NCBI RefSeq assembly: GCF_014647455.2
Contig: NZ_BMPF01000002.1
Span: forward strand, 372,001-436,000
Source of the DNA: Halarchaeum grantii
Lineage (GTDB): Archaea > Halobacteriota > Halobacteria > Halobacteriales > Halobacteriaceae
Direction of reading: 5' to 3'
Length of the DNA stretch: 64,000 bases
Positions 1 through 64,000 of the stretch are shown here, piece after piece. Under the pieces are notes generated by a model that ran no database searches, was not told the DNA's origin, and saw nothing but the letters and a program-made list of their open reading frames with translations. Numbering within the stretch: the first letter of the stretch is position 1; every line of letters begins with the position of its first letter. Both the position numbers and the translations under genes were made by a program.

Positions 1-21
1 GTCGTCGAGTTACCGCGCGCC

Positions 22-1929
22 TCAGAGGGCGCTCGCGCCGAGGAAGACGCAGGCGACGACGGCGACGAGGGGGGCGGCGTACGCGACGCCGTCGCGGAGT
101 CGTCCCCCGACTAGCGCGCCGACGACGAGGCCGTTCCCGGCGGCCTGCACGAGCGCGGAGTGGTAGAAGAGCAGCCGGTAGGTGCCGGTGTCGATCTGGC
201 CGACGTGGACGCCCGCGATGCCGGCGGCCGGGAGCGAAGCGGAGGCGCCGGCGGCGTCCGCGACGGCGGGGAGGAAGACGAGGTCGAACGCGAGGAGCAT
301 CCCGACGTAGACGAGGACGCCGACGACGACGATGCCGGCGTAGACCCCGAGGGTGCGCCGGCGGTCAACCTCGCGCTCGTGGCGCTGGCCGAGGTCGTCC
401 GCGACCGCCTCGAGCACCGGTCCGGGGTCGTCGGTGGTGCGGACGGCGACGACGGTGAGGCCGATGGCGCGCGTGACGTCGGGGACGCCGAGGCGGTCGG
501 CGAACGTCCGGAGGGCGCGCGGGAAGTCCGCGGTCCACGCGACGTCCCGGCGGACGCGGTCGAGTTCGTCCGCGAGCGTTCCCGTGGTGCGCTCGGCGAC
601 GAGGCCGACGGCGTCGGCGAGCGGGACGCTGTTGCTCGCGGCGTCCGCGACGACGCGGAGGGCGTCCGGGAAGCGCCCCCGGAGGTCGCGTTCGCGCCGG
701 CGCTCGAGGAGGTAGAGGAGCGCGAACGGCGTGACGGCGACGAGGAACGGGACGGCGAGGAGGCCGGTCGTGGCGCGGATGGGGGTCGCGGCCATCCCCG
801 AGACAGAGAGCGGGACGACGCCGATAGCGGCGAGCGCGAGGAGCGCGAGCGCGGCGAGCGGGACGCTCGCGAGGAAGAGAAGCCGGGGGGCGTCGCGGGC
901 GGCGGCGAGCGGGGCGGCGAGGCGTTCGCGCCACGTCGCGCGCTCGCGCCCGGCGAGGTAGTCGTCTATCGGGCCGTCGTCGATGGCGGCGGGGTCGCAC
1001 TCATCGCCGGCGTCCACGGCGGCGACGGGGTCGGCGCCGTGGCGGCGGGCGCGCGCGAGCAGGCGCTTGAAGACGAGGGAGAACGCGACGAGGAGGAGGG
1101 GGAGGAGGAGGTAGGTGAGCGCGGCGAGCGCGCCGACGAGGCCGGGCGCGGTGAAGGAGGCGACGAGGACGACGACGAAGAGGAACGCGGGGCCGGCGAG
1201 CGCGACGGCGACGTACGCTTCGGCGGTGGTTTCGAGGTCCTCGAGCACGCGCTCCTGTCGGTGCTCGGCGCGCTCGCGCTGGTCGGTGACGGCGTCCGCG
1301 AGGAAGGCCTCGACGTCCCCGCCGGTCTCGAGGACGCCGACGAGTTCGTCGAGGAGGACGGTGAAGTCGTCGCTCGGCGTGCGCTCGCGGGTCGTGGTGA
1401 GCGCGTCGAAGAGGTCGGCGTTGAAGCGCTCGGTGTCCCGGACAGCGAGGCGGACCTCCTCGGCGAGCGGACCGTAGGCCTCCGTCTCGTCGGCGAGCCT
1501 GTCGAACGCCTCGTAGAGGTCGGTGCCGCCGTGGACGAGCGCGTAGAGGAAGACGGTTGCGTGCGGGAGCGCGCCGTCGATGGCGCGCCGTCGTCTCGCG
1601 ATGCGGCGCCGCAGGAGCGCGAGGTGGCCGCCGGCGACGCCGCCGCCTCCGAGGAGGAGGCCGAGCGGGACGCAGGCGAACCGCGCGAGCGCGGGGAGGG
1701 GCGCGAGCGCGGCGGCGAGGAGGCCGACGAGGAGGCCACAGAGCGCGCCGACGGCGCTGTGGCGGGCGACGCGCGCGACGTAGGCGTCGACGGTCTCGGG
1801 GACGTGCGCGCTCTCGAGGGCGTCGTCGAGGCGCGCGAAGCGCTCGGGGCGCGCGATGACGGACGTCCGAACCGGCCCGTAGCCGTCGGTGCGGACGCGC
1901 TCGCGGGCGCCCGGCTCTCGGTCAGTCAT
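22..1929 (-). CDS. PilC/TadC-type archaeal pilus/secretion membrane protein
   Basis: A 635-residue integral membrane protein of the GspF/TadC (archaeal PilC/FlaJ) superfamily, the inner-membrane platform partner of a type IV pilus or type II secretion ATPase. Two homologous halves are visible, each a cytoplasmic helical bundle followed by hydrophobic segments; the last hydrophobic segments lie close to the C terminus. The chosen ATG gives a start that overlaps the stop of the upstream ATPase gene by 8 nt (ATGACTGA), so the two are almost certainly co-transcribed and translationally coupled. The larger open frame upstream of this ATG is a shadow of the ATPase gene. Membership in the family is clear; what it assembles is unknown because any pilin genes would lie outside the window. 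Confidence 0.85.
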   Translation of the reverse strand: MTDREPGARERVRTDGYGPVRTSVIARPERFARLDDALESAHVPETVDAYVARVARHSAVGALCGLLVGLLAAALAPLPALARFACVPLGLLLGGGGVAGGHLALLRRRIARRRRAIDGALPHATVFLYALVHGGTDLYEAFDRLADETEAYGPLAEEVRLAVRDTERFNADLFDALTTTRERTPSDDFTVLLDELVGVLETGGDVEAFLADAVTDQRERAEHRQERVLEDLETTAEAYVAVALAGPAFLFVVVLVASFTAPGLVGALAALTYLLLPLLLVAFSLVFKRLLARARRHGADPVAAVDAGDECDPAAIDDGPIDDYLAGRERATWRERLAAPLAAARDAPRLLFLASVPLAALALLALAAIGVVPLSVSGMAATPIRATTGLLAVPFLVAVTPFALLYLLERRRERDLRGRFPDALRVVADAASNSVPLADAVGLVAERTTGTLADELDRVRRDVAWTADFPRALRTFADRLGVPDVTRAIGLTVVAVRTTDDPGPVLEAVADDLGQRHEREVDRRRTLGVYAGIVVVGVLVYVGMLLAFDLVFLPAVADAAGASASLPAAGIAGVHVGQIDTGTYRLLFYHSALVQAAGNGLVVGALVGGRLRDGVAYAAPLVAVVACVFLGASAL

Positions 1930-3559
1930 CCGCGATACGCACCCGCTCGGCGCCCTCGCGCACGCCCTCGGGGAGGTCCGCGAGGACGCGCTCGGGGTTG
2001 CGCTCGAAGGTGAAGACGCGGTCGGCGACCGCCTCGTAGTCGAAGCTCCCCTCGGCGGCGAGGTGCGCGAGGACGCGCTGACGGCTGTCGAGTGCCTCGC
2101 GGAGGCGGTCGTCGCGCCAGCCCCGGTCGGCCGCGATTTCGCGCGGGACGCGCGCCGGGGCGCGCTGCTCGAAACCCTGCGTGTCGGCGTCGTAGCGGAA
2201 GACGTCGCGGATGCTGGGGCGCTCGTCGCCGTCGGGCGTGCCGACTTCCGCGATCTGCCAGCAGCGCCGCGCGACGCCGTCGGGTTCGTCGACGATGCGC
2301 TGGACGACGACGACGTCGAGGTCGGCGAGCAGGTCGGGCGGCACCGAGAGCGGGTCGTGGGTGAGGCGCCGGATGGCGTCGTCGGCGGTCTCCGCGTGGA
2401 AGGTGGTGAAGCCGTCGTGGCCGGTGCCGACCGCTTGGAAGAACGCGCGGACGACGGCGGGGTCGGTGCGGAGTTCGCCGACGACGATGTGGTCGGGGCG
2501 CTGGTGGAGGGCCTCGCTGAGGAGGCGGTAGCCGTCGACTTCGCGGCGGGCGTCGGCGCTCGCGTCGTCGGCGGTGCGGGTGACGTCCGCCACCCAGTTC
2601 TCGTGTGGCAGGTTGACTTCGCGGGTCTCCTCAATGGAGACGACCTTGTGGTCGGGCGGGACGAAGAACGCGCAGGCGTTCATGCTCGTGGTCTTCCCGG
2701 AGCCGGTCGGGCCGACGAAGAGCACGGAGCGGTTGTGCGCGACGGCGAGCCAGAGGTAGGCGAGCTGGCGGGCGTCGAACGTGCCGAGGGAGGCGAGTTC
2801 GGGGGGCGTGAACGGCTCCTCCCTGAATTTGCGGACGGTGAAGTTCGACCCGCGCGTCGCGACGTCGCCGCCGAGCGTCACCTGCACGCGCGAGCCGTCC
2901 GGGAGCGTCGTCGTGAGGAGCGGGTTGGCGGCGGAGACGTGCCGGCCGGCGCGCTGGGCGAGGCGGACGGCGATGGACTCGACGACGTCGCTCCCCCACG
3001 ACCGGTTCGACTGGAGGTGGCCGTGGTCGCGGTGGTAGGCGTAGAGCGGGACGTCGGCGCCGTCGCAGGAGACGTCCTCGACGGCGGGGTCCGACATGAA
3101 GGGGTCGATGCGGCCGTACCCCAGAAAATCCCGGCGGAGGTAGTAGCGCACCACCCAGCGCTCGGCGGGCGGGACGCCGCGCGCGTGCTCGGCGAGGACG
3201 TCGTCGAGGCGGTCGGCGAACGCCTCGCGTCCCGACTCGTCGTGGGCGTACTCCTCGTCGAGGAGGACGCGCCGGGCGACGTCGCGGAGGTCCTCGTAGA
3301 CGTAGTCGGCGAACTCCGAGCGCGTCGGTTCGAGGACGTCGTAACGGAGTTCCTCGGTGTCGGGGTCGCGCCGGAGGGCGACGTGCGCGTACGGTTCGGT
3401 CACCCAGTAGGCGTCGACGGCGGGGTCGGGGTCGGCGGCGACGTCGAAGCGCTCCACGAGGGCCTCGACGTCCGGGAGCGCGTCGAACGGCGCGGGGTCG
3501 CGGGCGTCGAGGTGGGTGGCGAGCGCCTCGCGGACCCGCTCGCGGGTGTCGCCGGTCAT
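1922..3559 (-). CDS. PilB/TadA-type secretion ATPase
   Basis: A 545-residue ATPase of the GspE/TadA/PilB family that powers assembly of archaeal type IV pilus-like structures. The Walker A motif GPTGSGKTT lies near residue 285, followed by an Asp-box-like VVSIEETREVNLP and a Walker B-like HIVVGELRTD. The N-terminal third holds a conserved block (RDFLGYGRIDPFMSDP, then VEDVSCDG) also seen in the paralogue at 12825. The start was set at ATG 3559, where homology begins; translated sequence further upstream lacks any resemblance to the family. The gene is followed with overlap by its membrane partner. This is a paralogue of the 12825-16738 pair rather than a recent duplicate, since the sequences differ widely outside motifs. 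Confidence 0.9.
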   Translation of the reverse strand: MTGDTRERVREALATHLDARDPAPFDALPDVEALVERFDVAADPDPAVDAYWVTEPYAHVALRRDPDTEELRYDVLEPTRSEFADYVYEDLRDVARRVLLDEEYAHDESGREAFADRLDDVLAEHARGVPPAERWVVRYYLRRDFLGYGRIDPFMSDPAVEDVSCDGADVPLYAYHRDHGHLQSNRSWGSDVVESIAVRLAQRAGRHVSAANPLLTTTLPDGSRVQVTLGGDVATRGSNFTVRKFREEPFTPPELASLGTFDARQLAYLWLAVAHNRSVLFVGPTGSGKTTSMNACAFFVPPDHKVVSIEETREVNLPHENWVADVTRTADDASADARREVDGYRLLSEALHQRPDHIVVGELRTDPAVVRAFFQAVGTGHDGFTTFHAETADDAIRRLTHDPLSVPPDLLADLDVVVVQRIVDEPDGVARRCWQIAEVGTPDGDERPSIRDVFRYDADTQGFEQRAPARVPREIAADRGWRDDRLREALDSRQRVLAHLAAEGSFDYEAVADRVFTFERNPERVLADLPEGVREGAERVRIADD

Positions 3560-3661
3560 GTCACGCTCGGGGGATGTGCGGTCACGTGCCTTAGTGTTGT
3601 GGCTGGCGGGGCCGCGAGCGCGCCGGACGAGCGATGCGGGGCGCACCGGGGGAAGAGCTAT

Positions 3662-3683
3662 GTTGAATGAACGGTTAGTCAAC
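3662..3683. promoter_or_regulatory. Imperfect dyad over the SDR promoter
   Basis: A 22-bp interrupted palindrome with perfect outer arms GTTGA and TCAAC; 16 of 22 positions obey the dyad. It covers the position where a TATA box would sit for a leaderless start at 3698. The arrangement resembles operators of TetR/AcrR-type repressors. That a repressor binds here is inference. Confidence 0.45.
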
Positions 3684-3697
3684 GGCGACGAGACACA

Positions 3698-4465
3698 ATG
3701 AACGGATTCGACGGGAAGACGGCGGTCGTAACGGGTGCGGCCTCGGGAATCGGGCGGGCGTCGGCGCAGCGCCTCGCGGCGGAGGGCGCGAGCGTCGTCG
3801 TCGCGGACGTCGACGCCGAGGGCGGCGCGGAGACGGTCGCGGCCATCGAGGACGCGGGCGGCGACGCGACGTTCGTCGAGGTGGACGTCACGGACGCGGC
3901 GTCGGTCGAGCACATGGTCGACGTCGCCCTCGACACCTACGGGAGCCTCGACCTCGCGCACAACAACGCCGGCATCCTCACTGGCTTCGACGCGGTGACC
4001 GACATCGAGGAGGAGGACTGGGACCGCCTCCTCGGCGTGAACCTGAAGGGCGTCTGGCTCTGCATGAAGGCCGAACTCGCCGTTATGGAGGAAACGGGCG
4101 GCGCCATCGTCAACACCGCCTCCGAGGCCGGGCTCGTGGGGATGGGCGGGCTCTCGAACTACGTGGCGAGCAAGCACGGCGTCGTCGGCCTCACGAAGAC
4201 CGTCGCGCTCGAGTACGCGGGGCGCGGCGTCCGCGTGAACGCCATCGCGCCCGGCCCGACGAAGACGAACATCCAGCAGGGGATGACGGGCGGGAGCGAC
4301 CCGTCGACGCTCCCCTTCGACACGTCCGCGATGGCGGACGTCCCGATGGACCGACAGGCCGACCCCGAGGAGATGGCGGGCGCGGTGGCCTTCCTCTGCT
4401 CCGAGGACGCCTCCTACATCACCGGGCACACCATCCCCGTCGACGGCGGGCAGGCCGCCGACTGA
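3698..4465 (+). CDS. SDR-family NAD(P)-dependent oxidoreductase
   Basis: A 255-residue classical short-chain dehydrogenase/reductase. The Rossmann nucleotide-binding motif TGAASGIG starts at about residue 12, NNAG follows near residue 89, and the catalytic pair is in YVASK (Tyr and Lys). The C terminus ends in the common YITGHTIPVDGG block. An acidic residue (AD) after the second beta strand suggests NAD preference, which is inference. The substrate cannot be told. It stands alone between the divergent pilB-like gene and the downstream mutS; a dyad over its promoter (3662-3683) hints at repression by an unlinked regulator. Confidence 0.88.
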   Translation: MNGFDGKTAVVTGAASGIGRASAQRLAAEGASVVVADVDAEGGAETVAAIEDAGGDATFVEVDVTDAASVEHMVDVALDTYGSLDLAHNNAGILTGFDAVTDIEEEDWDRLLGVNLKGVWLCMKAELAVMEETGGAIVNTASEAGLVGMGGLSNYVASKHGVVGLTKTVALEYAGRGVRVNAIAPGPTKTNIQQGMTGGSDPSTLPFDTSAMADVPMDRQADPEEMAGAVAFLCSEDASYITGHTIPVDGGQAAD

Positions 4466-4516
4466 GCACCCGCGTAGACGACGAGTATTTCCGAGCCGGC
4501 GCGCTGAACTGAGGGT

Positions 4517-7108
4517 ATGGACGCGGCTCTGGGACCACCGCAGGCGATGGCGGCTCAACGCGAGGAGCTGACGCCGATGATGGCCCAGTATCACGACCTC
4601 TGCGCGGAGTACGACGACTCGCTCGTGCTCTTCCAAGTCGGGGACTTCTACGAGCTCTTCTGCGAGGCGGCGGAGACGGCGGCGCGCATCCTCGAGATCG
4701 CGCTGACGAAGCGCGAGGACTCCACGGGCACCTACCCGATGGCGGGCATCCCCATCGACAGCGCCGAATCGTACATCGAGTCGCTGCTCGAGGCGGGCTA
4801 CCGGGTCGCCGTCGCCGACCAGGTGGAGGACCCGGACGAGGCGTCCGGCGTGGTCGAGCGCGCCGTCACGCGCGTCGTCACGCCCGGCACCCTCACCGAG
4901 TCCGAGCTCCTGCGCTCGGACGACAACAACTTCGTCGCGGCGCTCGCGCACGACGACGGCAGCTACGGGGTGGCGTTCCTCGACGTCTCCACGGGCGACT
5001 TCGTCGCGACGGGAACCGGCACCCGCGAGACGGTGCGCGACGAGGTCGCGCGCTTCGACCCCGCCGAGGCCATCGTCGGCCCCGAGGCGCCCGAAGGGGT
5101 CTTCCCCGACGGCTGCATGGTGACGGGGTACGACCCCGAGGCGTTCGCGGCGGACGCGGCGCGCGAGCGCGTCACCGACTACTTCGGGTCGCCGGAGACG
5201 CATCTCGCGGGGCGCGCCGAGGTCCGGGCCTGCGGCGCGCTCCTCGCGTACGCCGAGTACACGCGCGGCGGCGAGCACGGCCGCCTCGACTACCTGAACC
5301 ACCTGACGCGCTACGACCCCCGCGAGTACATGGTGCTGGACGGCGTGGCGCTGCGCTCGCTCGAGCTCTTCGAGCGCCGGAGCGTCCACGGGAGCGAGGG
5401 CGCGGCGCTCGTGGACGTCCTCGACGAGACGGCGTGCGCGCTCGGCGGCCGCGAGCTGAAGGACTGGCTCCGCCGCCCGCTCGTCGACCGCGAGCGCATC
5501 GAGGCGCGCCTCGACGCCGTCGAGGAGCTCTCCGAGGACCCGCTCACGCGCGATACCCTGCGTGGACTGCTCGCGGACGTCTACGACCTCGAGCGCCTCG
5601 TCTCGCGGGTGTCACGGCGTCGCGCGGACGCCCGCGACCTGCGCTCGCTGAAGGCCACGCTCGACGTCGTCCCCGAGATACGGGCGGGCCTCGACGACGC
5701 CGAGAGCGCGCTCCTCCGGGACCTCCGCGAGCGCCTCGACGGCCTCGCGGACGTCCGGGACCTCATCGGGGAGGCGATCCAGCAGGACCCGGAGCGCGAA
5801 CTCACGGAGGGCGGCATCATCGCGGACGGCTACGACGAGCGCCTCGACGAGCTGCGCGCGACCGAGCGCGAGGGCCAGCAGTGGATCGACGACCTCGAAG
5901 CACAGGAGCGCGAGCGGACTGGCGTCGACTCGCTGAAGGTCGGGCACAACTCCGTCCACGGCTACTACATCGAGGTGACGAACCCGAACCTCGACGCCGT
6001 CCCCGAGAACTACGAGCGCCGCCAGACGCTGAAGAACTCGGAGCGCTTCGTGACGCCCGCCCTGAAGGAGCGCGAGGAGGAGATCCTGAACGCGTCGGCG
6101 CGCGCGGACGAGCACGAACTCGACCTCTTCCGGGAGGTTCGGCGCGACGTCGGCGAGGCGGCCGAGCGCATCCAGAACGTCGCGGACGCGCTCGCGGTCG
6201 TGGACGTCCTCGTCTCGCTCGCGTCCGTCGCCGCACAGTACGACTACTGTCGCCCGGAGGTGGGTGGTAACGCGGTCGAAATCGCGGGCGGGCGCCACCC
6301 GGTCGTCGAGCGCACGGTGGAGTCGTTCGTCCCGAACGACCTGACGCTCACCCGCGACGTGCCGGTCGCGGTGATAACGGGCCCGAACATGAGCGGGAAG
6401 AGCACCTACATGCGGCAGGCGGCGCTCGTCGCGGTGCTCGCGCAGCTCGGGAGCTTCGTGCCCGCCGAGTCGGCGTCGCTCCCGCTCGTCGACCGGGTGT
6501 TCACGCGCGTCGGCGCGAGCGACGACATCGCGGGCGGGCGCTCGACGTTCATGGTGGAGATGACGGAGTTGAGCGACATCCTCCGGGACGCCACCGAGGA
6601 CTCGCTCGTCGTGCTCGACGAGGTCGGGCGCGGGACGAGCACGGCGGACGGCTTCGCCATCGCGCGGGCCATCACGGAGCACGTCCACGACGAGGTGGGC
6701 GCGTACACGCTGTTCGCGACGCACCACCACGACCTGACGGCGGTCGCCGACGACCTCGCGGGCGCGAAGAACCTGCACTTCCGCGCGGAGCGCGAGGACG
6801 GGGACGTGACGTTCGTCCACGAGGTCGCCGAGGGCGCGGCGACGGCGTCCTACGGCATCGAGGTGGCGCGCGAGGCGGGCGTCCCGCCCTCGGTGGTCGA
6901 GCGGGCGCGCGAACTCGTCGTCGAGAACGCGGAGAACGCCGCCGTCGGGGACGACGCGAGTGAGTCGACCGCGACGGCGGCGAGCGCGGACGGCGGGCGC
7001 GCGGACGCGGAGAGCGACGTGCTCGATGAGCTCGCGCGGCTGAACCTCGCGGAGATGACGCCCATCGAGGCGTTGACGACGCTGAACCGCCTCCAGCGCG
7101 AGCTCTAG
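4517..7108 (+). CDS. mutS: DNA mismatch recognition ATPase MutS (first copy)
   Basis: A full-length MutS of 863 residues. The mismatch-reading Phe-x-Glu is present in GDFYELF (F44, E46). The lever and clamp domains follow, then the ABC-type ATPase with Walker [10 protein letters not shown] near residue 622, a Walker B in [15 protein letters not shown] and the FATHHHDL switch. A TATA-like TATTTC element about 27 bp before ATG 4517 fits a leaderless start. The gene ends convergently with nucS, the two stop regions overlapping by 4 bp. A second mutS with mutL lies at 19777-24454, so this copy probably corresponds to one of the MutS1 paralogues that many haloarchaea carry. The acidic region just before the C terminus is low complexity. 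Confidence 0.95.
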
Positions 7109-7827
7109 GGTTCGAGCGAGACGAACTCGTGGCCGTCGCGCGCGAGGACGCGGCGCGTGCGCGGCGTACAGGAGGGCGCGACGAGTATCCCGCGAACGTC
7201 GGCGTCCGCGTGGAGGTCGCGGCGGAGGGCGTCGACGTACCGGGAGAGCTGGCTGGCGGCGTCCGGGCCCGCCCGGGTGGCTTTGAGCTCGACGGCGACG
7301 GCTCGCCCGGAGCTATCGCGCCCGAAGACGTCGACGGGGCCGGCGGGGGTGTCGCGCTCGGCGGCGAGCGCGCGGAAGCCCGGCTCGACGAGCGCGGGGT
7401 CGGCGAGGACGCGCTCCTTCAGGTCGGCTTCGGTCCCCGAAATTTCGACGGTGGCGTCCGTCTCGTCGGCGGCCATCGCCGCCGCCTGTTCGATGGACTC
7501 GAAGGTGACGCGCAGTTCCTCGGTCGGCGACTCGCGCGTCGCCGTGAGGAGGAGCGACCCGTCCTCGACGTCGACGTCGAGGGCGTCGGCGGCGAGCCAG
7601 TTCTGCGGCTTCGGGCCGTCGGCGGCGTGAACAAGGAGGGTCAGGTCGGGTTTGAGCGCGACGAGGCGGTCGGCGGGGCCGGCGTGGGAGGTCGTGCGGC
7701 CGTCGTAGGCGACGTGACAGCGACCGAGGAGCGTGCAGAACGCGCGCCGCTCGTGGGCGTCCCGAACGTACGCGGCGGCCTCGGCGGGCGCGGGGGCGAC
7801 GAGCGACGACCGGTCGGTGTCGGACAC
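7105..7827 (-). CDS. nucS: Endonuclease NucS/EndoMS
   Basis: About 240 residues matching NucS/EndoMS, a PCNA-associated mismatch-cutting endonuclease of archaea and actinobacteria. Visible family marks are the N-terminal RCHVAYDGR stretch and the RecB-like nuclease core [18 protein letters not shown], which supplies the catalytic D, E and K. The first possible start in the frame is a TTG at 7854; I prefer the GTG at 7827, but TATA spacing (CTTAAG at 7884-7889) cannot decide between them. The gene converges on mutS with a 4-bp overlap, putting canonical and non-canonical mismatch repair genes side by side. Confidence 0.85.
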
Positions 7828-7944
7828 GTCGCGTGATTGGGGACGGAGCGCCAAAAGCGCCGCGCGAGCGCGCCGAATACGTCCTTAAGGTGAGGATACA
7901 CATACGAAGAGTGGGTGTCCGGTCGGTATCGACCACCGATATAA

Positions 7945-7972
7945 GACGTACGTCAACGGTTAGTTTCTTAAG
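7945..7972 (+). promoter_or_regulatory. nasA promoter with upstream palindrome
   Basis: A perfect 10-bp palindrome GACGTACGTC (7945-7954) sits just upstream of a TATA-like TTTCTTAAG (7964-7972). The TATA centre is 27 bp before the ATG at 7996, so the transcript is predicted to begin at or next to that ATG. The palindrome is a candidate operator for nitrogen control; that role is inferred from position only. Confidence 0.45.
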
Positions 7973-7995
7973 CAAGACACACTAGCCACACTACC

Positions 7996-8070
7996 ATGAG
8001 AACCAATACGTTCGTTTCGACTTTTCGGGAGTGTGTCCCGGTTTCTGAACACGAAGGTGGTCGGGCGTGA
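7996..8070 (+). CDS. 24-codon leader ORF overlapping nasA
   Basis: ATG at 7996 opens a 24-codon frame (begins MRTNTFVSTF, ends EHEGGRA) whose TGA stop overlaps the GTG start of nasA by 4 nt (GTGA). The ATG is 27 bp after a TATA-like box and so would be at the very 5' end of the message. An AGGTGG sequence inside the frame, about 6 nt before the nasA GTG, could serve as Shine-Dalgarno for nasA. No similarity to a known leader peptide is recognised. The same layout recurs before the second mutS and uvrA. It may be translated and couple nasA expression, or be chance; the overlap favours function. Confidence 0.45.
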   Translation: MRTNTFVSTFRECVPVSEHEGGRA

Positions 8071-10145
8071 ACGGCTGGGTGCCGACGACGTGTATGCGGT
8101 GTGCGGTCGGCTGCGGACACCTCCAGCGCGGCGCCGACCTCGGCTACGGCGTCGACTCGGTGCGCGGGAACGCCGAGCACCCGACGAACCGCGGGCTCGC
8201 GTGCCAGCGCGGCGTGCGCGAGACCGCGGACCCGGACGCGCGCTTCCTCACGCGCCCGCTCGTCCGCCGCGACGACGAACTCGTGCCGACGACGTGGGAC
8301 GTCGCGCTCGGCGAGGTCGCCGAGCGGATGCGCGAGGCGCGCGCGGAGACGCCGGACGCCGTCGGCGTGCTCGGGAGCGGCCAGCAGACGAACGAGGCCG
8401 CGTACGCGCTCGGGAAGGCCGCGCGCGGCGTGCTCGGCACGCGCTACTACGACGCGAACACCACGCTCTGCATGGCGTCGGCGGTGAAAGCCTACTACGA
8501 CGCGTTCGGGAGCGACGCGCCGCCGTGTAGCTACGAGGACATCCCGAAAGCGGAGAGCCACGTCGTCTGGGGGGCGAACCCGGCGGTCGCGCATCCCGTA
8601 CTCTTCCGGTGGGTGACGGACAGCGCCGCCGAGGGGACGCTCGTCGTCGTCGACCCCGTGGAGACGGAGAGCGCCGAGCAGGCGGACGTCCACGTTCAGC
8701 CCGACCCCGGCGGCGACCTGCCGCTCGCGCGCGCCGTCCTCGCGCACGTCGTCGAGACCGGGCGCGTCGACGACGCGTTCGTGCGCGAGCACACGCGGCG
8801 CTTCGACGACCTCCGCGAGTCGCTCCCGACCGTCGCGGACGCGGCGGACGCGGCGGGCGTCACCGTCGCGGACGTCGAGGTGCTCGCGGAGACGCTGGAC
8901 GCGCGAACGCTCCTCTACTGGGGGATGGGCGTCAATCAGAGCACGCGCGGGACGGCGACCGCCGGCGCGCTCGTCGACCTCTGTCTCGCCACCGGCAACC
9001 TCGGCGAGGGGTCCGGGCCGTTCTCCCTGACGGGGCAGGCGAACTCGATGGGGACGCGCGTCTGCTCCTCGAAGGGTGGGTGGCCGGGGATGCGCGACTT
9101 CGGCGACGCGGCGGCGCGCGCGGACGTCGCGGAGACGTGGGGCGTCCCCGAGGAGCGCCTGCCGGCGGACGCCGGCCCCGGGCCCGTCGGCATCATGGAC
9201 GCCATCGGCGACCCCATCGAGGTGCTGTGGACGGTGGCGACGAACCCCGTCGCCGGCCTCCCGGACGCCGAGCGCGCGGCGGAGAAACTCGACGACGTCT
9301 TCCTCGTCGTGCAGGACGCCTTCCACTCCGAGACCGTCGAGTACGCGGACGTCGTGCTCCCGGCGGCGACGTGGGGCGAGAGCGAGGGGACGACGACGAA
9401 CATGGAGCGCGCCGTCTCGCGCGTGCGCGCCGTCACGGACACGCCCTCGGGCGTCCGCACGGACGTCGACCTCATCGCGGCCGTCGCGAACGGCGTCGAG
9501 CGCGGCGTCATCGACCGGCATCCGGATCCCGAGGCCCTCTTCGAGGAGATGGCGGCGCTCACCGAGGGCACGCCCGCCGACCTCTCGGGGCTCTCCTACG
9601 AGCGCCTCGGCGAGCAGGGCGCGGTGCGCTGGCCGGCGCCCGACGCGGAGACGTCCGTCGACTACCGCTACCGCGACGGGGACGGCTGGGCGTTCGAGAC
9701 GGCCGACGGGAAGGCGTGGTTCTCGCTCGGCGGCGCGAGCGAGGGCGGCCTCCCCGAGCCCACCACTGAGGAGTACCCGCTGACGCTCACGACGGGGCGC
9801 GAGGCGGACGGCTACAACACGGGCGTGCGCTCGCGCGGCGGCGAGGCGGCGGTCCCGACGGTCCGCGTGAACCCGGCGGACGCGAGCGACGGCGACAGCG
9901 TCTACGTGGAGACCCGGCGCGGGTCGGCGGCGGCCGTCGTCAGTACCGATAGCGCGGTGCCGGAGGGCGTCGCGTGGCTCTCCATCCACCACCCGGCGAC
10001 GAACCGCCTGACGCTCCCGGAGGTCGACCCGCGCTCGGCGGAGCCCAACTACAAGCAGTGCGCGGCCCGCGTCGTCCCGCGCGTCGAGGAGGCGAGCGAG
10101 TCGGCGGAGGCGGCGGTGCGCGCGGCGGAGGAGGCCGGGGACTGA
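8067..10145 (+). CDS. nasA: Assimilatory nitrate reductase, molybdopterin subunit
   Basis: A 692-residue molybdopterin oxidoreductase. The N terminus carries a 4Fe-4S motif C9-x2-C12-x3-C16 and a fourth cysteine at C46. Molybdopterin domains follow, including GMGVNQSTRGTATAG and LPAATWGESEGTTTNMERA, and a C-terminal molydopterin-dinucleotide binding domain from about residue 575 (LTLTTGREADGYNTG). No signal peptide is present, so the enzyme is cytoplasmic, as for the ferredoxin-dependent haloarchaeal NasA. It reduces nitrate to nitrite for nitrogen assimilation. The next gene is a MobA-like cofactor guanylyltransferase, overlapping as TGATG. No nitrite reductase or nitrate transporter gene follows here. 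A formate-dehydrogenase-like activity is the main alternative, less likely given size and the partner gene. Confidence 0.82.
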   Translation: MNGWVPTTCMRCAVGCGHLQRGADLGYGVDSVRGNAEHPTNRGLACQRGVRETADPDARFLTRPLVRRDDELVPTTWDVALGEVAERMREARAETPDAVGVLGSGQQTNEAAYALGKAARGVLGTRYYDANTTLCMASAVKAYYDAFGSDAPPCSYEDIPKAESHVVWGANPAVAHPVLFRWVTDSAAEGTLVVVDPVETESAEQADVHVQPDPGGDLPLARAVLAHVVETGRVDDAFVREHTRRFDDLRESLPTVADAADAAGVTVADVEVLAETLDARTLLYWGMGVNQSTRGTATAGALVDLCLATGNLGEGSGPFSLTGQANSMGTRVCSSKGGWPGMRDFGDAAARADVAETWGVPEERLPADAGPGPVGIMDAIGDPIEVLWTVATNPVAGLPDAERAAEKLDDVFLVVQDAFHSETVEYADVVLPAATWGESEGTTTNMERAVSRVRAVTDTPSGVRTDVDLIAAVANGVERGVIDRHPDPEALFEEMAALTEGTPADLSGLSYERLGEQGAVRWPAPDAETSVDYRYRDGDGWAFETADGKAWFSLGGASEGGLPEPTTEEYPLTLTTGREADGYNTGVRSRGGEAAVPTVRVNPADASDGDSVYVETRRGSAAAVVSTDSAVPEGVAWLSIHHPATNRLTLPEVDPRSAEPNYKQCAARVVPRVEEASESAEAAVRAAEEAGD

Positions 10146-10762
10146 TGCGCGCGGGCGTGCTGGTCGCGGGCGGCCGCTCGGAGGCGTTCGGCCCCGCCGA
10201 GAAGGCGCTCGCGACCGTGGACGGCCAGCCGATGCTCCGGTTGGCGGCCACGGCGCTCGCGCCGCACGTCGACGAGCTCGTCGTGAACTGCCGACGCGAC
10301 CAGCGCGAGGTGTTCGCGGAGGCGCTGGAGGGCGTCGCCCCCGAACCCCGCTTCGCGGTCGATCCGCGCCCGGACGCCGGCCCGGTCGCGGGCGCGCTGA
10401 CCGCGCTCCGAACGACGACCGCCTCGCACGCCGTCGTCGCGGCCTGCGACCAGCCCTTCCTCGATCCGGGGACCGTCGACGCGCTCTTCGAGGCGGCGAA
10501 CGCGGACGGCGCGATCCCACGCGCCGCCGGCACGCTCCGGCCGTTCGGCGGCGTCTACGGCGTCACGCCCGCGAAGGAGGCCTGCGAGGCGGTGGTGGCG
10601 CGGGGCGGCGAGTCGATGCGCGAAGTCGTCTCCTTCCTCGACCCGGCGGTCGTCGCGGTGAAGCGCGCCGCGTCCTTCCTGAGCGTGGACACGCGCGCGG
10701 ACCTCGCGGCGGCGCGCCGGGACGCTCCCGCGACGGCCGAGACGCGCGCCCGAAGCGAGTGA
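10145..10762 (+). CDS. mobA: MobA-like molybdenum cofactor guanylyltransferase
   Basis: A 205-residue nucleotidyltransferase of the MobA/GlmU type. The N-terminal motif LVAGGRSEAFGPAEKAL matches the LAGGxSxRMGxDK nucleotide-binding loop, but with AFGPAEK in place of RMGxDK, a variation seen in haloarchaeal forms. The Asp of ACDQPF is the expected metal ligand. It would attach GMP to molybdopterin to make the bis-MGD-type cofactor that NasA needs. The ATG shares its A with the nasA stop (TGATG), so the pair is translationally coupled. The last 20 residues are low complexity. Confidence 0.8.
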   Translation: MRAGVLVAGGRSEAFGPAEKALATVDGQPMLRLAATALAPHVDELVVNCRRDQREVFAEALEGVAPEPRFAVDPRPDAGPVAGALTALRTTTASHAVVAACDQPFLDPGTVDALFEAANADGAIPRAAGTLRPFGGVYGVTPAKEACEAVVARGGESMREVVSFLDPAVVAVKRAASFLSVDTRADLAAARRDAPATAETRARSE

Positions 10763-10815
10763 GTGGACGAGCCCCGGGGACGAAAGCTAAGTAGCCGCTC
10801 CGTGAACGCATCGCC

Positions 10816-10980
10816 ATGGCAGAGTGTCCCGAATGCGGCGCGGAACTGGACCTGCACGAGACGGTGGAAGTCGGCGAGATCGTCGACTGCGGAACGTGCG
10901 GCGCGGAACTCGAAGTGACGGGCGAGGACCCCGTGACGCTCGAGGAAGCGCCGGAACTCGACGAGGACTGGGGGGAGTAG
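10816..10980 (+). CDS. lysW: Amino-group carrier protein LysW
   Basis: A 54-residue acidic protein with a CPEC ... CGTC zinc ribbon and the diagnostic C-terminal EDWGE. In the LysW pathway the terminal glutamate's carboxyl group is joined to the amino group of glutamate or alpha-aminoadipate, protecting it through arginine or lysine synthesis. The gene stands immediately before argX (one base between stop and start) and about 27 bp after a CTAAGT TATA-like box, so it heads the operon as a leaderless gene. It is too short to show up easily in ORF screens but the motif makes the call firm. Confidence 0.93.
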   Translation: MAECPECGAELDLHETVEVGEIVDCGTCGAELEVTGEDPVTLEEAPELDEDWGE

Positions 10981-10981
10981 G

Positions 10982-11839
10982 GTGCGTCTCGGCTTCCTCT
11001 ACTCGCGCATCCGGAAGGACGAGAAGCTCCTCCTCGACGCGCTCGAGGAACGCGGCCACGACGTCGTGAAGGTGGACGTGCGCGACCCGCAGTTCAGCAT
11101 CGGGGAGCGCCCCGACGAGCTCGCCGACCTCGATCTGGCGCTGAACCGGTGTCAGGAGTCCTCGCGGGTGCGCTACGTGAGCATGTTCTGCGAGCACTAC
11201 GACGTCCCGGTGGTGAACGGCGCGCGCGCGACGACGACGTGCGCGGACAAGGTGCGGGGCAGTCTCGCGCTCGCGGACGCGGACGTCCCCACGCCGCGAA
11301 CCGAGGTGTCCTTCGACGTGGAGTCCGCGCTCGAGTCCGTCGAGTCGTTCGGCTACCCCTGCGTCATCAAGCCCGTCACCGGGTCGTGGGGGCGCCTGCT
11401 CGCGAAGATCGACACGCGCGACGCCGCCGAAGCCGTCCTCGAACACAAGCAGACGCTCGGGAGCTACGAGCACTCCGTCTTCTACGTCCAGGAGTTCGTC
11501 GAGAAGCCGGGGCGGGACATCCGCGTCGTCGCGGCGGACGGCGAGCCCGTCGCGGCGATGACGCGCTCGGCCGAGCACTGGATCACGAACGCGGCCCGTG
11601 GCGGCGAAGCCGAAGCGTTCGAGGTGGACGAGGAAGTCCGTGACCTCGTGGAACGAGCGAACGACGCGGTCGGCGGCGGCCTGCTCGGTATCGACCTCAT
11701 GGAAACCGGCGACGGGTACACCGTCCACGAGGTGAACGCCACCTGCGAGTTCAAGGCGCTGAACGACGCGGTGCCCGACGTGGACGTGCCCGCGCGTATC
11801 GTCGACTGGCTGGAGGCGAAAGCGGAGGCGGCGGAATGA
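10982..11839 (+). CDS. argX: LysW-glutamate/aminoadipate ligase (ArgX/LysX)
   Basis: A 285-residue ATP-grasp ligase of the RimK/LysX family, starting at a GTG one base after lysW. The ATP-grasp core runs from about residue 90 to 275: PCVIKPVTGSWGRLLAKI holds the phosphate-contacting Lys and Gly residues, YVQEFVEKPGRDIRV is the adenine segment, and GIDLMET...HEVNATCEFKAL carries the metal-binding Asp/Glu/Asn. It joins LysW to the amino group of glutamate (arginine route) or alpha-aminoadipate (lysine route). Haloarchaea mainly use this set for arginine, which is why ArgX is preferred; the sequence alone does not settle substrate choice. Confidence 0.88.
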   Translation: MRLGFLYSRIRKDEKLLLDALEERGHDVVKVDVRDPQFSIGERPDELADLDLALNRCQESSRVRYVSMFCEHYDVPVVNGARATTTCADKVRGSLALADADVPTPRTEVSFDVESALESVESFGYPCVIKPVTGSWGRLLAKIDTRDAAEAVLEHKQTLGSYEHSVFYVQEFVEKPGRDIRVVAADGEPVAAMTRSAEHWITNAARGGEAEAFEVDEEVRDLVERANDAVGGGLLGIDLMETGDGYTVHEVNATCEFKALNDAVPDVDVPARIVDWLEAKAEAAE

Positions 11840-11946
11840 CGGTCGTCGAACGTCGTTCGACGACGTCACGCTCGGCGCCTCGCGTGACCAGCGTCGGACC
11901 TGCGGCCCGACTGGGCCACGCGGACCATGCGGGGTGGTCCGCGTGA
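11836..11946 (+). other. argC slot: 36-codon ORF and four hairpins
   Basis: Between argX and argB, where LysW operons normally hold argC (about 1 kb), there is only a 36-codon frame. Its ATG overlaps the argX stop (ATGA) and its TGA overlaps the argB start (GTGA). The translation resembles no part of ArgC. The DNA is packed with perfect inverted repeats: 11842-11852/11854-11864 (11 bp, 1-nt spacer), 11865-11871/11882-11888 (7 bp), 11904-11908/11913-11917 (5 bp) and 11919-11927/11935-11943 (9 bp, CGCGGACCA and TGGTCCGCG). The last one buries the GGTGG Shine-Dalgarno-like sequence and reaches the first base of the argB GTG. Either a deletion scar of argC or a structured regulatory leader. Confidence 0.6.
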
Positions 11947-12782
11947 CTGTCGTGGTCAAAGTCGGCGGCGCGAAGGCCGTCGACCCGGCGGGCGCGCTCG
12001 CGGACGTCGCCGCCCTGATCGAAGAGGGCGAGGACGTCGTCGTCGTCCACGGCGGGTCGACGGCGGTGGACGACGCGCTCGAGGCGATGGGTATCGACCC
12101 GGAGTACGTGGAGACGCCGGGCGGCGTCGTCGGGCGCTTCACGGATGAGGAGACGATGGACGTGTTCAAGATGGCGATGCCGGGGCTCGTGAACACCGAC
12201 CTCGTCGTCGGCCTGCAGAACCAGGGCGTCGACGCCGTGGGGCTCTCCGGCGTCGACGGCGGCCTCCTCACCGGCCCCCGGAAGTCCGCCGTCCGCGTCG
12301 TCGAGGGCGGCACGAAGAAGATCAAGCGCGGCGACCACTCCGGCACAATCGAGTCGGTGAACGCCGAGCTGCTCGAGACGCTCCTCGAAGCGGGGCACAC
12401 GCCGACGGTCTCGGTGCCGATGCTCGGCGTCGAGGACGACGGCTCCTACACGGCCGTCAACAGCGACGCGGACCGCTCGGCGGCCGCCGTCGCGGGCGCC
12501 CTCGACGCCGACCTCGTCCTCCTCACGGACACGACGGGCGTCTACCGGGACCCCGAGGACCCGGGGACGCGGATCGAGCGCGTCTCGACGCCGGCGGAGT
12601 ACGACGAGCTCACGGACGCCGCCGAGGGGTTCATGAAGCGCAAGGTGATGGCGGCCGAGGAGGCGCTGCGCGGCGGCGCGCCGACGGTCGTCGTCGGGGA
12701 CGCGAACGCCGCGAACCCGATCCGGTCCGCGCTCGACGGGGACGGAACGACCATCGAGCGCGACGCGCTCCCCGAGAGCTGA
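11943..12782 (+). CDS. argB: LysW-aminoadipate/glutamate kinase (ArgB/LysZ)
   Basis: A 279-residue amino-acid kinase. It opens with VVVKVGGAKAV (phosphate-binding lysine and glycines), has VVHGGSTAVDD near residue 35, a central GVDAVGLSGVDGGL segment and a C-terminal DLVLLTDTTGVYRDP block. It phosphorylates the gamma/delta carboxylate of the LysW-bound substrate. GTG 11943 was chosen because it overlaps the preceding short frame's stop and gives the family's usual beginning; GTG 11934 is possible. The enzymes for the next steps (ArgC/LysY, ArgD/LysJ, ArgE/LysK) are not in this window, so the operon stops early. Confidence 0.88.
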   Translation: MTVVVKVGGAKAVDPAGALADVAALIEEGEDVVVVHGGSTAVDDALEAMGIDPEYVETPGGVVGRFTDEETMDVFKMAMPGLVNTDLVVGLQNQGVDAVGLSGVDGGLLTGPRKSAVRVVEGGTKKIKRGDHSGTIESVNAELLETLLEAGHTPTVSVPMLGVEDDGSYTAVNSDADRSAAAVAGALDADLVLLTDTTGVYRDPEDPGTRIERVSTPAEYDELTDAAEGFMKRKVMAAEEALRGGAPTVVVGDANAANPIRSALDGDGTTIERDALPES

Positions 12783-12824
12783 AGCGGGCAAACGTTTACG
12801 CCGTCACCGTGAGTCCCGTTGGTA

Positions 12825-14690
12825 ATGAGCGAGCCGGATGCAGGGGAGGACGAAACTGACGACTCGTCGGGGCGGCGACGGGACGCGCTCGACGCACCGA
12901 CGGAGGGCGTGCCCGCCGACGCCGGGCCGCCACCGCGCCACGACGCGCCGACCGACGGCCCGCGCGCGGAACTCGACGCCGAACCGCCCGCGTCGGAGAC
13001 GAAGCCCGAGCGCGTGAAACGGGAGGTGCTCGATCCCGTCCGCGAGTTCTTCGAGGAACGCGCCGACGACGCCGTCCCCGCCGACGCGACGCCCGAGGAA
13101 GCCGAGGCGATTCGGGCGGAGGCGACGCCGAGCGAGGAGTTCGTCGCGGAGCGCTGGTTCGACTTCGCCTACCTCGAGGAGTACGACGAGGTGGATCGCT
13201 ACTGGGTGAACGAGCCGTTCGCGTACGTCTCCGTGCTCTACGACGCGGACGCGAAGACGTACCGCTACCACGTCAGCGAGCCCGTCCTCGACGACTTCGA
13301 GCGCTACGTCCGCGAGGACCTCGTGCGCATCCTCCGGAACAGCCTCATGTATCAGGAGCTCGACGACGACGCGGCCGACCGCGAGACGGTGTTCCGCCGC
13401 CGCGCCGAGGAGCTCATCGAGGAGCACGCCGCCACGGTCGAGGCCGGCACCGTCCAGAAGCTCCTCTACTACCTCCTCCGGGACTTCCTCGACTACGGCC
13501 GCGTCGACCCGATAATGCGCGACGGGAACGTCGAGGACGTCTCCTGTGACGGCGCGGACGTCCCCGTCTACGTCTACCACCGCGCGTATCGCGACCTGCG
13601 CTCGAACGTCCGCTTCGACGAGAAGCGCCTGAACAGCTTCGTCGTTCGGCTCGCCCAGCGCGCCGGCAAACACCTCTCCGTCTCGGACCCGCTCGTGGAC
13701 GCCTCGCTCCCGGACGGCTCACGCGTCCAGCTGACGCTCGGCGGGGACATCGCGACGCGCGGGTCGAACTTCACCGTCCGCAAGTTCGCGGACGTCCCGT
13801 ACACGCCGGTCGACCTCGTGAAGTGGAACACCTTCTCCGTCGAGCAGATGGCGTACTTCTGGCTCGCCATCGAGAACAACCGCTCGCTCGTCTTCGCGGG
13901 CGGCACCGGCTCCGGGAAGACGACGAGCCTGAACGCCGTGAGCTTCTTCATCCCGCCGGACTCGAAGGTCGTCTCCATCGAGGACACCCGCGAGATCACG
14001 CTCCCGCACGAGAACTGGATCCAGTCCGTCTCGCGCGCCTCCGTCTCCTCGACGGGCCGTGGCGAGGTCGGCACCTACCAGCTCCTGCAGGCCTCCCTGC
14101 GCCAGCGCCCCGAGTACATCCTCGTCGGCGAGATACGGACGGAGCAGCGCGTCGCGCTCACGTTCTTCCAGGCGATTTCGACGGGGCACACGGCGTACAC
14201 GACCGTCCACGCGGACACCGTCGAGGGCGCGCTCGCGCGCCTGCAGAACCCGCCGCTCTCCGTCCCGACACAGATGCTTCAGGAGCTCGACATCCTCTCC
14301 GTCCAGAAGCAGATCTACGAGGGCGAGCGGCGCGTCCGGCGCAACCAGTCCGTCACGGAGCTCCGGCCGCCCGACGACGGCGCCGACGACGTCGAGACCC
14401 ACGAGGTGTTCCGTCGCGACCCGAAGACGGACGGCCACGAGCGCGTCGCGGACTCGAAGGTCTTGCAGGACATCGCGGACTCGCGCGGGTGGGACGAGGA
14501 GACGGTGGTCGAGGAGCTCGACGCGCGCGAGGACGTGCTTCGCTACCTCGTCGAGAACGACGTCACCGACTACGGCGCGGTCGCCGGCGTCATTCACACC
14601 TACGCGAAGGACGCCCGCTACGTCCGTGAGGGCGTCCGAGACGGGTCGCTCGACCCCGAAGCGCTCGCGCTCGACGACGGGGAGCGATGA
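12825..14690 (+). CDS. PilB/TadA-type secretion ATPase (second locus)
   Basis: A 621-residue ATPase of the archaeal PilB/TadA family. The first 100 residues are acidic and low complexity. An N-terminal domain with DYGRVDPIMRDGNVEDVSCDG follows, then Walker A GGTGSGKTT near residue 362, the Asp-box-like VVSIEDTREITLP and YILVGEIRTEQ as Walker B. ATG 12825 was chosen over an in-frame TTG two codons upstream. The gene heads a three-gene operon: its TGA overlaps the ATG of the membrane partner (ATGA), and a pilin-like surface protein follows 2 bp later. It drives assembly or secretion of that pilin-like product, by inference from context. Confidence 0.92.
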   Translation: MSEPDAGEDETDDSSGRRRDALDAPTEGVPADAGPPPRHDAPTDGPRAELDAEPPASETKPERVKREVLDPVREFFEERADDAVPADATPEEAEAIRAEATPSEEFVAERWFDFAYLEEYDEVDRYWVNEPFAYVSVLYDADAKTYRYHVSEPVLDDFERYVREDLVRILRNSLMYQELDDDAADRETVFRRRAEELIEEHAATVEAGTVQKLLYYLLRDFLDYGRVDPIMRDGNVEDVSCDGADVPVYVYHRAYRDLRSNVRFDEKRLNSFVVRLAQRAGKHLSVSDPLVDASLPDGSRVQLTLGGDIATRGSNFTVRKFADVPYTPVDLVKWNTFSVEQMAYFWLAIENNRSLVFAGGTGSGKTTSLNAVSFFIPPDSKVVSIEDTREITLPHENWIQSVSRASVSSTGRGEVGTYQLLQASLRQRPEYILVGEIRTEQRVALTFFQAISTGHTAYTTVHADTVEGALARLQNPPLSVPTQMLQELDILSVQKQIYEGERRVRRNQSVTELRPPDDGADDVETHEVFRRDPKTDGHERVADSKVLQDIADSRGWDEETVVEELDAREDVLRYLVENDVTDYGAVAGVIHTYAKDARYVREGVRDGSLDPEALALDDGER

Positions 14691-16738
14691 GCGCGGGCGA
14701 CCGTGACGACGAGCTCGGCGGCCTCCCCGAGTACGAGGTCGGCCAGTACTTCCCGGAGCGTCCGGCGTTCGACCGCGAGGACCTCGAGCGCCTCCGCGAG
14801 GAGTACGGTCGGGTGCGCGCGTACGCGAAACTCCACCCGGAGCGCTTTCGCGACCTCCAGCGCTGGCTGAATCAGGGGCGCGTGGGGACGACCTACGACC
14901 TCTACGTCGCCCGGAGCGCGCGCTACGCGGGCTACGCGACGCTCGTCGGCCTGCTCGTCGGGGTCGTCGTCGCGTACGTGCTCGCGAACAGCGGGCTCCT
15001 CGCCGGCCTGCGCTCGCCCGTGCCGGTGCGCGGGGGCGGCCTCGTCGACCTCGTGAGCGCGAACAAGGTCGGTCTCGCGGCGTCGCTCGTCGCCGTCCTG
15101 CTCGCCGGTGCCGCCGGAGTCGGGACGTTCGCCGGCCGCTACTACTACCCCGCGATGGTCGTGAGCACGCGGCGCGCGAACGTCGAGTTCGTCCTCCCGC
15201 ACGCCATCGTCTACATGTACGCGCTCTCCTACGGCGGGATGAACCTCGTCGAAGTCGTCGAGAAGGTCGCGGACGCCGAGGACGCCTACGGCGAGGTGGC
15301 GAACGAGTTCGAGTCGGTCAGACGCGACGTCGACCTCTTCGGGAACGACCTCCTGACGGCGCTCCGGAACACGCGCAACCTCACGCCGAGCGCGAGCCTC
15401 GAGCGCTTCCTCGACGACCTCGTGAGCGTCCTCGACGCCGGCGGGGACGTGACGGCGTTCTTCGAGGAGCAGTCCGACGAATACCTCCGGAACGCGAAGG
15501 AGGAACAGGAGGACTTCCTCGAGACGCTGAGCATCTACAGCGAGATCTTCATCACCGCGTTCGTCGCGACGCCGCTCTTCCTCATCGTCATCCTGATGGT
15601 GATCTCCTTCCTCGGCGGGCAGAGCCTCGCCCAGATGTACGGCCTCATCTACGTCGCGCTCCCGGTCGGGATGGGCGCGTTCCTCTTCCTCGTCTCCGTC
15701 CTCTCGAGCGCGTACTCGTACCCGCCGACGACGCTCGACATCGAGGAGTTCACCGACACCGCGCTCGGGGGCGACGCGCTCGCGGGCGACGAGCGCTACG
15801 CGGCCTATCGGGACGTTCAGCGCCGCGAGCGCGTCGAGGCGTTCCTCGCGGACCCGCTGCGCGCCGTCAGGGACGACCCGCCGCTCGCGCTCCTCGTCAG
15901 CGTCCCGCTCGCGCTCGTCCTCGCGGGCGCGGTGGCCGTCAGCGGGTTCGTCCCGCTCAACTACGCGCTCTTCCTCGAGGCGCCCGCCCGCAACACCGCG
16001 CGCCTCGTCGTCTACCCGCTGCTCGTCGCGGTGGTGCCGCTCTCGCTCTTCCACGAGTTGAAGCGCGGCCGCGAGAGCGCTATCGTCCGGCGCTTCCCGA
16101 GCACGCTCAACATCCTCTCGAGCGCGAACAGCATGGGCATCCCGTTCACGGACGCGCTCGAACTCGTCTCGCGGTGGTCGACGGGGACGCTCGGCGAGGA
16201 ACTCCGCCTCGTCCGCAACGACATCCAGTGGAACGGCGACATCTCGGGCGCGCTCGTCGCGTTCGCGAACCGGTTGAACATCCCGCAGCTCTCCCGGACG
16301 ATGAAGCTCGTCGCGGACGGCTCGCGCTCGACGGGCGACCTCGCGCGCGTCCTCAGCATCGCCGCCGACGACACCCGCGAGCGCTACCGGATCGAGCGCC
16401 AGCGCCGCCGCGAGATGAGCTCGTACATCGCCGTCGTCCTCATCGGCTTCCTCGTCTACCTGATGGTGATCGTGCTCCTCGACACGAGCTACCTCCAGCC
16501 GATCGCGCGCCTCGCCGCCGAGCAGGGCGCCCAGCAGGCCGGCCAGATCGGCGGGCCGATCTCGTTGACGAACGTCCCCGTGAACACCTACCGGATGCTC
16601 TTCTTCCACTCGGTGCTCATCCAGGGCGTCGGCGCGGGCCTCCTCGCCGGGAAGCTCGCGGAGAACGACGTCCTGAGTGGGCTGAAGTACTCGATACTGC
16701 TCGTGACGCTCTCGCTCATCGCGTTCGCCTTCATCTGA
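14687..16738 (+). CDS. PilC/TadC-type membrane platform protein (second locus)
   Basis: A 683-residue polytopic membrane protein of the TadC/PilC family, longer than typical bacterial TadC because it holds two repeats of the GspF-like domain. Helices are visible around residues 80-105, 125-145, 280-345, 400-440 and 575-600, with the soluble helical bundles between. The start codon overlaps the ATPase stop by 4 nt. It should form the membrane base on which the ATPase at 12825 acts. It shares layout, not close sequence, with the protein at 22-1929. Confidence 0.9.
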   Translation: MSAGDRDDELGGLPEYEVGQYFPERPAFDREDLERLREEYGRVRAYAKLHPERFRDLQRWLNQGRVGTTYDLYVARSARYAGYATLVGLLVGVVVAYVLANSGLLAGLRSPVPVRGGGLVDLVSANKVGLAASLVAVLLAGAAGVGTFAGRYYYPAMVVSTRRANVEFVLPHAIVYMYALSYGGMNLVEVVEKVADAEDAYGEVANEFESVRRDVDLFGNDLLTALRNTRNLTPSASLERFLDDLVSVLDAGGDVTAFFEEQSDEYLRNAKEEQEDFLETLSIYSEIFITAFVATPLFLIVILMVISFLGGQSLAQMYGLIYVALPVGMGAFLFLVSVLSSAYSYPPTTLDIEEFTDTALGGDALAGDERYAAYRDVQRRERVEAFLADPLRAVRDDPPLALLVSVPLALVLAGAVAVSGFVPLNYALFLEAPARNTARLVVYPLLVAVVPLSLFHELKRGRESAIVRRFPSTLNILSSANSMGIPFTDALELVSRWSTGTLGEELRLVRNDIQWNGDISGALVAFANRLNIPQLSRTMKLVADGSRSTGDLARVLSIAADDTRERYRIERQRRREMSSYIAVVLIGFLVYLMVIVLLDTSYLQPIARLAAEQGAQQAGQIGGPISLTNVPVNTYRMLFFHSVLIQGVGAGLLAGKLAENDVLSGLKYSILLVTLSLIAFAFI

Positions 16739-16740
16739 TC

Positions 16741-18447
16741 ATGCCACGAAACCGACCCCCGACCCCGGACTCCGACGGCTCGAATCGCGCGACCGACAGG
16801 GGCGTCTCCGAGATACTCGGCGCCATCCTCCTCTTCGGCCTCCTGATAGCCATGCTCGTGCTCGTGCAGGTGGGCGCGGTGCCGGGGTGGAACCAGCAGG
16901 TGGAGTACCAGCACGACCAGCGCGCGCAGGGCGACATGGCTGAGCTCGCGGACTCGGTCTCCCGGGTCTCCGCGACCGGCATCGCCGAATCGGTCGCGAT
17001 CGAACTCGGGACGACGTACCCGGTGCGGCCGTTCCTCCTCAACCCGCCGCCGGCGAGCGGCACGATCCACACCGTCGATCGCGGGCCCGTGACGATACGG
17101 AACGCGATCGCGAGCGAGCGCGACGTCCGGGACTACTGGACGGGCGAGACGCGCAGTTTCGAGACGGCGGCCGTCGCGTACGACCCCGACTACAACGAGT
17201 ACGCGAACGCGCCGACGACGGTGCTCGAGGCGGGCGCGCTCTACAACGACTACGACGACGCCGACCGCGCGCTCGTCCTCGGGGGCGCGAAGCCCGTGAG
17301 CGGCGAGACGATTTCGCTGACGACGCTCACGGGGAACCTGAGCGAGAGCGGCGTCCGGACGGAGTCGGTCGCCGTCCGCGCGTCGAGCGCGCCGACGCAG
17401 ACGGTCGCGGTCAGCGGGCAGAACGGCGACCCGATCACGCTCTCGGTGCGGACGTCGATGCCGCTCGCGACGTGGCAGTCCTACCTCGAAGGGCAGTACG
17501 TGGCGAACGGCGGGCACGTGCTCGCGGACAGCCTCGCGCAGACCGCGCCGCCGAACGAGCGCGGCGTCCGAACGATCCAGTTCGCCCTCGAGGGGTCGGT
17601 GACGTACGACCTGCGCCTCTCGCGCGTCGCGGTCGGCGACGGCGGCGCGGAGGCGAACGCCACCTACCTCACGAAGGTCTCGGGCGGCGGCTACACGCCC
17701 GCCGGGAGCCGGACGGAGCTCGTCGCGCAGGCCCGCGACGCCTACAACGCGCCGACGTCGGGCGTTCCGATCACGTTCAGCGCGCCGTCCGGGACATTCG
17801 TCGACGGCGGGTCGACGGTGACGGTGACGACGGGGCCGGACGGCCGGGCGACGGCGACGTACGTCCCGGCGAGCGGGACGGCGAACGTCGAGGTGTCGGC
17901 GTCGAGCGAGCTCGACGGCGCGAGCGGGACGAGCGAGGCCGAGCGGACGACGTTCGACGTCAGCACGGTGCTCACGACCGGCGGGGGCGACGACGCCGGG
18001 GAGCCGAACCCGCGCGAGAGCGACGGCCCCTACCTGAGTTCGGTGACGTTCGTCAACGGCTGGAACGGGAACAAGTGGTTCGAGGCGACGTTCGCGAACG
18101 CCGGGAGCGGGACGCACACGTGGGTGAGCGCCCGCCTCGCCTTCTACAACAAGCAGGTGAACCCGGCGGACCAGCTCCCCGAGTACGTCGACTTCTACGC
18201 CTCGGCGACGGCGGCGACGGGGACGCGCCTCGAACTCCGGGGGCCGTACGAGCCACTGGGCGCGCCGATCACGTTCTCGGGGACGAGCACGCGGACGGTC
18301 CGACTCGACCCCGGGCAGGCGAACGAGGGCGGTGACGTGCAGTCCGGGGACTTCATGGTGATCAGCGTGAAGTACGCGGACGGCTCGACGGACACCTACT
18401 TCGTCGGCGCGGAGAGCACCACGTCGAAGAAGGACCCGAAGAACTAA
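16741..18447 (+). CDS. Pilin-like surface protein with Big_1-type domain
   Basis: A 568-residue predicted surface protein. The N terminus has an archaeal type IV pilin-like region: a basic stretch, then RGVSEILGAILLFGLLIAML, a hydrophobic helix of the type cut by a class III prepilin peptidase or left as an anchor. The middle is beta-rich with no known enzyme motif. Residues about 310-400 (AQARDAYNAPTSGVPITFSA...) look like a bacterial Ig-like (Big_1) domain. A C-terminal beta domain follows. The gene lies 2 bp after the PilC-like gene, so the ATPase and platform probably export or assemble it. At this length it is far larger than major pilins and may be a minor tip adhesin; that is inference. 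Confidence 0.75.
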   Translation: MPRNRPPTPDSDGSNRATDRGVSEILGAILLFGLLIAMLVLVQVGAVPGWNQQVEYQHDQRAQGDMAELADSVSRVSATGIAESVAIELGTTYPVRPFLLNPPPASGTIHTVDRGPVTIRNAIASERDVRDYWTGETRSFETAAVAYDPDYNEYANAPTTVLEAGALYNDYDDADRALVLGGAKPVSGETISLTTLTGNLSESGVRTESVAVRASSAPTQTVAVSGQNGDPITLSVRTSMPLATWQSYLEGQYVANGGHVLADSLAQTAPPNERGVRTIQFALEGSVTYDLRLSRVAVGDGGAEANATYLTKVSGGGYTPAGSRTELVAQARDAYNAPTSGVPITFSAPSGTFVDGGSTVTVTTGPDGRATATYVPASGTANVEVSASSELDGASGTSEAERTTFDVSTVLTTGGGDDAGEPNPRESDGPYLSSVTFVNGWNGNKWFEATFANAGSGTHTWVSARLAFYNKQVNPADQLPEYVDFYASATAATGTRLELRGPYEPLGAPITFSGTSTRTVRLDPGQANEGGDVQSGDFMVISVKYADGSTDTYFVGAESTTSKKDPKN

Positions 18448-18471
18448 CCCCGTCTCTCGGACACTCCGGGT

Positions 18472-19497
18472 ATGGACCCCGGGAAGGTCGAGCGCGCGTT
18501 CTTCGATGAGCACATCTATCCCCGCCTCGGCGCCGAGCGCGAGGACGTTCGCCTCGGGCCGACGCACGGCGCGGACTTCGGCGTCGTCGACGTCGGCGAG
18601 TCGGTGGTGGCGCTCGCGACCGATCCGGTGTTCGTCCTGCGCGAACTCGGCGTCGAGCGCGCGGCGTGGTTCGCCTTCCACATCGTCGTGAGCGACGCCG
18701 CCCTCTCGGGCATCCCGCCCTCGCATCTCAGCGTCGACCTGAACCTCCCGCCGGACACGTCGGCGGAGTACTTCGGGCGGCTCTGGGAGGTCTTCGACCG
18801 CGAGGCGCGCGAACTGAGGATGGCGGTCACGACCGGGCACACGGGCACGTACGCGGGGTGCGCGTGGCCGACGGTCGGCGCGGCGACGACGCTCGCGGTG
18901 GGCGACCCCGACGACCTCGTGGTTCCGACGGGCGCCGCGCCGGGCGACGTTCTCGTCTGTACGAAGGGGCCGGCGATAGAGACGACGGGGCTCCTGAGCG
19001 TGCTCTACGGGGACGCCCTCGACCTCCCCGCGTCGACCGTCGCGGCGGGGCGGGCGCGCTTCGAGGAGGCGAGTCCCGTCCGGGACGCGCTGACGGCGGC
19101 GGCCGGGCCGGTGACGGCGATGCACGACGCGACCGAGCGCGGCGTCGACAACGCCCTGCACGAGCTCGCCGCCGCCTCGGGCGTCGCACTCGACGCGGAG
19201 CGCGAGCGCTTCCCCGTTGGCGACGGCGTGCGCGCGGTCTGCGAGGCCTTCGACCTCGACCCGTGGGTCACATCGAGCGAGGGCACGGTTCTCCTGACGG
19301 TGCGTCCGGACGGCGTCGGAGCCGTCCTGCGCGCGCTCGACGCGGAAGGGATCAGGGCGGGCGCGGTCGGCGAGGTGCGCGAGGGAAGCGGCGTGACGAT
19401 GGACGGCGAGGCGCTGGCGAAGCCGACGAGCGACCCGCTCTGGGAGGCCTACGAGCGCGGGAAGGAGCGGTACGGCGTGCAGACGGAGTGGCCGTAG
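18472..19497 (+). CDS. AIR synthase-related protein
   Basis: A 341-residue protein of the PurM/HypE/ThiL-like ATP-binding superfamily, called AIR synthase-related in archaea. Recognisable pieces are the N-terminal domain with VVALATDPVF, the TTGHTGTYAGC segment and the C-terminal ATERGVDNALHELAAASG, which matches the MTDxTxGGL-type motif of HypE and PurM. True HypE ends in a Pro-x-Cys tail; here the end is TEWP, so it is not a hydrogenase maturation protein of the usual kind. PurM proper differs in motif order. Substrate unknown. It lies 24 bp after the pilin-like gene, on the same strand. Confidence 0.72.
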   Translation: MDPGKVERAFFDEHIYPRLGAEREDVRLGPTHGADFGVVDVGESVVALATDPVFVLRELGVERAAWFAFHIVVSDAALSGIPPSHLSVDLNLPPDTSAEYFGRLWEVFDREARELRMAVTTGHTGTYAGCAWPTVGAATTLAVGDPDDLVVPTGAAPGDVLVCTKGPAIETTGLLSVLYGDALDLPASTVAAGRARFEEASPVRDALTAAAGPVTAMHDATERGVDNALHELAAASGVALDAERERFPVGDGVRAVCEAFDLDPWVTSSEGTVLLTVRPDGVGAVLRALDAEGIRAGAVGEVREGSGVTMDGEALAKPTSDPLWEAYERGKERYGVQTEWP

Positions 19498-19541
19498 CTC
19501 GCGTGAAATGCGGCGGAAAAACGGCGCGACGACGCGCGTCA

Positions 19542-19692
19542 CACCCTGCTCGTATCTACTAGTTGTGACGAGAACCACTTAAAGAGAGGTCGGACGGGAC
19601 GGCGGCGTCGCGACTCGACGGGAAGGTGTGGTCGCCCCAGAAGACGGGACCACCCTGCTCGTATCTACTGCTTGTGACGAGAGCTACTTAAA
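19542..19692 (+). repeat. Duplicated 42-bp promoter element before mutS-mutL
   Basis: Two 42-bp direct repeats, 19542-19583 and 19651-19692, are identical at 38 positions. Each carries CTCGT and ACGAG arms spaced by 14 nt and ends in CTTAAA, a TATA-like element. They fill the gap between the AIR-synthase-like gene and the second mutS. A third TATA-like TTTTACT at 19711-19717 serves the short ORF at 19739. They look like duplicated operators or promoters, but no regulator is known. Confidence 0.6.
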
Positions 19693-19738
19693 CGATGGCG
19701 AGCGGTGGTGTTTTACTCGCAGACGGCCACCTACCGCC

Positions 19739-19780
19739 ATGACCGAGACGCCTGCACGTGACGGGGTGAGGGCGGCGTGA
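19739..19780 (+). CDS. 13-codon leader ORF overlapping mutS
   Basis: ATG at 19739 opens MTETPARDGVRAA, whose TGA overlaps the GTG start of mutS by 4 nt. A TTTTACT TATA-like box centred about 27 bp upstream predicts a transcript beginning at this ATG. GGTGAG inside the frame, 7 nt before the GTG, is a good Shine-Dalgarno for mutS. It has the same layout as the leader ORFs of nasA and uvrA. No homologue is recognised. Confidence 0.45.
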   Translation: MTETPARDGVRAA

Positions 19781-22500
19781 CCGGCATCGTCGAGGAGTTC
19801 CTCGCGCTGAAGGAGGGGACGGACGCGGACGTCCTCGCGATGCAGGTCGGGGACTTCTACGAGTTCTTCGCGGAGGACGCCCGCCTCGTCGCCGACGAGC
19901 TCGACCTGAAGGTCTCCGAGAAGTCGAGCCACGGCTCCTCCTACCCGATGGCCGGCGTCCCCCTCTCGGAGCTGACGCCGTACCTGAAGTCGCTCGTCGA
20001 GCGCGGCTACACCGTCGCCGTCGCCGAGCAGCGCGGGAGCGACGACACGACGCGCGAGATAACGCGGAAAGCGACGCCCGGCACCCTGCTGGAGGCGACG
20101 GGCGCGGACGCGCGCTACCTCGTGAGCGTCGTTCGCGACGGCGACGCGTGGGGCCTCGCGGCGGTGGACGTGACGACGGGCGCGTTCCACGTCACCGAGG
20201 TGACTGGTGAGCGGACGGCGCTCGCGGAACTCGGGCGCTTCGACCCCGAGGAGGTGCTCCCCGGTCCCGACGTTCGCGACGACGAGGGCGTGCTCGACGC
20301 GCTGCGCGAGGACACGGACGCGACGCTCACCGTGCACGCCACGGACGCGTTCGCGCCGGGCCGCGCGACCCACCGCGTGCGCGAGCAGTTCGGCGAGGGG
20401 ACCCTCGACGCCATCGGCGTCGCCCCCGAGGGGGCGGGTGCGCGCGCGGCTGGCGCGGCGCTCGACTACGTCGAAGAGACGGGCGTCGGCGTCCTCGCCT
20501 CGCTGACGCGCGTGCAGGCCTACGAGGCGGACGACCACGTCGCGCTCGACCCGACGACGCGCCGGAACCTCGAACTGACGGGGACGATGCACGGCGACCG
20601 CGCGGGGTCGCTCGCGGCGACGCTCGACCACACGGTGACGTCGATGGGCGCGCGCCGCCTCGAAGCGTGGCTCCTCCGGCCCGTGCAGGACCGCGCCGAG
20701 GTGGCGCGCAGACACGACTGCGTCGCGGCGCTCGCCGGGGACGCCCTCGAACGGGACGCGGTGCGCGAGACGCTGGACGGCGCGTACGACCTCGAGCGCC
20801 TCGCGGCGCGCGCGACGAGCGGGAGCGCGGACCCGGCGGCGATACGCCGCGTCGCCGACACGCTGGAGCGGCTGCCGGCGCTGCGCGAGCGCCTCGCCTC
20901 GTCGCCCGCGCTCGCGGACTCCCCGCTGAAGGGGATTCTCGACCGCGTGGACGCCGAGGCGGCCGAGGACCTGCGCGAGACGGTCGACGACGCGCTCGCC
21001 GACGAGCCGGGCGGGGAGACGGGCATCTTCGCGCGGGGGTACGACGAGGAGCTCGACCGGATCGCCGAGGAGCACGACGCCGTCGTCGCGTTCTTCGACT
21101 CGCTCGCCGAGCGCGTGAAGGCGGAGACGGAGCTCTCGCGCGTGACGGTCGACCGGAACAAGACGGACGGCTACTACGTGCAGGTCGGCCACTCGCAGAC
21201 CGACCGGGTACCCGAGCACTTCCGGGAGGTGAAGACGCTGAAGAACTCGAAGCGCTATCGCACCGACGAGCTCGACGAGAAGGAACGCGCCCTCGTGCGC
21301 TTGGAGGAGGAGCGCGCCGCCCGCGAGCGCGAGCTCTTCGAGGCCCTCCGCGAGGAGGTGGCGGCGCACGCGTCGCTCCTGCAGGACGCGGGCCGCGCGC
21401 TCGCGGAGGTGGACGCGCTCGCGTCGTTCGCCGAGCACGCCTCCGCGAACCGCTGGGCGCGCCCCGAGCTCCGAGACGACCGCGAACTCGACGTCGTGGC
21501 GGGGCGCCACCCGGTCGTCGAGCAGACCGTGGAGTTCGTCCCGAACGACGCGCGCCTCACCGACGACCGGCGCTTCCTCGTCGTGACGGGGCCGAACATG
21601 AGCGGGAAGAGCACCTACATGCGCCAGACGGCGCTGATCGTGTTGCTCGCGCAGGCCGGGAGTTTCGTGCCCGCCGAATCGGCGGAACTCGGCCTCGTGG
21701 ACGGCATCTACACGCGCGTCGGCGCGCTCGACGAGCTCGCGCAGGGGCGCTCGACGTTCATGGTGGAGATGCAGGAGCTCTCGAACATCCTCCACTCCGC
21801 GACCGAGGACTCGCTCGTCGTGCTCGACGAAGTGGGTCGCGGGACGGCGAGCGACGACGGCATCAGCATCGCGTGGGCGGCGACCGAGTACCTCCACAAC
21901 GAGGTGCGCGCGAAGACGCTGTTCGCGACGCACTACCACGAGCTGACGGCGCTCGCCGACCGCCTCGACGGCGTGCGGAACGTCCACGTGGAAGTGGACG
22001 AGCGAAACGATGGGGAGAGCGTGACGTTCCTCCGGACGGTCGCTGAGGGCCCGGCGGACCGCTCCTACGGCATCCACGTGGCGGACCTCGCGGGCGTCCC
22101 CGATCCCGTGGTGTCACGCTCGCGGGACGTCCTCGCGAAGCTCCGCGCTGACGAAGCCATCGACGTCCGGGGCGGCGCGACCGGTGGCGAGGAGACCGAG
22201 CAGGTGGTCTTCGACCTCGGGAGCGGCGAGCTCCGGACCGGAGGCGGTGCGGACGCCGACGCGGATGCGACGTCGGGTGACGCGACTGCGATGGCGGACG
22301 CGGACCCTGACCCGGGTGCGGACGCGAGCGCCGGGGCCGAAGCGGACGGCGGGCGCGCGGGCGGCGAGGCGGCGCTCGACGCCGACGCGCGCGCGGTGCT
22401 CGAGGAGGTGCGCGGCGTCGACATCAACAACACGTCGCCGCTCGAGCTGCTCCAGCGGGTGAACGAGTGGCAAAAGCGGATGAGCGAGCGCGATGAGTGA
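19777..22500 (+). CDS. mutS: DNA mismatch recognition ATPase MutS (second copy)
   Basis: A 907-residue MutS, GTG start. GDFYEFF at residues 25-31 supplies the mismatch-probing Phe and Glu; Walker [10 protein letters not shown] is near residue 605 and [15 protein letters not shown] the Walker B. The ATPase end is followed by about 90 residues rich in Asp, Ala and Gly before a short C-terminal helix-like segment (NTSPLELLQRVNEWQKR), the usual MutS tail. The gene overlaps mutL by 8 nt, so this copy is the MutL-linked one. GTG 19777 gives MTGIVEEFL, the usual haloarchaeal MutS opening. A 13-codon ORF and a duplicated 42-bp element precede it. Confidence 0.95.
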   Translation: MTGIVEEFLALKEGTDADVLAMQVGDFYEFFAEDARLVADELDLKVSEKSSHGSSYPMAGVPLSELTPYLKSLVERGYTVAVAEQRGSDDTTREITRKATPGTLLEATGADARYLVSVVRDGDAWGLAAVDVTTGAFHVTEVTGERTALAELGRFDPEEVLPGPDVRDDEGVLDALREDTDATLTVHATDAFAPGRATHRVREQFGEGTLDAIGVAPEGAGARAAGAALDYVEETGVGVLASLTRVQAYEADDHVALDPTTRRNLELTGTMHGDRAGSLAATLDHTVTSMGARRLEAWLLRPVQDRAEVARRHDCVAALAGDALERDAVRETLDGAYDLERLAARATSGSADPAAIRRVADTLERLPALRERLASSPALADSPLKGILDRVDAEAAEDLRETVDDALADEPGGETGIFARGYDEELDRIAEEHDAVVAFFDSLAERVKAETELSRVTVDRNKTDGYYVQVGHSQTDRVPEHFREVKTLKNSKRYRTDELDEKERALVRLEEERAARERELFEALREEVAAHASLLQDAGRALAEVDALASFAEHASANRWARPELRDDRELDVVAGRHPVVEQTVEFVPNDARLTDDRRFLVVTGPNMSGKSTYMRQTALIVLLAQAGSFVPAESAELGLVDGIYTRVGALDELAQGRSTFMVEMQELSNILHSATEDSLVVLDEVGRGTASDDGISIAWAATEYLHNEVRAKTLFATHYHELTALADRLDGVRNVHVEVDERNDGESVTFLRTVAEGPADRSYGIHVADLAGVPDPVVSRSRDVLAKLRADEAIDVRGGATGGEETEQVVFDLGSGELRTGGGADADADATSGDATAMADADPDPGADASAGAEADGGRAGGEAALDADARAVLEEVRGVDINNTSPLELLQRVNEWQKRMSERDE

Positions 22501-24454
22501 GGAGATCCGCGAACTCGACGCGACGACGGTCGAACGCATCGCGGCGGGCGAGGTGGTCGAGCGGCCCGCGTCCGTCGTGAAGGAGCTCGTGGAGAACAGC
22601 CTCGACGCGGACGCCTCGCGGATCGAGGTCGAGGTGGACGGGGACGGCACCGAGCGGGTCGCGGTGCGCGACGACGGCGTCGGGATGACGCGCCCGGACG
22701 CGAAGGTCGCGGTCCGACAGCACACGACGTCGAAGATCCGGGACGCCGACGACCTCGCGAGCGTGGCGACGCTCGGCTTCCGCGGGGAGGCCCTGCACAC
22801 GATCGCCGCCGTCTCGAAGACGACGGTGACGACCCGCGCCCGCGAGGGCGACGGGCCCGCGACCGAACTCCGGATCGAGGGCGGGGACGTCGAGGCGGTT
22901 CGGTCGGCGGGGCGCGCGCCGGGGACGACGATCGAGGTGCGCGACCTCTTCTACAACACGCCGGCGCGACGCGAGTTCCTGAGCGCCGCGAGCACGGAGT
23001 TCGGGCACGTGAACCGCGCCGTCTCCCGGTACGCGCTCGCGAACCCGGACGTCGCGGTGTCGCTCGCCCACGACGGGACGGAGACGTTCGCGACGCCGGG
23101 CGACGGCGACCTCCGGGGGGCGATGCTCGCCGTCTACGGCCGCGACGTCGCGGAGGCGATGATCCGCGTGGACGCGACGCCCGACGGCCCGCTCGAACGG
23201 GTGTCGGGCTACGTGAGCCACCCGGAGACGACGCGCTCGACGCGCGAGTACCTCGCGACGTACGTGAACGGCCGCTACGTCAGCGATTCGGTGCTCCGGG
23301 AGGCGCTCGTCGAGGCGTACGGCACGCAGCTCGCGGCGGACCGCTTCCCGTTCGCGGTGCTGGACGTCGAAATACCCCCGGAGGCGGTGGACGCGAACGT
23401 CCACCCCCGGAAGATGGCGGTGCGCTTCGAGGACGAGGCGGGCGTCCGCGAGGGCGTCACCGAAGCGGTGCACGACGCCCTGCTCGAGGCGGGGCTGGTG
23501 CGTTCGCGGGCACCGCGCGGCGCGTCGCAGCCGCGCGACGCGGCGATCGCGCCCGAGCGGGACGGCGAGGCCGACGCGACGGGGACCAGAACCGAGCCGG
23601 GAGCGTCGTCGGCGCCGGCCACGCGGTCGTCGAGCACGGGCGCGCGCTCCGGACGCCGCTCGCGTTCGGGAACGGATACCGGTGAGAGCGCGTCGGGCGG
23701 AGGGAGAAGTGCGCGGACGGACGCATCGGACGGGGGTAGTCGCGGCGGCGGCCGCGGCGACGGCGCGGGGCGGAAGTTCGCGGGCGCGTCGCGGAACGCG
23801 CGCCTGCCGGGAGCCGCTGGTGACGCGGACGAGTCACCCGAGCGCGAGCGCCTCCCGGAGATGCGCGTGCTCGGCCAGCTCCACGACACGTACGTCGTCG
23901 CCGAGACCCCGACGGGGCTGGTGCTCGTGGACCAGCACGCGGCGGACGAGCGGGTGCGCTACGAGGCCCTCCGCGAGGAGCTCGGCGAGTCACCGGCCTC
24001 CCAGTCGCTCGTCGCGCCCGCCGAGCTGGAGGTGACGGCCGCCGAGGCGGCGGCGTTCGAGGCGTCGCTCGCGGGGCTCCGCGAAGCGGGCTTCGACGCC
24101 GAGTTGGACGGGCGGACGGTCGTCGTCTCGGCGGTGCCGGCCGTCTTCGGGCACGTCCTCGACGCCGAGTTGGTGCGGGACGTGCTCGCGTCGGCGGCGA
24201 GCGCCGTCGGGGGCGACGACGTGCGGTCGGCGGCGGACGCGGTGCTCGCGGACATGGCGTGCAAGCCCGCGATAACTGGGAACACGTCGCTCGCGGAGGG
24301 TGACGTGACGGCCCTGTTGGAGCGCCTCGACGCCTGCGAGGAGCCGTGGGCGTGCCCGCACGGCCGGCCGGTCGTCGTCGAGCTCGACGAGGCGGAGCTC
24401 GACGCGCGCTTCGAGCGCGACTATCCGGGCCATCAGGACCGCGCGCCGGAGTAG
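22493..24454 (+). CDS. mutL: DNA mismatch repair protein MutL
   Basis: A 653-residue MutL. The GHKL ATPase shows ELVENSLDADA, DDGVGM and LGFRGEALHTI in the first 105 residues. A linker of about 130 residues, rich in Ser, Gly and Arg, separates it from the C-terminal domain. That domain holds the endonuclease motif DQHAADERVRYE (DQHA-x2-E-x4-E) near residue 480, plus ACKPAI and CPHGRP, so this MutL should nick DNA, as in organisms without MutH. It overlaps mutS by 8 nt and is co-expressed with it. Together with the other mutS and nucS, the cell carries two separate mismatch systems. Confidence 0.95.
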   Translation: MSEEIRELDATTVERIAAGEVVERPASVVKELVENSLDADASRIEVEVDGDGTERVAVRDDGVGMTRPDAKVAVRQHTTSKIRDADDLASVATLGFRGEALHTIAAVSKTTVTTRAREGDGPATELRIEGGDVEAVRSAGRAPGTTIEVRDLFYNTPARREFLSAASTEFGHVNRAVSRYALANPDVAVSLAHDGTETFATPGDGDLRGAMLAVYGRDVAEAMIRVDATPDGPLERVSGYVSHPETTRSTREYLATYVNGRYVSDSVLREALVEAYGTQLAADRFPFAVLDVEIPPEAVDANVHPRKMAVRFEDEAGVREGVTEAVHDALLEAGLVRSRAPRGASQPRDAAIAPERDGEADATGTRTEPGASSAPATRSSSTGARSGRRSRSGTDTGESASGGGRSARTDASDGGSRGGGRGDGAGRKFAGASRNARLPGAAGDADESPERERLPEMRVLGQLHDTYVVAETPTGLVLVDQHAADERVRYEALREELGESPASQSLVAPAELEVTAAEAAAFEASLAGLREAGFDAELDGRTVVVSAVPAVFGHVLDAELVRDVLASAASAVGGDDVRSAADAVLADMACKPAITGNTSLAEGDVTALLERLDACEEPWACPHGRPVVVELDEAELDARFERDYPGHQDRAPE

Positions 24455-24499
24455 GTGGCGTGGCGGAGGATTCATATACTGGTAGTGGTAAGCACACTC

Positions 24500-24646
24500 A
24501 TGGACGGTGGCCTCGAAGACCCACTGACGATGCTGGCCTCGGAGACGACCGACCGCGAGGCGTGGCGCGCGGACGACCCCGTGCTGTTGGTCGGCCTCCT
24601 GCTCGTCGCCGTCGAGTTCCTCGCGCTCTTCGTCCTCGTCGGGTGA
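24500..24646 (+). CDS. Small membrane protein
   Basis: A 48-residue protein: an acidic 27-residue head (MDGGLEDPLTMLASETTDRE...) and one transmembrane helix made of Leu and Val at the C-terminal half (LLVGLLLVAVEFLALFVLV). The ATG lies 27 bp after TCATATAC, a clear TATA-like box, so it should be expressed from its own leaderless transcript. No family recognised. It sits between mutL and the KDG kinase gene. Confidence 0.6.
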   Translation: MDGGLEDPLTMLASETTDREAWRADDPVLLVGLLLVAVEFLALFVLVG

Positions 24647-24696
24647 ACCGGCGGGAATCCCGGTCATTCATTTAGGGCGCCGTCGTCACCCGAGAT

Positions 24697-25650
24697 ATGA
24701 GTGATCTCGTGACGTTCGGCGAGACGATGCTGCGCCTCAGCCCGCCCGGGCAGGAGCGCATCGAGCGCGCGACCGAGCTCGAGTTCCGCGCGGCGGGCGC
24801 GGAGAGCAACGTCGCGGTGAACGCCGGCCGCCTCGGCGTCGAGGCGACGTGGCTGTCGAAGCTCCCGGAGTCGCCGCTCGGCCGGAAGGTGACGGCGACC
24901 GTCGAGTCGCAGGGCGCCGACGCGGACGTCGTCTGGAGCGAGGAGGGCCGACAGGGCACCTACTACCTCGAACAGGCGTCGAAGCCGCGTCCGACGAACG
25001 TCGTCTACGACCGCGCGAACGCCGCCGTGACGACGGCGACCGCCGACGAACTCCCCACCGAGCGCATCGAGCGCGCGGACTGCTTCTACACCTCGGGCAT
25101 CACGCCCGCGCTCTCCGACACGCTCGAGGGGACGACCGCCGACCTGCTCGAGCTCGCGCAGGACGCGGGGACGACGACGGTGTTCGACGTGAACTACCGC
25201 TCGAAGCTCTGGACGCCCGCCGAGGCGCGCCCCGTCCTCGAGTCGCTCTTCCCGGCTATCGACGTGCTCGTGACCGCCGAGCGCGACGCCCGCGCGGTGC
25301 TCGGCCTCGAGGGCGACGCCGAGCGGATCGCACGCGACCTCGCCGACGAGTGGGGCTTCGAGACGGTGGTCGTGACGCGCGGCGCGGCGGGCGCGCTCGC
25401 GCTCCACGCGGGCGACGTTACCGAACAGCCCGCCATCGAAGCGGACACCTACGACGCCGTCGGGACCGGGGACGCGTTCGTCGGGGGCTTCCTCACGCGC
25501 CGCCTGCAGGGCGACGGCGTCCCCGCCGCCCTCGAGTACGCGGCCGCCGTCGCGTCGCTCAAGCGCACGATTCCGGGCGACACCGCGCTCGTCACGCCCG
25601 ACGAGGTCGAGGCCGTCCTCGAGAAGACGGACGACGGCATCGCGCGCTAG
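24697..25650 (+). CDS. kdgK: PfkB-family sugar kinase, probable KDG kinase
   Basis: A 317-residue ribokinase-family kinase. It opens with DLVTFGETMLRLSPPG and has AAGAESNVAVNAGRLG, the substrate-binding start of the fold, then FDVNYRSKLW and the PfkB signature DAVGTGDAFVGGFL with the catalytic Asp. The DVNYR and GETMLR motifs are typical of 2-keto-3-deoxygluconate kinases, which act in the semi-phosphorylative Entner-Doudoroff pathway of haloarchaea. The ROK glucokinase at 59593 and the azf-like dehydrogenase at 46092 in this window also belong to sugar breakdown. KDG specificity is by family resemblance; another ketose is possible. Confidence 0.75.
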   Translation: MSDLVTFGETMLRLSPPGQERIERATELEFRAAGAESNVAVNAGRLGVEATWLSKLPESPLGRKVTATVESQGADADVVWSEEGRQGTYYLEQASKPRPTNVVYDRANAAVTTATADELPTERIERADCFYTSGITPALSDTLEGTTADLLELAQDAGTTTVFDVNYRSKLWTPAEARPVLESLFPAIDVLVTAERDARAVLGLEGDAERIARDLADEWGFETVVVTRGAAGALALHAGDVTEQPAIEADTYDAVGTGDAFVGGFLTRRLQGDGVPAALEYAAAVASLKRTIPGDTALVTPDEVEAVLEKTDDGIAR

Positions 25651-25723
25651 ACCGGCGGAGCGGTTGGCGCGTCGAGGTGTGGCCACAACGCATTTTCGCC
25701 CGACGCCGTGACGCCGAACACAC

Positions 25724-26929
25724 ATGGTTCGACAGACTGCGAGCGCGATAGCGGTCGCGCTCCTCCTCGTCGCCGGGGCGGTGCCCGCGTCCGCCGTGGC
25801 GGCGTCCGGTGAATCGCACGCCTACGCCGGCGCGCACGTCACCTTCGACGTGCAGGGCTCGGCGGTGACCGACTACGCCGTCGACGGCGAGACTATCGTG
25901 GAGCGAATCGGCGTCCAATCGGCCTCGCAGGCGTCGAGCAGTGGGTCCGGCGTGCTCGGGGCGGACGGTGGCCTCGACCTCTCGGCGACGGCGAACGTCG
26001 ACCTCTCCGGCCTCACGCTCGGCGCGACGACGGCGGCGTCCGCGACCGTCGAGGCCGAGAGCGGCGCGACGCTCACCGCGCACGACGAGAACAACGGCGT
26101 CCTCGTGGTGGAGTCGGGTGACGAGTCGCAGGTCGTCGTGGCGACCCTCTCCGCCGACGCCGAGGCCGCCGCCGACGGCGACCGACGGGTCGAGGTGACG
26201 ACCGCGTCCGGCACCGAGGCGACGTTCCTCGCGGTCGGGAACGCGAGCGTCACCGTCAACGACGACGGGAACGTCAGCGGGCAGGTCGGCGCGAACGGCA
26301 CCATCGTCCTCCGCGCCTACCCGGACGGGAAGTCGGCGGCCGACGACCGGACCGAGGAGCTGATCGCGTCCGGGCGGGCCGCCGGTGAGGTGTACGCCGG
26401 CGCGGCCGCCGACGCGAGCGCCGAGGCGTCCGCGAGCGTGGTGACGTACGCGAACGAGACGGCGATCACGGCAGAGCAGAGCGCCGAGAACACCGTGAAC
26501 GTCACCGTCGAGCGCGCCGACGAGACCGGGAAGGTCCTCGTCGCCACCGTCTCGGAGGCCGCCGTCGGCTCGACGGAGGACCTCGACGTCGCGGTGAGCG
26601 GCGGCGCGGCCGCCGAAGTCTCCTCGTACGGCGAACTCGAGGCCGCGCTCGGGGGCGACGAGTCGGCCTACATGGTGACCCGAGAGGCGTCCGGGAACGC
26701 CACCGTCTACGTCGCGTTCGACCACTTCTCCGCGCGCACCGCTTCGATCAGCGGCGCGGACGGCGGCGACCAGCAGTCGAGTACCGAGACGACGACCGAG
26801 ACGTCGAGCACGACCGAATCCAGCGGTAGCGGGGGCGCGACCACGAGCGGCGGGTCGCCCGGCTTCGGTGTGGTGACGCTCGCCGGCGCGCTCACTGCGC
26901 TCGCGGCGTTCCTCGCACGCCGCGACTGA
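25724..26929 (+). CDS. Secreted PGF-CTERM surface protein
   Basis: A 401-residue exported protein. A Sec-type signal peptide (basic start, Ala/Val/Leu core, ASAVAA cleavage area) occupies about residues 1-30. The body is beta-rich, Ala/Val/Asp dominated, with several N-x-S/T sites such as NAS, NVS, NGT and NET. A Ser/Thr-rich linker leads to SPGFGVVTLAGALTALAAFL then ARRD: the PGF-CTERM tripartite signal (PGF, helix, basic end), processed by archaeosortase A in haloarchaea. Function of the body unknown. It lies alone after kdgK and converges on ubaA. Confidence 0.85.
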   Translation: MVRQTASAIAVALLLVAGAVPASAVAASGESHAYAGAHVTFDVQGSAVTDYAVDGETIVERIGVQSASQASSSGSGVLGADGGLDLSATANVDLSGLTLGATTAASATVEAESGATLTAHDENNGVLVVESGDESQVVVATLSADAEAAADGDRRVEVTTASGTEATFLAVGNASVTVNDDGNVSGQVGANGTIVLRAYPDGKSAADDRTEELIASGRAAGEVYAGAAADASAEASASVVTYANETAITAEQSAENTVNVTVERADETGKVLVATVSEAAVGSTEDLDVAVSGGAAAEVSSYGELEAALGGDESAYMVTREASGNATVYVAFDHFSARTASISGADGGDQQSSTETTTETSSTTESSGSGGATTSGGSPGFGVVTLAGALTALAAFLARRD

Positions 26930-26964
26930 GGCGCACACCGACTCGTTCTACCGACTTCGAGCGC

Positions 26965-27780
26965 TCAGGCGCGGACGGTACAGCCGCCGGTGTACTCGAC
27001 GTCCTCGACGGAGTCGATGGCGGGGTCGTCGCCGCAGACCGGGCAGTCGGGGTTCGGCGCGACCGGCACCTCCTCGAAGCCGACGGACGCGGCGTCGTAG
27101 TGGAGCATCCGCCCGGTCAGGAGGTCGCCGACGCCGAGGACGGACTTCACGGCCTCGGTCGCCTGCAGACAGCCCACGGTCCCGGGGAGCACGCCCAGAA
27201 CGCCCGCCGTCGCGCAGTCGGGGACGGTGCCGGGTTCGGGGGCTTCCGGGAAGACGCAGCGGTAGCAGGGGCCGTCGGGCGTGACGGTGATGGCCTGCCC
27301 CTCGAACTTGTAGATGGCGCCGTGGCTGAACGGCACGCCGGCGAGCACGCAGGCGTCGTTCACGAGGTAGCGCGTCTCGAAGTTGTCCGTGCAGTCGACG
27401 ACGAAGTCCCGGCCCTCGATGAGGTCCGTGGCGTTCGCGGTGGAGAGGCGCGCGCGGTGCGTCTCGACGTCGACGTCCGGGTTCAGGGCCTCGACGTAGC
27501 GCCGCGCGGAGTCGACTTTCGGCGTGCCGACGTCCGCGTCGCGGTGGATGATCTGGCGCTGGAGGTTCGAGCGCTCGACGGCGTCGTCGTCCACGATGGC
27601 GAGGTGGCCGACGCCGGCGGCGGCGAGGTACTCGATGACGGGCGAGCCGAGGCCGCCCGCGCCGACGACGAGGACGTCCGCGTCCAGGAGCGCGGCCTGC
27701 CCCTCGGGACCGACATCGTCCATGATGATGTGCCGAGAGTACCGGTCCAACTGGGCGGGGTCGAGGTTGAGGTCGGCCAT
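26965..27780 (-). CDS. ubaA: E1-like SAMP-activating enzyme UbaA
   Basis: A 271-residue MoeB/ThiF/Uba family adenylyltransferase. The nucleotide motif VVGAGGLGSP is near residue 40, followed by DDDAVERSNLQRQI with the Asp and Arg that handle ATP. Zinc is bound by CYRC and CPVC. The Cys of PDCATAGVLG is the position of the catalytic cysteine in haloarchaeal UbaA. It activates ubiquitin-like SAMPs for protein tagging, tRNA thiolation and molybdopterin synthesis, so it also serves nasA at 8067. It has no rhodanese domain, as expected for the archaeal enzyme. Confidence 0.9.
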   Translation of the reverse strand: MADLNLDPAQLDRYSRHIIMDDVGPEGQAALLDADVLVVGAGGLGSPVIEYLAAAGVGHLAIVDDDAVERSNLQRQIIHRDADVGTPKVDSARRYVEALNPDVDVETHRARLSTANATDLIEGRDFVVDCTDNFETRYLVNDACVLAGVPFSHGAIYKFEGQAITVTPDGPCYRCVFPEAPEPGTVPDCATAGVLGVLPGTVGCLQATEAVKSVLGVGDLLTGRMLHYDAASVGFEEVPVAPNPDCPVCGDDPAIDSVEDVEYTGGCTVRA

Positions 27781-27826
27781 ATCGGGGCGAGGGGCGCGAG
27801 CGCCTAACGGGTGTCGGTGGGGGCAC

Positions 27827-29233
27827 TCAGAGGTAGTAGAGCGCGACGACGGCGAGCGGGCCGACGACCGTCAGCAGGAGGACGGCGACGATGATTGCGT
27901 TCCCGAGGTGAGTGGCGCGCCAGACGAGGAGGGGGAGCGCGGCGAAGACGGCGGCGAGACCGCCCGCCGCGTACGTGACCGTCCGGTTCGGCTCCGGGCG
28001 CGCCGAGGGCGCAACGGGGAGGTCGAGGGCGACGACGGCCGAGGAGAACGCCGAGAAGGGGCCGGCGGTCGCGCGCGTCCGCTCGGGGTCGTACCCGCTG
28101 TCGGGCCACGGGGAGTCGGCGGGCGCGCTCCAGTCGAGTTCGACGAGCGCGGTGCCCGCGTAGCGGTCGACGAGGCGGCGCGGAATCGAGCCCTCGCAGG
28201 CCTCGAGCGGCGCGCGCCACTGCGGTTCGTCGAGCAGGCGGTCGTAGCCGACGAGCGTGTCGCCGTAGCGGCGAAACGACATCGGCCCGCGGCGGAGGTA
28301 GCGCCCCGCAGCGCCGAAGCAGCACCCCACGAGGAGGATCGCGACGGGCGCGAGTCCGAGCAGCGGGTCGACGAAGGCGATGAGGAAGGCGGCGAGGAGC
28401 GCGCAGAGGAGGCCGGGGCGGGTGGCGAGCGCGGCGAGTCCGGCGAGCGCGCACTCGACGCGGACGGCGCGCGCGTCGGGCGTGCGGACGGCGTCCGGGT
28501 CGCCGTCGGGGACGGGGACCGCCGGCGCGGCGACGGTCGTATCCCGCGTGCCGAGGAGCGCCGCGAGGACGCCGTCGCCGGGGCCGTCGGCGACCCAGTG
28601 CGCGTACGTCTCCGTCGCGAGCTTCGCGGCGACGACGCCGACGACGACCGCGAGGCCGCCCGTGCGGACCGTCTCGCTCGCGCCCACGGGGACGGCGAGC
28701 AGGAGCACGACCAGCGTCTGCTGGCCGGTGTGCGCGACCGCCATCCGCGCGGAGACGCGCTCGTACTCGCGTTCGCCGACGTAGTCGCGGGCGAACGAGA
28801 CGCCGTGCGCGACGACCATCCCGAGCGCGCCGACGCCGACGGTGAGCGGGGCCACGCGCGCTCCCCAGAGGCCGAGGACGTAGCCGAAGTAGCCCCCGAT
28901 GCCGAGCCAGACGAGACCGAGCATCGCGAGCTGGAGGAGCGCGGTCGGAACGTTGTGGACGTAGAGCGTGTGGTCGCCGACGGACCAGCCGCCGCGTTTC
29001 TCGCGGAGGCCGCGCATCGGGAGGCGATAGCCGCTCAGCGCCTCGTCGCGCGGCACCGAGAGCAGGGCCTTCGGGACGCCCCACGCGGCGGCGACGCCCA
29101 TCTCCAGCCAGTAGAGGACGAGGACGGTCGCGAGGTCCCACTCGAAGAAGAGGACGCCGGCGAGCGGGTAGCAGTTCGCGGCGACGACGGCGAGGAACGC
29201 GAGGTGTCGTCGCGGTGTCGCGCGCCCGCTCAC
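27827..29233 (-). CDS. Polytopic membrane protein (DUF6498-like)
   Basis: A 468-residue membrane protein starting at GTG. Hydrophobic helices are seen near the N terminus (FLAVVAANCYPLAGVLFFEW, then LATVLVLYWLEMGV), in the middle, and at the end. The NxYP and YWLE motifs match the family often called DUF6498. Its function is not known. It ends 46 bp before the ubaA start on the same strand; co-transcription is possible but not evident. Confidence 0.7.
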   Translation of the reverse strand: MSGRATPRRHLAFLAVVAANCYPLAGVLFFEWDLATVLVLYWLEMGVAAAWGVPKALLSVPRDEALSGYRLPMRGLREKRGGWSVGDHTLYVHNVPTALLQLAMLGLVWLGIGGYFGYVLGLWGARVAPLTVGVGALGMVVAHGVSFARDYVGEREYERVSARMAVAHTGQQTLVVLLLAVPVGASETVRTGGLAVVVGVVAAKLATETYAHWVADGPGDGVLAALLGTRDTTVAAPAVPVPDGDPDAVRTPDARAVRVECALAGLAALATRPGLLCALLAAFLIAFVDPLLGLAPVAILLVGCCFGAAGRYLRRGPMSFRRYGDTLVGYDRLLDEPQWRAPLEACEGSIPRRLVDRYAGTALVELDWSAPADSPWPDSGYDPERTRATAGPFSAFSSAVVALDLPVAPSARPEPNRTVTYAAGGLAAVFAALPLLVWRATHLGNAIIVAVLLLTVVGPLAVVALYYL

Positions 29234-29338
29234 GGCTGGCGGGCGGTGACGCGACGCGATGCGGTCGAGGTGGACGGAACGAACGGCGCGGAGGGCATCA
29301 CTGCCGGTGTTTCCGATACGGGACCAAAAGCGGCGGGG

Positions 29339-30334
29339 TCAGAGGTAGTCGTCCCAGAGCGCGATGTCCGCGTACCGGTCGCCGCGGTCGGGGAAGGGGA
29401 CGACGGCGACGTCCTCGGACGTGAGGCGGCCGGCGTCCGCGAGGCGTCTGACGGCGGCGAGCGCGCCCCCGGAGGAGGGGCCGACGAGGAACTCGCCGGC
29501 GACGCGGAGGTGCTCGCGGACGGTCGCGCGGTCGTACTGGCCGGTCGCGTGAATGTCGGGGTCGCGCTCGGCGTAGCGCTCGCGGAGCCGTCGGGCCTCG
29601 TAGTAGGCGTCGGCGGTCGGGAGCGCGAGGACATCGTCGAGTTCGTCGCGCGCGTAGACGTCCGGGTCGTCGAAGCGCGGCCCGCGAACGTACTTCAGCC
29701 CGTCGATGCCGTGGCGGGGTTCGGCGGGTTCGTAGCCGACGACGGCGACGTCGCCGCGCTCGCGGAGCGCGCGCCCGACGCCGGTGACGGTGCCGCCTGA
29801 GCCGGCGCCCGCGACGAACGCCGTGACCCGGCCGTCGGTCTGCGCGTGGACCTCCGGGCCGGTGGTGCGCTCGTGGACGCCGGGGTTCGCGGGGTTCGCG
29901 TACTGGTCGGGCATGTAGGCGTCGCGCTCCGCGACCCGGCGGTCCGCGAGGGCCAGCATCGCCTCGTAATCGGGCGCGTACGTCACGGTACCGCCCGCTG
30001 CCCGGATGGCGTCGGCCTTCTGCTCGGGCGCCTCCTCGGGCATCACGATTTCGACGTCGTAGCCCCGGGCGACGCCGAGGCGCGCGAGCGCCGTCCCCGT
30101 GTTCCCGGAGGAGGGTTCGACGACGAGCGACCCGGGCGCGAGCGCGCCGTCGGCTTCGGCGGCGTCCAGCATCGAGCGCGCGATGCGGGACTTCACCGAC
30201 CCGCCGCCGAACGGCTGTGCGTGGAGGTTGTACCACTCCGGCTTCGCGTACACCTCGCAGGAGACGTCGAGGTCGAGGTCGAGGAGCGGCGTCCCCCCGA
30301 TGCGCGACTCGTCGAGCGGCGGCGCGTCCGTCAT
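29339..30334 (-). CDS. PLP-dependent cysteine synthase family protein
   Basis: A 331-residue fold-type II PLP enzyme. PLP lysine is expected in GGGSVKSRIA (K near residue 50); SSGNTGTA binds the substrate carboxylate; AGAGSGGTVTG is the phosphate-binding loop; GPSSGGALAA near the end is the second phosphate/base contact. The PLP-site motif reads GGSVKSR where cysteine synthases usually have GGSVKDR, so it may act on a related substrate (for example O-phosphoserine or a cystathionine-type reaction). The ATG at 30334 was chosen over an overlapping TTG one codon upstream. Family is firm, exact reaction is not. Confidence 0.8.
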   Translation of the reverse strand: MTDAPPLDESRIGGTPLLDLDLDVSCEVYAKPEWYNLHAQPFGGGSVKSRIARSMLDAAEADGALAPGSLVVEPSSGNTGTALARLGVARGYDVEIVMPEEAPEQKADAIRAAGGTVTYAPDYEAMLALADRRVAERDAYMPDQYANPANPGVHERTTGPEVHAQTDGRVTAFVAGAGSGGTVTGVGRALRERGDVAVVGYEPAEPRHGIDGLKYVRGPRFDDPDVYARDELDDVLALPTADAYYEARRLRERYAERDPDIHATGQYDRATVREHLRVAGEFLVGPSSGGALAAVRRLADAGRLTSEDVAVVPFPDRGDRYADIALWDDYL

Positions 30335-30416
30335 CAAGCCAGTCTTCGTGCGTGCGCGCCGTAAGGGATTGGGCCGCCGGCCGGCGCGTCGTCTCGCCGC
30401 GCGCCGTTCTCGTCGG

Positions 30417-33400
30417 TCAGTCGAGGGCGGCGTCCAGCATCTCGACCGGCGTCGGCGGGCGCTCGGCGTCCGCGTCCCGGTCGCCGAGTTGGGTGCGACA
30501 GGACGCGCCCGGCGCGACGACGACGTCGCCCGGGCTGTCGTCGATCTGGCCGTAGAGCGTCTCGGCGATGGCCTCGCTCATCGAGTGGTGCTCGGCCTCG
30601 TAGCCGAAGCTCCCGGCCATCCCGCAGCAGCCCGAGTCGAGCGGGTCGACCGCGTAGCCGGCGCGCCGGAGGACGCCGACCGCGTGGTGGTCCTTCTTCG
30701 TCGCCTTCTGGTGGCAGTGGCCGTGGTAGGTGAGCGACGCCCCGGGGTCGCGGGTGTCGAGGTGCTCGTCGAGGCCGAACGCGTCGAGGTACTCGAGAAC
30801 GCCGTAGGTGTTGTCGGCGACCGCCTCGACGCGCTCCCCCGAGAGCAAGTCCAGATAGTCGTGCTGGACCATCACGGCGTCGCTTGGCTCGACGAGCACG
30901 ACGTCCCAGCCCGCCGCGACATCGGGGTGGAGTTCGGCGACGTTCTCGGCGGCGGTGTCCGCCGCCAGGTCGAGGAAGCCCTTCGAGTGCGCGGGCCGTC
31001 CGGAGTCGGTGCGCTCGGCGACCCGGACGTGGACGTCGGCGGCCTCGAGGACGCGGACGGCGGCCTTCAGCGGCGCGGGCTCGCTGTAGTTCGAGTAGGT
31101 GTCCGGGAAGAGGACGGCCTTCCGGGCGGCGTTTCGCTCGGGCACCTGCGGGCCCCGCTGTGCCCACCAGTCCCGGAAGGTCTCGCGGCGGAACGTCGGG
31201 AGCGAGCGCTCGGCGGCGATGCCCACCAGTTTCTCCATCGCCGCGCGGGCGAACGGGAGGCGGGTGGCTGCGTTCGAGAGCGGCGCGAGCGCGGAGCCGA
31301 CCCGCGAGAGCGTGTCGACGTGCGCGAAGGCCTTCTCGCGGAGGCTCGCGCCGTGCTCGGCGTGGTACTCGTGCTCGACTTCGGCCTTCAGCTTCGCCAT
31401 GTCGACCTCGCTCGGGCAGTCGCGCGCGCAGCCCTTACAGCCGATGCAGAGGTCCAGCACCTCCTCGACGAACGCCTCGTCCGTGACGTCCGCCGGGAGG
31501 TCGCCGCTCATCGCCTGCCGGAGCATGTTCGCCCGCCCGCGCGTGCTCTGTATCTCCTCGCCGCTCGCCCGATATGTCGGGCACATCACGCCACCCGTCG
31601 TATCTTGGTCGCCGCGACAGCCGCCGCAGCCGTGGCAGAGCTCGACCATCCCCTCGAAGCCGTTCTCGGTCTCCCACTCGAGGGTCGGCTCGAAGCCCGC
31701 CTCGAACTCGTAGTCGGGCCCGTAGCGGTGGTGCTCGGTCATGGCCACGGCCTCGGCGCGCGCGGGCGTCCCCGCCGGCGGCGCCTCCGCGTCGCCGTAG
31801 CCACAGACCTGCCCCGGGTTCAGGAGCCAGTCCGGGTCGTACGCGCTCTTGAGGTCGCGGAACGTCTCCCAGAGGTCGTCGCCGTAGAGCTTGCGGTTCC
31901 ACTGGGTGCGCGCGCGGCCGTCGCCGTGCTCGCCGGAGACCGACCCGCCGTACTCGACGACGAGGTCCGTCACGTCGTCCGCGATGGACTGCATCGCCTC
32001 GACGCCCTCGAGGGATTTCGTGTTCACGAGCGGGCGGACGTGCAACACGCCGGGACCGGCGTGCGCGTAGAAGGACGCGAACGTGTCGTGCTCCGCCAGT
32101 ATCTCCTGAAAGCCCCGGACGTACTCCGCGAGGTGCTCCGGGGGGACCGCGCAGTCCTCGATGAAGGAGACGTGCTTCTCGTCCGTCGTCCGCGAGAGCA
32201 GGATGGGGAGGCCGGACTTGCGGAGCTTCCAGAAGTTCGCGCGGCGCTCGGCGTCGTGGGCCTCCAGCGCGTCGTTCGCGCGCACCGGCGCGTCGCCGCC
32301 CGGACGGTCGTCCGCGGGTGCGGCCGCCGTCTCGACGCCGGGCCGCCTGTCCGCGAGTAGGTTCGCGACCTTCCGCTCGCCCGCCTCGTCGTCCGCGGCG
32401 TAGAACTCCACGAGCAACACCGACCCCGTCCCCTCCGGGAGGAGGCCGACGACGTCGCGGAACTCCTCGGTGTCGCGCGCCAGCTCGAGGAGGACGTCGT
32501 CGATGAGCTCGACCGCCGCCGCGTCGTGCTCGAGGACGGCCTCGACGTCGGAGACCGCCGTCACGACGTCGTCGTACGTGAGGAGCGCCACGGACTTCGT
32601 CTCCGGGATGGGCTCGAGCGAGACGGTGGCCTCCGTCACGATGGCGAGCGTCCCCTCCGAGCCCGCGAGCAGGCGCGCGAGGTTGACGGTGGCGTCCTCG
32701 TCCACGGCGCCCGCCTCGTCCGTCCCCTCCGCGACGAGCACGTCGAAGTTGTAGCCCGAGACGTTCCGCTTCAGGTCCGGATAGCGCTCGCGCACCTCGG
32801 CGGCGTCCTCCTCGAGGACGTCCAGGACTGCCGCGTGAACGCGCGCCTCGATGTCGCCGTCGGGGTCAGCGGTCTCCCGTAGCTCCGTGACCGACACCTC
32901 GCCGAACGTGGTGACGGTGCCGTCCGCGAGCACCGCCTCCACCTCCTCGACGTACGCGTCCGTCTTCCCGTACTTCAGCGAGTGCGACCCCGTCGAGTTG
33001 TTCCCGATGGCACCACCGAGTGCGGACTTATCGCCCCACGCCGGGTCGGGCGCGAACTTCAGGTCGTGGCCTTCGAGTGCGGCGTTCAGGCGGCCGAGTT
33101 TCACGCCCGGTTGGGCGCGCGCGAGCGCGTTCGCCGCGTCCACGTCCCGCACCGCGTCCATGTGGCGCGTGAAGTCGAGGACGACCGCCTCGTTCACCGT
33201 CTGGCCCGCGAGACTCGTCCCGCCGCCGCGCGGGAGCACCGCGATTCCCTCCTCGGCGCAGTACTCGACGACCGCCGCGACGTCCGCCGTCGACGCCGGG
33301 AAGACGACGCCCACGGGTTCGACCTCGTAGAGACTCGCGTCCGTCGCGTACAGTTCGCGCGAGTAGGAGTCGAAGCGCACCTCGCCCTCGACGCGACGGG

Positions 33401-33506
33401 AGAGCGCCGCCGCGAGGTCGGGGCGCTCCACGTCGTCGCTCGCGTAGTCGTAGTTCGCGGCGGCGTCCGCGGCCGGGTCCGCCGCCTCGCCCGGGTCGAT
33501 AGCCAT
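30417..33506 (-). CDS. FAD/Fe-S D-lactate-type dehydrogenase (GlcD-GlcF fusion)
   Basis: A 1029-residue fusion. Residues about 40-260 form the FAD_binding_4 domain (VLPRGGGTSLAGQTVNEAVVL), followed by an FAD-oxidase C-terminal domain (VSGEHGDGRARTQW). The C-terminal half has two 4Fe-4S clusters (CHGCGGCRG...CPTY; CIGCKGCARDCP) and cysteine-rich CCG domains, including HCHQKAT and SGCCGMAGSFGYE. Such fusions oxidise D-lactate or 2-hydroxyacids and pass electrons to the membrane. Two ATGs are possible; a GGTATTAT box at 33531-33539 lies 27 bp before ATG 33506, which points to that one as the leaderless start. The substrate is inferred. Confidence 0.85.
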   Translation of the reverse strand: MAIDPGEAADPAADAAANYDYASDDVERPDLAAALSRRVEGEVRFDSYSRELYATDASLYEVEPVGVVFPASTADVAAVVEYCAEEGIAVLPRGGGTSLAGQTVNEAVVLDFTRHMDAVRDVDAANALARAQPGVKLGRLNAALEGHDLKFAPDPAWGDKSALGGAIGNNSTGSHSLKYGKTDAYVEEVEAVLADGTVTTFGEVSVTELRETADPDGDIEARVHAAVLDVLEEDAAEVRERYPDLKRNVSGYNFDVLVAEGTDEAGAVDEDATVNLARLLAGSEGTLAIVTEATVSLEPIPETKSVALLTYDDVVTAVSDVEAVLEHDAAAVELIDDVLLELARDTEEFRDVVGLLPEGTGSVLLVEFYAADDEAGERKVANLLADRRPGVETAAAPADDRPGGDAPVRANDALEAHDAERRANFWKLRKSGLPILLSRTTDEKHVSFIEDCAVPPEHLAEYVRGFQEILAEHDTFASFYAHAGPGVLHVRPLVNTKSLEGVEAMQSIADDVTDLVVEYGGSVSGEHGDGRARTQWNRKLYGDDLWETFRDLKSAYDPDWLLNPGQVCGYGDAEAPPAGTPARAEAVAMTEHHRYGPDYEFEAGFEPTLEWETENGFEGMVELCHGCGGCRGDQDTTGGVMCPTYRASGEEIQSTRGRANMLRQAMSGDLPADVTDEAFVEEVLDLCIGCKGCARDCPSEVDMAKLKAEVEHEYHAEHGASLREKAFAHVDTLSRVGSALAPLSNAATRLPFARAAMEKLVGIAAERSLPTFRRETFRDWWAQRGPQVPERNAARKAVLFPDTYSNYSEPAPLKAAVRVLEAADVHVRVAERTDSGRPAHSKGFLDLAADTAAENVAELHPDVAAGWDVVLVEPSDAVMVQHDYLDLLSGERVEAVADNTYGVLEYLDAFGLDEHLDTRDPGASLTYHGHCHQKATKKDHHAVGVLRRAGYAVDPLDSGCCGMAGSFGYEAEHHSMSEAIAETLYGQIDDSPGDVVVAPGASCRTQLGDRDADAERPPTPVEMLDAALD

Positions 33507-33529
33507 ACCCGTGGTGGCGTCTCGCGAAT

Positions 33530-33540
33530 CCATAATACCT
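33530..33540 (-). promoter_or_regulatory. TATA box deciding the dehydrogenase start
   Basis: On the minus strand AGGTATTATGG lies 27 bp upstream of ATG 33506 and overlaps the more upstream candidate ATG 33533. With archaeal spacing the message would begin at 33506, making that ATG leaderless and the upstream ATG untranscribed. Confidence 0.5.
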
Positions 33541-33613
33541 CGGGGACGGCGGCCGAACCGGAGGGGACAGCCGAGTCGCGCGTCGAGCGCGGAGCCGCCG
33601 CCGTTCGGAACGG

Positions 33614-33635
33614 ATGGGCCCTGGCGGATTTGAAC
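33614..33635. repeat. attL-like copy of the tRNA-Met 3' end
   Basis: A 22-bp sequence identical to 35764-35785, the 3' end (T arm and acceptor) of the tRNA-Met gene. It marks the far boundary of the AT-rich integrated element at about 33636-35763. Tyrosine integrases commonly use tRNA 3' ends in this way, and a truncated integrase gene lies just inside. Confidence 0.85.
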
Positions 33636-33751
33636 GCAAGGTTTCAAACGCCAACGGACTGTCCTCAATCGCCGGACTGCTCCCGTTCAAACGCCACTCA
33701 TCGAACCAATCGCCCCGATTTCGCGTCTCGGTGCTCTGCGGAGAACAAACA

Positions 33752-34195
33752 ATGGCAGAACTCAAACCCATCGCTCCCGCCGAAGCGAAGGAAATGTATC
33801 TCGCACAACGGCGTGGCGAAGTCGCAGAATCGACACTCCAAGCCCACCACTATCGGCTCAAGCCGTTCGTCCAGTGGTGTGAATCGACGAGTCTGACGAA
33901 CCCCAATGAACTCTCTGCTCGTGACCTCCACAAATACCGGTTCCATCGGAAAGAGGAAGACGACTTGAACAAAGTAACACTCCGAACCCAACTCTCGGCT
34001 ATCCGAGTATTCGTGAAGTTTCTCGAATCCATCGACGGCGTTGAGCAAGGCCTCCACGACAATTTCGTCCTCACCGGAAACGTGTACGACGAATTCACAT
34101 CGGTCGAGAGTAGGTCAACAGTCGTCCGAGAGGTGCAGGACAACTACTCCCCAAACGGAAGAAATCCTCTTTCACAGGCCAGCAGAAGCCTGTGA
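33752..34195 (+). pseudogene. Tyrosine integrase, N-terminal fragment
   Basis: ATG 33752 opens 147 codons. The first 115 or so (MAELKPIAPAEAKEMYLAQR..., then ALHKYRF-like LHKYRFHRKEEDD and LRTQLSAIRVFVKFLESID) match the SAM-like core-binding domain of haloarchaeal XerC/phage integrases. The sequence then runs into unrelated residues and stops. The catalytic domain with the R...HxxR...Y set is missing, evidently deleted. It sits 116 bp inside the left attachment repeat, where an integrase belongs, and is more AT-rich than the host genes. Confidence 0.75.
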
Positions 34196-34203
34196 GGTGA
34201 CAG

Positions 34204-34560
34204 GGGTTCGACGGAAGGCAGGCAGATGCGACTCCCGAGCAGGTACGTCGGACGATACGCGCCTATGTCAAGACCGACAGTAAGGATGTAGACGGAGAGG
34301 TACTCCGCCTGTGGCGAGGCAGTGACGAGGGACGACCGTCTGCATCGGAGGCGGATATGGCCTTCGTGAAACAACTCTACTACTGGTGTAAGGGCGACCA
34401 GCAGTTGATGGACGAGCGTTTCCGAGCCTCTGGTCGGATGCGTCCGAAGTGGGACGAAGTACACTCCTCTGACGGAGCCACGTATGGGGAAAGGACCATA
34501 CGGAACGTCTGTCGAACGAACAGCGAGACGTTCGGATGGAGGTACGTGGAGATGAAGTAG
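34204..34560 (+). pseudogene. Plasmid/virus primase, C-terminal fragment
   Basis: A frame open from about 34204 to the TAG at 34558-34560, with its first ATG only at 34357. It reads EVLRLWRGSDEGRPSASEAD, AFVKQLYYWCKGDQQLMDE, FRASGRMRPKWDE and TYGERTI. This pattern is familiar from the C-terminal helical part of primase/polymerase proteins of haloarchaeal plasmids and proviruses. The catalytic N-terminal part is absent; a stop codon closes the frame upstream. A deletion joined it to the integrase remnant. Confidence 0.55.
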
Positions 34561-34755
34561 TGTTGAGAGTGCTGCTCTTCCCCACCCCACCTGTGTTATC
34601 TCGACGGTTGTCAATCGAGATACACGGGGATTTTCCCATATACACCATCACTCGTTCAAACCCCTTCATATCATACTATGGCAATTGGGTGAACCAGTCG
34701 GATAGTGTAGTTACCGCCAGAGGTTAAGTAGTCGGAAAGCAACCATCGCCTAACC

Positions 34756-35727
34756 GTGGCTGAACTATCTGAGGACGAAATCAAATGCCAACTCCAACAG
34801 ATGGACCCATACGAGTTTGAGGAGTTGGTAGCAGAGATATGGGAATTACAGGGATACGAAACGACAGTTCGTAAAGGAAGTGGTGATAGAGGAATTGATG
34901 TTGAAGCCGAAATCCAAACTCCGGTTCCTCAGAAAGTCCTGATACAGGCTAAGCGGTACTCAGAGGGAAACAAGATCGGGTCGGAGGAAGTGAGGAAATA
35001 CGCGACACTTTACCAACAAGTTTCGGATACTGATACTGTGGTCATAGTCACGACGGGTGATTTTACTGCAGAAGCACGGAGGTTGGCTGATGACTTAAGA
35101 GTTAAAATTGTCGACAGGTATTCGTTTGCAAAGGAGGTCGCGAACAATCAACGGAGTTTGTCCAAAGACTATTTCGACAAACAAACAGTTCAAAGGGTCG
35201 ACAAAGCCAGTAGTGAACGAAAGAAAAAGACAACGTCAAAAACAGCCACACACAGAAATAAATCGGTATCTAAATCAAAAGAATCACACGGTAAAGAATT
35301 GGGAAAATGGAATATCTTTGCAGCCAGTGCCATACTCGCGATACCTGCGAGTATCTTGGTTGCGTTTGTAGTGTATATACCTAAACAAATCACTTTTCCA
35401 AATATTGGGCTTTTAGATTATTTTATATTTTGTTATTTTATATCATTGTGGTTTTGCATATTGAGCTTGGGCCCGAAGATTGCCCGAACTAAAGCTAAAC
35501 TCGCAATACCCACGACAGGCTTGGTTTTCTTATTTATTGGTATCCCATTGTTACTTATTGGTACATATTTATCCCCGTATATTAAATTAGAAGATTTAGG
35601 CGCATATCCAGTATCCCTGGTAGCCATAATGTCATATTGTTTATCGTATCTCTATTGGGAATGGGAGTGGTATAAGCACGATTCTCAATCAGAATACCAA
35701 AATGACCGTTTTTTACCAGACAAGTAG
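34756..35727 (+). CDS. Mrr-type nuclease with four membrane helices
   Basis: A 323-residue protein beginning at GTG, about 30 bp after a GGTTAAGT TATA-like box. Residues 15-115 form a Mrr-type restriction endonuclease core: GSGDRGIDVE with D48, and VLIQAKRY with Q64 and K66, the PD-(D/E)xK active site. A basic Lys/Ser/Thr-rich linker (about 140-180) leads to four hydrophobic helices (about 188-211, 220-240, 250-275, 290-312). Codon use and base content are AT-rich, unlike the host. It is the only intact gene of the element. Such nuclease-membrane fusions suggest defence against DNA entering the cell; this is inference. Confidence 0.75.
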   Translation: MAELSEDEIKCQLQQMDPYEFEELVAEIWELQGYETTVRKGSGDRGIDVEAEIQTPVPQKVLIQAKRYSEGNKIGSEEVRKYATLYQQVSDTDTVVIVTTGDFTAEARRLADDLRVKIVDRYSFAKEVANNQRSLSKDYFDKQTVQRVDKASSERKKKTTSKTATHRNKSVSKSKESHGKELGKWNIFAASAILAIPASILVAFVVYIPKQITFPNIGLLDYFIFCYFISLWFCILSLGPKIARTKAKLAIPTTGLVFLFIGIPLLLIGTYLSPYIKLEDLGAYPVSLVAIMSYCLSYLYWEWEWYKHDSQSEYQNDRFLPDK

Positions 35728-35763
35728 GGTTTATCAGCCGACCCTCAATCAACCAGAGATCGA

Positions 35764-35785
35764 ATGGGCCCTGGCGGATTTGAAC
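35764..35785. repeat. attR-like repeat within tRNA-Met
   Basis: The second copy of the 22-bp direct repeat; it covers the discriminator base, acceptor arm and part of the T arm of the tRNA-Met gene on the minus strand. One further matching stretch of 2 bases lies outside it with one mismatch. Confidence 0.85.
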
Positions 35786-35888
35786 CACCGATCACCCGGT
35801 GTCTCATTCCAACAGAGAGAGTTTATTCCATCTCCGTCTAGTTGGAAATATGAGCCGGGCGCTGTAAGCCAGACTGAGCTAAGGGCCC
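35765..35888 (-). tRNA. tRNA-Met(CAT), elongator, with intron
   Basis: Acceptor GGGCCCT pairs with AGGGCCC; the T arm is GGTGG-TTCAAAT-CCGCC; the anticodon stem CCCGG/CCGGG flanks loop CTCATA-A with anticodon CAT. A 48-nt intron (complement of 35801-35848) lies after position 37, bounded by TTCCAAC and GTTGGAA arms that can form the bulge-helix-bulge. No CCA is encoded. An intron in elongator tRNA-Met is known in Haloferax. The 13-22 pair of the D stem is mismatched. The 3' end is the attachment site of the element at 33636-35785. Confidence 0.9.
35801..35848 (-). other. tRNA-Met intron
   Basis: The 48 nt between A37 and A38 of the tRNA. Complementary stretches TTCCAAC near the start and GTTGGAA near the end bring the splice sites together in the way expected for the archaeal splicing endonuclease. 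Confidence 0.8.
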
Positions 35889-35934
35889 ACGTACACTCTG
35901 AGATACTGGGCCCGCTGCCTTTAGCGTGTCGGGA

Positions 35935-36669
35935 TCAAGTGACCACGACATCACGCTCACGCAACGCGGCTTCAAGGTCTGCGATACAGCGCACGACCGC
36001 GACGTCTTGTTCGGCGTCGCGTAGATGCGCGATTTTCTTCGCGAATCCATGGGCATTAGGGCGCGTTCCCTCGGCATAGCCGTCAACCTCGACCCAGAGA
36101 TCGACATCGGAGAGGTAGAAGTCACCACGCCACCGAGTACCCTCAACCTCTGGGTGAACGTCGTACGCGAGTCCGGCGTCGTGGAGGTATGTCGCGACGG
36201 CGAGTTCGTACTGGCTGTCAAGTCGCACACCAGATGGGCCACGGCACGGCGTTCCGTGTCTCTCACCGGCAAGGATATCTGCGGCGTCACAGGCCGCACG
36301 CCATGACCCGAAATGCTCCTTGACCACGCTGGTCGGGAACTCGCCGTGCTCGTCATACTGGCGGTGCGTGAGAGCATCTGACTCAACTACACTGATGACA
36401 CGTCGAAGATCGTGGCGCATGTCTCGTTCGTCGCTGGCGTCGTAGCTCCCGACCGCCGTCCGACTGAGGCCGGCATCGGCGAGGAGGTCATTCCAGCCGC
36501 CGTTGAGGTGCTTGTAGATAGTCGAGAGACAGGGCAAGCGGTCATCGCTACTGGCCTCGGCAGTGGTCGGCGACCGACCGAGGTCCGCAGCGAGTGCGCG
36601 CACGCCTCGCACGAGGTCGTCATAGGTGTACATCGGCTTCTCGGTGTGTTGGTTTCCGTAGAACGGCAT
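35935..36669 (-). CDS. Homing-endonuclease-like nuclease with HNH-associated repeats
   Basis: A 244-residue protein, ATG 36669 (ATG 36633 also possible). Two helical repeats are visible: DLVRGVRALAADLGRSPTTA...LNGGWNDLLADAGL, and a second ending EHFGSWRAACDAADI. They resemble the 'homing endonuclease associated repeat' that reads DNA. The C-terminal half, from LDSQYELAVATYL to WVEVDGY, fits the VSR/DUF559-like PD-(D/E)xK nuclease fold (D, D and E-x-D pattern in WRGDFYLSDVDLWVEVDG). It lies just upstream of the intron-containing tRNA-Met, 46 bp away, on the same strand. A free-standing homing nuclease or a patch-repair-like enzyme are both possible. Confidence 0.6.
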   Translation of the reverse strand: MPFYGNQHTEKPMYTYDDLVRGVRALAADLGRSPTTAEASSDDRLPCLSTIYKHLNGGWNDLLADAGLSRTAVGSYDASDERDMRHDLRRVISVVESDALTHRQYDEHGEFPTSVVKEHFGSWRAACDAADILAGERHGTPCRGPSGVRLDSQYELAVATYLHDAGLAYDVHPEVEGTRWRGDFYLSDVDLWVEVDGYAEGTRPNAHGFAKKIAHLRDAEQDVAVVRCIADLEAALRERDVVVT

Positions 36670-37240
36670 GGGTGTTTCACGCGCCTCCAGCCCTGCTGGG
36701 CGCGAAAAAGACAGCGTATGGTGCGCGGAGCTTCATAATCGCCCGTAGTCCCCGCAAGTGGACGTATGGAACGAACGAACGACCCAACTATGCAGGATAC
36801 AGCAGATTCGGAGACGGGCAGAGACAGCGTTCTGAGCCGGAAACGCGTAGAATGGCGTTATTGACGATCATACTGGAGTCTCGAGACCGTCTGCGTACTC
36901 GACGCCGAGAGACAAAACCGACAGACTGCGGCCGATTATGAGTCGTCTAGGACCCATGAATAGCTGGTTCGCGACGTCGAGAGATTCGGGGAAACACCAG
37001 GAGACGCTCGCTTCAAAGGCGGGGAGCACGGTATCCGTGTGACTTTCGGACAGTCATAATCACCAACGGTCACAAGAACAGGGAAGTCTTGCGGGACGCA
37101 GAGACGATTATGAGTGAATTGACGGCGTATTTCTGATCGCGTAGAATCTCATAATCGGTCGCAGTCGAGCGGTTTCGGTTCGAGGCTGCCGTCGCCATGT
37201 AGACGGATGTCTGACGAGGAGTAGTTTGTAGGAGAAGCCA
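36670..37240. repeat. Gene-free stretch with five alternating CATAATC motifs
   Basis: No convincing gene is seen in 570 bp. Five copies of a motif around TCATAATCG occur in alternating orientation: 36733-36742 (+), 36932-36943 (-), 37053-37062 (+), 37103-37113 (-) and 37147-37160 (+). The copies at 36932 and 37147 match over a longer core (CTCATAATCGGNCGCAGTC). The stretch abuts the 3' end of tRNA-Asn, so it may be what remains of another tRNA-targeting element, or a set of protein binding sites. Confidence 0.45.
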
Positions 37241-37313
37241 CGCCGCCACCAGGGCTCGAACCTGGGACAACCTGGGTAACAACCAGGTGCTCTACCAACT
37301 GAGCTATGGCGGC
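37241..37313 (-). tRNA. tRNA-Asn(GTT)
   Basis: A 73-nt cloverleaf: acceptor GCCGCCA/TGGCGGC, D stem GCTC/GAGC, anticodon stem CCTGG/CCAGG around TTGTTAC with anticodon GTT, T arm CCAGG-TTCGAGC-CCTGG, discriminator G, no encoded CCA and no intron. It is divergent from the CCA-adding enzyme gene that would mature it. Confidence 0.95.
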
Positions 37314-37414
37314 ACGTACGCATCTCCACGTAGTCGACTGGTTTTGATAGGGCTTTCGTTTTCGGGCGGCACGGACTCCGACCGTTTTTCCGGTGGGCGG
37401 GCGTAGCGCGGCCC

Positions 37415-38779
37415 ATGACCGAGACGACGGACGTGCTAGCGGCGGTCCGCGAGCGCGTCGACCCGACGCCGGCGGAGCGCGAGCGGCTCGCGGAGACCGC
37501 CGCGCGCCTCGTCGAACGCGCCGAGGACGCCATCGCGGAGCTGTCCGTCGAGGCGGACGTGGTGCGCGTCGGGAGCACGGCGCGCGGGACGTGGGTGCGG
37601 GGCGACCGCGACATCGACGTCTTCGTGCGCTTCCAGCCGACGCTCGAGCGCGCGGAGCTGGAGCGCTACGGGCTCCACGTCGGGAACGACGTCCTCCCCG
37701 AAGGCCACGAGGAGTACGCCGAGCACCCCTACGTGAAGGGCGAGTTCGAGGGCTACGACGTCGACTTGGTGCCGTGCTACGACGTCGATTCCGCGCGCGA
37801 CATCCGGTCGGCGGTCGACCGCACGCCGTTCCACACGGAGTACCTCGACGCCCGACTGACGGACGAACTCGCCGCCGACGTCCGCGTCTTCAAGCAGTTC
37901 CTCAAGGGGATCGGCGCGTACGGTTCCGACCTGAAGACCCGGGGGTTCTCCGGCTACCTCTCCGAACTGCTCGTCGTCGAGTACGGCGGCTTCGAGGCCG
38001 TCATGGAGGCGGCGGCCGACGCGTGGCAGCCGCCCGTCCACCTCGACCCCGAGGACCACGCGGACGCGAGCTTCGACGACCCGCTCGTCGTCATCGACCC
38101 GACCGATCCCGAGCGGAACGTCGCGGCCGTCGTCTCCGCCGCGAACGTCGCGCGCCTCCAGCATTACGCACGGCGCTTCCGCGAGGACCCGCGCGAGGCG
38201 TACTTCTTCCCGGAGCCGCGCGACCCGCTCGACGCGGCGGCGGTTCGCGAGCGACTCGCCGAGCGCGGGACGCACGCGCTCGCCGTGCGCTTCGACGACG
38301 ACGCGCTGCTGGGGCTCGTCGAGGACGAGCGCTACCCACAGTTGCGCCGCTCGCTCGACGGCCTCGTGCGCGGCCTCGAGAACCACGGCTTCGAGGTGCT
38401 CCGCGGGGACACGTGGAGCGCGGAGACAGCCGTGCTCGTCTGCGAGCTCTCGGTCGCCGAACTCCCGGACGTGGAGCGCCACCGTGGCCCGCCCGTGTCC
38501 GTCGGCGAGCACGCCGCGGGGTTCTACGGGAAGTACGCCGACGACCCGGAGGTCACCGGCCCGTACATCGACGGCGGCCGCTACGTCGTCGAGCGCGAGC
38601 GCGACGTGACGACCGCGCGCGAGTTCGCCGAGCGGAAGCTCGCCTCGGTCGCGCTCGGGAAGCGACTCGCGAGCCTCGTCGAGAACGGCGACTACGAGGT
38701 CTACGCGGGCGCTGAGGTCGGCGCGCTCGCAGCGGAGTTCGGCGTCGAGTTCGCGGACTACTTCGACCCGAGGCCGTGA
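37415..38779 (+). CDS. cca: CCA-adding enzyme (archaeal class I tRNA nucleotidyltransferase)
   Basis: A 454-residue class I CCA-adding enzyme. The polymerase-beta-like motif GSTARGTW (residues 53-60) and the metal-binding D66 and D68 in DRDIDVF are clear; a third carboxylate lies in YDVDLVPCYDV. The rest has the archaeal body and tail pattern (LKTRGFSGYLSELLVVEYGGF). It builds the CCA end of all tRNAs, which the tRNA genes in this window do not encode. It converges on the histone deacetylase gene, overlapping it by 22 bp. Confidence 0.95.
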   Translation: MTETTDVLAAVRERVDPTPAERERLAETAARLVERAEDAIAELSVEADVVRVGSTARGTWVRGDRDIDVFVRFQPTLERAELERYGLHVGNDVLPEGHEEYAEHPYVKGEFEGYDVDLVPCYDVDSARDIRSAVDRTPFHTEYLDARLTDELAADVRVFKQFLKGIGAYGSDLKTRGFSGYLSELLVVEYGGFEAVMEAAADAWQPPVHLDPEDHADASFDDPLVVIDPTDPERNVAAVVSAANVARLQHYARRFREDPREAYFFPEPRDPLDAAAVRERLAERGTHALAVRFDDDALLGLVEDERYPQLRRSLDGLVRGLENHGFEVLRGDTWSAETAVLVCELSVAELPDVERHRGPPVSVGEHAAGFYGKYADDPEVTGPYIDGGRYVVERERDVTTAREFAERKLASVALGKRLASLVENGDYEVYAGAEVGALAAEFGVEFADYFDPRP

Positions 38780-39780
38780 AGGCCGCGTAGCTCCGCGACG
38801 ACCCCCCGAACGTCCTCGCTCGGCTCCGCGTCGTCGGCCGGGCCCTCCGGTTCGAAGCCGTCGAACACCTCGTGGACCATCCCGACGCCCTCCGAGAGCG
38901 TGTCGAGGCTGTACCCGCCTTCGAGGACGAACCCGAGGCCGGCGTCGCACGCCGCCGCGAGGTCGCGCATGCGCGTCGTGAGCGTGCCGTAGCCGTCCGT
39001 AGAGACGTGCATCCGCGATATCGGGTCGTGTCGGTGCGCGTCGAAACCCGCGCTCACGAGGAGGAGGTCGGGGTCGAACGCCTCGATGGCGGGCGAGAGC
39101 ACGTCGTCGAGGACGTGACAGTAGTCGACGTCGCCCGCGCCGGCGGGGAGCGGCGCGTTCAGCGTCGATCCCTCACCGTCGCCCTCGCCGACCTCCTCGA
39201 TGTCGCCCGTCCCCGGGTAAAGGCCGGCCTCGTGGATGGAGGCGTAGAAGACGTCGCCGCGCTCGTAGAAGATGTCCTGCGTCCCGTTCCCGTGATGGAC
39301 GTCCCAGTCGAAGATCGCGACGCGCTCGACGTCGTCGTGCGAATCGAGGGCGTGCTGGCTCGCGACGGCGGCGTTGTTCACGAAGCAAAAGCCCATCGCG
39401 TCGTCCGCGACGGCGTGATGGCCGGGCGGCCGGCCGAGCGCGAACGGCGTCGAGCGGCCGTCCGCGCCGTCGAGCGCGGCGTCAGCCGCCCACATCGAGA
39501 GGCCGGCGGACGCGAGCGCGGCGCGCCACGTCGCCTCGACGGCGACCGTGTCCGGGTCCCAGCTCCCGCCGCCGTCGGCGCAGAAGTCGCGGATCTCCGC
39601 GACGTACTCGTCGTCGTGGACGGCGCGCGCGTCGTCCTCCGAGGCGGGGTCGCCGGTGACGTACTCGACGCCGTGACGCTTCTGGAGGCCGCGCTTGATC
39701 GCGCGGATGCGGTCCGGGTTCTCCGGGTGGCGCTCACCGGGGTCGTGCTCCAGACAGACGTCGTTGACGCCGAACTTCAT
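38758..39780 (-). CDS. Histone deacetylase family protein
   Basis: A 340-residue class II-type HDAC/acetoin utilisation fold. Catalytic signatures are RPPGHHAV (His pair), GFCFVNNAAVA and IFDWDVHHGNGT (zinc-binding Asp and His), SAGFDAHRHDP (second zinc Asp) and EGGYS. The start ATG overlaps the histone gene's stop by 4 nt, so enzyme and histone form one operon and a direct substrate link is plausible, although histone acetylation in haloarchaea is not established. Haloferax has an HdaI deacetylase of this family. Other acetyl-protein or polyamine substrates cannot be excluded. Confidence 0.88.
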   Translation of the reverse strand: MKFGVNDVCLEHDPGERHPENPDRIRAIKRGLQKRHGVEYVTGDPASEDDARAVHDDEYVAEIRDFCADGGGSWDPDTVAVEATWRAALASAGLSMWAADAALDGADGRSTPFALGRPPGHHAVADDAMGFCFVNNAAVASQHALDSHDDVERVAIFDWDVHHGNGTQDIFYERGDVFYASIHEAGLYPGTGDIEEVGEGDGEGSTLNAPLPAGAGDVDYCHVLDDVLSPAIEAFDPDLLLVSAGFDAHRHDPISRMHVSTDGYGTLTTRMRDLAAACDAGLGFVLEGGYSLDTLSEGVGMVHEVFDGFEPEGPADDAEPSEDVRGVVAELRGLHGLGSK

Positions 39781-40211
39781 TCGACGAGCCTGAAGTACGT
39801 CTCGACGTCTTCGGCTTGCACGGTGCGTCGTCCCGCGTGCTCGGCGAGGAGCGCGGCGCCCTCGGCGGCGTCCGCCGCGAACGCCTCCAGATGGGCGGCG
39901 AGCGCGACGCGCGCGTCCATCGACACCCGATACTCGTCCGGGATGTCGAGGCGGGCGATTCGGTCAACGGGTGCGACCGGGAGCGTGAGGGCGTCCGCAT
40001 CCGCGTTCGGATCGGCGAACGAGAAGTCCTCGATCATCAGGGTCTTGCGACCCGACGCGGTCGCGTGCTCGGCGGCCTCCCGTGCGAGAGCCGCACCGTG
40101 GCGTTGGATGCGGCGCGCGAGTTCCTCCGCGGCGTCCGCGCTCACCCGGAGGTCGCCGGCCTCGCGACGGATTACCGCGTCCACCGGCGCGAACGGGAGC
40201 TCGACACTCAT
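39777..40211 (-). CDS. Archaeal doublet histone
   Basis: A 144-residue protein made of two fused histone folds, as in haloarchaeal HstA/HpyA. The first runs from LPFAPVDAVIRREAGDLRVS to about residue 70 (ASGRKTLMIEDF), the second from LPVAPVDRIARLDIPDEYRVS to the end (AGRRTVQAEDVETYF). Each ends with the RxTxxxxDx loop-helix pattern of histones. An ATG with a TTAAGG TATA-like box 27 bp upstream gives a leaderless start. The gene overlaps the HDAC gene by 4 nt; the RpaC-type gene lies upstream on the same strand. Confidence 0.93.
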   Translation of the reverse strand: MSVELPFAPVDAVIRREAGDLRVSADAAEELARRIQRHGAALAREAAEHATASGRKTLMIEDFSFADPNADADALTLPVAPVDRIARLDIPDEYRVSMDARVALAAHLEAFAADAAEGAALLAEHAGRRTVQAEDVETYFRLVE

Positions 40212-40233
40212 ACGGTGAAAGGTGTGTGTTCTA

Positions 40234-40243
40234 CCCTTAACGT
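40234..40243 (-). promoter_or_regulatory. Histone operon TATA box
   Basis: Minus-strand CGTTAAGGG centred 27 bp before ATG 40211. Upstream of it, 40295-40301 and 40309-40315 form a GTCACGC/GCGTGAC hairpin with the same arms as one in the argX-argB gap; it may be the end of the rpa transcript. Confidence 0.5.
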
Positions 40244-40362
40244 TTTCCGTCCCTGTCTCAGATCGCGGCAAGCGAAGACGGGGAACGCGAGGACGTCACG
40301 CGACGGGGGCGTGACGGAGAACGGACCCGAGCCACCGCCGAAACGAGGGGCACGGGACCAGC

Positions 40363-41790
40363 TCAGCGCACCTCGTCGGCGTCGAGGCGGCCGTCGCTCA
40401 TCGTGCCGCGAATCGTCACCGTCTGCCCGAGCGTGACGTCCGCGTCCGTCTCGACGCTCAGCGTCTCCGTACCGTCATCAAGGATGAGCGGGTCGCGCGC
40501 CTGTACGACCGTGCCCGTAAACTCGACGGGCTCACCATCGTCGTCGCTCGATTCGCCCGTCGACGATGAGGCGTCCCCGGCGTCGGCGCTCGCCGACGAC
40601 TCGGGCGCGGTGCCGTCAGCGTACGCGCCGAGGCCCGCCGGCTGGTCGTCCTGGCTCGCGCCCTCGTCGGCCGTCATCGCGCCGTCCGCGAGTTCGACGA
40701 TGCTCGTCCGCCAGCCCGCTGACGCCTCGAGGTCATCCTGCCAGCCGTCCTGTATCTCGACGTCCGTGAACAGCACCTCGTCGCCCGGCCCGAGGTCGCG
40801 GTCGGCCTTCTCGCCCCAGAGCGCGACCCGGATGTCCCCCGAGTCGTCCTGCAGGCGGACGTTCCTGACCTGCCCCTCCGAGCCGTCGTCACGGTCGAAG
40901 GTGCGTTTCGGGTCCGCCGAGCGGATGACGCCCGCGATGTCCGCGACGTCGTCCAACTCCACGTCCGCGATGGGCGTCGATTCGGGGACGTACTCGACGT
41001 CCTCGTCGACCGCCTCGACGGCGCCACGGTTTCCGACGTGGAGCTCGATGCTGCCGTCGCGCTCGCGGACGTAGCCGTCCACGACCTCCACGACATCGCC
41101 CGCCGCGAACTCGTCGACGGCCTCCGTACGCTCGTCCCAGAGCGTAACGGTGACGCGTCCCGTCTCGTCGCCCAGCGAGAGGTTCGCGACGCGGCCCTGA
41201 CTGCCGTCGTCCCGGTCGAACGTCCGCACCGCGTCGGTGTCGAGCACCTCGCCGACGAGCGTCACGTCCGAGAGACCGACCGAGAGGTCCTCGACGCGGT
41301 AGGCGTCCTGAATCTGGACGTCAATCTCCGTGTCCGGGTCGGGTTCGACGCGGTCCGCGCTCAACTCGACGCCGTTGAACCCGTCCTTCGGGCGGCCCGC
41401 GACGCGCAGGACGTCGCCGACCTGAAGCTCCTCCGACGCGTTCGCCGCCTGCTCGTCCCAGAGCGAGACGCGGATCGACCCCGTCTCGTCCGCGACTTCG
41501 ACGTTGAGGACGCGGCCGTCCTCGTCCTCCTCGTCGTCGCGCTCGAACGTCCGCAGGTCGCCGACGGAGACGGCCTTCGCGACGAACTTCGCCTCGTCCA
41601 TCTCCGGGGTGACGTCCGCGACGCCGCTCACCTCCCCGTCCTCGAGTTCGTGCGCGAGGAGCATGGCGGCCGTCTCCTCGTCCGCCAGCCCACCCATCTG
41701 CTCGACCTTCTCCGCGACGGCCTCGCGGAACTCGTCGAGCGAGACCTCGTCGGTCTCGAGGTCGGCGTATGTATCCTCTATCGCACCCAT
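40363..41790 (-). CDS. rpa: Single-stranded DNA-binding protein, RPA/RpaC type
   Basis: A 475-residue replication protein A homologue with repeated OB folds. Three copies of one block are easy to see: TFERDDEEDEDG...DETGSIRVSLWDE (from about residue 80), TFDRDDGSQGRVANLSLGDE...LWDE (about 190) and TFDRDDGSEGQVRNVRLQDD...LWGE (about 295). A Ser/Asp-rich linker precedes a fourth short OB-like segment (VEFTGTVVQARDPLIL...). There is no zinc-finger cysteine set, which matches haloarchaeal RpaC rather than RpaA/B. It protects ssDNA in replication and repair. It precedes the histone-HDAC operon. Confidence 0.88.
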   Translation of the reverse strand: MGAIEDTYADLETDEVSLDEFREAVAEKVEQMGGLADEETAAMLLAHELEDGEVSGVADVTPEMDEAKFVAKAVSVGDLRTFERDDEEDEDGRVLNVEVADETGSIRVSLWDEQAANASEELQVGDVLRVAGRPKDGFNGVELSADRVEPDPDTEIDVQIQDAYRVEDLSVGLSDVTLVGEVLDTDAVRTFDRDDGSQGRVANLSLGDETGRVTVTLWDERTEAVDEFAAGDVVEVVDGYVRERDGSIELHVGNRGAVEAVDEDVEYVPESTPIADVELDDVADIAGVIRSADPKRTFDRDDGSEGQVRNVRLQDDSGDIRVALWGEKADRDLGPGDEVLFTDVEIQDGWQDDLEASAGWRTSIVELADGAMTADEGASQDDQPAGLGAYADGTAPESSASADAGDASSSTGESSDDDGEPVEFTGTVVQARDPLILDDGTETLSVETDADVTLGQTVTIRGTMSDGRLDADEVR

Positions 41791-41988
41791 GATAATCGTA
41801 GTTCAGCCCACGGTAGGCCCGCGCATAAGGGTTCTGCTTGCCCGTATTCGGGCCGCGGTCGGTCGCTCATCGGGCGACACTCGTCCCCCCATCGCGCTTG
41901 AACGCTCGGACGCGACGACGCGCTCCGCGACGACGCGCTCCGCGACGAGCACGAAGACCCATACGGGCGAAGCACGTACGTCGGGTCG

Positions 41989-42534
41989 ATGGAGACGAAA
42001 CGCGTCGCCACCGTGGCCGTCGTCGTCCTGCTCGCGGGCGCCGTCGTCGCAGGCGCCGCCCTCGCGGGCGTCGGCCCGTTCGGTGCGACCACCACGCCCG
42101 TGCAGACGAGCGACGACACCGGGGACTCGTCGCCCGCGGCAGGGGCCAGCGAGACCGATACCGGCACCGACACCACGGGGACGACGAGCGTGCCCTCCGG
42201 CGCCGGGCCGTTCGACTTCGCGGTCACGAACGTCACCTCCTGCGGGACGACCTGTCGCGACGTCGACGTCGCGCTCACGAACACCGCCGAGGAGCGCGCG
42301 ACGAACGTCAGCGTCACCGTCGTCATCACCACCGACGGCGACGAAATCTGGCGCGACACCCAGCGGATCGGTACGCTCGCCGCCGGCGAACGGACCCAGC
42401 GCACCGCCCACGTCGAACTCAGCTACTTCGACGCCGCGAAAGTGAAGGGGAACGACGGGAAGATCACCATCCACACCACCGTCGACTCCAGTCTCGGCCA
42501 GCACTCCTTCACCCAACACCGCGACGTCGCCTGA
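41989..42534 (+). CDS. Exported or membrane-anchored protein, unknown
   Basis: A 181-residue protein with an N-terminal hydrophobic helix (VATVAVVVLLAGAVVAGAALAG), a Thr/Ser/Gly/Asp-rich spacer (about 35-70) and a C-terminal beta domain (FDFAVTNVTSCGTTCRDVDVALTNTAEERATNVSV) like the CARDB/FxLYD extracellular beta folds. Two cysteines, in SCGTTC, could form a disulfide. No lipobox is seen. Function unknown. It stands alone between the divergent rpa gene and tRNA-Arg. Confidence 0.7.
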   Translation: METKRVATVAVVVLLAGAVVAGAALAGVGPFGATTTPVQTSDDTGDSSPAAGASETDTGTDTTGTTSVPSGAGPFDFAVTNVTSCGTTCRDVDVALTNTAEERATNVSVTVVITTDGDEIWRDTQRIGTLAAGERTQRTAHVELSYFDAAKVKGNDGKITIHTTVDSSLGQHSFTQHRDVA

Positions 42535-42616
42535 CCCCGCAGAGTCGCGGGTCCCACTCTCACGGTGGGGGTCGAATCGTAACCGCTTTACGTACCCTGG
42601 GGCTACAGATGAGTGA

Positions 42617-42689
42617 GTCCGGGTAGGGTAGTGGACTATCCTCTTGGCTTGCGGAGCCAGGGACCGGAGTTCAAATCTCCGTCCGGACG
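42617..42689 (+). tRNA. tRNA-Arg(GCG)
   Basis: A 73-nt cloverleaf: acceptor GTCCGGG with TCCGGAC (one G-T pair), D stem GGGT/ATCC, anticodon stem TTGGC/GCCAG around TTGCGGA giving anticodon GCG, T arm CGGAG-TTCAAAT-CTCCG, discriminator G. No intron and no CCA. A CTTTACG TATA-like box lies about 25 bp upstream. Confidence 0.92.
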
Positions 42690-42953
42690 TTCCTTCACTT
42701 CACTACGCGACGAGCCGAAGGCTCATCGCTTCGTTTCGTTCAGTCACGTCCGGACTCGCGAGACGCGTTGCGTCTCGCTGGCCCGCGAGAACGACGCGTC
42801 GTTCTCGCGGACTCCGTCCGGACTTCGGTTCGTGTTCTGTTCGGACGGCTTCGGTTCGCGGTTCGGTCGGTCGGCGTCGGTCGGAGGCTGATCAGCGTCA
42901 GTCTCGGGTTCGGGGGACGCCACGCATTTCTCCGTTCGACGCGAAGCGCGGGT
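42690..42953. repeat. Hairpin cluster after tRNA-Arg
   Basis: A 264-bp stretch without a supported gene. It holds a 9-bp hairpin GCGAGACGC-3nt-GCGTCTCGC (42758-42778), a perfect 28-bp palindrome at 42783-42810 (half site CCGCGAGAACGACG), GAGCC-GAA-GGCTC at about 42711-42723, and two GTCCGGAC sites. A translated reading frame crosses it but has no protein-like character. Confidence 0.6.
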
Positions 42954-43565
42954 ATGGAGGCAGCGCTTCGCGCGGGCATCGCGCTCTACGACGCGGGCTA
43001 CTACCACGGTGCGCACGACGCGTGGGAGGACGAATGGCTCGAGCAGTCCGAGGGCGACGACGAGCGACTGCTGCACGGCCTCATCCATTGCGGCGCGGCG
43101 GTCCACCACGCCCGAAACCGGAACTGGGAGGGCGCGACGGGGGTGGCGGCGAGCGCGCGCGACTACCTCGACGCGGTCCCACCGACCCACCGCGGAGTGA
43201 ACGTCGAGGCGGCCGCGGCGTACCTCGACGTGCTGGCGCGCGACCCGGAGGTGATCGAGCGCCGACGGCCGGTCCGGCTCACGCATCGGGGCTCGACGGT
43301 CTCGTTGGCGGCCCTCGACGCGCCGGCGGCGGTCACGGCGGCGGTCGTCGTCGCGGACGCCGAGGGGTACGAGAGCGAGACGTTCGAGCGCGCCGCGACG
43401 TACGCGCGCGAGGGACTGGCCGACGGCGAACTGAACGAGTACGGCGTCTTCCTCTGTGACTTCGCGGTCGAGCGCGAGAAGCGGGGGTTGATCGCGACGC
43501 GACTCGCCGAGCACGTCGAGCGGCGGCGAGCGCGCGAGAAAGACGTCGAGGGACTGTTCGGGTAG
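42954..43565 (+). CDS. DUF309 domain protein
   Basis: A 203-residue protein. The N-terminal 75 residues (ALYDAGYYHGAHDAWEDEW...LLHGLIHCGAAVHHARNRNW) match DUF309, a small helical domain with conserved F/Y-x-x-H-x-x-W-E found in bacteria and archaea; its biochemical role is unknown. The C-terminal half is helical and haloarchaeal in character. The next genes are on the opposite strand. Confidence 0.78.
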   Translation: MEAALRAGIALYDAGYYHGAHDAWEDEWLEQSEGDDERLLHGLIHCGAAVHHARNRNWEGATGVAASARDYLDAVPPTHRGVNVEAAAAYLDVLARDPEVIERRRPVRLTHRGSTVSLAALDAPAAVTAAVVVADAEGYESETFERAATYAREGLADGELNEYGVFLCDFAVEREKRGLIATRLAEHVERRRAREKDVEGLFG

Positions 43566-43574
43566 GTCGAGCGC

Positions 43575-43796
43575 TCAGACGAGCGCGAGGAAGGCGGCGA
43601 CGGCGAGGCAGGCGGCGCCGAGCGCGCGCACGATCCAGAGCCGCGTCGAGCCCGCCTCGGCGTCACCGTACGGCCCGGTGCGGCCGGGCGAACTGGTGCC
43701 GAGGACGCTCAACCGGAGGACGACGTCCGGCCGGGCGAGACAGAGCAGGCCGAGCGCGGCGCCGAGGCCGACGGCGAGCGTCGTGCGTGCGTCCAT
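43575..43796 (-). CDS. Small two-helix membrane protein
   Basis: A 73-residue protein with an N-terminal helix (TTLAVGLGAALGLLCLA) and a C-terminal helix (LWIVRALGAACLAVAAFLALV) joined by a short polar loop. It starts right after the htpX stop codon on the same strand, so it is probably the last gene of an htpX operon. No family assigned. Confidence 0.65.
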   Translation of the reverse strand: MDARTTLAVGLGAALGLLCLARPDVVLRLSVLGTSSPGRTGPYGDAEAGSTRLWIVRALGAACLAVAAFLALV

Positions 43797-44699
43797 CTAC
43801 TCGCGGAGGCGCTGGATGCGCTTCTCGACCGGCGGGTGGGTGGCGACGAGTTTCGTGACGAGCGAGCGCTCGTCGTCGTCGAAGATGCAGAGCGCGCCGA
43901 CCTGATCGTTCACGCCGCCCTGGTTCTGCGAGCGCCCGCTGCCGCGGCCGCGACCACGGGACGGGCCCCGGGAGCGCGACCCGCTCGCGCTCGGCTGCTG
44001 GTTGCCGCGCTGGATCTTCTCGAGGGCGCGCGCGAGCGGTTCGCCGCTCCCGATGTACTCCTTCGCGTCGGCGTCGGCGACGTACTCCCGATAGCGGCTG
44101 ATGGCGAGCACGAAGATCATCACGAAGAACTGGACGACGTTCCCGACGACGATGGCGAGGAAGAAGTCCGCGAGGTCGTTGTCGCCCGTGAAGAGGACGA
44201 CGTACTGGGCGACGATGCCGACGATGGAGGCGATGCCCTGCCCGACGACCATCGTGACGACGTCGCGGTTCTTGATGTGCGCGAGTTCGTGCGCGAGCAC
44301 GCCCTCGAGTTCGTCGTCCTCGAGGATGTCGGCGAGCTCCTGCGAGACGACGACGATGCCGGCGCCCTTGCGGCCGACGGCGAAGGCGTTCGGGACGCCC
44401 ATCTGCGCGACCTTCAGCGTGGGCTTCTCGATGCCCATGTCGTCGCTGAGGCGCTCGACGCGGCGGTGGACGTCGCCCCACCGACCCGTCTCCGGCATGT
44501 CCTCGGCGCCGACGGAGCGCAACGCCATCCACTTGCCGACCTTGTACTGGATGCCGACGAGGGCGACGCTCCCGACGAGGACGATTGGGAGGACGCCGGT
44601 GCCGAACATCGCCATCGCGACGACGGCGACGACGGCGTAGAACGCGAAGAGAATCGCGCCCACGACCGCCATCCGGGCTTTGAGTCCGGGGTGTCTCAT
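43797..44699 (-). CDS. htpX: HtpX-like membrane zinc metalloprotease
   Basis: A 300-residue M48 protease. Two N-terminal helices are followed by the zinc motif HELAH (H137, E138, H141) and NRD; two more helices follow at about 155-200, then the third ligand in SRYREYVADADA. Between that and the end lies an Arg/Gly/Ser-rich insertion (about 235-262), followed by the HPPVEKRIQRL tail of the family. It degrades damaged membrane proteins in relatives. The insertion is unusual for the family and looks RGG-like. Confidence 0.9.
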   Translation of the reverse strand: MRHPGLKARMAVVGAILFAFYAVVAVVAMAMFGTGVLPIVLVGSVALVGIQYKVGKWMALRSVGAEDMPETGRWGDVHRRVERLSDDMGIEKPTLKVAQMGVPNAFAVGRKGAGIVVVSQELADILEDDELEGVLAHELAHIKNRDVVTMVVGQGIASIVGIVAQYVVLFTGDNDLADFFLAIVVGNVVQFFVMIFVLAISRYREYVADADAKEYIGSGEPLARALEKIQRGNQQPSASGSRSRGPSRGRGRGSGRSQNQGGVNDQVGALCIFDDDERSLVTKLVATHPPVEKRIQRLRE

Positions 44700-44744
44700 G
44701 GGCGACTCTACGGGAGTATCCCGGATAAGTTGGGTGGTGACGGG

Positions 44745-46031
44745 TCAGGTCCGAAAACGGTACACGTGGCCGTCTCCCGTCGCGACGACCGCGGCGTCCC
44801 CGTCGAGGACCGGCGTCGTGAGGGTGACGCCGGCGTCGACGGTGACGGAGCGAACGGGGTCGCCGGTTGCGGCGTCGCGGACGACGAGCGTCGAGGGAAC
44901 GGCGCCATCGGCCGTGGACGAGACGTAGGCGACGCGCGAGCGGCCGGCGACGAGGGCACTATCGACGGCGACTTCGGTCCCCCAGCGCCGCTCCCCGGTC
45001 GCGGCGTCGAAGACGTGGAGGAACCCCCGGCTCAGGACGGGGAGGCGACCGCCGACGGGCGGGCCGGTGACGAGGCCGCCCCATCGGGACTCGGCCGACC
45101 AGCGCCGCTCGCCGGTGGCGGCGTCGTAGGCCTCGGCGGTCTCGCCGCCGGCGTAGACGACGCCGTCCGCGACGGCGTACGAGGGGACGCGTCGCTCGGG
45201 GCCGCGCCAGCGCACGTCGCCCGTCGCCGGGTCGAGGCCGGCGAGCGACGGTCGATCCTCGGGTTCGAAGCCCGCGACGAGCGTGTCGCCGGCGACGCCG
45301 ACGCCGTCCGTGAGTCCGCCGGACGCCGACCAGCGCGGGCTCCCGTCGTCGGTCGAGACGGCGCGCACACCGGAGAAGGACTCGACGTAGACGCCGCCCG
45401 CGCCGAACGCCCACCCGGACGGGTCGCCGACCGCCGCGGTCCACGAGACGTCGCCGCTCGCGGCGTCGAGCGCGTAGAGCGTCTCGCCCTCGTTCTGGAG
45501 GTAGTCGTCGCTCGTCGCCGCGTAGACGAGCCCCTCGTGGACGCCGAGGAGCGTGAGGAAGCCGTGTTCGTCCGGCGTGAACGACCACGTCTCGCTCCCA
45601 TTGGTGGCGTCGAACGCGGCGGCGCGAAAGTCGCCGCCCGAGACGCCCGTTCGAGCGCCCGCGACGACGTAGACGGTGTCGCCGACGACGGTCGGCGTGG
45701 CGCCCCCGCCGCCGGTGCCGCCGAAGAAGCCCGCGCCGGCGTCCGCCGTCCAGCGCGTCGCGCCCGTCCCCGGGTCGAGGGCGTGGAGCGTGCCGTCGGC
45801 CGTCCCGGCGTAGAGGGTACCGTCGGCGAGCGCCGGGCCGAGCGCCGTCTCGCCGCCGAGGGCGCGTTCCCACGCGGCGTCGATACCGGCCGTCCCGTCA
45901 GCGGACGACGACGTGGCCGTCGGCGACTCCTCGTTCGTCGTCGTGCTCGACGGGGCTGAGCAGCCCGCGAGGCCGGCGAGGACGGACGCGCCGCCCGCAC
46001 GGAGGGCGTCGCGGCGTGTGAGGGGGGGCAT
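44745..46031 (-). CDS. TAT-exported PQQ-like beta-propeller lipoprotein
   Basis: A 428-residue protein. It begins with a twin-arginine motif (LTRRDALRAGG) and a lipobox LAGC (Cys 24), so it is exported folded by Tat and anchored by lipid. The body has repeated blades of the type LYAGTADGTLHALDPGTGATRW, VYVVAGARTG..., LYALDAASGDVSW and VYAGGETAEAYDAATGERRW, the PQQ/WD-like (BamB-like) propeller. No PQQ ligand set is recognised, so it is probably a structural or binding protein outside the cell. Confidence 0.87.
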   Translation of the reverse strand: MPPLTRRDALRAGGASVLAGLAGCSAPSSTTTNEESPTATSSSADGTAGIDAAWERALGGETALGPALADGTLYAGTADGTLHALDPGTGATRWTADAGAGFFGGTGGGGATPTVVGDTVYVVAGARTGVSGGDFRAAAFDATNGSETWSFTPDEHGFLTLLGVHEGLVYAATSDDYLQNEGETLYALDAASGDVSWTAAVGDPSGWAFGAGGVYVESFSGVRAVSTDDGSPRWSASGGLTDGVGVAGDTLVAGFEPEDRPSLAGLDPATGDVRWRGPERRVPSYAVADGVVYAGGETAEAYDAATGERRWSAESRWGGLVTGPPVGGRLPVLSRGFLHVFDAATGERRWGTEVAVDSALVAGRSRVAYVSSTADGAVPSTLVVRDAATGDPVRSVTVDAGVTLTTPVLDGDAAVVATGDGHVYRFRT

Positions 46032-46091
46032 ACGCCGGGCTACTCGCGGTCGGGGTAAGTGTCTCGTGGTGGGTGAAACCGCGACTGCGGG

Positions 46092-46859
46092 CTACGCGTC
46101 GTCCTTCGGTTCGCCCTGGTTCGTGAAGTCGGCGGAGTTGTCGCTCGGACTGTAGCCGAGGACGTCCTTCGCGCGCTCTAAGGAGTAGTACTTGCGGTCG
46201 TTGTCGCTGATGCCGTAGACGATCTCGTAGCCGTAGTCGGCCTCGATGCAGCGCTCGAAGAGGTGCGCGCAGTCCCGGTAGGAGAGCCACATCGCCTGCC
46301 CGCGCTCGTAGTCGATGGGCGGGTGCCCCTTCGTGAGGTTGCCGATGCGGACGCAGACGACGGAGAGGTCGTGCTCGTCGTGGTAATACCGTCCGAGGGT
46401 CTCGCCGGCGGCCTTCGAGACGCCGTAGAGGTTCGAGGGGCGGGGGAGTTCGCTCCCGTCGAGGAGGTAGTCGTCCTGCGTCCGGTAGATGTCGGGTTTG
46501 CGCTCGGTCTCGTAGTGGCCGACCGCGTGGTTCGAGGAGGCGAACGCGACTTTCTCGACGCCGGCGTCGACGGCGGCTTCGTAGACCGTCTGAGCGCCGT
46601 CGATGTTGTTCTGGAGGACGGAGTTCCACGGCGCTTCCGGGCGCGGGTCGCCGGCGAGGTGGATGACCGCGCCGACGCCCTCGACCGCGTCGCGGACCGC
46701 CTCGTCGTCGGTGACGTCGGCGACGACGAACTCGTGGTCGGTCTCCTCGGCGGGCGGTTCGCGGTCGAGGAACCGCCAGTCGTAGTCCTCGGCGATGCCG
46801 CCACGGATGGCTCGCCCGACACGCCCCTCCGCGCCCGTGAGGAGAACCGGTTCGTCCAT
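46092..46859 (-). CDS. azf: NAD-dependent sugar dehydrogenase/epimerase, azf-like
   Basis: A 255-residue extended SDR. The Rossmann motif TGAEGRVGRAI is at residue 8; ASSNHAVG holds the catalytic Ser and YGVSKAAGE the Tyr and Lys. The nearest described type is haloarchaeal NAD-dependent glucose-6-phosphate dehydrogenase (azf), close to uronate dehydrogenases, that opens the oxidative pentose phosphate pathway in Haloferax. Motifs and size (about 260) fit, but other sugar-phosphate or uronate substrates are possible without testing. It is transcribed alone. Confidence 0.72.
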   Translation of the reverse strand: MDEPVLLTGAEGRVGRAIRGGIAEDYDWRFLDREPPAEETDHEFVVADVTDDEAVRDAVEGVGAVIHLAGDPRPEAPWNSVLQNNIDGAQTVYEAAVDAGVEKVAFASSNHAVGHYETERKPDIYRTQDDYLLDGSELPRPSNLYGVSKAAGETLGRYYHDEHDLSVVCVRIGNLTKGHPPIDYERGQAMWLSYRDCAHLFERCIEADYGYEIVYGISDNDRKYYSLERAKDVLGYSPSDNSADFTNQGEPKDDA

Positions 46860-46902
46860 TCGACTACGAATGTGGCGGCGACGGTAAAGTAAGACGCGGT
46901 TC

Positions 46903-47697
46903 TTAGCTGTCGACGGCGGTCGGCTGCGGGGTCACGCCGCCCGCGTCGTCGTCGGTCCCGTCGGTCACGGGGGCGTCGTCGCCGGTGAGCTGCTCGTAGG
47001 CGGCGACGGTGGTGGCGACGTTCAGCACGGTGAAGTAGCCGGAGACGAGGGCGGTACCGAGGAAGCCGACGTACGGGACGAGGCCGAAGATGCCGCCGGC
47101 GACGGCGTTGGCGATGCCGGCGACGAGGACGTAGACGAAGCCGAGGCCGAAGAGCCGGAGGCGGTTTCCGCTCGTGAGCGACCACGACTGCTTGAGCGCG
47201 GTGACGGCGCCGTCGTCCTCGGCGGCGATTCGCAGGGGCGCGAACCAGAGCGCCGTGACGAGGAAGATGAAGACGATCTGTCCGAGGACGGGGACGACGT
47301 TTACGAGCGCGATGAAGAAGAATATCACGCCGAAGAGGACGTAGTGGACGAACGCGCCGAGCGCGCGTCGCGTGAAGAGGTCCGCGGTGAGCGCGTCGAC
47401 GTCGTCGACGAACGCCCGGAAGAGGGCGATGTAGACGAAGAAGAACCCGACGGCGAGCAGGACGTAGAGGAGGGCGACGCCGCCCAGACCGATCGGGAGG
47501 ACCGGGCCGCTGGTGAGGTCCGCGACCGACATCCCCTGCGGGAGGTCGCGGCCCTGGAGGAGGCGGGCGACGTAGGTCGACGCGGAGACGCTTGCGAGGG
47601 CTTGGAAGACGAACGCGAGGACGACGAACGGGAGCGCGACGCGCGTCGTGCTCCGCTGAATGCCGTCTTCGAGGGCTTGGCCGATTTTCAGGGACAT
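46903..47697 (-). CDS. Polytopic membrane protein, unknown
   Basis: A 264-residue membrane protein with about six helices (for example ALPFVVLAFVFQALASV, GGVALLYVLLAVGFFFVYIALF, GAFVHYVLFGVIFFFIALV, RLFGLGFVYVLVAGIANAV). ATG 47697 was preferred over an in-frame GTG five codons upstream. The arrangement recalls the DUF7847/glycerophosphoryl-type 'YciC-like' membrane domain (ALKQSWSLTSGNRLRLF), common in haloarchaea, with no assigned function. Confidence 0.72.
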   Translation of the reverse strand: MSLKIGQALEDGIQRSTTRVALPFVVLAFVFQALASVSASTYVARLLQGRDLPQGMSVADLTSGPVLPIGLGGVALLYVLLAVGFFFVYIALFRAFVDDVDALTADLFTRRALGAFVHYVLFGVIFFFIALVNVVPVLGQIVFIFLVTALWFAPLRIAAEDDGAVTALKQSWSLTSGNRLRLFGLGFVYVLVAGIANAVAGGIFGLVPYVGFLGTALVSGYFTVLNVATTVAAYEQLTGDDAPVTDGTDDDAGGVTPQPTAVDS

Positions 47698-47834
47698 CGT
47701 CGTGGGATTCACCGGCCCAGTCCTTGGGCTTTACCCCGGTTTCGGGTGGTACCGGCGGCTGACCGGCGCGCGTCGCGGAATTGGCGGCGCACGCGGACGG
47801 CAATCGCTTTCAGGGCGACACCCACAGTCCGGGT

Positions 47835-48176
47835 ATGGTCACGAGTGCCGAGGAGGCGTGTTTCGAGGTCGGCATCAAGTTCGGAACGCTCTATCACCAG
47901 TTCGCGGGCACGCCGGTCAGCCCCCGAAGCGCGGGGAGTCTCGAACGCGCCATCGAGGAGGCCATCGAGAACCAACCCCACTGCGTCGACGTCACCGTGG
48001 ACGTGCTCGAGGACGCGCTGCGGGCCGAACTCGACGGCTCGTCGGCGGAGTACACGGAGCTCACGGGGCGCTTCATGGAGGTCGAGGTGGTCGTCGAGTA
48101 CGAGGGGACGCGCGCCGTCGCGCGCATGGAGATGGAGGGCGACTACCCCCTGATGCGCCTCGTCGACGTCGAGTAG
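47835..48176 (+). CDS. mptD: Archaeal dihydroneopterin aldolase (MptD)
   Basis: A 113-residue protein matching the archaeal DHNA family: EEACFEVGIKFGTLYHQFAGTPVS at the N terminus, then ENQPHCVDVTVDVLEDALRAEL and a C-terminal beta segment ending MRLVDVE. It cleaves dihydroneopterin to 6-hydroxymethyldihydropterin on the way to tetrahydrofolate or tetrahydromethanopterin-type cofactors. The gene is monocistronic as far as can be seen. An arfB candidate and ribE lie close by. Confidence 0.82.
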   Translation: MVTSAEEACFEVGIKFGTLYHQFAGTPVSPRSAGSLERAIEEAIENQPHCVDVTVDVLEDALRAELDGSSAEYTELTGRFMEVEVVVEYEGTRAVARMEMEGDYPLMRLVDVE

Positions 48177-48271
48177 CCCGCCGACACCGGCGCGATAGGC
48201 GAGCGCATGCGGGGCCGACGGAACGGCTCGCGGGGCGCGGTTTTAAACGGATGGGCGTCCGTACCACGCGT

Positions 48272-48697
48272 ATGAGCCAATCGGACCTGAGCGACGACGA
48301 GCTGTTCGGTGAGGCGGCGAGCGAGATCCGGGCGGACGTCGAGGAGCACCTCGCGGCGGCGCGCGACGCGCTCCCGACGGCGGCGGCCGTGTGGGACGTC
48401 GAAGCGGACAACACGCTCGGCGTGCTGAACGGCCTCAGAACCGCGCTCGCCGTCGACGAGGTCCGAGAGCACCTCCGTGACGCGAAGAAGTGGTTCACGA
48501 TCGGCGAGCGCGCGGACGCCTTCGAGGACGCCGACGACCTCGAGGAGGAGATCGAGCGCATCGAGGACGTCCTCGACGACCTCGAGGAGGTGAGCGACGC
48601 GGTCGGCGAACTCGCCTCGACGGTGCCCGAGCTCCGCGGCGAGCTCGAGGAGCTGCACGCGGAGTCGGGCGCCGACACCGACGACGAGAGCAAGTAG
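48272..48697 (+). CDS. Conserved haloarchaeal coiled-coil protein (DUF5790-like)
   Basis: A 141-residue, strongly acidic, mostly helical protein (DELFGEAASEIRADVEEHLAAARDALP..., then EEEIERIEDVLDDLEEVSDAVGEL, a likely coiled coil). ATG 48272 lies 27 bp after TTTTAAA, a strong TATA box, so it is leaderless; an in-frame ATG seven codons earlier is inside the promoter and unlikely. No known role. It is divergent in function from the neighbours but ends 3 bp before the convergent creatininase-family gene. Confidence 0.7.
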   Translation: MSQSDLSDDELFGEAASEIRADVEEHLAAARDALPTAAAVWDVEADNTLGVLNGLRTALAVDEVREHLRDAKKWFTIGERADAFEDADDLEEEIERIEDVLDDLEEVSDAVGELASTVPELRGELEELHAESGADTDDESK

Positions 48698-48700
48698 GGA

Positions 48701-49450
48701 CTACTTGTGGGGCGGGCGGTCGTTCTCGCGGGCGACGACGGCGGCGACGAGGTCGCACAGCGACTCGGCGGCGAGCGAGAGGAGTTCGGCGCCGCGTTCC
48801 GCGCTCCCGTCGCCGGGGTCGCCGACGACGCCGTTCTCCGAGAACTCGGCGGCGTCGTGCGCGAGGTTCGCGTGCGAGACCCACTCCCCCCAGCGCTCGC
48901 TCGCGCCGTCGCGCGCGTCGTCGATGCGGTCCTCGCGGACGAGGTCGGGGTCTGTGTGCCGGAGGAACGCGGTCTCGAGCGGGCCGGCGTGCCCCATCTC
49001 CGAGGAGTGTTCGCCGACGGCGTCGAACCACGTGAAGGGGACGGCGTAGGCGTCGTCGTGGCGCGTGATGGTCGCGGCGACTTCGCCGAGCGCGGGGACG
49101 TTCCCGCCGTGGCCGTTGACGAGGACGACGTCCGTCCAGCCGTGGTGGGCGAGCGACGCGACGGTGTCGCGGACGTACGCGCGGAATGTGTCGGGGGCGA
49201 CCCAGAGCGTGCCGGTGAACTGGCGGTGCTCCTCGGAGACGCCGACGGCGACAGTGGGGGCGACGAGGAGCGACCCCGCGTTCGCGTCGCCGTAGGCGTC
49301 GGCGGCGCGCTCGGCGACGGTTTCGGCGGCGATGGCGTCCGTTCCGAGCGGGGCGTGCGGGCCGTGCTGCTCGGTGCTCCCGACCGGGAGGAGGACGGCG
49401 TCGACGTCTGCGGCGTCGGCGTCGGTCCACGTGGCGTCGGTGAGGCGCAT
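48701..49450 (-). CDS. Creatininase-family amidohydrolase, candidate ArfB
   Basis: A 249-residue creatininase-family hydrolase. VGSTEQHGPHAPLGTD holds metal ligands (Glu, His, Asp), VNGHGGN the next His and SSEMGHAGPLETAF a further Glu/His. In archaea this family includes ArfB, the formamide hydrolase that acts after GTP cyclohydrolase III in riboflavin and F420 synthesis. With mptD and ribE within 5 kb, that role is plausible. Creatininase or another amidase cannot be ruled out from the sequence. Confidence 0.75.
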   Translation of the reverse strand: MRLTDATWTDADAADVDAVLLPVGSTEQHGPHAPLGTDAIAAETVAERAADAYGDANAGSLLVAPTVAVGVSEEHRQFTGTLWVAPDTFRAYVRDTVASLAHHGWTDVVLVNGHGGNVPALGEVAATITRHDDAYAVPFTWFDAVGEHSSEMGHAGPLETAFLRHTDPDLVREDRIDDARDGASERWGEWVSHANLAHDAAEFSENGVVGDPGDGSAERGAELLSLAAESLCDLVAAVVARENDRPPHK

Positions 49451-49642
49451 ACGCGACTCGGAGGGACGGACGGACCTTGTAGGCACGGGAGTGGGGGCGT
49501 GGAGGCGGACGCGTGTCGTGTCGAGTGGCGGCTGACGGGTTCCCGGACGTATTTTCCGGTTTCTTCGGGGAGCTATCCGGGGACAAATAGGTTAGGTGGC
49601 CAGAGAAACTAAGTCGGACTATTCCCTACCGACGAGTGAGCC

Positions 49643-49801
49643 ATGCCGGAGTGTCAGAACTGTGGGTCGTTTGTGACCGACGCGTACTCGCGAGTGTTCA
49701 CCCCGGACGGACTCAGCGCGCCGCGCGTCTGTCCGAACTGTGAGGACAAGATCCGCGACGGAGCCGAGGTCCGTGAGGCCCGCTCGACCCGGCGCACGTA
49801 A
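49643..49801 (+). CDS. Small zinc-ribbon protein
   Basis: A 52-residue protein with two CxxC pairs (CQNC near residue 4 and CPNC near residue 30) that should bind one zinc ion, followed by a basic tail (REARSTRRT). It starts about 27 bp after ACTAAG, a TATA-like box. Such mini-zinc proteins are frequent in haloarchaea and mostly unstudied; this one has no assigned function. Confidence 0.75.
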   Translation: MPECQNCGSFVTDAYSRVFTPDGLSAPRVCPNCEDKIRDGAEVREARSTRRT

Positions 49802-49883
49802 CGGTCGCACCGAACCAGCCGCCCCTTCTCCGCCCGGCGGGAAGTCACGTCGCTTATAGGCGAGTAGGCCCTGTCGTTGTGTA

Positions 49884-51734
49884 ATGAGTGAGTCGGAGCC
49901 ACAGGTCACTCGCCTGTTCGGCGGTCCCGGGAGCGGGAAGACGACGGCGCTCCTCGACCGCGTCGAGGAGATTCTCGAAGACGACGACGTCGAGATCAAC
50001 GACGTGCTCGTCGTCTCCTACACCCGAGCGGCGGCGGCGGAGGTGCGCGAGCGCCTCGCCGAGCGCCTCGACGTGAGCCCGCGTTCGCTGCGCGGGAACG
50101 TCAGCACGATGCACGCGAAAGCGTACGAACTCCTGAACCTCTCGCGCGGCGACGTCGTCGGCGAGGACGACAAGGAGGCGTTCTGCGAGGACTACGGCCT
50201 CCCCTACGAGGACGAGTACGCGTCGGGGTCGCGGCGCACCGCGCGCTCGACGACGCTCGGCAACAAGGTCATCGCGACCAGCCAGTGGCTCCAGCGAACC
50301 GGACGCGACGTCTCCGAGTGGTACGACGTGCCCTTCCGCTGGGACGAGGAGGAAGTGCGTCTCCCGCCCGAGATCGACGACAACGCGCAGGTCGGGAACA
50401 AGTACACGCCGACGTGGCCGTCGAGCGACGACCGCTACGACATCCCCGAGTCCATTCGCGCGTGGCGCACCTACAAGGGCGAGAACGACCTCGTCGGCTT
50501 CGCGGACATGCTCGAGCGCGTCCAGCAGCGCTCGCTCGTCCCGAACGTCGATTACCTCGTCATCGACGAGTTCCAGGACATCACGAGCCTCCAGTATCAG
50601 GTCTATCAGGAGTGGCGTCCCCACATGGAGGCCGTCCTCATCGCCGGTGACGACGACCAGGTCGTCTACGCGTGGCAGGGCGCCGACCCCGACCTCCTCC
50701 TCGACACGGAGGTGACGGAGAACGTCGTCCTTCCGAACTCCTATCGCCTCCCTTCGGAGGTCCTGAAGGTCGTCCAGCAGGAGGTCAGCCACATCACCCA
50801 CCGGCAGGAGAAGGACCTGAACCCGCGCAAGGAAGGCGGGACGGTCGAAGCCGTCGACTCGCCGTCGATGCTCGACCTCGTGCGGAACGTCCGCCGGACC
50901 ATCCAGACCACCGACGAGACGGTGATGATCCTCTTCCGCGCGCGCTACCAGCTCTTCGACTTCGTCGACGAGTTCATCACCGAGGGCATCCCGTTCAAGG
51001 CGCTCACCGACCAGCGCCTCTGGACGGACCGCCTCCAGCAGTACGTCAACGCCGTCGAGGCCATCGACGCCGGCGAACCCGTCACCGGTGTGCAGGCCCG
51101 CCGCCTGATGGACATGCTGCAGGACTCCGCGTTCGGCACGAGCGAGCGGAGCGACTTCCGCGACGAGATCGACGCCCGGCGTGCCGCAGAGGGCGAGGGT
51201 GACGAGGACGCCGACCTGGACACGATGGAGTTCAGCGCGGAGTTCATCCGCAACTGGGTACCCTTCGTCCCCGCACCCGCCGCCGCCGCCGACATGCTCC
51301 GGAAGGTCACGCGCTACCAGCGCCGCTCCATCGACGCCTACTTCCGCGGCGACTACCAGGGCATGGACTCGGACCGCGTCCGCGTGGGCACCATCCACTC
51401 CGCGAAGGGTCGCGAGGCCGACCACGTCTTCCTCGGCACCGACCTCACGGAGAAGGTCGTCGAGCAGATGGCGGCCACCGTCGACCCCGACGACCTCCCC
51501 GAGGGCGTCGAGGAGTTCACGCGACAGACCGACCCCGTCCCCATCCTCACGGACAACGAGCGCCGCGTCTTCTACGTCGGAATGTCCCGCGCGCGAGAGC
51601 GCCTCGTCCTCATGCAGAACCTCGTGACGGGCGCGCCGACGCTCCCGCTCGACGTCCTGCTCTACGGCAAGCCGACCGGCGAGACGCTGGAGGAGGCGCT
51701 GGCGAACGCCGCCGCGCCCATCTCGATCAACTAG
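49884..51734 (+). CDS. UvrD/Rep-family superfamily I DNA helicase
   Basis: A 616-residue SF1A helicase. Motif I is GGPGSGKTTALLDR (residues 13-26), Ia VVSYTRAAAAEVRERL, II VIDEFQDITS, III IAGDDDQVVYAWQGAD, IV NSYRLPSEV, V VRVGTIHSAKGREADHVFL and VI VFYVGMSRARERLVLM. It unwinds DNA 3' to 5' in repair or replication restart in relatives. An ATG 27 bp after CGAGTAGG-like sequence is the start. The next gene begins directly after its stop, so they are probably co-transcribed. Confidence 0.92.
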   Translation: MSESEPQVTRLFGGPGSGKTTALLDRVEEILEDDDVEINDVLVVSYTRAAAAEVRERLAERLDVSPRSLRGNVSTMHAKAYELLNLSRGDVVGEDDKEAFCEDYGLPYEDEYASGSRRTARSTTLGNKVIATSQWLQRTGRDVSEWYDVPFRWDEEEVRLPPEIDDNAQVGNKYTPTWPSSDDRYDIPESIRAWRTYKGENDLVGFADMLERVQQRSLVPNVDYLVIDEFQDITSLQYQVYQEWRPHMEAVLIAGDDDQVVYAWQGADPDLLLDTEVTENVVLPNSYRLPSEVLKVVQQEVSHITHRQEKDLNPRKEGGTVEAVDSPSMLDLVRNVRRTIQTTDETVMILFRARYQLFDFVDEFITEGIPFKALTDQRLWTDRLQQYVNAVEAIDAGEPVTGVQARRLMDMLQDSAFGTSERSDFRDEIDARRAAEGEGDEDADLDTMEFSAEFIRNWVPFVPAPAAAADMLRKVTRYQRRSIDAYFRGDYQGMDSDRVRVGTIHSAKGREADHVFLGTDLTEKVVEQMAATVDPDDLPEGVEEFTRQTDPVPILTDNERRVFYVGMSRARERLVLMQNLVTGAPTLPLDVLLYGKPTGETLEEALANAAAPISIN

Positions 51735-52880
51735 ATGTCGAGTCGGGGCGCAGCGGCCGTCGAGCGAGCGCTCGCCGACCGCGACGCGGCGGCGTTCGTC
51801 CACGTCGGCCCGCCGTGCGACCCGGACCTCCGATATCTCGTCGACGTCCCGCGCCTCGAGGCGCCCTGCGCGTACGTCCAGACCGCGACCGGCGAGCGCC
51901 TGCTCTGTCCCGGCCCCGGCGACGCCGCCGTCGCACGCGAGCGCTTCGACGGGACGGTTCGGGACGCGGTGTCGTTCGACGCGGACGCACCGGGCGCGCG
52001 CGCCGCCGCGCTCGTCGCCGCGACGTGCGGCGAGGGCGCGACCGTGCTCGTGGCGCCGGACGTCCCGCACGCGAGCGCCGTCTACCTCGAACGCGACGGC
52101 CACGCCGTGACGTCGACGGACGCGCTGGAGCGCGGGCGCGCCTTGAAGGGCGATTCGGAGGTCGAGCGGCTACGGCGCGTGCAGCGGGCCGCGACGGCGG
52201 GCGTCGCGCGCGCCGAGACGCTCCTCGCGGAGAGCACCGTCGGCGCGGACGGACTCGTCCACGAAGGCGGGACCGTGACGACGACGCGGCTCGCCCGCGA
52301 GGTGGACGCGGCGCTCGCGGAGGCGGGCGTCGCGAGCGCGGGGAACACGCTCGTCGCCGCCGGCGCGGACGCCGCCGCCCCGCGCCTCGCGGACGAGCGA
52401 GCGGTGGACGCGGGTGAGACGATGCTCGTCGACGTCGCGCCATGCGGTCCCGGTGGGTACTACGGCCGACTCGCGCGGACGTTCGTCGTCGACACGGCGG
52501 GCGGGTGGGACCGGCGCGCACACCTCGCGGTGACGCGCGCCCGCGAAGCCGGCCTCGACGAGGTCGGCGCGGGCGTCGAGACGACGGTCGTCCACACGGA
52601 GACCGCGGCCGAAGTGATGGCCTACGGCTTCGACGTCGGCCCCGACTCCCCTGCGGGGTTCTCGGGACCCGCGGGCCACGGCGTCGGCCTCTCGGCGCGC
52701 GAAGCGCCGTCGTTCGAGCGCGCGGAGACACTCACCGCCGGCCACGTCGTCGCGCTCGCCCCCGAGGTCAGCGACCCGGAGCGCGGCGGCGTCCGCGTCG
52801 CCGACCTGCTCGTCGTCACCGAGGACGGCTACGAGCCCCTCGCGGACTACCCGACCGGCATCACGCCGGCGCGGCGCTAG
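51735..52880 (+). CDS. M24-family Xaa-Pro peptidase-like protein
   Basis: A 381-residue pita-bread fold protein. After an N-terminal creatinase-like domain (about 1-130) comes the M24 domain, with DVAPCGPGGYYGRLARTFVVD, GPAGHGVGLSAREAP and a C-terminal ALAPEVSDPERGGVRVADL. The usual five metal ligands are D, D, H, E, E: the first pair (DVAPCGPGGYYG) is changed, because DxGxxxxGYxSDxTRT becomes DVAPCGPGGYYGRLART. One Asp may be lost, so activity is uncertain. It starts immediately after the helicase stop and overlaps the convergent gene end by 4 bp. Confidence 0.75.
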   Translation: MSSRGAAAVERALADRDAAAFVHVGPPCDPDLRYLVDVPRLEAPCAYVQTATGERLLCPGPGDAAVARERFDGTVRDAVSFDADAPGARAAALVAATCGEGATVLVAPDVPHASAVYLERDGHAVTSTDALERGRALKGDSEVERLRRVQRAATAGVARAETLLAESTVGADGLVHEGGTVTTTRLAREVDAALAEAGVASAGNTLVAAGADAAAPRLADERAVDAGETMLVDVAPCGPGGYYGRLARTFVVDTAGGWDRRAHLAVTRAREAGLDEVGAGVETTVVHTETAAEVMAYGFDVGPDSPAGFSGPAGHGVGLSAREAPSFERAETLTAGHVVALAPEVSDPERGGVRVADLLVVTEDGYEPLADYPTGITPARR

Positions 52881-53128
52881 CTCTCGCGCTCCCGTCCCGA
52901 TTCGGCGTCGGGGTCCTTCGCGACGACGCCGACGACGCGCTCGACGGCGCCGACCGCGACGTCGTCCGGCGTCAGTAGGTAGCGCTCGACGCCGAGGACG
53001 AGCGCGGCGAGCCCGAGGAAGAGGAGCGCGAGCGCGTCGCCCGCGAGCGCGAACTGCGTACCGAGGACGATGAGCGGCGCGCAGAACGCGAGCGTGACGA
53101 CGAACGAGAGCTGTGAGAGGACGCCCAT
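52877..53128 (-). CDS. Small two-helix membrane protein
   Basis: An 83-residue protein with two hydrophobic helices (LSFVVTLAFCAPLIVLGTQFAL and ALALLFLGLAALVLGVERYLL) and a charged C-terminal tail (TPDDVAVGAVERVVGVV then KDPDAESGRERES). It is probably conserved among haloarchaea as a short hypothetical. Its last codons overlap the end of the M24 gene. Confidence 0.65.
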   Translation of the reverse strand: MGVLSQLSFVVTLAFCAPLIVLGTQFALAGDALALLFLGLAALVLGVERYLLTPDDVAVGAVERVVGVVAKDPDAESGRERES

Positions 53129-53225
53129 CGAAACGCGCCTAGTGCCCCGAACGGGGTAGGCGTTGTGTCGCACGGCGGGAACCGAGAGCGACAACACTTT
53201 CGTTACGCGTCCCGGATTCGGGACC

Positions 53226-53867
53226 ATGTTCACGGGCATCGTCGAAACCACCGGCCGGATCGCGGCGGTCGAGGACGGCGACGACGGCCGGCGGCTCCGC
53301 ATCGAAACCGACGACATCGGCGGCTTCTCGCACGGGCAGAGCGTCGCCGTCGACGGCGTCTGCCTGACGGTCGAGGAGCACGGCGGAACGGCGGACGCCA
53401 CAGGGGACGAGGACGACGAGCGCAGCGAAGCGCGAGGCGGCTGGTTCTCCGTCTTCCTCGCGGAGGAGACGCTCGCGCGCACCAGCCTCGCCGCGAAGCG
53501 CGACGGTGACCGAGTGAACCTCGAGCGCGCGCTCCCCGCCGACGGCCGCCTCGACGGCCACGTCGTCCAGGGACACGTCGACACCACGACGGAGGTCGTC
53601 GCCGTCGAGTCGGTAGGCGAGGATTACCGCTACACGTTCGCGCTCCCCGACGGCCACGAGCGCTACGTCGCCGAGAAGGGCTCGGTCGCGCTCGACGGCG
53701 TGAGCCTCACCGTCGCGAGCGTGGACGACGACGCCGGCACGTTCGACGTCGCGCTCATCCCGACGACGCACGCCGAAACGACGCTCGGCGAGCGCACCCC
53801 CGGTGACGCCGTGAACGTCGAGGTGGACGTCGTCGCGAAGTACGTCGAGCGCCTCGAGGCCTACTAG
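53226..53867 (+). CDS. ribE: Riboflavin synthase alpha chain
   Basis: A 213-residue protein of the bacterial-type riboflavin synthase family, with two lumazine-binding beta-barrel repeats. Each opens with the family signature: MFTGIVETTG at residue 1 and HVVQGHVDTTTEV near residue 118; the first repeat holds VAVDGVCLTV, the second VALDGVSLTVAS. An acidic low-complexity insertion (about 60-75) lies in the first barrel. It converts two 6,7-dimethyl-8-ribityllumazines to riboflavin plus the pyrimidine. It complements the arfB candidate 4 kb away, though the two are not in one operon. Confidence 0.92.
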   Translation: MFTGIVETTGRIAAVEDGDDGRRLRIETDDIGGFSHGQSVAVDGVCLTVEEHGGTADATGDEDDERSEARGGWFSVFLAEETLARTSLAAKRDGDRVNLERALPADGRLDGHVVQGHVDTTTEVVAVESVGEDYRYTFALPDGHERYVAEKGSVALDGVSLTVASVDDDAGTFDVALIPTTHAETTLGERTPGDAVNVEVDVVAKYVERLEAY

Positions 53868-54886
53868 GGCCGGTCGTCGCCGACGTACTCCACGGCGGGC
53901 GTGAGGTCATCGAAGGTGCCCGCGTAGGCTTTCTCCGCACCGAGGTCGTCGTACGCCCGACGGTAGCGCGAGAGCTTCCGGTAGAGGACGTAGAGGAAGA
54001 AGCCGTCGTAGACGAGGACGAACCCGATGAAGTAGAGCAGGTTCCAGTTCGGGACGAGGGTCGGCAGGTAGGTGACGGACGTGTTGTAGATCGCGTGGAT
54101 GCTCGCCGCGATCACGAGCCCCTTCACGACGATCGGGCCACGGTTCTCCGAGTTGAACTTCGCAAGCCCGAGGTAGTAGCCGGCGAACGCCGAGTAGATG
54201 ACGTGGCCCGGCCCGGCGAAGGTGCGGAGCGCCGCCGTCTGGAAGGCCTGCTGGAAGCCGACCTGCATCGTCGCGCTGTTCGCCGCGCTCAGGAACTGAC
54301 CCGTGATGTAGATGGTGTTCTCGATGGTCGCGAAGCCGAGTCCGGCGGCCGCCCCGTAGACCGCGCCGTCGACGACCGCGTCGAACTTCTCGGAGCGGAA
54401 GGCGTAGAGGCGGACGGCGAGCCACTTCACCGTCTCCTCGACGGGGCCGACGACGAGCCAGAAGAAGAGCACCATCCCGACGACCGGAATCGCCGTCAGG
54501 AACCCCTTGAGGACGGAGTTGAGCACGGCGGCGAAACCGGCGAAGAGGAAGCCGAGGACGAACGTGATGACGAGCATCGGCAGCGGCTCGCGCATCGTCA
54601 CGTCCATCCGCCAGACGTAGACGACGAGCGCCGCCGCCGGCACGACCGAGAGCAACACGTAGACGCCGAGCACGGGGTTCTGGACCGTCGCCGCGCCGAC
54701 GATGAGGAACTGCCCGAGGAGGATGAGCGCCGCGAGGCCGATGACGCCCCACCGACTCCCGGACCTGAGGAAGCCGTGGAGGCGGACCGCGAAGTGGTCG
54801 AGCGGCGTCCGGTTCTCCCAGGACGCGACGTCGTAGAGGTCCGCACCGTCGGCGACCCGCTGTATCGGATCACGTTTCTCTGGCAT
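53864..54886 (-). CDS. PrsW-family intramembrane metalloprotease
   Basis: A 340-residue polytopic membrane protein. Eight or so helices are visible. Glutamates in GPVEETVKWLAVRLYAF (E-E-x-x-K), GFATIENTIYIT and the histidines in GPGHVIYSAFAGYYLG and AASIHAIYNTS form the conserved set of the PrsW/CAAX-like protease fold. In bacteria PrsW cuts anti-sigma factors; the target in archaea is unknown. The last four bases overlap the end of ribE, convergently. Confidence 0.82.
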   Translation of the reverse strand: MPEKRDPIQRVADGADLYDVASWENRTPLDHFAVRLHGFLRSGSRWGVIGLAALILLGQFLIVGAATVQNPVLGVYVLLSVVPAAALVVYVWRMDVTMREPLPMLVITFVLGFLFAGFAAVLNSVLKGFLTAIPVVGMVLFFWLVVGPVEETVKWLAVRLYAFRSEKFDAVVDGAVYGAAAGLGFATIENTIYITGQFLSAANSATMQVGFQQAFQTAALRTFAGPGHVIYSAFAGYYLGLAKFNSENRGPIVVKGLVIAASIHAIYNTSVTYLPTLVPNWNLLYFIGFVLVYDGFFLYVLYRKLSRYRRAYDDLGAEKAYAGTFDDLTPAVEYVGDDRP

Positions 54887-54955
54887 GGCAGGCCGTACAG
54901 ACGGGGACAGCTAAGGTCTTCGGGCAAGCGAACGGGGTGCCGCCCGGGCCAACCG

Positions 54956-54978
54956 TCGCGGATAGCGACGTTTTTTCA
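54956..54978 (+). promoter_or_regulatory. Hairpin with T-run before the 55002 gene
   Basis: CGTCGC and GCGACG arms around a 5-nt loop are followed by six T residues. It resembles a factor-independent terminator, but the T-run is also centred about 27 bp before ATG 55002, where a TATA box should be. Probably the promoter of the next gene; the hairpin may be incidental. Confidence 0.35.
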
Positions 54979-55001
54979 CCCGACCGGCCGTAGCTCGCGG
55001 T

Positions 55002-55379
55002 ATGCTCTTCGACCAGCGGACCCGGACGGCGCTCCGGGAGGCCGGCCTGTCCGCGGAGGAACTCCGCGACGTGGAGCGGGAGGTCACACGGGAGGCGCGC
55101 GCGACCGCCGACGAAGTGAGCGCGTTCTTCGACGAGCACGAGACGCTCTACTCCGACATGGAGCAGACGCACTCGAACGCGGCGTTCCCCGAGCACGCGG
55201 TCGACTACTGCGACCTCTTCACGCACAGTCAGGACGTCCGGGGCTTCCTCCGCTTCGACTCGTGGGGCGTCTACGTCGAGGGCGCGCGCGTGCTCGCCGA
55301 GGAAGTGGTCGAGCTCGAACTCGGACAGCCGGTCCACGACCGCGTGCGCTTCGCGACGACGCGCGACGCCCTCGAATGA
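55002..55379 (+). CDS. Conserved haloarchaeal hypothetical protein
   Basis: A 125-residue, acidic, mixed alpha/beta protein: RTRTALREAGLSAEELRDVEREVTREARATADEVSAFF (helical), then SDMEQTHSNAAFPEHAVDYCDLFTHSQDVRGFLRFDSWGVYVEGA. Its family has no known function. The ATG of the FAU-1-like gene overlaps its stop by 4 nt, so the two form an operon; an RNA-related role is a guess from that link. Confidence 0.7.
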   Translation: MLFDQRTRTALREAGLSAEELRDVEREVTREARATADEVSAFFDEHETLYSDMEQTHSNAAFPEHAVDYCDLFTHSQDVRGFLRFDSWGVYVEGARVLAEEVVELELGQPVHDRVRFATTRDALE

Positions 55380-56800
55380 GCGCGCCACGCGTCCGCGTGC
55401 GCGGCATCTACGCGACCGCCCTGACCGCGGCGTGCCTCGACGCCGGGTTCGACGTCGTGCAGGCCTCCGAGCCGATCCGCGAGCGCTTCGACGCCGCGTT
55501 CGCGAACGCGCCCGCTGACGTCACCGTCGAGACGACGAGCGACCGGCAGGGCGTCGGGCTCTCCGGTGACCCGGCGGACGTCGCGGCCGTCCGCGAGCGC
55601 TGCGTCGGCGTCGGTCGGGACGCCCTCGACTGGGACGACCGCGTCCCGGCCGGCGCGGTGTTCGACGCGCGCGTCGAGGAGACGACCGGCGGCGGCGCGA
55701 TCCTCGACCTCGGCGACGGCCGCGAGGCCTACCTGCCGTTCGACGCCGCGGACGGCTACGTGGACGCCGGCGACGCCCGTCGCGTGCAGGTCCGGTCGCC
55801 CGCGCCGCCGTGGCAGGACGGCCGTGCGACCGTCGCAACCGCACTACGCACGCCCGGCGTCGGGAGCGTCGCCGACCTCGAAGAGGGCGACGCGCTCGTC
55901 GCCGCGACACCCGACGGCACGGCCGAGCACGAACTCGTGCAGACGACCGAGCTCCTGAACGTCGACATCCCGGATGGCTGGGCGGTGCGATGGGGGCGCG
56001 CCGCCGAGGGCGCGTCGCTCGAGGAGTTGCGCGACGCGCTCGAGGCCGCCGTCGAACGCGCGTCCGAGATGGGGGCGGCGCTCGACGACGCGGGCGACGT
56101 CGCCGAGCCGCGCGAGGTCTACCGGCCGACGGAGACGGCGTGGGTCTGGTTCGGTCGCGAGTCGCGCTTCGCGCTCGACGACCTGCGCGCGGCCGTCACG
56201 GCGACGATGCCCGGGCACCACCGGACGAAGGCGGCGACGCACGCGGCGAGCACCGCCGTCGACTTCGCCGAGGCCGTCGGCGTCGATGCGGAGGAGTTCC
56301 CGTTCGCCGCGGTGTCCTCGGCGTTCGGCCCGCGTGAGGGGGACTCGCTCGCCATCGAGCACGGGAAGCCGAGCGGCCGCCTCGTCACGCTCGGCTCGGG
56401 GACCGTCACGTCCTGTGCGCCCGACGAGGGGACGCTCACGCTCGAGCGGGAGATGCACCCCGGCGGGACGTACGACGCGCTCGGCACGGAGCGCGAGGCC
56501 GGCGACGTCGCAGTCACACGCTTCGAGGAGGGGCGCGAGTGGTACGCGACCGGTTACAAGGCCGCCGACGGCACGAGCAAGGGGACGTACGTGAACGTCT
56601 CGACGCCCGTCGAGCTCTTCCCGGACGCGGTCCGCTACGTCGACCTCCACGTCGACGTCGTGAAGTACCCCGGCGGGGGGGTCGAGGTGGTCGACGAGGA
56701 CGAACTCGAAGCGAGCGTCGAGGCGGGCGACGTCCCGCGCGCGCTCGCGGACCGCGCGCTCGCCGTCGCAAAGCGGTTAGCGAAGGAGTTGCGCGACTGA
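55376..56800 (+). CDS. FAU-1-type RNA-binding protein (RNase E/G-like)
   Basis: A 474-residue protein. The N-terminal half carries an S1-like domain (VPAGAVFDARVEETTGGGAILDLGDGREAYLP) as in bacterial RNase E/G; the C-terminal half has the DUF402 domain (GTYDALGTEREAGDVAVTRF...YKAADGTSKGTYVNVSTPVELFPDAVRYVDLHVDVV). This combination defines FAU-1, an AU-rich RNA-binding/RNase E/G-like protein of archaea involved in rRNA maturation. Its start overlaps the previous gene by 4 nt. The DUF402 metal-binding region (YVDLHVDVV) is present. Confidence 0.88.
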   Translation: MSAPRVRVRGIYATALTAACLDAGFDVVQASEPIRERFDAAFANAPADVTVETTSDRQGVGLSGDPADVAAVRERCVGVGRDALDWDDRVPAGAVFDARVEETTGGGAILDLGDGREAYLPFDAADGYVDAGDARRVQVRSPAPPWQDGRATVATALRTPGVGSVADLEEGDALVAATPDGTAEHELVQTTELLNVDIPDGWAVRWGRAAEGASLEELRDALEAAVERASEMGAALDDAGDVAEPREVYRPTETAWVWFGRESRFALDDLRAAVTATMPGHHRTKAATHAASTAVDFAEAVGVDAEEFPFAAVSSAFGPREGDSLAIEHGKPSGRLVTLGSGTVTSCAPDEGTLTLEREMHPGGTYDALGTEREAGDVAVTRFEEGREWYATGYKAADGTSKGTYVNVSTPVELFPDAVRYVDLHVDVVKYPGGGVEVVDEDELEASVEAGDVPRALADRALAVAKRLAKELRD

Positions 56801-57220
56801 ACGGCAGACGAACAGACGACGGCAGGTGTGTCTCGCGGGCGGCCCGTCGCCGGGTTTCGCGTCGGCCGCGCCGCGACGGCGGGCGGGTCATAGCCACCGC
56901 TGGTGGCGTTCTCGTACGTGAGCGTTCGGTGGCGGGCAGAGCGGGCCACCAGATGGGACGGTCGCGGGACAAGCGGCTCGCCAGAGCCCGCTCGTCCCGC
57001 GATTCACTCGCGCCGAGGACGCGAGGCGCCGAGCCCACCGACGGTGGGCCGGCGGGGGGGCAAGCTGTTACCGAGCGGCGGCGAAGCCGCGCGTGGTTCG
57101 AAACGGCGTCGCCGTTTCGTCGCTGGGCGAGTCGAAGGTTCGCGAGGTCTGCGAACGCGAGGCGTTCGCCCGACCCCACGGGACGCGACGCGTCTCGCTT
57201 ACGACGGAGTAACAGGTCGT
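56801..57220. repeat. Gene-free stretch with a hairpin cluster
   Basis: 420 bp with no supported gene. It holds a long stem at 56962-57002 (TCGCGGGAC with GTCCCGCGA, plus inner AGCGG and CCGCT arms), GCCCACC-3nt-GGTGGGC (57033-57049), a 21-bp palindrome around one T at 57099-57119 (CGAAACGGCG), and GCGAACGC-3nt-GCGTTCGC (57151-57169). Larger arms GGGCGA and TCGCCC (57125 and 57166) enclose the last. The stretch lies between the converging FAU-1-like and NifU-like genes. Confidence 0.6.
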
Positions 57221-57607
57221 TTAGAAGTGCATCCCGTCGGAGTTCGGGCTCCCCTCACCGCGCCCGCCGCGTCCGCCCTCGTTCCGGTCGATGCCCATGT
57301 AGCTCTCGGCCTGACCGGTGGTCCAGTCGCTCTCGGAGTCGTCGCTGAAGCGGACAGTGACGTCCGTGACGGCGTCGAAGTCGGCGGCGAGGTCGGTCTT
57401 GATGCGGTGGGCGGTCCGGGGGCTGATGCCGCAACCCGCGCAGGCACCGCCGAGTTCGATGACGACTTCGCCGTCGTCGGGGTCGGCCTTCCGGACGGCG
57501 GAGTCGCCACCGTGCGTCTGAATGATGGGCATCTGGGCGGTGATCCACCGCTCGACGCGCCCGTGGAGGTCCTCGCCCTCGCCGTCCGCCTCGCTGGCCT
57601 CGCTCAT
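57221..57607 (-). CDS. NifU C-terminal domain Fe-S carrier protein
   Basis: A 128-residue protein with the NifU C-terminal domain ([21 protein letters not shown]...[26 protein letters not shown]). The CAGC motif holds the pair of cysteines that assemble and pass on a 4Fe-4S cluster. The C terminus is Gly/Arg/Glu-rich and unstructured. It serves in cluster delivery to cytoplasmic enzymes. It ends convergently with the FAU-1-type gene across the hairpin cluster. Confidence 0.85.
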
Positions 57608-57680
57608 AGGTACGAGATGCGTCCGCACGCGTGAAAGGGTTCTGGTGTCGGCGACCGCGCTCGGACGGCGCGAGCGACAC

Positions 57681-57877
57681 CCCCACACCGGACATCGCGA
57701 GTTCTGGGGCGGGAGTCGGACGCGACGCCCCCACACACCGGACGTCGCGAGTTCCACTCGGGGGGCCTCGATCCGACGACACACCCACACCGGATGTCGT
57801 AAGTTCCCGCGAGCGAGACGGGGGGAGAGGGAGGGAGGGACGCGGCGACGCGGAGACACACCGTCCGTCGCGAGTTC
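57681..57877. repeat. Left origin-box-like repeats (four copies, + orientation)
   Basis: Four copies of a 22-24 bp element with consensus CCACACCGGANGTCGCGAG followed by TTC: 57681-57704, 57731-57754, 57784-57806 and 57856-57877, spaced about 50-70 bp, all in one orientation. They lie between the NifU-like gene and the 3' end of cdc6. The same element recurs on the far side of cdc6 in the opposite orientation. They are candidate Orc1/Cdc6 binding sites (ORB-like). Confidence 0.75.
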
Positions 57878-57904
57878 CGCTACCGGGGACGCGCGGGCGA
57901 CGGC

Positions 57905-59116
57905 TCAGCGATACGTGGGCGTGGGCAGTCCGATATCGGCGTCGGCGGCGAGGATGTCGACGACGGGGTCGGTGGCGACGGTCGCATGGTACTCGTTGTA
58001 CCGGCCGCCCTGTCGACCTTCATTTGCCTGCGTCTTCGAGGCGAACCCGAGCATCACGAGTTCGTCGAGTTGGTCGCGGAACCGGTCGAGCGAGAGCGGG
58101 TCGGAGCCGTTGTAGGTGACGATGCGCTCGTACTGCTGGTAGACGTCCTTCGTGCGGGAGGCGGAGTCGGTCCGCTGGCTCAGGCTGACGAGCGCAAGGA
58201 GGCTGTACTGGGCGTGAACCGTCTGATCACGGATGCGGTCCTCGATGCGGCCGCGTTCGAGTTCGTCCTCGGCCTCGTCGACGAGCGACTCGGTGAGGAC
58301 GCCGTCGCGTTCCTCCGCGAGGTCGCCGGCGACCATCAGGAGTTCGAGGGCTTGGCGCGCGCTCCCCCGGTCCCGGGCGGCGACCGCGGCGGTCTTCCGG
58401 AGCGCACCGGCGTCGTAGGTGTCCGGGCGGAGCGCCTTCGTCGCGCGCTGCTCGAGGATGGCGTAGAGTTGCTCGGCGTCGTACTGGCTGAAGTTGATCT
58501 CGCGCTCGCAGAGCGTGTCCTTCACCTTCGGCGAGAGGTTCTGGCGGAACTGGTAGTCGTTCGAGATACCGATGATGCCGAGTCGCACGTTCTCGAGGTT
58601 CCCGTTCGCGCGAGCGCGGGGGAGCTGATAGAGGAGGCCGTCGTCGCTCCCGATGGAGTCGATCTCGTCGAGCGCGATGAGGACGGTCCCGCCGAGGTCG
58701 TCGAGTTCGCGCCACAGTATGTTGTAGAGGTCCTGTGGCGCGTGGCCGGTCGCGGAGACCTGCTCGTGCGGGCCGCGCAGGGTGTTCAAGAGCGCGATGA
58801 GCGCCTGATACGACGTCGAGGAGTACTGGCAGTTGACGAGGAGTGTCGTGATCTCGGAGTCGACGCTCGGGTCCTCGTCGACCTCCGTTTCGAGGACTTC
58901 GAGAAGGTACTTCGTGACCGCGGTCTTCCCGACGCCGGTCTTCCCGTAGATAAAGACGTTGTCGGGATGCGCACCGTGTCGGGCGGGATTCAGCGCGCTC
59001 GCGTAGGCCTGAATCTCGTCGTCGCGTTCGAGGATCTCGTCGGGCTCGTAGTCCTCCTTCAGGACGTCCCGATTCCGGAAGACGGATTCGAACTCCTCGA
59101 ACGGACTCTCGGACAT
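57905..59116 (-). CDS. Orc1/Cdc6-type origin recognition protein
   Basis: A 403-residue AAA+ initiator. Walker A GKTGVGKT is at residues 58-65, the Walker B LIALDEIDSIGSD near 165, then sensor and arginine regions (GIIGISNDYQFRQNLSPKVKD) and a C-terminal winged helix (VYQQYERIVTYNGSDPLSLDRFRDQLDELVMLGFAS). It binds origin repeats and loads the MCM helicase. ATG 59116 lies 27 bp after TATTATATA, a strong TATA box. The gene is flanked on both sides by inverted sets of ORB-like repeats, so it probably acts on the origin it sits in. Confidence 0.95.
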   Translation of the reverse strand: MSESPFEEFESVFRNRDVLKEDYEPDEILERDDEIQAYASALNPARHGAHPDNVFIYGKTGVGKTAVTKYLLEVLETEVDEDPSVDSEITTLLVNCQYSSTSYQALIALLNTLRGPHEQVSATGHAPQDLYNILWRELDDLGGTVLIALDEIDSIGSDDGLLYQLPRARANGNLENVRLGIIGISNDYQFRQNLSPKVKDTLCEREINFSQYDAEQLYAILEQRATKALRPDTYDAGALRKTAAVAARDRGSARQALELLMVAGDLAEERDGVLTESLVDEAEDELERGRIEDRIRDQTVHAQYSLLALVSLSQRTDSASRTKDVYQQYERIVTYNGSDPLSLDRFRDQLDELVMLGFASKTQANEGRQGGRYNEYHATVATDPVVDILAADADIGLPTPTYR

Positions 59117-59592
59117 ACGTATCGGTCGCCCGCTACCGTATATAATACCACCGATAGTCTGTATCGTTAGACACACCACGCGTCGTTAGATGCAGTCGCC
59201 GGTGACGGGACTCGTCGACCGGCGTCGCCCTCGCTCCGACCGGAAGGGGAGCTATTGCCGCGACCAAGGGCGGCACGTCCGGGGGTGAGGGAACACCGGC
59301 ATCGACCGAGAACTCGCGACGTTCGGTGTGTGTGGGTGCAGCCACGGCGTAGAACGGACTGTACTTGGCGTGGGGGGGTACTCGGCGTGGGAAAACAGAC
59401 GACGCGAGGTGTGTGTCTTCCGCGTCACCGGTGATCCCAAAGCGATAGTCCCCTCCGTCGATAGCGGGAGCTTACGACATCTGGTGTGGGAGGGAGACGG
59501 TGGATGATCGTGACGTATCGCGTCCGTCGAGTCATCGCGTAGAGTGGGGACACCGGATGTGGGAGAACAGACGACGCGAGGTGTGGGGACGG
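59117..59592. other. Candidate replication origin, right part
   Basis: A 476-bp gap before cdc6, with an AT-rich patch at its promoter (59138-59165) and ORB-like repeats in the minus orientation: 59310-59336 and 59468-59490, matching the left set closely. Two nearly identical 30-bp elements (59386-59415 and 59558-59587, 27 identical) with core GACGACGCGAGGTGTG add further sites. Forward-oriented partial copies ACACCGG at 59293 and 59550 face two of them, making inverted pairs. Together with 57681-57877 they bracket cdc6. The layout is typical of an archaeal origin; function is inferred. Confidence 0.72.
59139..59147 (-). promoter_or_regulatory. cdc6 TATA box
   Basis: Minus-strand TATTATATA centred 27 bp before ATG 59116, the strongest TATA box in the window and the reason for choosing that start. 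Confidence 0.65.
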
Positions 59593-60564
59593 TCAGTGGA
59601 TATTGGTCCGGTCGCCGGTTCCGGCGGTGAGCGCGGACGCGACGGCGCCCTGCAGGACGACGTCGTCGCCGAGGTTCGTGAGGCGGAGATCCGGGACGTT
59701 GTTGAAGACGGTGGTGTCGAGGCGCTCCCGGACCGGGTCGAGGACGAGGTCCGGGTTGTTGAGCGCGACGGCGCCGCCGACGTAGATGACGAGCGGCGCG
59801 TAGGACTGCGCGACGTTCGTGATACCGAGGGTGTTCCAGTCCGCGACCTTCTCGACGACGTAGCTCGCGAAGTCGTCGGAGTCGGCGTAGTCGAAGACGT
59901 CCTTCGCGGAGAACGACTCCGAGTCGACCGGCATCGCGGTGTCCGCTCCGCGCTCCTCTGCGAGTTGGCGGGCGTAGCGCGGGATGTTGTTCCCCGAGCA
60001 GTAGGCCTCCCAGTGGCCGTCGCGCCCGCAGCCGCAGGTTCGGCCACCGTCGGGGTCGACGACCATGTGCCCGACTTCGCCGGCGTTCCCGTCCCACCCG
60101 GAGAGGACGTCCCCGTCGACGGCGACGCCGGCGCCGATACCCGACGAGATCGTGAGGTAGACCATGTCGTCGGGGTTGCGGTCGCTGTGGAAGCGCTCGC
60201 CGATGACGCCCGCGACCGTGTCGTTGTGGAGGTAGACGCGCTCGGACTGGACGAGTTCGCGGACGGGGCCGACGAGCGGGATGCGTCCGATTCCCTCGGG
60301 CAGGTTCGCCGGGTTGTCGATCGAGCCGTCAGCAAGGTCGAGCGGACCGATGCTTCCGATCCCGGCCGCAGTCACGTCCTCCGGGTCGACGCCGACGTCC
60401 GCGCACGCCGCGCGGATGGCCGCGAGCACGGCCTCCGTGACGGCGATGCCGGACGGCCCGTTCGGTGTCGCGCGGCGCTCCGTGCTGAGCACGACGCCCT
60501 CCTCGTCCGCCACCGCGGCCCGAAGGTTCGTCGCCCCGAGGTCGACGCCCACGTAGTACGGCAT
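59593..60564 (-). CDS. ROK-family glucokinase
   Basis: A 323-residue ROK kinase. VGVDLGATNLRAAV is the ATP-binding start; LTISSGIGAGVAVDGDVLSG follows; GHMVVDPDGGRTCGCGRDGHWEAYCSG holds the zinc-binding CGCGRDGHWE (H..C-x-C-x4-H/C type) that marks ROK proteins; the catalytic Asp is in LHNDT. It should phosphorylate glucose or a related sugar, feeding the azf-like dehydrogenase and possibly other sugar steps. Its 3' end lies directly against the origin repeats. Confidence 0.85.
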   Translation of the reverse strand: MPYYVGVDLGATNLRAAVADEEGVVLSTERRATPNGPSGIAVTEAVLAAIRAACADVGVDPEDVTAAGIGSIGPLDLADGSIDNPANLPEGIGRIPLVGPVRELVQSERVYLHNDTVAGVIGERFHSDRNPDDMVYLTISSGIGAGVAVDGDVLSGWDGNAGEVGHMVVDPDGGRTCGCGRDGHWEAYCSGNNIPRYARQLAEERGADTAMPVDSESFSAKDVFDYADSDDFASYVVEKVADWNTLGITNVAQSYAPLVIYVGGAVALNNPDLVLDPVRERLDTTVFNNVPDLRLTNLGDDVVLQGAVASALTAGTGDRTNIH

Positions 60565-60760
60565 CTATCCCTACTGGCGGCCCCGGAGACTTAACTGCAC
60601 AGATTTCGCGGCCGCCCATCGCGGTCCACGACGCCGGTCGTGTTGCGTCTCCACGGCGCGACGGCCCGTGAGACGTCACAATCGTCCGCGCGGAGCTCGC
60701 GCTCGGCGGTGGACGCACGCGAAAAAGTCGAGGTGGGTCGCGCAATCGCTCAGCGCGCGC

Positions 60761-61207
60761 TCATTCGCCGCGAACGAACGTCACCGGACAGGGCGCCGAG
60801 AGCATGACCTCCTGGGCGGTCGAGCCGAAGACCGCCTTCCCGGTGGGCGAGCGCTTGCGGCCGCCGACGATGACGAGGTCCGCGTCCTCGTCCTCCGCGA
60901 GGTCGACAATCCGCTCGCCGTGGTGACCGATGGCGCCACGGACGGTGTAGTCGACGTTCACGTCGTCGAGTTCGTGCGAGATCGTGCGGATGGTGGCGTG
61001 GCGGCGCGCGACCTCGTCGGTGGAGACGTCCTCGCCGCTGACGTTGAGGTTCCCGAGCGTCGAGTCGTACTCGTCCTCGGTGAAGACGTGCGCGAGCACG
61101 ACGTCCGCGTTCAGCGGAGCGGCGAGGTCGACGAGCGTCGATGCGAGTTCTGTAGTCCGGTCGCTATCTCCCGGGCCGACGGCGAGTAGGATCTTCTCGA
61201 TGGCCAT
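60761..61207 (-). CDS. Universal stress protein (UspA family)
   Basis: A 148-residue UspA-fold protein. It opens with EKILLAVGPGDSDRT, and the ATP-binding pattern near the end reads IVGGRKRSPTGKAVFGSTAQEVM (G-2x-G-9x-G-S/T type). It probably binds ATP and is induced by stress in relatives. It is divergent from the SDR gene at 61268, sharing a 60-bp promoter with overlapping TATA boxes. Confidence 0.88.
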   Translation of the reverse strand: MAIEKILLAVGPGDSDRTTELASTLVDLAAPLNADVVLAHVFTEDEYDSTLGNLNVSGEDVSTDEVARRHATIRTISHELDDVNVDYTVRGAIGHHGERIVDLAEDEDADLVIVGGRKRSPTGKAVFGSTAQEVMLSAPCPVTFVRGE

Positions 61208-61231
61208 ACGCTATTCATCCCGTGCCGGGTC

Positions 61232-61243
61232 CTTAAATATATA
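61232..61243. promoter_or_regulatory. Bidirectional overlapping TATA boxes
   Basis: CTTAAATATATA in the 60-bp gap between the usp ATG (61207) and the SDR GTG (61268). Its left half is about 27 bp from the usp start and its right half about 27 bp from the SDR start, so both genes appear leaderless and would compete for the same promoter region. Confidence 0.55.
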
Positions 61244-61267
61244 GCCGCGAGGCGGGACGATAGGGAC

Positions 61268-62008
61268 GTGTTTCGAACGGACCTCTCAGGCAGGACCGCG
61301 CTCGTCACCGGAAGCGCGAGCGGTGTCGGGCGCGGTATCGCGCTCGCGCTCGCCGAAGACGGCGCATCCGTCGCCGTCCACTACCACAGCAGCGAGGCCG
61401 AAGCGCGGGCCACGGCCGAGGAGGCAGAGGAGCGCGGCGCGCCGGCGGCGACGACCGTCCGGGCGGACGTCACCGACGAAACGGACGTCGACGCCGCCTT
61501 CGACGCCGTCGAGGAGGAACTGGGGAGCGTCGACGTCCTCGTGAACAACGTCGGCGACTTCGCGCCCGACCACTGGGCGGCGCAGGACGTCGCGGACTGG
61601 CGACGGGTCTACGAGACGAACCTCGTCGGGACGATGCTCTGCGCGCGCCGCGCGCTCCCCGCGATGCGCGAGAAGGGGTGGGGCCGAATCGTCAACGTCG
61701 GCTACGCCTCCGCCGAGAAGGGGCTCGTCAACCCGAAGAACTTCCCGTACTTCGCGGCGAAAGCGGGCGTCCTGATGTTCACGCGGATGCTCGCCGCCGA
61801 CACCCAAGACGACGGCGTCACCGTGAACGCCGTCTCGCCGTACGTCGTCGAGACGAGCGACGAGTTCCCCGAGGACGCCCCGCGCGGACGCTGGGCGACG
61901 GTCGACGACCTCGTGCAGGTCGTGCGGTTCTTCTGCGACGACGCGAGCCGATACGTCTCCGGGGAGAACGTCGAAGTCGACGGCGGCTGGCTCCCCGAGG
62001 ACGTCTGA
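61268..62008 (+). CDS. SDR-family oxidoreductase
   Basis: A 246-residue classical SDR starting at GTG. TGSASGVG is the Rossmann motif, NNVGDF follows the fourth strand, and YFAAKAG holds the catalytic Tyr and Lys. It ends in the common RYVSGENVEVDGG block. The region around catalytic Ser reads NVGYASAEKG. FabG-like 3-oxoacyl reductases have this architecture, but the substrate cannot be set. It shares a promoter region with usp. Confidence 0.87.
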   Translation: MFRTDLSGRTALVTGSASGVGRGIALALAEDGASVAVHYHSSEAEARATAEEAEERGAPAATTVRADVTDETDVDAAFDAVEEELGSVDVLVNNVGDFAPDHWAAQDVADWRRVYETNLVGTMLCARRALPAMREKGWGRIVNVGYASAEKGLVNPKNFPYFAAKAGVLMFTRMLAADTQDDGVTVNAVSPYVVETSDEFPEDAPRGRWATVDDLVQVVRFFCDDASRYVSGENVEVDGGWLPEDV

Positions 62009-62070
62009 GCGACGCGGCCGCGCACTCCCCGAGAGAGACCGGCGGATGGGTCGCTCGCCGTCGCCCGTGG

Positions 62071-62643
62071 TTAGCTCCCTTCGAGGGCGTCGAGCACGCA
62101 CGCGGCGGCGACGACGGCCTCCTTGGGGACGTCGCTCGCGTCATCGATGGTGACCGTGTACGCGTCCCGCAGGGAGAACTGGCCGTCGATGCTCCCGACG
62201 TGGTCGCCCTCGGCGTCCGCGATCTCGTACTTGTGGGGGATGAGGCCGGCCGCACCGACGAAGTGTCGGAGCACCTCGAGGAGTTTGTTCTTCGAGGTGA
62301 TGGTGGCGAGCGCCGCGCCGGTATCGGGGTCTCGGACCGTCCAGTTCTCGGCGAAGAGCGAGTAGTCCTCGTCGAGGACGACGACCTCCTCGCCGGTCGC
62401 GGCGTCCACGATGGCGTAGTTCCCCGCGACGTCCAGAACGCCGCCGGCCTTCACGGTGAAGACGTCGTTGCCGTCGGCGTCGACGAACGGGAACTGCTCT
62501 TTGAGTTTGAACAGCTTCTGCTTGCCACGAAGGACGACTTCGCCCGTCGAGTCGCGGACCGCGTACTTGTTCCGGACGAGCGACTGGACGACCTCGTAGC
62601 GGTCGTCCTCGAGTTCGACGGTGGAGATGTCGTAGTCGGCCAT
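62071..62643 (-). CDS. LURP-one-related (Tubby-like) protein
   Basis: A 190-residue beta-rich protein: YEVVQSLVRNKYAVRDSTGEVVLRGKQKLFKLKEQFPFVDADGNDVFTVK, then GNYAIVDAATGEEVVVLDEDYSLFAENWTV. This pattern matches LURP-one-related (LOR) proteins, a Tubby C-terminal-like beta barrel found in plants and archaea. The function in archaea is unknown; a membrane-lipid link is suggested by the fold. ATG 62643 gives the family start. It converges on the SDR gene. Confidence 0.75.
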   Translation of the reverse strand: MADYDISTVELEDDRYEVVQSLVRNKYAVRDSTGEVVLRGKQKLFKLKEQFPFVDADGNDVFTVKAGGVLDVAGNYAIVDAATGEEVVVLDEDYSLFAENWTVRDPDTGAALATITSKNKLLEVLRHFVGAAGLIPHKYEIADAEGDHVGSIDGQFSLRDAYTVTIDDASDVPKEAVVAAACVLDALEGS

Positions 62644-62767
62644 AGGGGACCGTTCGCCGCGACGGGCAAAAGGACCGGGGGAGAGCGGGGACCGGACCCG
62701 AGGGTGTGGGCGCACGCGAACGCGACCGTCGGGGCGCGAAGCGGGCGTTCGTCGGGGGGAGTGATTC

Positions 62768-62774
62768 GGTTAAG
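62768..62774 (+). promoter_or_regulatory. uvrA leader TATA-like box
   Basis: GGTTAAG ends about 30 bp before ATG 62804, the start of the short leader ORF upstream of uvrA. Spacing is slightly long for a strictly leaderless start. Confidence 0.35.
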
Positions 62775-62803
62775 TGGCTTCGGCGCTAGCTCTCACCCAA
62801 CGA

Positions 62804-62860
62804 ATGACGACGAGTCGACTCGCGGACCGCGATCACGAATCGGTGGGGAGGGCGCGATGA
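62804..62860 (+). CDS. 18-codon leader ORF overlapping uvrA
   Basis: ATG at 62804 opens [18 protein letters not shown], whose TGA overlaps the uvrA ATG by 4 nt (ATGA). GGAGG inside the frame, six bases before the uvrA ATG, is the best Shine-Dalgarno sequence in this set. The same organisation occurs at nasA and the second mutS. No homologue recognised. Confidence 0.45.
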   Translation: MTTSRLADRDHESVGRAR

Positions 62861-64000
62861 GCGAGGACTACATCACGGTGCGGGGCGCGGAGGAGCACAA
62901 CCTGAAGGACCTCGACGTCGAGATCCCGCGCGAGGAGTTCACGGTCGTCACGGGGCTCTCCGGGTCGGGGAAGTCATCGCTGGCGTTCGAGACGATCTAC
63001 GCGGAGGGCCAGCGGCGCTACATCGAGTCGCTCTCCGCGTACGCCCGGAACTTCCTCGGGCAGATGGACAAACCGCAGGTCGAGTCGGTCGAGGGGCTCT
63101 CCCCGGCGATCAGCATCGACCAGAAGAACGCCGCGAACAACCCGCGCTCGACGGTCGGGACCGTCACCGAGCTCCACGACTACCTGCGTCTGCTCTACGC
63201 GCGGGTCGGGACGCCACACTGTCCGGAGTGCGGCCGCGAGGTCGGCGAGCAGTCCGCCCAGCAGATGGTGCGGCGCATCATGGAGCTCCCGGAGGGGACG
63301 AAGGCGAAGCTCGCCGCGCCCGTCGTCCGCGACCAGAAGGGGGCGTTCGACGACCGCTTCGACGACCTTCTCTCGGAGGGGTACGCCCGCGTCGAGGTGG
63401 ACGGCGAGACGTACGACCTCGCGACGGAGAAACCCGACCTCGACGAGAACTACGACCACACGGTCGACGTCGTCGTCGACCGCGTGAAAGTGAGCGAGGA
63501 CGCGCGTTCGCGCATCACGGACTCCGTGGAGACGGCACTCGAGGAGGCGGACGGCGTCCTGAAGGTCATCGTTCCCGACCCCGAGGCCGACGTCGAGCTC
63601 GGCGGCGCGACGGCGCGCGCGACCGGCGACCTCGCCGACGACGACGACGAGGAGCGCCTCGTCGTCGAGTTCTCCGAGGAACTCGCGTGTACGCACTGCG
63701 GGATCGACATCTCGGAGATCGAGACGCGGAGCTTCTCCTTCAACAGCCCGCACGGCGCGTGCCCGGAGTGTGAGGGCATCGGCGAGACGAAGGAAGTGAG
63801 CGAAGACCTCGTGGTGCAGGACGAGTCGAAACCGATCAAGCACGTCTTCGAGCCGTGGAGCTACAACCGCTCCTACTACCGCAACATGCTCGACAACGTC
63901 GCCGAGCACTTCGGCGTGAGCGTCGAGACGCCGTTCGAGGAGCTCGACGAGGCGATCCAACAGGCCTTCGTCTGGGGGACCGATGAGGAGGTCGTCTTCG
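62857..64000 (+). CDS. uvrA: Excinuclease ABC subunit A, 5' part
   Basis: The first 381 codons of UvrA; the gene runs past the window end. It opens with [26 protein letters not shown] and Walker [10 protein letters not shown], then [18 protein letters not shown] and [21 protein letters not shown], as in all UvrA. A first zinc finger begins at [10 protein letters not shown] and a CTHCGIDIS...CPECEGIGE pair follows. UvrA recognises damage in nucleotide excision repair with UvrB. The start is supported by a Shine-Dalgarno GGAGG. An 18-codon leader ORF precedes it. Confidence 0.95.

Follow-up and report, generated by a model that had tools for sequence, protein, structure and literature searches.

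Nucleases held at the membrane and directed against incoming DNA are represented in bacteria by SNIPE (PD-lambda-1; Nature 2026). In SNIPE the anchor keeps a GIY-YIG nuclease off the host DNA and its removal is toxic, the cleavage of phage DNA during injection is demonstrated experimentally, and the anchoring region is variable, with one or two helices in 66% of the homologues (PMC13190303). In Zorya, the Mrr-like nuclease ZorD is brought to a membrane motor. For COG4741, an archaeal family of PD-(D/E)xK proteins with a membrane helix, Kosinski 2005 suggested a possible role in guarding the cell against foreign DNA from the membrane (PMC1189080). Because of these three precedents, the idea of a membrane nuclease cutting DNA at its entry is not new; it was published for SNIPE (PMC13190303) and proposed for COG4741 (PMC1189080). 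Searches of an open-licence library turned up no publication on an Mrr form whose C-terminal tails are exchangeable.

The window, i.e. the whole stretch of 64,000 nucleotides analysed from Halarchaeum grantii, contains a gene for an Mrr nuclease with a predicted membrane tail, named here Mrr-TM, with the following features:

34756..35727, + strand: Mrr-TM gene, 323 aa, GTG start, without internal stop; one copy in its own genome
34792..35133, + strand: Mrr nuclease domain, residues 13-126 (Pfam PF04471, conservation across 92 ORFs, structure match)
35161..35307, + strand: basic linker, residues 136-184 (15 K+R versus 6 D+E; model pLDDT mostly below 50 over residues 143-190)
35308..35667, + strand: hydrophobic tail with predicted helices at residues 185-207, 217-242 and 247-272 (clear) and 284-304 (weak), from hydropathy and model

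The profile Mrr_cat (PF04471) matches residues 13-126 with an E-value of 6.1e-25 and 88 bits, about four times the curated cut-off of 21, and on this match the protein is assigned to the Mrr_cat family. A match to the Mrr domain was detected in 217 of the 391 genomes of the class. From these matches, a subset of 92 ORFs was aligned, composed of the better-scoring relatives (drawn from 60 stretches plus some additional loci) after removal of identical ones and including the ORF of the window. In this alignment E22, D44 and D48 are conserved in 92/92 sequences, and Q64 and K66 in 91/92. The initial annotation had read a PD-(D/E)xK core from D48, Q64 and K66; the positions are correct and the residues are nearly invariant. 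The sole ORF without the active-site Gln and Lys, L095, displays His and Thr instead and carries a membrane tail. Compared with its relative L002, the Mrr core shows 69% amino acid identity, a dN of 0.23 with a dS too high for estimate, and differences of 0.26, 0.15 and 0.56 at the three codon positions; at the sequence level, the core is under constraint. The structure prediction suggested by the annotation was realized with AlphaFold2, and the nearest PDB chains to the model are MspJI, AF1548 and AspBHI. MspJI and AspBHI are Mrr-type restriction endonucleases, and AF1548 is a protein without known function. At the sequence level, the protein has no match to solved structures at an E-value of 0.01.

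The nuclease core fold is thus what is shared with MspJI and AspBHI, its top structural matches. These modification-dependent Mrr-type enzymes carry domains reading modified bases, whereas in the Mrr-TM protein neither a base-reading nor a winged-helix domain was detected with Pfam (E 0.1), and a membrane tail occupies this place. With SNIPE, the protein would share the organization of a single-gene membrane-anchored nuclease facing the cytoplasm (here predicted from hydropathy and charges), with a constant nuclease and a fast-changing anchor. SNIPE is nevertheless a bacterial protein combining GIY-YIG and DUF4041 with an N-terminal helix, whereas the archaeal protein combines a PD-(D/E)xK Mrr domain with a C-terminal multi-helix tail; since Pfam reveals neither DUF4041 nor GIY-YIG in it, the Mrr-TM protein is not a SNIPE. 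The likeness to Zorya is that of an Mrr-like nuclease at the membrane, and the ZorD profile matches the protein with an E-value of 8e-14. ZorD, however, is a helicase-nuclease recruited by a separate ZorAB motor, whereas here the membrane segment belongs to the nuclease itself; no motor protein corresponding to ZorA or ZorB was recognised by Pfam among the 8 ORFs between 29.3 and 39.8 kb. The best PADLOC match is the candidate defence family PDC-S02 (E 7e-16, via the Mrr domain), but the alignment is confined to positions 189-317 of the 334-position profile, towards its C-terminal end. No known defence-system genes adjoining Mrr-TM were recognised with Pfam or PADLOC. Finally, COG4741 (T. volcanium TVN1166; PMC1189080) resembles the Mrr-TM protein in being a mostly archaeal family of PD-(D/E)xK nucleases for which a membrane helix and a cytosolic orientation are predicted. 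Its core, however, is related to YraN, its helix is N-terminal and its motif is E-(V/I)D-E(V/I)K, whereas the Mrr-TM protein has the QxK of an Mrr core and carries its tail at the C-terminus.

Membrane helices were detected by a simple hydropathy rule (mean of at least 1.6 over 19 residues) and not by a trained predictor. The first three helices of the tail display values of 2.48, 1.97 and 2.27, and the fourth only 0.91. AlphaFold2, from a thin alignment of 6 rows, draws four tail helices (185-207, 217-242, 247-272 and 284-314) with a low confidence of about 43-64. Given the weak fourth helix and this low-confidence model, three helices are safe and four are plausible; of the four membrane helices initially annotated, three are retained by hydropathy, while the fourth depends on the model. 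The basic linker of the annotation is confirmed by its excess of Lys and Arg. Its view that the nuclease lies on the inner side of the membrane holds as a prediction, as the protein has a hydrophobic tail and its loop charges would place nuclease and linker on the cytoplasmic side. Among the 49 tailed ORFs of the alignment, the stretch preceding the first helix is more positive than the stretch following it in 33, with 9 ties.

The tail itself was compared with random sequences generated from its own dinucleotide model. Only 12 of 40000 stay open across its length (139 codons), and at least three such helices are found in 142 of 3000 stop-free sequences; the open frame is therefore unlikely to arise by chance, whereas the hydrophobicity is only mildly unusual for AT-rich DNA. 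Across the three codon positions the GC content of the tail hardly varies (0.38/0.37/0.36), unlike that of the Mrr part (0.58/0.35/0.46). No relative of the tail was detected at an E-value of 1e-3 in the 380 other genomes of the class, nor at the DNA level in plasmid or phage DNA, and pairwise comparison of its pieces with five near relatives gives only 21-40% identity over 18-56 codons. Membership of the large haloarchaeal Mrr tail family was considered and rejected, with a profile-comparison probability of 12% and no pairwise link at an E-value of 1e-3. The absence of relatives, the flat codon-position GC and the weak fourth helix weaken any confident functional claim for this particular tail, and the function of the tail, for which no relative is detectable, is the weakest step of a sequence-based interpretation.

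The initial annotation considered that Mrr domains are rarely joined to membrane helices. This does not apply to the haloarchaea, and the fusion as a rarity is rejected: a hydrophobic segment is located behind the domain in 49 of the 92 ORFs, one ORF has such segments solely in front of it, and 42 have none. As a check, no hydrophobic windows were found inside the Mrr domain (0/92). The search for homologues of the fused form, also suggested by the annotation, thus recovers common fusions with unrelated tails, which fall into sequence groups of 35 and 8 members and six singletons, including the tail of the window. The nearest Mrr relatives of the protein likewise carry hydrophobic tails. On the tree of the Mrr domain, with support limited by its 126 alignment columns, 12 changes of tail state are counted, of which five or more fall on well-supported branches; shuffled states give a mean of 31. 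The protein of the window belongs to a well-supported set of 12 sequences, four with a tail and eight without. The repeated gain or loss of unrelated tails on the Mrr core is a pattern of interest in itself. Both bacterial plasmid relatives (n=2) are untailed by the same hydropathy rule, a number that says little on bacteria.

Other architectures were observed among the Mrr ORFs. The genome of H. grantii contains three further Mrr_cat matches; the proteins of two of these loci, L136 and L138, end in one hydrophobic helix, and the frame of L138 contains a stop. The ORFs L005 (5830-7995), L004, L028, L037, L054, L061 and L064 encode proteins of 730-780 aa (722 aa in L005), with three membrane helices followed by a C-terminal region of 300-400 aa. 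In L005, the only one of these ORFs scanned, this region is hardly recognised by Pfam; ORFs of this type are candidate membrane sensor-nucleases. In L086 the Mrr domain is followed by eight hydrophobic segments, and in L025 it is preceded by three; these are further ways to join Mrr to the membrane.

The Mrr-TM gene is located in a stretch of 2.15 kb, the remnant of an integrative element bounded by a duplication of the 3' end of a tRNA-Met gene. Its other features are:

33608..33636, no strand: att repeat, distal copy of the tRNA-Met 3' end (direct repeat)
33752..34195, + strand: tyrosine integrase, truncated to 147 aa with only the N-terminal SAM-like domain (PF02899)
34200..34560, + strand: primase scrap (phrog_1829 DNA primase, E 3e-12 over 34357-34557)
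35764..35889, - strand: tRNA-Met(CAT) with a 48-nt intron, the integration target (ARAGORN, introns allowed)

The two copies of the 28-nt direct repeat (33608-33635 and 35758-35785) are 93% identical, share an exact core of 20 nt and are 2150 bp apart; the right copy corresponds to the 3' end of the tRNA-Met(CAT) gene, and the Mrr-TM gene stops 36 nt short of this tRNA gene. The default tRNA scan missed this intron-containing gene, and scans of haloarchaeal DNA should allow introns. The GC content is 41% in the Mrr-TM gene and about 70-74% in the flanking host DNA. Among phage records, the integrase remnant is closest to the betapleolipoviruses HRPV9 (45%), SNJ2 (40%) and HHPV4 (39%); the full-length integrase genes of HRPV9 (1023 nt) and SNJ2 (1050 nt) are more than twice as long, and the catalytic part is missing here. 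SNJ2 integrates at tRNA-Met. The remnant resembles an SNJ2-type, betapleolipovirus-like element by its att repeat at a tRNA gene; its integrase, reduced to the N-terminal 147 aa, is a putative member of the SNJ2 family. It differs by the absence of recognised virion genes (spike, membrane protein, ATPase) between the repeats, where only the integrase remnant, the primase scrap and Mrr-TM were recognised.

In the three same-genus genomes, the tRNA-Met has a single 3' end and the stretches read contain no Mrr-TM (3/3). Vertical inheritance was rejected on this ground, and also because matches at an E-value of 1e-20 reaching past residue 140 were found in 0 of the 25 other genomes of the family. 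From the repeat, the broken integrase and the single tRNA-Met 3' end without Mrr-TM in these three genomes, the unit is read as what is left of a small integrating plasmid or virus, in which Mrr-TM is the only apparently intact gene. The att repeat at a tRNA gene and the integrase remnant also bear out the carriage by a mobile element proposed initially. Just outside the element, between tRNA-Met and tRNA-Asn, the ORF 35935-36669 (- strand) contains two homing-endonuclease-associated repeats (PF18780, E 4e-18), and its C-terminal half is weakly similar to PADLOC PDC-S69 (E 0.001) and to a Holliday resolvase phrog (E 0.005); this ORF may be another nuclease gene.

The three nearest tailed relatives (L142, L002 and L145) all adjoin mobile-element genes. 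At L142, to which L007 belongs (46% over residues 2-222), an intact SNJ2-type integrase is directly upstream on the same strand, and the Mrr-TM gene of this locus is located at a step in GC content, next to a host gene whose product starts as thermosome subunits do. In L002 (Haloferax gibbonsii) a Phage_integrase-domain protein is nearby, and in L145 (the locus of L010) a nearby protein matches Pfam DUF1424, a putative Rep. The stretch of L080, an ORF with one helix, contains a primase-like protein and an SNJ2-type integrase split across two frames. Any overall excess of integrases around tailed Mrr genes is too weak for a claim, and no general adjacency rule is drawn, since integrases of these types are found within 4 kb of 4/48 tailed and 1/42 untailed genes and in 0/30 control stretches. 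No relatives of the nuclease were detected in phage records or in two viral-contig scans, nor was a relative of the N-terminus of the L142 integrase found in viral contigs.

We consider, with a probability of about 0.5, that Mrr-TM encodes a membrane-tethered Mrr-type restriction nuclease, carried as cargo by a small tRNA-Met-integrating element since mostly deleted. Read from the DNA, the locus combines an unbroken set of Mrr active-site residues with a basic linker, three or more hydrophobic helices, an element boundary and a broken integrase; from what is known of the family, we infer a role in defence. The tail would tether the nuclease to the inner membrane face, where it would be kept off the nucleoid and positioned at the point of entry of viral or plasmid DNA, which it would cut. 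The DNA of the cell would be spared by this location, by a base-modification requirement like that of other Mrr-type enzymes, or by the two together. As in SNIPE, the nuclease would be the part that stays constant, while the anchor would change fast and be exchangeable; a SNIPE-like working is plausible. The near-invariant active site, the constraint on the core, the charges, the tails of 49/92 ORFs with their separate sequence groups and 12 changes of state, the mobile-element neighbours of the three nearest tailed relatives and the ZorD and PDC-S02 matches count for this explanation; the tail without relative, its flat codon positions, the weak helix, the broken element, the low-confidence model, the lack of a general integrase adjacency and of recognised defence-system neighbours count against it.

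With the element around it broken, Mrr-TM might itself be a relic, in which an intact Mrr core had its C-terminus replaced by AT-rich junk during the deletion of the element, leaving it inactive. The broken state of the adjoining integrase and primase agrees with such a history, as do the flat codon-position GC of the tail and its lack of relatives; the 139 open codons, rarely reached by the random sequences, do not, and neither do the hydrophobic tails of the nearest Mrr relatives nor the retention of all active-site residues, so that we regard this history as unlikely. Mrr domains act as effectors elsewhere, for instance in the STAND proteins of P4 satellites (PMC9122126), and some tailed Mrr proteins, such as L005 (722 aa), have a sizeable additional region at the C-terminus that would suit a sensor. 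An abortive effector, whose tail senses the disturbance of the membrane in infection and whose Mrr domain then cuts the host DNA and kills the cell, would be consistent with these cases, but the protein of the window has no sensor domain beyond its helices and its inter-helix loops are short; this explanation is just as improbable as that of a relic. The location of the gene within an element, and that of the L142 gene immediately after an intact integrase, would also suit a nuclease that cuts rival elements or superinfecting relatives for the benefit of the mobile element and not for host defence, and the related virus HHPV4 carries a restriction endonuclease (PMC10101028). The biochemistry would however be the same as in the preferred reading, the beneficiary alone being different, and the absence of nuclease relatives from the phage records (0) and from both viral-contig scans speaks against it; we give it the least credit of all.

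Beyond this locus, the preferred reading of a membrane-tethered restriction nuclease leads to a broader and more tentative proposal, that haloarchaea repeatedly evolved a counterpart of SNIPE, in which Mrr with exchangeable, unrelated anchors cuts viral or plasmid DNA at entry, spares self by place alone and is spread by small integrative elements; we hold this doubtful, though better placed than the alternatives above. Swapping or removing the tail could test it, given that one nuclease core has repeatedly acquired unrelated anchors. If the proposal is true, archaea too would distinguish self from non-self by confining a nuclease to the membrane, a strategy demonstrated to date for one bacterial protein of the GIY-YIG type; their nuclease would have an unrelated fold, and the strategy would be widespread among them.
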